From Candidatus Fermentibacterota bacterium (lineage in GTDB: Bacteria > JAFGKV01), in contig JAUXFG010000106.1 in assembly GCA_030620115.1 (NCBI GenBank), forward strand, positions 1-12,853: 12,853 nt of DNA, read 5' to 3'. The position numbers and the translations under genes were made by a program. Below the pieces are notes generated by a model. The model saw only the letters and a list, made by a program, of their open reading frames with translations. It had not been told where the DNA came from and did not search any database. This document shows, piece after piece, positions 1 through 12,853 of this stretch (position 1 is its first letter; each line of letters opens with the position of its first letter).

Positions 1-1
1 G

Positions 2-70
2 CGCGGCGTCGAGCTGAAGGCGTCGGCGTCGTCTCCTGAGAGAGACGACCTCGACGACATCGGATTCTGA
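2..70 (+). CDS. 3' end of an upstream gene (partial), acidic SSB-like C-terminal tail
   Basis: An open frame enters from the left edge and stops at the TGA at 68-70. Its last 22 residues run from RGVELKASASS to DDLDDIGF. A flexible Ser/Ala linker, then an acidic stretch and a final hydrophobic-Phe end, is the layout of single-stranded DNA-binding protein tails (family consensus DDDIPF or DDLPF), but here the residue before the final Phe is Gly rather than Pro. No OB-fold is visible because the gene is cut by the window edge. That this is the coding frame is inferred from its composition and from the other forward frame I read being closed. The SSB reading is only a possibility. Confidence 0.35.
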   Translation, partial: RGVELKASASSPERDDLDDIGF

Positions 71-72
71 CA

Positions 73-90
73 ACCACAACATGTAGTGGT
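73..90. promoter_or_regulatory. 18-bp near-perfect palindrome upstream of the DNA methyltransferase
   Basis: ACCACAACATGTAGTGGT is symmetric about 81/82, with 8 of 9 pairs matching and one A-A mismatch at 78/85. It lies 2 nt after the upstream stop codon and about 100 nt before the methyltransferase ATG. Its size and symmetry fit a dimeric repressor operator, and methyltransferase genes are often controlled by such sites. It is too short, and lacks a T tract, to be a convincing terminator. The role is inferred. Confidence 0.3.
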
Positions 91-188
91 CGCTGGAGTC
101 AAGTAGATACCCCAGTTGGTTTATTCTCGTGGGAATCAACGAACCCGAATGCACGAAACGAGACGCACTCCGAGGTAGACACAAGATC

Positions 189-1475
189 ATGCCCACAAAA
201 CACACCATCATCCTCGCCGATTCCCGAGACATGGCGGAAGTGCCAGACGAATCCGTGCATCTGGTGATCACCTCTCCTCCCTACTGGCAACTCAAAGACT
301 ACGGCGATGAGACGCAAATCGGCTACAATGACACGTACGAGCAGTATATCAACAACTTGAATCTTGTCTGGAGTGAGGCTTTTCGAGTCCTTCAGCAAGG
401 ATGCCGTCTCTGCGTCAACATTGGCGACCAGTTCGCCCGATCCGTCTACTACGGCAGATACAAAGTCATTCCCATAAGGACGGAGATCATCAGATTCTGC
501 GAGACCGTGGGCCTTGATTATATGGGCGCCATCATTTGGCAGAAGCTGACCACCACGAATACCACCGGTGGCGCCACCATCATGGGATCATTCCCTTTCC
601 CCAGGAATGGCATTCTCAAGCTGGACTATGAGTTCATACTCGTGTTCCGCAAACCCGGCAAGCCCCCTGCGGTCTCAAAGGAGAGAAAAGAACGTTCCAG
701 GCTCACCACCGAGGAGTGGAACACCTACTTCGCCGGTCACTGGGTTTTCCCGGGCGAAAAGCAGCGAGCACACCTCGCCGCGTTTCCCGATGAGCTGCCC
801 CGGCGCCTCATCAAGATGTTCAGCTTCGTGGGCGACACGGTCCTCGATCCTTTCTTGGGCAGCGGGACCACGGCTCGGGCGGCAAGACACCTCCATCGGA
901 ATTCCATCGGCTATGAGCTCAACAGGGATTTTCTTCCCATCATACAAGAGAAGCTCGGAGTCGATACCGTGGATCTTTTTGAAGAGGACGACTTCGAATT
1001 CTTGGATCGGGCCACGGAAGCCTTGGAGGTGGAGAAAAGAATCGAGAAGCTGCCCTACCGCTTCATAGATCCCGTACGCGTTGACAAGACAACTGATCCA
1101 AAAAAACGACCGTTCGGTTCACGAATCGACAGTTCGTTCGCTCCTCGCGAATCATACGAAACGGTGATCGAGGTACTTTCGCCCGAGCGAGTCCGCTTTG
1201 GCAACGGCGTTATGGTGAGACTCTTGGGTATCAAAGAACGGCTGGAAACCAGGGAGCAAGCCATTGCTCTCCTCTCCAAGATGATTCTAGGCAAGAGAGT
1301 GTTTCTGAGACGAGAGGATGAAGCTCATCCTGGCGGGGATGAGCTGATCGGTTACCTGTATCTCAAGAACCGTACATTCATCAATGCCCGCCTCATCAAG
1401 AGCTCACTGGTGGACATCGATACCACCTTCGACTACCGGCATAAGGCTCGTTTTCTCAAGTACGCTTCAGAGTAG
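189..1475 (+). CDS. Beta-class DNA (probably N4-cytosine) methyltransferase with C-terminal SNase-like domain
   Basis: The ATG at 189 (428 aa) is chosen because the product then begins MPTKHTIILADSRDM, as expected for this family. GAGGT lies 13 nt upstream. The GTG at 129 would add 20 unrelated residues. Catalytic motif IV TSPPYW is at residues 28-33 and the AdoMet-binding DPFLGSGTT at 220-228. The order catalytic-then-AdoMet defines beta-class amino-methyltransferases, and SPPY points to N4-cytosine, although N6-adenine cannot be excluded. The methyltransferase core ends near residue 260. Residues 323-428 look like a staphylococcal-nuclease (OB-fold) domain: VRLLGI, then LGKRVFLR, GYLYLKN, FINARLIKSSL and HKARFL. 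Equivalents of SNase Asp40, Glu43 and Arg87 appear to be Lys349, Leu352 and Glu385, and the last helix is short, so nuclease activity is unlikely. No restriction enzyme gene is adjacent. It probably modifies host DNA as an orphan enzyme, with the tail perhaps binding nucleic acid. Confidence 0.88.
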   Translation: MPTKHTIILADSRDMAEVPDESVHLVITSPPYWQLKDYGDETQIGYNDTYEQYINNLNLVWSEAFRVLQQGCRLCVNIGDQFARSVYYGRYKVIPIRTEIIRFCETVGLDYMGAIIWQKLTTTNTTGGATIMGSFPFPRNGILKLDYEFILVFRKPGKPPAVSKERKERSRLTTEEWNTYFAGHWVFPGEKQRAHLAAFPDELPRRLIKMFSFVGDTVLDPFLGSGTTARAARHLHRNSIGYELNRDFLPIIQEKLGVDTVDLFEEDDFEFLDRATEALEVEKRIEKLPYRFIDPVRVDKTTDPKKRPFGSRIDSSFAPRESYETVIEVLSPERVRFGNGVMVRLLGIKERLETREQAIALLSKMILGKRVFLRREDEAHPGGDELIGYLYLKNRTFINARLIKSSLVDIDTTFDYRHKARFLKYASE

Positions 1476-1497
1476 CCGTTCAGGGTTCAGTGCGGCC

Positions 1498-1525
1498 TCT
1501 GATGCTGCCGCGCCATCAGATTTTT
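1498..1525 (+). terminator. Rho-independent terminator of the DNA methyltransferase gene
   Basis: A 7-bp stem, TCTGATG (1498-1504) with CATCAGA (1514-1520), encloses a 9-nt loop and runs straight into TTTTT at 1521-1525. It begins 22 nt after the TAG stop at 1473-1475. Stem plus T tract fits an intrinsic terminator. Confidence 0.6.
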
Positions 1526-1530
1526 CAGGG

Positions 1531-1578
1531 TTGAGAGTACCGCTGGAAGAACAGGCCATATGAGTTATGTACTCTCAA
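1531..1578. repeat. 10-bp perfect inverted repeat with 28-nt spacer
   Basis: TTGAGAGTAC (1531-1540) and GTACTCTCAA (1569-1578) are exact reverse complements around a 28-nt spacer. The pair lies between the terminator and repeat copy 1, in non-coding sequence. It could be a hairpin or the ends of a small element; nothing else identifies it. Confidence 0.4.
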
Positions 1579-1623
1579 ACAAGGGGTTCGGGAGAAGCGG
1601 ACCATCGGGTTGAGTATGGAGAT

Positions 1624-1876
1624 TTTGGAGTGCGATGCTTGCGCTTTGTTCTGCGGGAGCCACGCTCCCGCTTGGTGGGCACGGTCCGCCAGCTGGCGGA
1701 TGCCCCTACATGGATGTGGCCTCATTGCAGACGGTTCGATTGGCAATCCCGCGCAGTACGCGGGACTCGAGAAAAGCGGTAGCCCCGCGCAGTACGCGGG
1801 GCTACCGCACTCCAAAGGATGAAAGCGGTGTGATCTCACCGGTTAACGTATTTGTCCCTCACATCTACGCTTCTTG
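1624..1876. repeat. Nested-palindrome dispersed repeat, copy 1
   Basis: The core 1624-1816 is bounded by an 11-bp inverted repeat, TTTGGAGTGCG and CGCACTCCAAA. Inside are four hairpins: CGGGAGC/GCTCCCG at 1654-1670; the perfect palindrome TCCGCCAGCTGGCGGA at 1685-1700, itself flanked by GGGCA/TGCCC; TCCCGCG/CGCGGGA at 1747-1765; and a 14-bp stem with a CAGTA loop at 1776-1808. Homology with copy 2 (9091-9303) continues past the right inverted repeat to 1876, into the 3' end of the MFS gene. Compared with copy 2 it carries about 40 extra bases around the 1685-1700 palindrome. Short ORFs read through it (with peptides such as SPAYCAGLP) are repeat translations, not genes. It encodes no transposase, so if mobile it is MITE- or REP-like and moved in trans. 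Confidence 0.8.
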
Positions 1877-2925
1877 CGTAGTCCCGCGTACTGCGCGGGA
1901 TTGGCACATTGGCGGCCCAACAGAACCATAAGCAGCGAGGCGAAAACCAACAGCCCTCCGGAGAGACCAAATGCAGCGGTGAAACCGAAATGCCGAGTGA
2001 CCCAGAGCCCCAAGAACGGCGCCATCAGGGCTCGGAACCCCACCAGGGTCACGTGGATGGCAGTGTAGCCCTGGATCCTATCGGGATCGGCGAAGGTGTT
2101 GGCCCCCAACATCCACGCCACATCCACACCGGCCATCCCGAGGCCAAAGAAAAAGTATGCCACATACGCGAACTTCAAAGAAGAGGCCACCGCCAGGGAG
2201 AGAGGCCAGAAGGCCAAGCACAGAAAGGCGATAGATGCCACAGGCACCACACTGGTCTTATCCAACAATCGCCCGTACAATGGAAGAAAGATGAGCATCA
2301 CCAAAGGATGGATGACGCCAAACACCTTTGAAGCCTGCGTCCAGTCGGCATTGAGCACATCATTCACAAAAAGGGGAACCATAGAGAAGGTGATCATGAA
2401 TGCGACACCGTAGATGAAGAAGTTCACTTCATATCGTCTGAAGAACTTGTCGGCACGGAGAATCTGGACAAGGTCGGCGTAGGGAAAACGACGGGATCGT
2501 CTTGCGAGTGGTTCGTCTACACTTCGCCGGGGCATTGAGACATAGCTCATGTACGCCAGACAGCCGAACAGGCCCGCCGCGGCGAAGACCCAGATAGAGG
2601 CCGATGCGCGCCAGTTCAAGACCCGTCCCACGGACAAGGCAGTGGCACTTGAAACCACCAGGGCAACCATCTGGGCCCTGGCATAGCAGACTCCCCGATT
2701 CTGCTTCCTATAGTTGGATCGATAGATCATGTTCACCGCGGGGATATAGATGGCATGCGTGAGGCTGACCCATGAGATGAGGCCGATCAAGAAGTATGGC
2801 CTCTGACAGAGCAGCACGGAGAGAAGTGTCAAGCGACCCGCCAGTCCCGTGACAAGAATGAACAACCGATGATTCTTGCTCGTCTGGAACGAAGCACCCA
2901 CCAAGGGCCTATCGCAAAGCAACAT
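1843..2925 (-). CDS. MFS transporter, 5'-truncated (10 of 12 membrane helices), probably inactive
   Basis: This is a membrane protein of the major facilitator type. Ten hydrophobic segments are visible, from RLFILVTGLAGRLTLLSVLL near the N-terminus to AAFGLSGGLLVFASLLMVLL near the C-terminus. They match helices 3-12, with the long central loop after the fourth. PLVGASFQTSKNHR, just before the first one, sits where the helix 2-3 loop (motif A) belongs, so helices 1 and 2 are missing. I chose the first ATG (2925). The frame extends only to a TTG at 2967 directly after a TAG, and neither start has a clear ribosome binding site. The reverse-strand frames upstream encode nothing like the missing helices. 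The last 21 residues, including NPAQYAGL, are translated from a TCCCGCG-type palindrome and the tail of repeat copy 1. The substrate is unknown. It is probably a decaying gene, although a rearranged functional protein cannot be excluded. Confidence 0.65.
   Translation of the reverse strand: MLLCDRPLVGASFQTSKNHRLFILVTGLAGRLTLLSVLLCQRPYFLIGLISWVSLTHAIYIPAVNMIYRSNYRKQNRGVCYARAQMVALVVSSATALSVGRVLNWRASASIWVFAAAGLFGCLAYMSYVSMPRRSVDEPLARRSRRFPYADLVQILRADKFFRRYEVNFFIYGVAFMITFSMVPLFVNDVLNADWTQASKVFGVIHPLVMLIFLPLYGRLLDKTSVVPVASIAFLCLAFWPLSLAVASSLKFAYVAYFFFGLGMAGVDVAWMLGANTFADPDRIQGYTAIHVTLVGFRALMAPFLGLWVTRHFGFTAAFGLSGGLLVFASLLMVLLGRQCANPAQYAGLRKKRRCEGQIR
1882..1900. repeat. Small palindrome (TCCCGCG type) inside the 3' end of the MFS gene
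   Basis: TCCCGCG-TACTG-CGCGGGA has the same 7-bp arms as the palindrome at 1747-1765, with the loop in reverse orientation. It is translated on the minus strand as NPAQYAG near the end of the transporter, so it lies within an open reading frame. Confidence 0.7.
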
Positions 2926-3249
2926 ACAACTAAACGCGAATCTCTCTTCGCCCGCACATCTCACCAACTATCTGCTGCCGACGCAATCAAATCCATCCAC
3001 CATCCCCCACAACTCGGAATGCCTTGACAGGAAAACGCTTTCCCACGAACCTAGCCCGCGATTCTTACCGGGTCTCGTCGCGAAACGGGGGAGATGGTTG
3101 TGGCTGTCCCGCGGCAGACGCGGGATGAGAAATGCGGGCTGGCCCGAACATTTCATGAACACTGATGAGCAAATCCAGCGACCTGTTGACAGCCCGGCGC
3201 CTCATGGACGAGCCATAACAGGGGATCCTGCAATTCCGGAGGCTTATAT
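2926..3249. other. Gene-free stretch between the truncated MFS gene and the DUF1015 gene
   Basis: About 320 nt with no convincing coding frame. It should have held helices 1-2 of the MFS transporter, but no membrane-type sequence is found on the reverse strand. It holds a palindrome at 3107-3125 and, at its right end, the ribosome binding site of the next gene (GGAGG at 3238-3242). A TTGACA at 3186-3191 has no -10 box at proper spacing. Confidence 0.5.
3107..3125. repeat. Small palindrome (TCCCGCG type), solo copy
   Basis: TCCCGCG-GCAGA-CGCGGGA has the same 7-bp arms and 5-nt loop length as the palindromes at 1747-1765, 1882-1900 and 9174-9192, but a different loop sequence. It is isolated in non-coding DNA, so this palindrome also disperses on its own and not only within the larger repeat. 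Confidence 0.7.
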
Positions 3250-4488
3250 ATGGCAAAAGTGAAACCGTTTCGAGCGTTTCGGCCACGACCCGACCTGGCG
3301 GAGAAAGTAGCCAGTCCACCCTATGACGTGCTGAACAGCGCTGAGGCACGACTCATGGCAGAGGGGAATCCTTACTCATTCCTTCACGTGGTCAAGCCGG
3401 AAATCGATCTACCTGATGGGACGGATCTCTACTCCGATGCGGTCTACGACAAGGGGAGCGAGAATCTCCAGAGACTCATTGAGGAGGGCGCCCTCGTCCG
3501 CGAAACCCGTCCTGCATTCTATCTCTACGAGCAGCAGATGGGCGACCATGTCCAGATCGGGCTAGTGGCCGGAGCCAGCGTTGATGAATACGAGAAGGAT
3601 CTCATCAGAAAGCATGAGCTCACCAGAAAGAAAAAGGAAGACGACCGGACCCGCCACGTAGAGAGCCTGAATGCCAATACAGGCCCCGTTTTTCTCACCT
3701 ACAGGGCTCGCGGGGAGATCGATGAACTCGTCGCCGAACTGAAATCTCGAACGCCGGACTATGACTTCACTGCGCCCGATGATATCCGCCATACCATGTG
3801 GGTCATTGATCAGCCGGGAGATGTCCATCGTTTGGCCAATGCCTTCGAGAGTGTTGATATCTTGTACGTAGCCGACGGCCACCACCGGAGCGCGGCGGGA
3901 ACACGCGTTCGATCCATCAGGATGGCGCAGAATCCCCATCATACTGGCGACGAACCGTATAACTTCTTCTTGAGCGTGATCTTCCCCGATGATCAGATGA
4001 TGATACTGGACTATAACCGTGTGGTGAAAGACCTAGCGGGGTTATCCGCTGAGGAGTTTCTTGCCAAGGTCAGCGAGAAGTTCAGCGTCACGGAGATCGA
4101 AAAGGAGAAACCGTCAAAGCCGCGCACCTATTCGATGTTGCTTGAGGGGAAGTGGTATGGGCTCGAGGCCAAGCCGGGCTCATTTCCGGCGGACGATCCG
4201 GTGAAGAATCTCGACGTTGCCATCCTTCAGGATAATCTTCTCGGTTCGATTCTGGGCATCGAGGATCCCAGGACTGACGAACGCATAGATTTCGTGGGAG
4301 GCATTCGCGGCCTCGATGAGCTCGAGAAGCGGCACAAGCAAGGCTGGCCACTGGCCATGGCGTGTCACCCCACAAGCATAGATCAGCTCATGGCAGTGGC
4401 CGATGCAGGGCTCACCATGCCGCCCAAATCCACATGGTTCGAACCAAAGCTCAGATCCGGCCTTATCGTCCGGCCATTAGATGAGTAG
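3250..4488 (+). CDS. DUF1015 family protein, linked to serine biosynthesis, ParB/SerK-like motif
   Basis: The 412-residue product has the usual length of DUF1015 (PF06245) proteins and their landmarks: N-terminal VKPFRAFRPRPDLAEKVASP followed by PYDVLN, NPYSFLHVVKPE, a central RKHELTRKKKEDDRTRHVE segment, and ADGHHRSAAG with DGHHR at residues 209-213. The ATG at 3250 has GGAGG 7 nt upstream. There is no signal peptide or membrane segment, so it is cytoplasmic. DUF1015 genes are often found beside serA and serC, as here, though about 690 nt containing the four-helix cassette separate them. The function is not established. The DGHHR motif resembles that of ParB-fold free serine kinases (SerK, SbnI), so a role in phosphorylating serine or handling phosphoserine is my inference. 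Family membership is fairly sure; the activity is not. Confidence 0.85.
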   Translation: MAKVKPFRAFRPRPDLAEKVASPPYDVLNSAEARLMAEGNPYSFLHVVKPEIDLPDGTDLYSDAVYDKGSENLQRLIEEGALVRETRPAFYLYEQQMGDHVQIGLVAGASVDEYEKDLIRKHELTRKKKEDDRTRHVESLNANTGPVFLTYRARGEIDELVAELKSRTPDYDFTAPDDIRHTMWVIDQPGDVHRLANAFESVDILYVADGHHRSAAGTRVRSIRMAQNPHHTGDEPYNFFLSVIFPDDQMMILDYNRVVKDLAGLSAEEFLAKVSEKFSVTEIEKEKPSKPRTYSMLLEGKWYGLEAKPGSFPADDPVKNLDVAILQDNLLGSILGIEDPRTDERIDFVGGIRGLDELEKRHKQGWPLAMACHPTSIDQLMAVADAGLTMPPKSTWFEPKLRSGLIVRPLDE

Positions 4489-4664
4489 CATCAATCGCAA
4501 CATCCCAATAGACCCAGGCATCCAATCTCCTCCCCCTTTTGGGGTCCGAGCTGACAGCAGGACACACGTAACAGCGGGGGTATGGAGAGGGGCATGAAGA
4601 GAGGAAGACGTCTTGGTTTTGGCTGAACATCGAACATTCAACATCGAACATCGAAGGAAAGAAG

Positions 4665-5090
4665 ATGACAGAACGGAAGTTTGATCTTGAGAACAGACTT
4701 CTTGAGTATGCCGCTTCGATTATTCGTTTGGTTGAGAAGATGGCGAATACCAGGGCGGCGAATCATGTTGGTGGACAACTGCTTCGGTCCAGGACCTCGC
4801 CGCTATTCAATCACGGAGAAGCCCAAGCGGCAGAATCACCAAAGGACTTTGTGCATAAGCTGCGAATCTGTCTCAAGGAGCTTCGTGAATCGAAGCGGGC
4901 GCTTCGGCTTGTCAAGAGAATGCCCTTAATAGAGGATCCTGCAGAGGTCGACCCTCTACTGCGGGAAACAGAGGAGTTGATCAATATTTTCGTTACCAGC
5001 ATTCGAACGGCGGGAAAAAACAGAGTCTGCGAGGATGGCGTTGAAGGCTACGAGGCCCAGCCGCATCCTACCTTCGATGTTCGATGTTGA
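4665..5090 (+). CDS. Four-helix-bundle protein (S23 / IVS-encoded family)
   Basis: Residues 5-120 match the four-helix-bundle family known from 23S rRNA intervening sequences (PF05635/TIGR02436): KFDLENRLLEYAASIIRLVE, then HVGGQLLRSRTSP, GEAQAAESPKDFVHKLRICL with KELRES, and a final helix ending FVTSIRTAGKNR. Four amphipathic helices are apparent. The family usually has about 120 residues; the extra tail (121-141, ending TFDVRC) is read from spacer and from the right inverted arm, where the stop codon lies. The ATG at 4665 has AAGGA 6 nt upstream, within the left arm, so the ribosome binding site would be masked once the right arm is transcribed. The biochemical role is unknown. The basic face and the relation to Avd of diversity-generating retroelements suggest nucleic-acid binding, but no reverse transcriptase or template repeat is in the window. 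Confidence 0.82.
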   Translation: MTERKFDLENRLLEYAASIIRLVEKMANTRAANHVGGQLLRSRTSPLFNHGEAQAAESPKDFVHKLRICLKELRESKRALRLVKRMPLIEDPAEVDPLLRETEELINIFVTSIRTAGKNRVCEDGVEGYEAQPHPTFDVRC

Positions 5091-5095
5091 ATGTT

Positions 5096-5111
5096 TCCGC
5101 CAGCGGGCGGA
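5096..5111. repeat. Small palindrome (TCCGCC type) interrupting the right arm of the cassette
   Basis: TCCGCC-AGCG-GGCGGA differs by one base from the palindrome TCCGCCAGCTGGCGGA in repeat copy 1 (1685-1700). With TT at 5112-5113 it forms an 18-nt block whose removal restores the heptad register and extends the inverted repeat. This looks like an insertion of a minimal palindromic unit into the older heptad arm. Confidence 0.65.
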
Positions 5112-5137
5112 TTCGATGTTACAAACAACCGCGTTTC

Positions 5138-5170
5138 GGTTCTAACACGGGAACCAACCACCAGGAGGTT
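5138..5170 (+). promoter_or_regulatory. Leader hairpins overlapping the serA ribosome binding site
   Basis: GGTTC (5138-5142) can pair with GAACC (5151-5155). AACC (5156-5159) can pair with GGTT (5167-5170), which overlaps the strong AGGAGG at 5163-5168, 5 nt before the serA ATG. The stems are short (5 and 4 bp). Accessibility control of the site is possible, but nothing else supports it. The AGGAGG itself clearly decides the serA start. Confidence 0.25.
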
Positions 5171-5173
5171 CAG

Positions 5174-6049
5174 ATGAAGATTCTCATCAGCGATGCATTT
5201 GACAAATCACTTCCGCAGAAACTCGCTCGGTTTGGGGAGGTTACGGACGATAAGTCTCAGCTCCCTGAATCCAATGTAGTGCTCGTTCGGAGCAAGACGA
5301 AGTGTACCAAGGAATACATCGATGGTGCTCCCAATCTCAAGCTCATCATCCGGGGCGGAGTAGGAATCGATAATATCGACGTCGAATACGCGAAATCAAA
5401 AGGCATCCAGGTTAACAACACGCCGGCAGCCTCCAGCATTGCGGTGGGTGAACTGGCCATGGCCATGATCGCGGCCATCCCCAACCGCATCATCGAAGGC
5501 CACACCACCATGTTGCAGGGGCGTTGGGCCAAGAAGGAATTGAAACGTTCCGAGCTCTATGGCAAGACCTTGGGCCTCATTGGCGCCGGCCGCATCGCCA
5601 TGGAAGTCGCCAAGCGCGCTAATGCCTTCGGCATGGAGGTCATTGCGTATGATCCCTACTTGACCGAGGTGGACCACGCCACCCTCGTGCCGTTGGATGA
5701 AATGCTCGGCAAAGCTGATATCATCTCACTACACACTCCCGTCACCCCTGAAACCAAGGGCATGATGAACGCCGAGATGATCGCGAAGATGAAAGACGGC
5801 GTGATCATTGTGAACACCGCCAGAGGCAAGATCGTCAATGAGCAGGACCTGGTAGTGGCATTGCGCGAAGGCAAGGTCAGAGCCTACGGCACCGATGTCT
5901 GGTTCAGTGATCCCCCGCCCGAGGACTGCCCGCTGCTCACGGCCCCCAACGTGTTCATGACCCCCCACATCGGAGCGCAAAGCAAAGAGAATCTGCTCCG
6001 TATCGGTGACGAGGTGGAGCGAATCATCGGCGAGTTCACGAAGAAGTAA
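5174..6049 (+). CDS. serA: D-3-phosphoglycerate dehydrogenase-like D-2-hydroxyacid dehydrogenase, short form
   Basis: This cytoplasmic NAD-dependent enzyme oxidises 3-phosphoglycerate to 3-phosphohydroxypyruvate, step 1 of serine synthesis. The ATG at 5174 (291 aa) is set by AGGAGG 5 nt upstream; the frame is open to 5084, but those 30 codons are cassette and leader sequence. Visible: RGGVGIDNID (60-69), the Rossmann segment GLIGAGRIAMEVA with GAGRIA at 137-142 (Ala for the last Gly), Asp160 for NAD ribose, catalytic Arg217 in TARGKIV, and His265 in TPHIGA. In DVWFSDPPPE the position of the usual catalytic Glu appears to hold Asp246. There is no ACT or ASB regulatory domain, so serine feedback of the E. 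coli kind is not expected. The assignment to serA rather than another hydroxyacid dehydrogenase rests on serC 22 nt downstream. Confidence 0.9.
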   Translation: MKILISDAFDKSLPQKLARFGEVTDDKSQLPESNVVLVRSKTKCTKEYIDGAPNLKLIIRGGVGIDNIDVEYAKSKGIQVNNTPAASSIAVGELAMAMIAAIPNRIIEGHTTMLQGRWAKKELKRSELYGKTLGLIGAGRIAMEVAKRANAFGMEVIAYDPYLTEVDHATLVPLDEMLGKADIISLHTPVTPETKGMMNAEMIAKMKDGVIIVNTARGKIVNEQDLVVALREGKVRAYGTDVWFSDPPPEDCPLLTAPNVFMTPHIGAQSKENLLRIGDEVERIIGEFTKK

Positions 6050-6071
6050 GAAAGAAAGAAAGGTGTCAATC

Positions 6072-7154
6072 ATGCACAAGAGGGTGTTCAACTTCTATCC
6101 CGGTCCCGCAACCCTGCCCTTGCCGGCTCTGGAACGGGCGCGGGATGAGTTTCTGGACTTCCAGGGAACCGGCATGTCCATCCTGGAGACAAGCCATCGA
6201 TCCAAAGGATACGATGCCGTGCACCAGGAGACCAAGGCATTGGTCAAGGAGCTGCTCGGACTGACCGATGACTATCACATCCTGTTCCTGCAGGGCGGCG
6301 CAAGCCTCCAGTTTGCCATGGTACCCATGAACCTGTTGGGTGAGGGCCAGAGTGCCGACTACATCAATACGGGTTCCTGGTCAACAAAGGCCATCAAGGA
6401 AGCAAAAATCCTGGGTGATGCCCGCGTTGCCGCCAGCAGCGAGGACAAAAATTTTCAGTACATTCCCAAGAACCCGGATCTCGATCCTGCTGCGGTCTAT
6501 GTGCATCTTACCACCAATAACACCATCGCAGGAACTCAGTACCACGCCTTTCCGGATACCGGCAATGTCCCCATCGTGGCCGATATGTCATCGGACATCT
6601 TCTGGCGGCCCTTTGACGTCAAGCCTTTTGGGATCATCTATGCCGGCGCTCAGAAGAATATGGGCCCCGCCGGCGTCACGCTGGTGATCATACGTGACGA
6701 CATGCTCCAGAAGTGCAAAAGCGGCCTACCTACTCTTCTAAGCTACGGCACGCACGCGAAGAAAGATTCGCTATTCAACACCGGCCCCTGTTTTGCCATC
6801 TACATGGTGCGCAACACCTTGGCCTGGGTGAAGGAACAAGGCGGCCTCGCGGCCATCGAGGCGATAAACAGAAAGAAGGGCGACCTGCTCTATGGTTTGA
6901 TTGACTCGAACCCCGAGTTCTTCAGGGCGCCAGTCGCCAAAGACAGCAGATCGTACATGAACGCGGTCTTCAGGCTCCCCACCGAGGAACTCGAGAAGAC
7001 ATTCATCGCCGAAGCCACGGATCTCGATATGATCGGCCTCAAAGGCCATCGTTCCGTAGGCGGCATCCGCGTGTCTATGTACAACGCCATGCCATTGCAG
7101 GGCGTTGAGAAGCTTGTCGATTTCATGGAGAGCTTCGCCAGGAAACACGCCTGA
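6072..7154 (+). CDS. serC: Phosphoserine aminotransferase
   Basis: SerC is a PLP enzyme that transfers an amino group from glutamate to 3-phosphohydroxypyruvate, giving 3-phosphoserine. The 360-residue product matches the family length. Landmarks in order: FNFYPGPATLP (7-17), SHRSKGYDAVHQE, FLQGGASLQFAMVPMN, NTGSWSTKAI, TTNNTIAGTQY, ADMSSDIFWRP, then YAGAQKNMGPAG with PLP lysine Lys195, and GLKGHRSVGGIRVSMYNA near the C-terminus. The ATG at 6072 is chosen over the upstream in-frame ATG at 6006 because MHKRVFNFYPGPA is the family N-terminus and AAAGGTG lies 6 nt upstream. It follows serA by 22 nt, so the two are one operon. No serB phosphatase is in the window. A strong hairpin follows the stop. 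Confidence 0.96.
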   Translation: MHKRVFNFYPGPATLPLPALERARDEFLDFQGTGMSILETSHRSKGYDAVHQETKALVKELLGLTDDYHILFLQGGASLQFAMVPMNLLGEGQSADYINTGSWSTKAIKEAKILGDARVAASSEDKNFQYIPKNPDLDPAAVYVHLTTNNTIAGTQYHAFPDTGNVPIVADMSSDIFWRPFDVKPFGIIYAGAQKNMGPAGVTLVIIRDDMLQKCKSGLPTLLSYGTHAKKDSLFNTGPCFAIYMVRNTLAWVKEQGGLAAIEAINRKKGDLLYGLIDSNPEFFRAPVAKDSRSYMNAVFRLPTEELEKTFIAEATDLDMIGLKGHRSVGGIRVSMYNAMPLQGVEKLVDFMESFARKHA

Positions 7155-7161
7155 TCTCCAC

Positions 7162-7193
7162 ATGCGAGGGTGCGGGAGACCGCGCCCTCGCAT
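7162..7193 (+). terminator. Hairpin ending the serA-serC operon
   Basis: ATGCGAGGG pairs with CCCTCGCAT, continued by a T-G wobble and GCGG/CCGC around a GAGA tetraloop: 14 consecutive pairs starting 8 nt after the serC stop. No T tract follows, so it is either a transcript-stabilising 3' stem or a weak intrinsic terminator. Confidence 0.55.
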
Positions 7194-7315
7194 CCTACTG
7201 CCGAACCGCAAACACACTGGGCTCGCCCGGACACGGCAAGAGTGACCTCTCAGCAGCCCCCGGTTGTCGAGGTCAACGTCGTGCTAGACGACTAGGAGCA
7301 CTCAAGAGCCCCAAT

Positions 7316-7546
7316 TCATGCGTATGCAAAGACGTCCATTACCTCGGCTCGCAAGGGGGCTGCTTCGCCATGAACCATGCGCCGGATCCGCTCCGTGGTT
7401 TCACGGCTGAAGGTCGTTTCACCGCATCGTGCACAGACGCTGGCCGGAATTTCTTCCACAAGCACGTGCTTTCCTTCAATTACGAATACTTCACTCACCC
7501 GTTCCTGGTTCTCTTCAGTCGAACCACACACATAGCACCGAAACAT
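7316..7546 (-). CDS. YgiT/MqsA-type zinc-finger protein (orphan antitoxin-like)
   Basis: The 76-residue product from the ATG at 7546 begins MFRCYVCG and carries a second CARCGE, so the zinc site is C4-x2-C7 and C38-x2-C41. It ends with the short helical region and the APLRAEVMDVFAYA tail typical of the YgiT-type zinc-finger family. The frame is open another 46 codons upstream, but that part is unlike the family, and GGAGG about 10 nt before the ATG supports this start. Such proteins are usually antitoxins encoded directly after a DUF4258 or similar small toxin. Here the upstream stretch holds no recognisable toxin, only the end of a decayed methyltransferase. It has no helix-turn-helix, unlike full MqsA. 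It may be a leftover antitoxin or may act alone. Confidence 0.7.
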   Translation of the reverse strand: MFRCYVCGSTEENQERVSEVFVIEGKHVLVEEIPASVCARCGETTFSRETTERIRRMVHGEAAPLRAEVMDVFAYA

Positions 7547-7715
7547 ATCCGCCTTACCTCCGTTGAGAGAAGTCAATCCATCGGACGGTGCTTCCCACTT
7601 GCCACCACGATCCACCAATAGAGGGGACCCATAGCTGCGTAGAGCCTGCCAGGCAGCCCAATGCTCAACCCCACATGAAGCCATGGGACGCCGCTTGCAA
7701 AACCCACGCGCTCTC

Positions 7716-8148
7716 TCATATTCTTCTCAGCACTATGATCGGGCGATTTATCTTCGCCGTCTCTTTGATTCTCTCTAACGGCTGGTCGAGATCCCAGTTG
7801 TTCCACCATCCCACAAGTTCAAAATGCGTCAGTCTTTCGATGATGTTCACGAATTCCTAAGGATCTCATGTCCGCATTGATCAACAGAACCTTGTCATTG
7901 AGATCTCCAGCTTTCTTTCGACTGTAATCCAGCATAGCCTCGCTGATATCAAGCCCTGTATACTCATATCCTCTTCTGACGATCTCCTTCATGTGGGGAC
8001 TGTTGCCGGATGCGATTTCAAGAATTCTTCCCACCACGATTCTAGAGTACCGAGCAATGCATTCCTCGAATACGTCAACCTCTCTCGCGATATCGCGAAA
8101 AGAGAATGCGATTTCATAGTACCGTGGATAATCGTACACGGTCTTCAT
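7716..8148 (-). pseudogene. SAM-dependent methyltransferase remnant with internal deletion and frameshift
   Basis: From the ATG at 8148 the frame gives about 96 good residues of a class I methyltransferase: KTVYDYPRYYEIAFSFRD, then RILEIASGNSPHMKEIV (motif I, 41-57), GLDISEAMLDYSRKKA (65-80) and INADMRS (90-96). After this it ends in unrelated residues at 7819. In another frame, 7856 back to 7716, lies a typical methyltransferase C-terminus, EFVNIIERLTHFELVGWW then INRPIIVLRRI and TGA. The central part, roughly 100 residues in relatives, is missing at a junction near 7855-7860. This fits a deletion that also shifted the frame. The product would lack half of the Rossmann core. The substrate was probably a small molecule, but it cannot be named. 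It lies 128 nt downstream of the GNAT gene on the same strand. Confidence 0.7.
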
Positions 8149-8275
8149 GACGAGATCATTCCTTCCCTCTGCCGGTCCGCATTCTTTACCGGGAATCTGC
8201 TTCCTTGCCTCGAGCCCAAAAGACATCTGGACTACCGCGTTCCCCACTGAAGATAGGGCTCTCTATGTTCGTGAT

Positions 8276-8998
8276 CTACTCACATTCATGCAAGATCCAG
8301 ATGTTGGGCTCGATATACTCTCCAAGATCTTTCTGGAGATCAATCATGACAGGATTCAAAGCTCCCTTGACGACATACTCTCCACTCTCGCCAAAATGCA
8401 ACCCTGTCCAGTCCTGCCACTTCGCAATCGTGCCCTTGACCACCATTGAAGGAATTGCTTCCTTCAATATCTTGCCGCCGGCCTTGACATGTACTCTGAG
8501 CCAAGGATCAAAAGGCCATCCTTCCTTTTTCCATTGCATGTAACTCCCCATTGGGATGAGTGGATATTGCGACTTGAGCGTTGGCCTTACCGGAATAATG
8601 AGATTGCGAAATCCGCCTTCCTTGGCCTTCTCCTTGATCACCCTGAGGATTGCCGAGCTCACTCCTTTGCCTGCATGCTTCTTCCTTACAACAATGGCGA
8701 GTGCGCAAAGGGCATTGGCTGGTTTGGACGCTCGTGTAATCAACCGCACCGCTTCATCGAAGCCTGCCGGCAAGCCTTCAGTCGTACCATTCCAGAAGAT
8801 GGGGAAAGCATTCGCCAGCCCGAGGTACTCGTCTGCATCTTTGAAAAGCAGTTGATATTGGGGGAATCTCCCATACAGATCCCTCCAGTACTTCTTCACA
8901 GCTTCATCTTCACTCAGAAACCTCGGCCATGGCTCACTATGAATCTCGTTGATCACTTCGACAAGTGAGGGATCATCGAGTAAGATCTCTGTTTGCAT
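8276..8998 (-). CDS. GNAT-like N-acyltransferase
   Basis: The 240-residue soluble protein carries a GNAT-type acyl-CoA binding segment: strand ALCALAIVV (97-104), then RKKHAGKGVSSAIL (105-118), matching the R/Q-x-x-G-x-G/A pyrophosphate loop with G110 and G112, followed by helix and strand FRNLIIPVRPT. The C-terminal half (DPWLRVHVKAGGKI, SMVVKGT, WTGLHFGESGEYVVKGAL, EPNIWI) belongs to an uncharacterised acyltransferase-like group, not to a standard GNAT of known substrate. The ATG at 8998 follows GAGGTG and AAGG. A promoter at 9051-9079 fits. The methyltransferase remnant lies downstream on the same strand and may once have been co-transcribed, as in small-molecule modification pairs. The substrate is unknown. 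Confidence 0.75.
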   Translation of the reverse strand: MQTEILLDDPSLVEVINEIHSEPWPRFLSEDEAVKKYWRDLYGRFPQYQLLFKDADEYLGLANAFPIFWNGTTEGLPAGFDEAVRLITRASKPANALCALAIVVRKKHAGKGVSSAILRVIKEKAKEGGFRNLIIPVRPTLKSQYPLIPMGSYMQWKKEGWPFDPWLRVHVKAGGKILKEAIPSMVVKGTIAKWQDWTGLHFGESGEYVVKGALNPVMIDLQKDLGEYIEPNIWILHECE

Positions 8999-9050
8999 TT
9001 CCTTTTCACCTCAACTGTACATATTCCTGATCCATTCGATCCTATGGGAT

Positions 9051-9079
9051 AGTGTATGCCGGAAATGCAACATAGTCAA
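9051..9079 (-). promoter_or_regulatory. Sigma-70-like promoter of the GNAT gene
   Basis: On the minus strand TTGACT (9074-9079, 5 of 6 consensus bases) and TACACT (9051-9056, 4 of 6) are separated by exactly 17 nt. Transcription would start near 9044, leaving a leader of about 46 nt before the ATG at 8998. It lies just outside the left end of repeat copy 2. Confidence 0.5.
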
Positions 9080-9090
9080 TCCGGAGGTAT

Positions 9091-9303
9091 CTTTGGAGTG
9101 CGATGCTTGCGCTTTGTTCTGCGCGAGCCATGCTTCCGCGATGAGTCCTCATTGCCGACTGTTCGATGGGGAATCCCGCGCAGTACGCGGGACTCGGGAA
9201 AAGCGGTAGCCCCGCGCAGTACGCGGGGCTACCGCACTCCAAAGGGGGAAAACGGTGTTATCTCACCGGGTAGCGTATTCGTCCGTCACATCAACGCTTC
9301 TTG
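9091..9303. repeat. Nested-palindrome dispersed repeat, copy 2
   Basis: The core 9091-9244 is bounded by the 12-bp inverted repeat CTTTGGAGTGCG and CGCACTCCAAAG. It contains TCCCGCG-CAGTA-CGCGGGA at 9174-9192 and the 14-bp stem with CAGTA loop at 9203-9235, both identical to copy 1 (1624-1876). It lacks the TCCGCC-type palindrome of copy 1. Homology continues beyond the right inverted repeat to 9303, through the start of the next gene. There is no coding capacity of its own. Together with the short promoter region it fills the gap between the GNAT gene and the TMTC-like gene. Confidence 0.8.
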
Positions 9304-11036
9304 GTCTGTTGGTCTTCTCGCTCTTGCTCAACTGGAACAATATCCACAACGAGCTTGTGTACGATGACCACGAAGCCATCACGAACAATGAGAACGCCCA
9401 CGGTATTGCGAACACGAAGCGCATATTCACCACGCCATCGTGGTGGTCGTCATCCGTCACCTATGTCCGGCACTACCGCCCCCTCACTACATGGACATAT
9501 GCGCTGAATTACTCACTTCATGGGCTCAGTGCCGAAGGGTATCATCTGGTCAACAATACCCTCCATGGGCTCGTTTCCGGTCTTGTCTATCTCGTGCTGA
9601 CCGCCAGTGGGATGGGTGCTGCCCCCGCATTGATCGCTGCCGGCTTCTTTCTCGCGCACCCGGTTCATGTGGAGGCGGTCAACTGGGCCAACTGCAGGGC
9701 CGATATTCTTGCCGGAGGCTTCATTCTTCTTTCCCTGCTTCTTCACATCAGGGTGACTCACTCGTCGACGCGGGGGAAACGAGCATTGTTCATCACTGCG
9801 GGTCTGTTGAGCTTCATCCTGGCCGGGCTATCCAAGGAAACAGGCTTCATGGCGCCGTTCGTGATTTTGGCCTGGGACCTGATCATGCATGATGGCGGGG
9901 ACTTCCGGAGGAGTTGGGCTCGTCTCAAGACAGGAGCCTGGAAGGAGCACTGTCTTTACTTCTTGATCCTGGCGATCTTCATTTGGAGCAGGGCCCAGTT
10001 TGTGGGAGGTGCAGCAGAAGCCACCGTGTCCAAGATGGCATCTCCACTGGGTGCGGCGGGATTCCTTGAGCGGCTCCACACAGGGAGCTACGTAATCGCC
10101 CGCTACGTGTGGCTTCTGGTCTGGCCCGCGAAGCTCTCCGTGGATTACTCGCCGAATGAGATCACGCTGGTGACTTCCGGGGAGGATCCCCGCGCGCTCC
10201 TGGGCCTTGGTCTCATCCTGGCATATGCAGCGGCTATTGCGCTCATGGTCAAACGGAGCCGGGTCACGTCTTTCTCCCTGGCGGCAGCAGCCATCATCCT
10301 GGCGCCTGGAGCCAATATCTTCTTCCCCGTTGGCACCATCATGGCTGAACGCTTGATGTATCTGCCCGTGTTGGCGCTTTGTGTGCCACTTGCGCTGGCG
10401 ATCTGGCACGGTAATCAGCGCCTCAAGCGAGCAGGCCTTACACTCATTCTGATCCTTCTTGTGCTCATTGGCTACAGCGCCCGAACCGTCCTACGTAACA
10501 AAGATTGGAAAAATGAGGAGACGCTCTTCAGGACGGCTCTCGCCGCCTCCCCCCGAAGCGCCATGGCACATAAGAACCTCGCATCGGTCCTTCATCAGAA
10601 AGGCATGTACGACCAAGCAATCCCGTTGGCGGAGCGAGCAATCGAGATACTCCCCAAATTTCCGGACGCGCACCTCGTGTTGGGGAACTGCTACTTCATG
10701 AAAGGTCGATGGGCCGAGGCGGAAACCGCATACCGAAACACCCTAAGCCTGGTACCAGACCACGCTTCAGCCCATCTCAACCTGGGAGCCGCGTATCACG
10801 TGACAGGTCATTTCCCTGAAGCGCTGGCCATGTTCAACAAGGCAATCAGCCTCGACCCCCGTCTGGATCTCGCCTGGTTCAATCGCGTCCATACCCTGGT
10901 TGCTCTCTATCGCCTGGATGAGGCAAAAATGGCGCTGGAGGCAGCCACGCAGCGATTCCCCGATCATCCCGCCGCACCAGACGCCAGAGCCAAAATCGAA
11001 AGGGCGCGGCTCACCAACATGAAATCTGGATCATAG
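9255..11036 (+). CDS. TMTC-like GT-C membrane glycosyltransferase with C-terminal TPRs
   Basis: This 593-residue polytopic membrane protein resembles TMTC / PMT-type GT-C glycosyltransferases that use lipid-linked sugars. Helix 1 is at about 14-30, followed by YDDHEAI with the Asp37-Asp38 pair in the first external loop, the usual catalytic site. Then come YRPLTTWTYALNY (74-86), HLVN, HPVHVEAVNW and CRADIL (135-152), about ten more hydrophobic segments to residue 411, and RLMYLP (366-371). Residues 435-570 form about four TPRs (NLASVLHQKGMYDQAI, LVLGNCYFMKGRWAEAE, LNLGAAYHVTGHFPEA). The GTG at 9255 has GGGGG 6 nt upstream; no later start keeps helix 1. That start, its ribosome site and about 16 codons lie in repeat copy 2. 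The acceptor and sugar are unknown. It is monocistronic, convergent with abiEii. Confidence 0.85.
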   Translation: MLSHRVAYSSVTSTLLGLLVFSLLLNWNNIHNELVYDDHEAITNNENAHGIANTKRIFTTPSWWSSSVTYVRHYRPLTTWTYALNYSLHGLSAEGYHLVNNTLHGLVSGLVYLVLTASGMGAAPALIAAGFFLAHPVHVEAVNWANCRADILAGGFILLSLLLHIRVTHSSTRGKRALFITAGLLSFILAGLSKETGFMAPFVILAWDLIMHDGGDFRRSWARLKTGAWKEHCLYFLILAIFIWSRAQFVGGAAEATVSKMASPLGAAGFLERLHTGSYVIARYVWLLVWPAKLSVDYSPNEITLVTSGEDPRALLGLGLILAYAAAIALMVKRSRVTSFSLAAAAIILAPGANIFFPVGTIMAERLMYLPVLALCVPLALAIWHGNQRLKRAGLTLILILLVLIGYSARTVLRNKDWKNEETLFRTALAASPRSAMAHKNLASVLHQKGMYDQAIPLAERAIEILPKFPDAHLVLGNCYFMKGRWAEAETAYRNTLSLVPDHASAHLNLGAAYHVTGHFPEALAMFNKAISLDPRLDLAWFNRVHTLVALYRLDEAKMALEAATQRFPDHPAAPDARAKIERARLTNMKSGS

Positions 11037-11096
11037 ATCCTAGCCCGGACTATGCATTCACGGGTTTCAGTATTCCAGTCTTCCCTGGGCCTTCCA

Positions 11097-11855
11097 TCAC
11101 AATGTGCGCAGCTTCTCGACTCCTCGAACCGCCTCCTCATACTCCACGAACTGTGGCAAGAGCGGCCTCAAGTCACGTTGCCAATCTCTGCTGACTCGGG
11201 TCAGTGCGTTGTCGAGGGTATCGAGTCCAAAAGCCATATCATACATCGCCAGCTTACGATCAAGGAGCTGTCTATCTGGTGTCACTCCTTGCCTGAGTAT
11301 CAGCCAGACGTCAAATAGGTCCCGAGGCTTACTTCGAACCAAAAGAGCACGGATCTTCTCCGCCAGCAGGTGCTCGGGCGTCAGCACCGTGACCACAAAG
11401 GGCCTCAGGTCATCGAACTCCGATGTCACCAGTTCTCGCCGTGTTTCCACCACCTCAGATCGACGATTGATATCTACGCGTACTTTCCCCTTGCTGCGCT
11501 CCCGCCCATCATGGAGCGGCCCCCGATAGCTCACATCGAAGCTGTAGCCCATTTGTGACTCCCACTCATTCCGCACCTCAGCCTGGCCCCCGAAACGGGC
11601 TACCTCATCAGCAATCCGATGCCACAGGTTGCGCAAGACCTCCACATCAACTAGACTGTTGAAATCAAGGTCTTCGGAGTACCGACTCCCTTGGTAAACC
11701 AGCCGCAACGCGGTTCCCCCTTTGAAGACCAGTGATTGTGATCGGGCGAAGAGCAAGAACAGAAGCATGTGCTGTATATATTCCCTCTCCTGAACCTGCA
11801 TGCTAATGTGATTCCGCTGTGCCAGCCGCTGAATCTGTGTACGCGTCAACATCAT
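11097..11855 (-). CDS. abiEii: AbiEii-type nucleotidyltransferase toxin (type IV TA / abortive infection)
   Basis: The 252-residue product has the layout of AbiEii/MNT-type nucleotidyltransferases (PF08843): FKGGTALRLVYQGSRYSEDLDF, with GG at 46-47 and the metal-binding D62 and D64 in SEDLDF; RVDINRR with D128; and EHLLAEKIRALL with SKPRDLFDVW at 161-184 (K167, R178, D179, D182). AbiEii transfers nucleotides to targets such as tRNA and arrests growth, giving phage resistance. The ATG at 11855 overlaps the abiEi stop as ATGA, with AAGGAG 4 nt upstream; a second ATG at 11852 is equally possible. The further upstream frame (to 11909) lies within abiEi and is rejected. Key residues appear intact, so the toxin is probably active. 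It is convergent with the TMTC-like gene, 60 nt away. Confidence 0.88.
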   Translation of the reverse strand: MMLTRTQIQRLAQRNHISMQVQEREYIQHMLLFLLFARSQSLVFKGGTALRLVYQGSRYSEDLDFNSLVDVEVLRNLWHRIADEVARFGGQAEVRNEWESQMGYSFDVSYRGPLHDGRERSKGKVRVDINRRSEVVETRRELVTSEFDDLRPFVVTVLTPEHLLAEKIRALLVRSKPRDLFDVWLILRQGVTPDRQLLDRKLAMYDMAFGLDTLDNALTRVSRDWQRDLRPLLPQFVEYEEAVRGVEKLRTL

Positions 11856-12625
11856 CCTACTCCTTGGGGGAACAGTTCCTTTTCCGTCATGTTGACGACC
11901 AATCGCCACCGAGAGTCAACGGTGCCACTTCGTGGTCGGGAAGGATCAAGTTTGATGGGAGTGGTTGAACAGATTAGCCCATGAACGGGATGACCTAGTG
12001 TCTCCAATAGATAGCCAAGCCGCGAACCCAGACTCCTGTCTCCCATTCTATTGGCGTATTCTATCAGGGTCGGCATATCCGTGACCTCCAACGCTGTCCG
12101 CAGAGCTTTGGCTATCTCACCAATCCCGCCGGCATAGCGAGGCTGCTGGAGGCTGTCCACGATAGCTTTTTCTTCATCTGCAATGACTACAGGGAGCTCA
12201 CCCACCATTTCTCGTCGATAGCCAAAAAATTTCCGGGGTTGTACGCTCACGAAACGGAAACGGAAACCATGGAAGACCACAGGACGCTTTTTCTTGGTTG
12301 TGGCCACGAATATGGTGAAGGGCACCTGCTCGGTGAAGCCGTAGAAATGAAGCGCCGACCAGTAGGAGACGTAGCCTGGGGTGACCAATTGGCCGGCAAT
12401 AAAAAGCGGGTTTGCCAGCACACGTTCCGGTTCCAGTCCCAGAAGCATGTACTTGCCCTTTTCCACTTCTGCGATCAGCTCGCTCTGCTTGAGCCGCGCG
12501 ATCAAACGATAGGCGCGGGCGAGATCCATCCCAAAGAGGGCGGAGAGCAAACCAGGAGTGAAATAGAACAGCTCTTGTTGACGAAGTTGTTGTGCAATAG
12601 AAATCGGGGTGAGATTTCGTTTCAT
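11852..12625 (-). CDS. abiEi: AbiEi-type antitoxin with N-terminal winged helix
   Basis: The product of 257 residues begins MKRNLTPISI at the ATG at 12625, with AAAGGAA about 9 nt upstream. The ATG at 12652 would sit right at the predicted transcription start and lacks a normal leader. Residues 1-62 form a winged helix-turn-helix (FTPGLLSALFGMDLARAYRLIARL, then a wing ending EKGKYMLLG). The AbiEi signature VSYWSALHFYGFTEQVP is at 86-102, followed by the beta-rich region FVATTKKKRPVVFHGFRFRF and ADEEKAIVDSLQQPRYAGG. AbiEi represses its own operon and neutralises AbiEii without forming a complex (type IV). The 4-nt overlap with abiEii implies translational coupling. Confidence 0.86.
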   Translation of the reverse strand: MKRNLTPISIAQQLRQQELFYFTPGLLSALFGMDLARAYRLIARLKQSELIAEVEKGKYMLLGLEPERVLANPLFIAGQLVTPGYVSYWSALHFYGFTEQVPFTIFVATTKKKRPVVFHGFRFRFVSVQPRKFFGYRREMVGELPVVIADEEKAIVDSLQQPRYAGGIGEIAKALRTALEVTDMPTLIEYANRMGDRSLGSRLGYLLETLGHPVHGLICSTTPIKLDPSRPRSGTVDSRWRLVVNMTEKELFPQGVG

Positions 12626-12661
12626 TTCGAAGAATTCCTTTCTCGATTTCATTCCCCAGTG

Positions 12662-12690
12662 ATGATAACATCTGGTCACAGGATGTGCAA
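12662..12690 (-). promoter_or_regulatory. Promoter of the abiEi-abiEii operon
   Basis: On the minus strand TATCAT (12662-12667, 5 of 6) lies 17 nt from TTGCAC (12685-12690, first three bases of TTGACA). Transcription would start near 12655, giving a leader of about 30 nt to the ATG at 12625. The -10 lies in CCAG...CTGG partial symmetry, a possible site for AbiEi autorepression. Confidence 0.45.
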
Positions 12691-12781
12691 CTAAGGATAT
12701 CCCCGACTTGCGGACTGCCACAAGGAGAGGGGAAGTCAGGCAGATGAATGATGAATAGAGATCCTTTGTTTCTTTCAGTCG

Positions 12782-12836
12782 CTCAGAATGACAGCGGTGG
12801 GAGGTGTTCAGGCGTTGCGATGCGTGCCATTCTGAG
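12782..12836. repeat. Inverted pair of a short dispersed repeat (CTCAGAATG/CATTCTGAG)
   Basis: CTCAGAATGACA (12782-12793) faces TGCCATTCTGAG (12825-12836), complementary at 11 of 12 positions. Similarity continues outward: TCAGTCG on the left corresponds to the complement of CGACCGAA at the right edge, with about 8 nt absent on the left. Short repeats of this type (CATTCTGAG followed by GCGA) are common between genes in many environmental bacterial genomes. The right end may continue beyond the window. Confidence 0.5.
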
Positions 12837-12853
12837 GGAGCAGAGCGACCGAA

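Follow-up and report, generated by a model that had tools for sequence, protein, structure and literature searches.

The window, i.e. the whole stretch of 12,853 nucleotides analysed here, is located on contig C150 of genome G000, a 4.1-Mb assembly in 296 contigs. Within it, GAACATC heptads make up a perfect 25-bp inverted repeat (4633-4657/5071-5095), which encloses a gene encoding an S23/IVP four-helix-bundle protein (4665-5090). The neighbouring genes, which we take to be DUF1015 on the left and serA-serC on the right, were named by protein recognition. The features of the region are as follows:

3250-4488, plus strand: left neighbour, a DUF1015 gene; in the family-mate G002, its stop and serA are 22 nt apart
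4625-4657, plus strand: left arm, tandem GAACATC-type heptads (GAACATC GAACATT CAACATC GAACATC GAAGG), with the inverted core at 4633-4657
4665-5090, plus strand: S23/23S_rRNA_IVP gene, 141 aa, its C-terminus and stop encoded by the right arm
5071-5095, minus strand: right arm, inverted heptads, complement of 4633-4657
5096-5111, no strand assigned: palindrome TCCGCCAGCGGGCGGA, which lies within the right heptad tract and belongs to another dispersed repeat of G000 (about 200 sites)
5112-5120, minus strand: remnant, TTCGATGTT, of the right heptad tract on the far side of the palindrome
5174-6049, plus strand: serA-type dehydrogenase gene, right neighbour

The perfect core of the arms (locus L001) is AACATTCAACATCGAACATCGAAGG, at 4633-4657 on the left and 5071-5095 on the right; with a 93% match, the arms extend to 4633-4662 and 5066-5095. 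The left tract (4625-4655) holds 4.4 copies of GAACATC and the right tract runs in the opposite orientation, with the S23 stop codon (5088-5090) falling within the right arm. When folded as RNA, the arms form one long 25-bp stem (z = -6.9). The perfect repeat around an S23/IVS gene had been described in an earlier note, made from the sequence alone, and is confirmed here. The same note had placed the gene between DUF1015 and serA with no rRNA nearby, and this is borne out: no Rfam family was matched anywhere in the window, and rRNA is therefore absent from it. The palindrome at 5096-5111, TCCGCCAGCNGGCGGA, is repeatedly observed inside or directly beside heptad tracts (also at L203 and L018), as if inserting there.

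In profile searches, the enclosed protein passes the cut-offs of both PF05635 (38.1 vs 33.8 bits, 2e-9) and TIGR02436 (71 vs 24 bits, 8.5e-20). Its AlphaFold2 model is an S23 four-helix bundle which matches 2RLD and 2GSC, the latter being the structure of the Xanthomonas S23 protein XCC0516. The fold is also common to Avd (4DWL, with a TM score of 0.82 on the target, and 8UB7), at low sequence identity. S23 proteins are under purifying selection, with a dN/dS of about 0.1-0.15: dN is 0.17 and dS 1.7 between the window protein and its closest homologue, and the cyanobacterial copies compared among themselves yield 0.09-0.15 and 0.9-1.2, respectively. The S23 gene is the sole ORF between the arms, where neither the ORF list nor family profiles reveal a transposase or recombinase. 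To our knowledge, the S23 protein itself has no recognisable nuclease or known transposase motif.

S23 loci were gathered from genomes of about 40 families, 45 of them usable, and arms were defined as strong when the inverted-repeat score between a locus's own flanks was at least 14. Strong inverted arms were found at 32 of 45 S23 loci, compared with 1 of 184 control ORFs and 4 of 675 mispaired flanks (Fisher p about 1e-27 for S23 loci vs control ORFs). When the set was enlarged, 54 of 85 loci passed and 31 were without a strong inverted repeat. The arms consist of tandem repeats with a period of 7 in most cases, and 8 or 9 otherwise. Among loci with strong tandem repeats in both flanks, the period is the same in both arms at 37 of 38, and the unit is also the same in both arms of a locus. 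Read in the sense of the gene, the left arm is G-rich at 44 of 54 loci (p about 3e-6). Heptad arms are specific to S23 genes and are a general plan of the family.

Arm units vary between loci, even within one genome, and are common to close homologues across phyla. About 0.5-1% of protein pairs share a unit at less than 50% identity, 35% at 60-70% and 71% above 70%, a co-inheritance signal which comes partly from a single subfamily, the window's own. That subfamily keeps a (G/C)AAC(A/G)T(T/C) heptad in records from Lentisphaerales, Kiritimatiellae and Planctomycetota and in a lake bin, at 59-73% identity; arms of the same type accompany a partial match from Desulfobacteraceae, 49% identical to the window S23 protein. 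Similarly, AGAAG(A/T)C-type arms are found at a Trichormus plasmid gene and at a gene of a second genome (65% identical), and TTAGCTN arms at genes of a Calothrix plasmid and of genome G057 (61% identical). As unit and protein are inherited together, the S23 protein probably recognises its own heptad arms. The earlier note, which also suggested that the arms may serve as recognition sites, had proposed to look for recurring arms in relatives; they recur in homologues from other phyla with the same heptads, and the layout recurs family-wide.

Empty sites, which that note had also proposed to seek, were found as well, one of them with precise junctions. The window site is empty and free of heptads in the family-mate G002, where the DUF1015 stop and the serA start are 22 nt apart; G001 keeps the DUF1015-serA gene order. 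On plasmids of Nostocales and other cyanobacteria, S23 genes lie between the genes of tightly packed operons, examples being nrdB/nrdA, cas10/cmr3 and an integrase operon. Four cyanobacterial relatives are empty and heptad-free at the integrase-operon site, where the insertion in NIES-22 is clear, its exact ends being masked by intergenic divergence. A site in a conjugation operon is filled in two Trichormus plasmids and one Scytonema plasmid and empty in four others, about 97% identical. The empty allele reads AAAAAGTAATTAACAAAT, and the filled allele reads AAAAAGTAAT, then arm, gene and arm, then GTAATTAACAAAT. GTAAT flanks the Trichormus insert on both sides, an apparent 5-bp duplication, and the upstream gene is intact because the repeated GTAAT holds its stop codon. 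At a second site, in Nostoc, a TTCTA repeat fits against a more diverged empty allele; at a third, also in Nostoc, relatives are empty and the repeat is ambiguous. Direct repeats just outside the arms show no excess across about 51 S23 loci, indicating that target duplication is either not general or quickly lost, and we consider target-site duplication by the element to be tentative. Other sites are less clear: the cas6-cas4 pair (Anabaena 90 vs Dolichospermum, 98.8%) does not provide a clean empty site, since the other allele has a different insert, and the TraM and cas10-cmr3 sites are too rearranged for junctions to be placed. The S23-free cas6-cas4 gap of the Dolichospermum plasmid (L138, about 1210-1460) holds an insert of another kind, with GTTGGGTT inverted repeats.

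The element is also present at more than one site and in various states of decay. Three cyanobacterial elements with one arm unit, whose proteins are 79-84% identical, occupy three sites that are non-homologous except for short shared repeats. The Trichormus and Scytonema copies are near-identical except that their arm lengths differ, and in one plasmid the conjugation-operon site retains the left arm and a truncated gene only. Two S23 copies in genome G031 match at 98% over 259 bp, and the genome also has a gene-less derivative of about 180 bp which shares both ends of the element. In G000, two decayed S23 fragments lie between inverted GAACATC arms, on contigs C184 and C17. Sites that lack the insert in relatives have acquired gene and arms jointly; the S23 element multiplies to unrelated sites and leaves truncated and gene-less derivatives. 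These empty sites, and the same element at unrelated sites, support the earlier suggestion of a free-living, IVS-like mobile element. A search of viral contigs with one S23 protein gave no match. One S23 copy of G031, at L211 (3727-4697), has an inverted repeat that does not stop at the end of the heptads but continues into flanking sequence (GGCTTGGG...CCCAAGCC), a hint that template switching may lengthen the arms.

What had been missed in the earlier note is that the heptad is dispersed genome-wide, most sampled copies being solitary and gene-less. Allowing at most one mismatch, GAACATCGAACAT has 264 matches in G000 vs 2 for the reversed control, with about 5 expected under a uniform model; the GAACATC arms are therefore not the product of chance. 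S23 genes number one each by PF05635 and TIGR02436 in this genome. The tracts sampled in G000 are mostly solitary runs of 2-5 heptads with few inverted pairs, and at most of them neither a partner arm nor an S23 remnant was seen. We rejected the notion that the dispersed tracts of G000 are mostly paired, MITE-like hairpins, since most of those sampled are solitary. The earlier note had held that arms occurring independently of the gene would refute its reading. Gene-less heptad tracts do exist, and to that extent the objection stands to the letter, but they are partly relics: several have truncated S23 fragments inside or are gene-less derivatives. Tracts of AATCTGG, AACGCTC and CCATTAG heptad-like families adjoin GAACATC tracts at L002-L031 in G000, and several independent families may be present there.

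Five arm units were searched in the same 24 genomes by whole-genome counts. Each of the five is enriched in the genome it comes from and rare in the other 23: GAACATC has 209 matches in G000, 13 and 15 in family-mates and at most 4 elsewhere; AGAAGAC has 30 in G031 and at most 5 elsewhere; GGTTACA has 202 in G066 and at most 5 elsewhere; and GGTTAGC has 15 in G045 and at most 2 elsewhere. The fifth, an 8-mer unit of G143, has 5 matches, all at the S23 locus of that genome. Arm units are thus dispersed through their own genome in four of five cases, and the confinement of the G143 unit to its S23 locus indicates that arms need not spread. The sampled stretches of S23-free genomes contain almost no 7-9-mer tracts; the greater heptad density seen in S23-bearing genomes is biased, as the stretches lie around S23 genes, and the whole-genome counts are the better evidence.

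We consider it likely that the arms and gene of the window represent one copy of a small mobile element, about 0.5 kb long, in which the S23/IVP gene lies between a heptad arm and an inverted heptad arm. Its nature is most likely that of an IVS-like selfish element residing outside rRNA. In the mechanism we propose, the S23 protein would read its own arm sequence, either as DNA or as an RNA stem. The stem may make the insert tolerable in transcripts, by rendering it excisable or by its placement at the stop/start junctions of operons, as in rRNA IVSs. Strand transfer might be lent by an enzyme of the host or of another element, possibly via RNA. Such a borrowed enzyme is our leading guess because S23 shares its four-helix-bundle fold with Avd, the partner of reverse transcriptase in diversity-generating retroelements; within the ORF lists, no reverse transcriptase and no template or variable repeats were seen beside S23 genes. 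The solitary dispersed tracts, most of those sampled being without an S23 remnant, may be relics or by-products of the S23 system. More broadly, and with somewhat less than even confidence, we suggest that S23/IVP elements could form a separate class of mobile element, transposase-less, with 7- or 8-bp array ends read by their own protein and an enzyme acting in trans, possibly a reverse transcriptase. The rRNA IVSs would then be one niche of this class and the dispersed heptads its footprints.

Other explanations must be weighed against a mobile element of this kind. The tracts could be independent host repeats born of slippage, into or between which S23 genes recombine. In favour of this, they far outnumber S23 genes in G000 and are mostly solitary, and an excess of heptameric repeats is known from many genomes (PMC4692102). 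Yet heptads are absent from the empty sites, so the arms come with the gene; the two arms run in inverted orientation and agree in both period and unit; the unit tracks the protein across phyla; and the stretches sampled from S23-free genomes are almost devoid of 7-9-mer tracts. Together, these observations make a host origin of the arms unlikely.

We find it more improbable that S23 is an immobile resident gene with a regulatory stem-loop (a terminator, an RNase III site or an autoregulatory mRNA structure), the protein binding the stem of its own mRNA. The strength of the RNA stem, the purifying selection on the protein, the G-richness of the left arm in gene sense (44 of 54 loci) and the Avd-like fold would all suit such a gene, but its sporadic distribution and the empty sites would not, nor would the same element at unrelated sites and its decayed and gene-less copies. 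Autoregulation could in any case be compatible with mobility of the element. Slighter still is the probability that quasi-palindrome template switching, at insert sites where replication forks stall, produced the arms as a by-product, with the S23 protein uninvolved. It would be in line with the matching of left and right arms at each locus, with the inverted repeat of one G031 copy that runs on into the flanks and with the variation in arm length between the near-identical Trichormus and Scytonema copies. However, control ORFs from the same loci are without such arms, and unit and protein stay linked across large distances and at different sites.

Among the closest known systems to the mobile element proposed here is the 23S IVS of Coxiella burnetii. 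There, a terminal inverted repeat of about 28 bp holds the S23p gene in its loop, and the 5' arm contains tandem GACAGAT heptamers of strain-variable copy number; the authors of that study call it a selfish element (PMC4990558). As in a 23S rRNA IVS, the terminal inverted repeat of the window element closes a stem around an S23p ORF; unlike an IVS, which occupies a 23S helix and is removed from the rRNA by RNase III, it lies between protein genes and is therefore not one. It also goes beyond the Coxiella case in that heptad arms are here a rule of the family, empty sites exist and the unit goes with the protein. Empty sites and multiple sites are shared with insertion sequences and autonomous transposons, but no transposase is present and the element is thus not an IS. 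REP/RAYT systems comprise a REP-associated tyrosine (Y1) transposase and REP hairpins with a conserved tetranucleotide. As in these systems and in REPINs, a gene is bounded by a repeat that is dispersed in the genome and whose type follows the protein lineage; unlike them, the gene is S23/IVP and not a Y1 transposase, and the arms are tandem heptads and not REP hairpins.

Dispersed heptads have been known in cyanobacteria for decades. The available text of two reports describes STRR repeats in Calothrix and Nostoc, GGGAATC in Xanthomonas, with 70-75 close inverted pairs (PMC4692102), and TAACTGA in Beggiatoaceae, and in that text assigns no protein-coding partner to heptanucleotide repeats (PMC4692102, PMC4679880). 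The GAACATC repeats of G000 resemble STRR repeats in being dispersed, intergenic tandem 7-mers with a genome-specific unit, and differ from those reports in that the S23 gene is here proposed as the protein partner. In our search of the non-subscription literature, no link between S23 and heptads was found beyond the single Coxiella case.

If our proposal is true, it would give one testable answer to two puzzles: the function of S23/IVP and the origin of heptanucleotide repeats in cyanobacteria, in Xanthomonas and in many uncultured bacteria. The S23/IVP gene, previously known mainly from rRNA insertions, would then lie at the heart of a mobile element that is widespread and has mirror-image heptad ends. 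Each arm family provides a ready binding prediction, in which protein X should prefer heptad X. Filled, empty and decayed alleles are available at the sites on cyanobacterial plasmids.

Elsewhere in the window, two intergenic stretches (about 1525-1931 and 9042-9367) contain the same odd peptide repeat in mechanical ORFs (SPAYCAGLP and SPAQYAGLP), pointing to a second dispersed DNA repeat that occurs twice in the window. On the minus strand at 11097-12721, two adjoining ORFs resemble what we take to be an AbiEii/AbiEi-type toxin-antitoxin pair.
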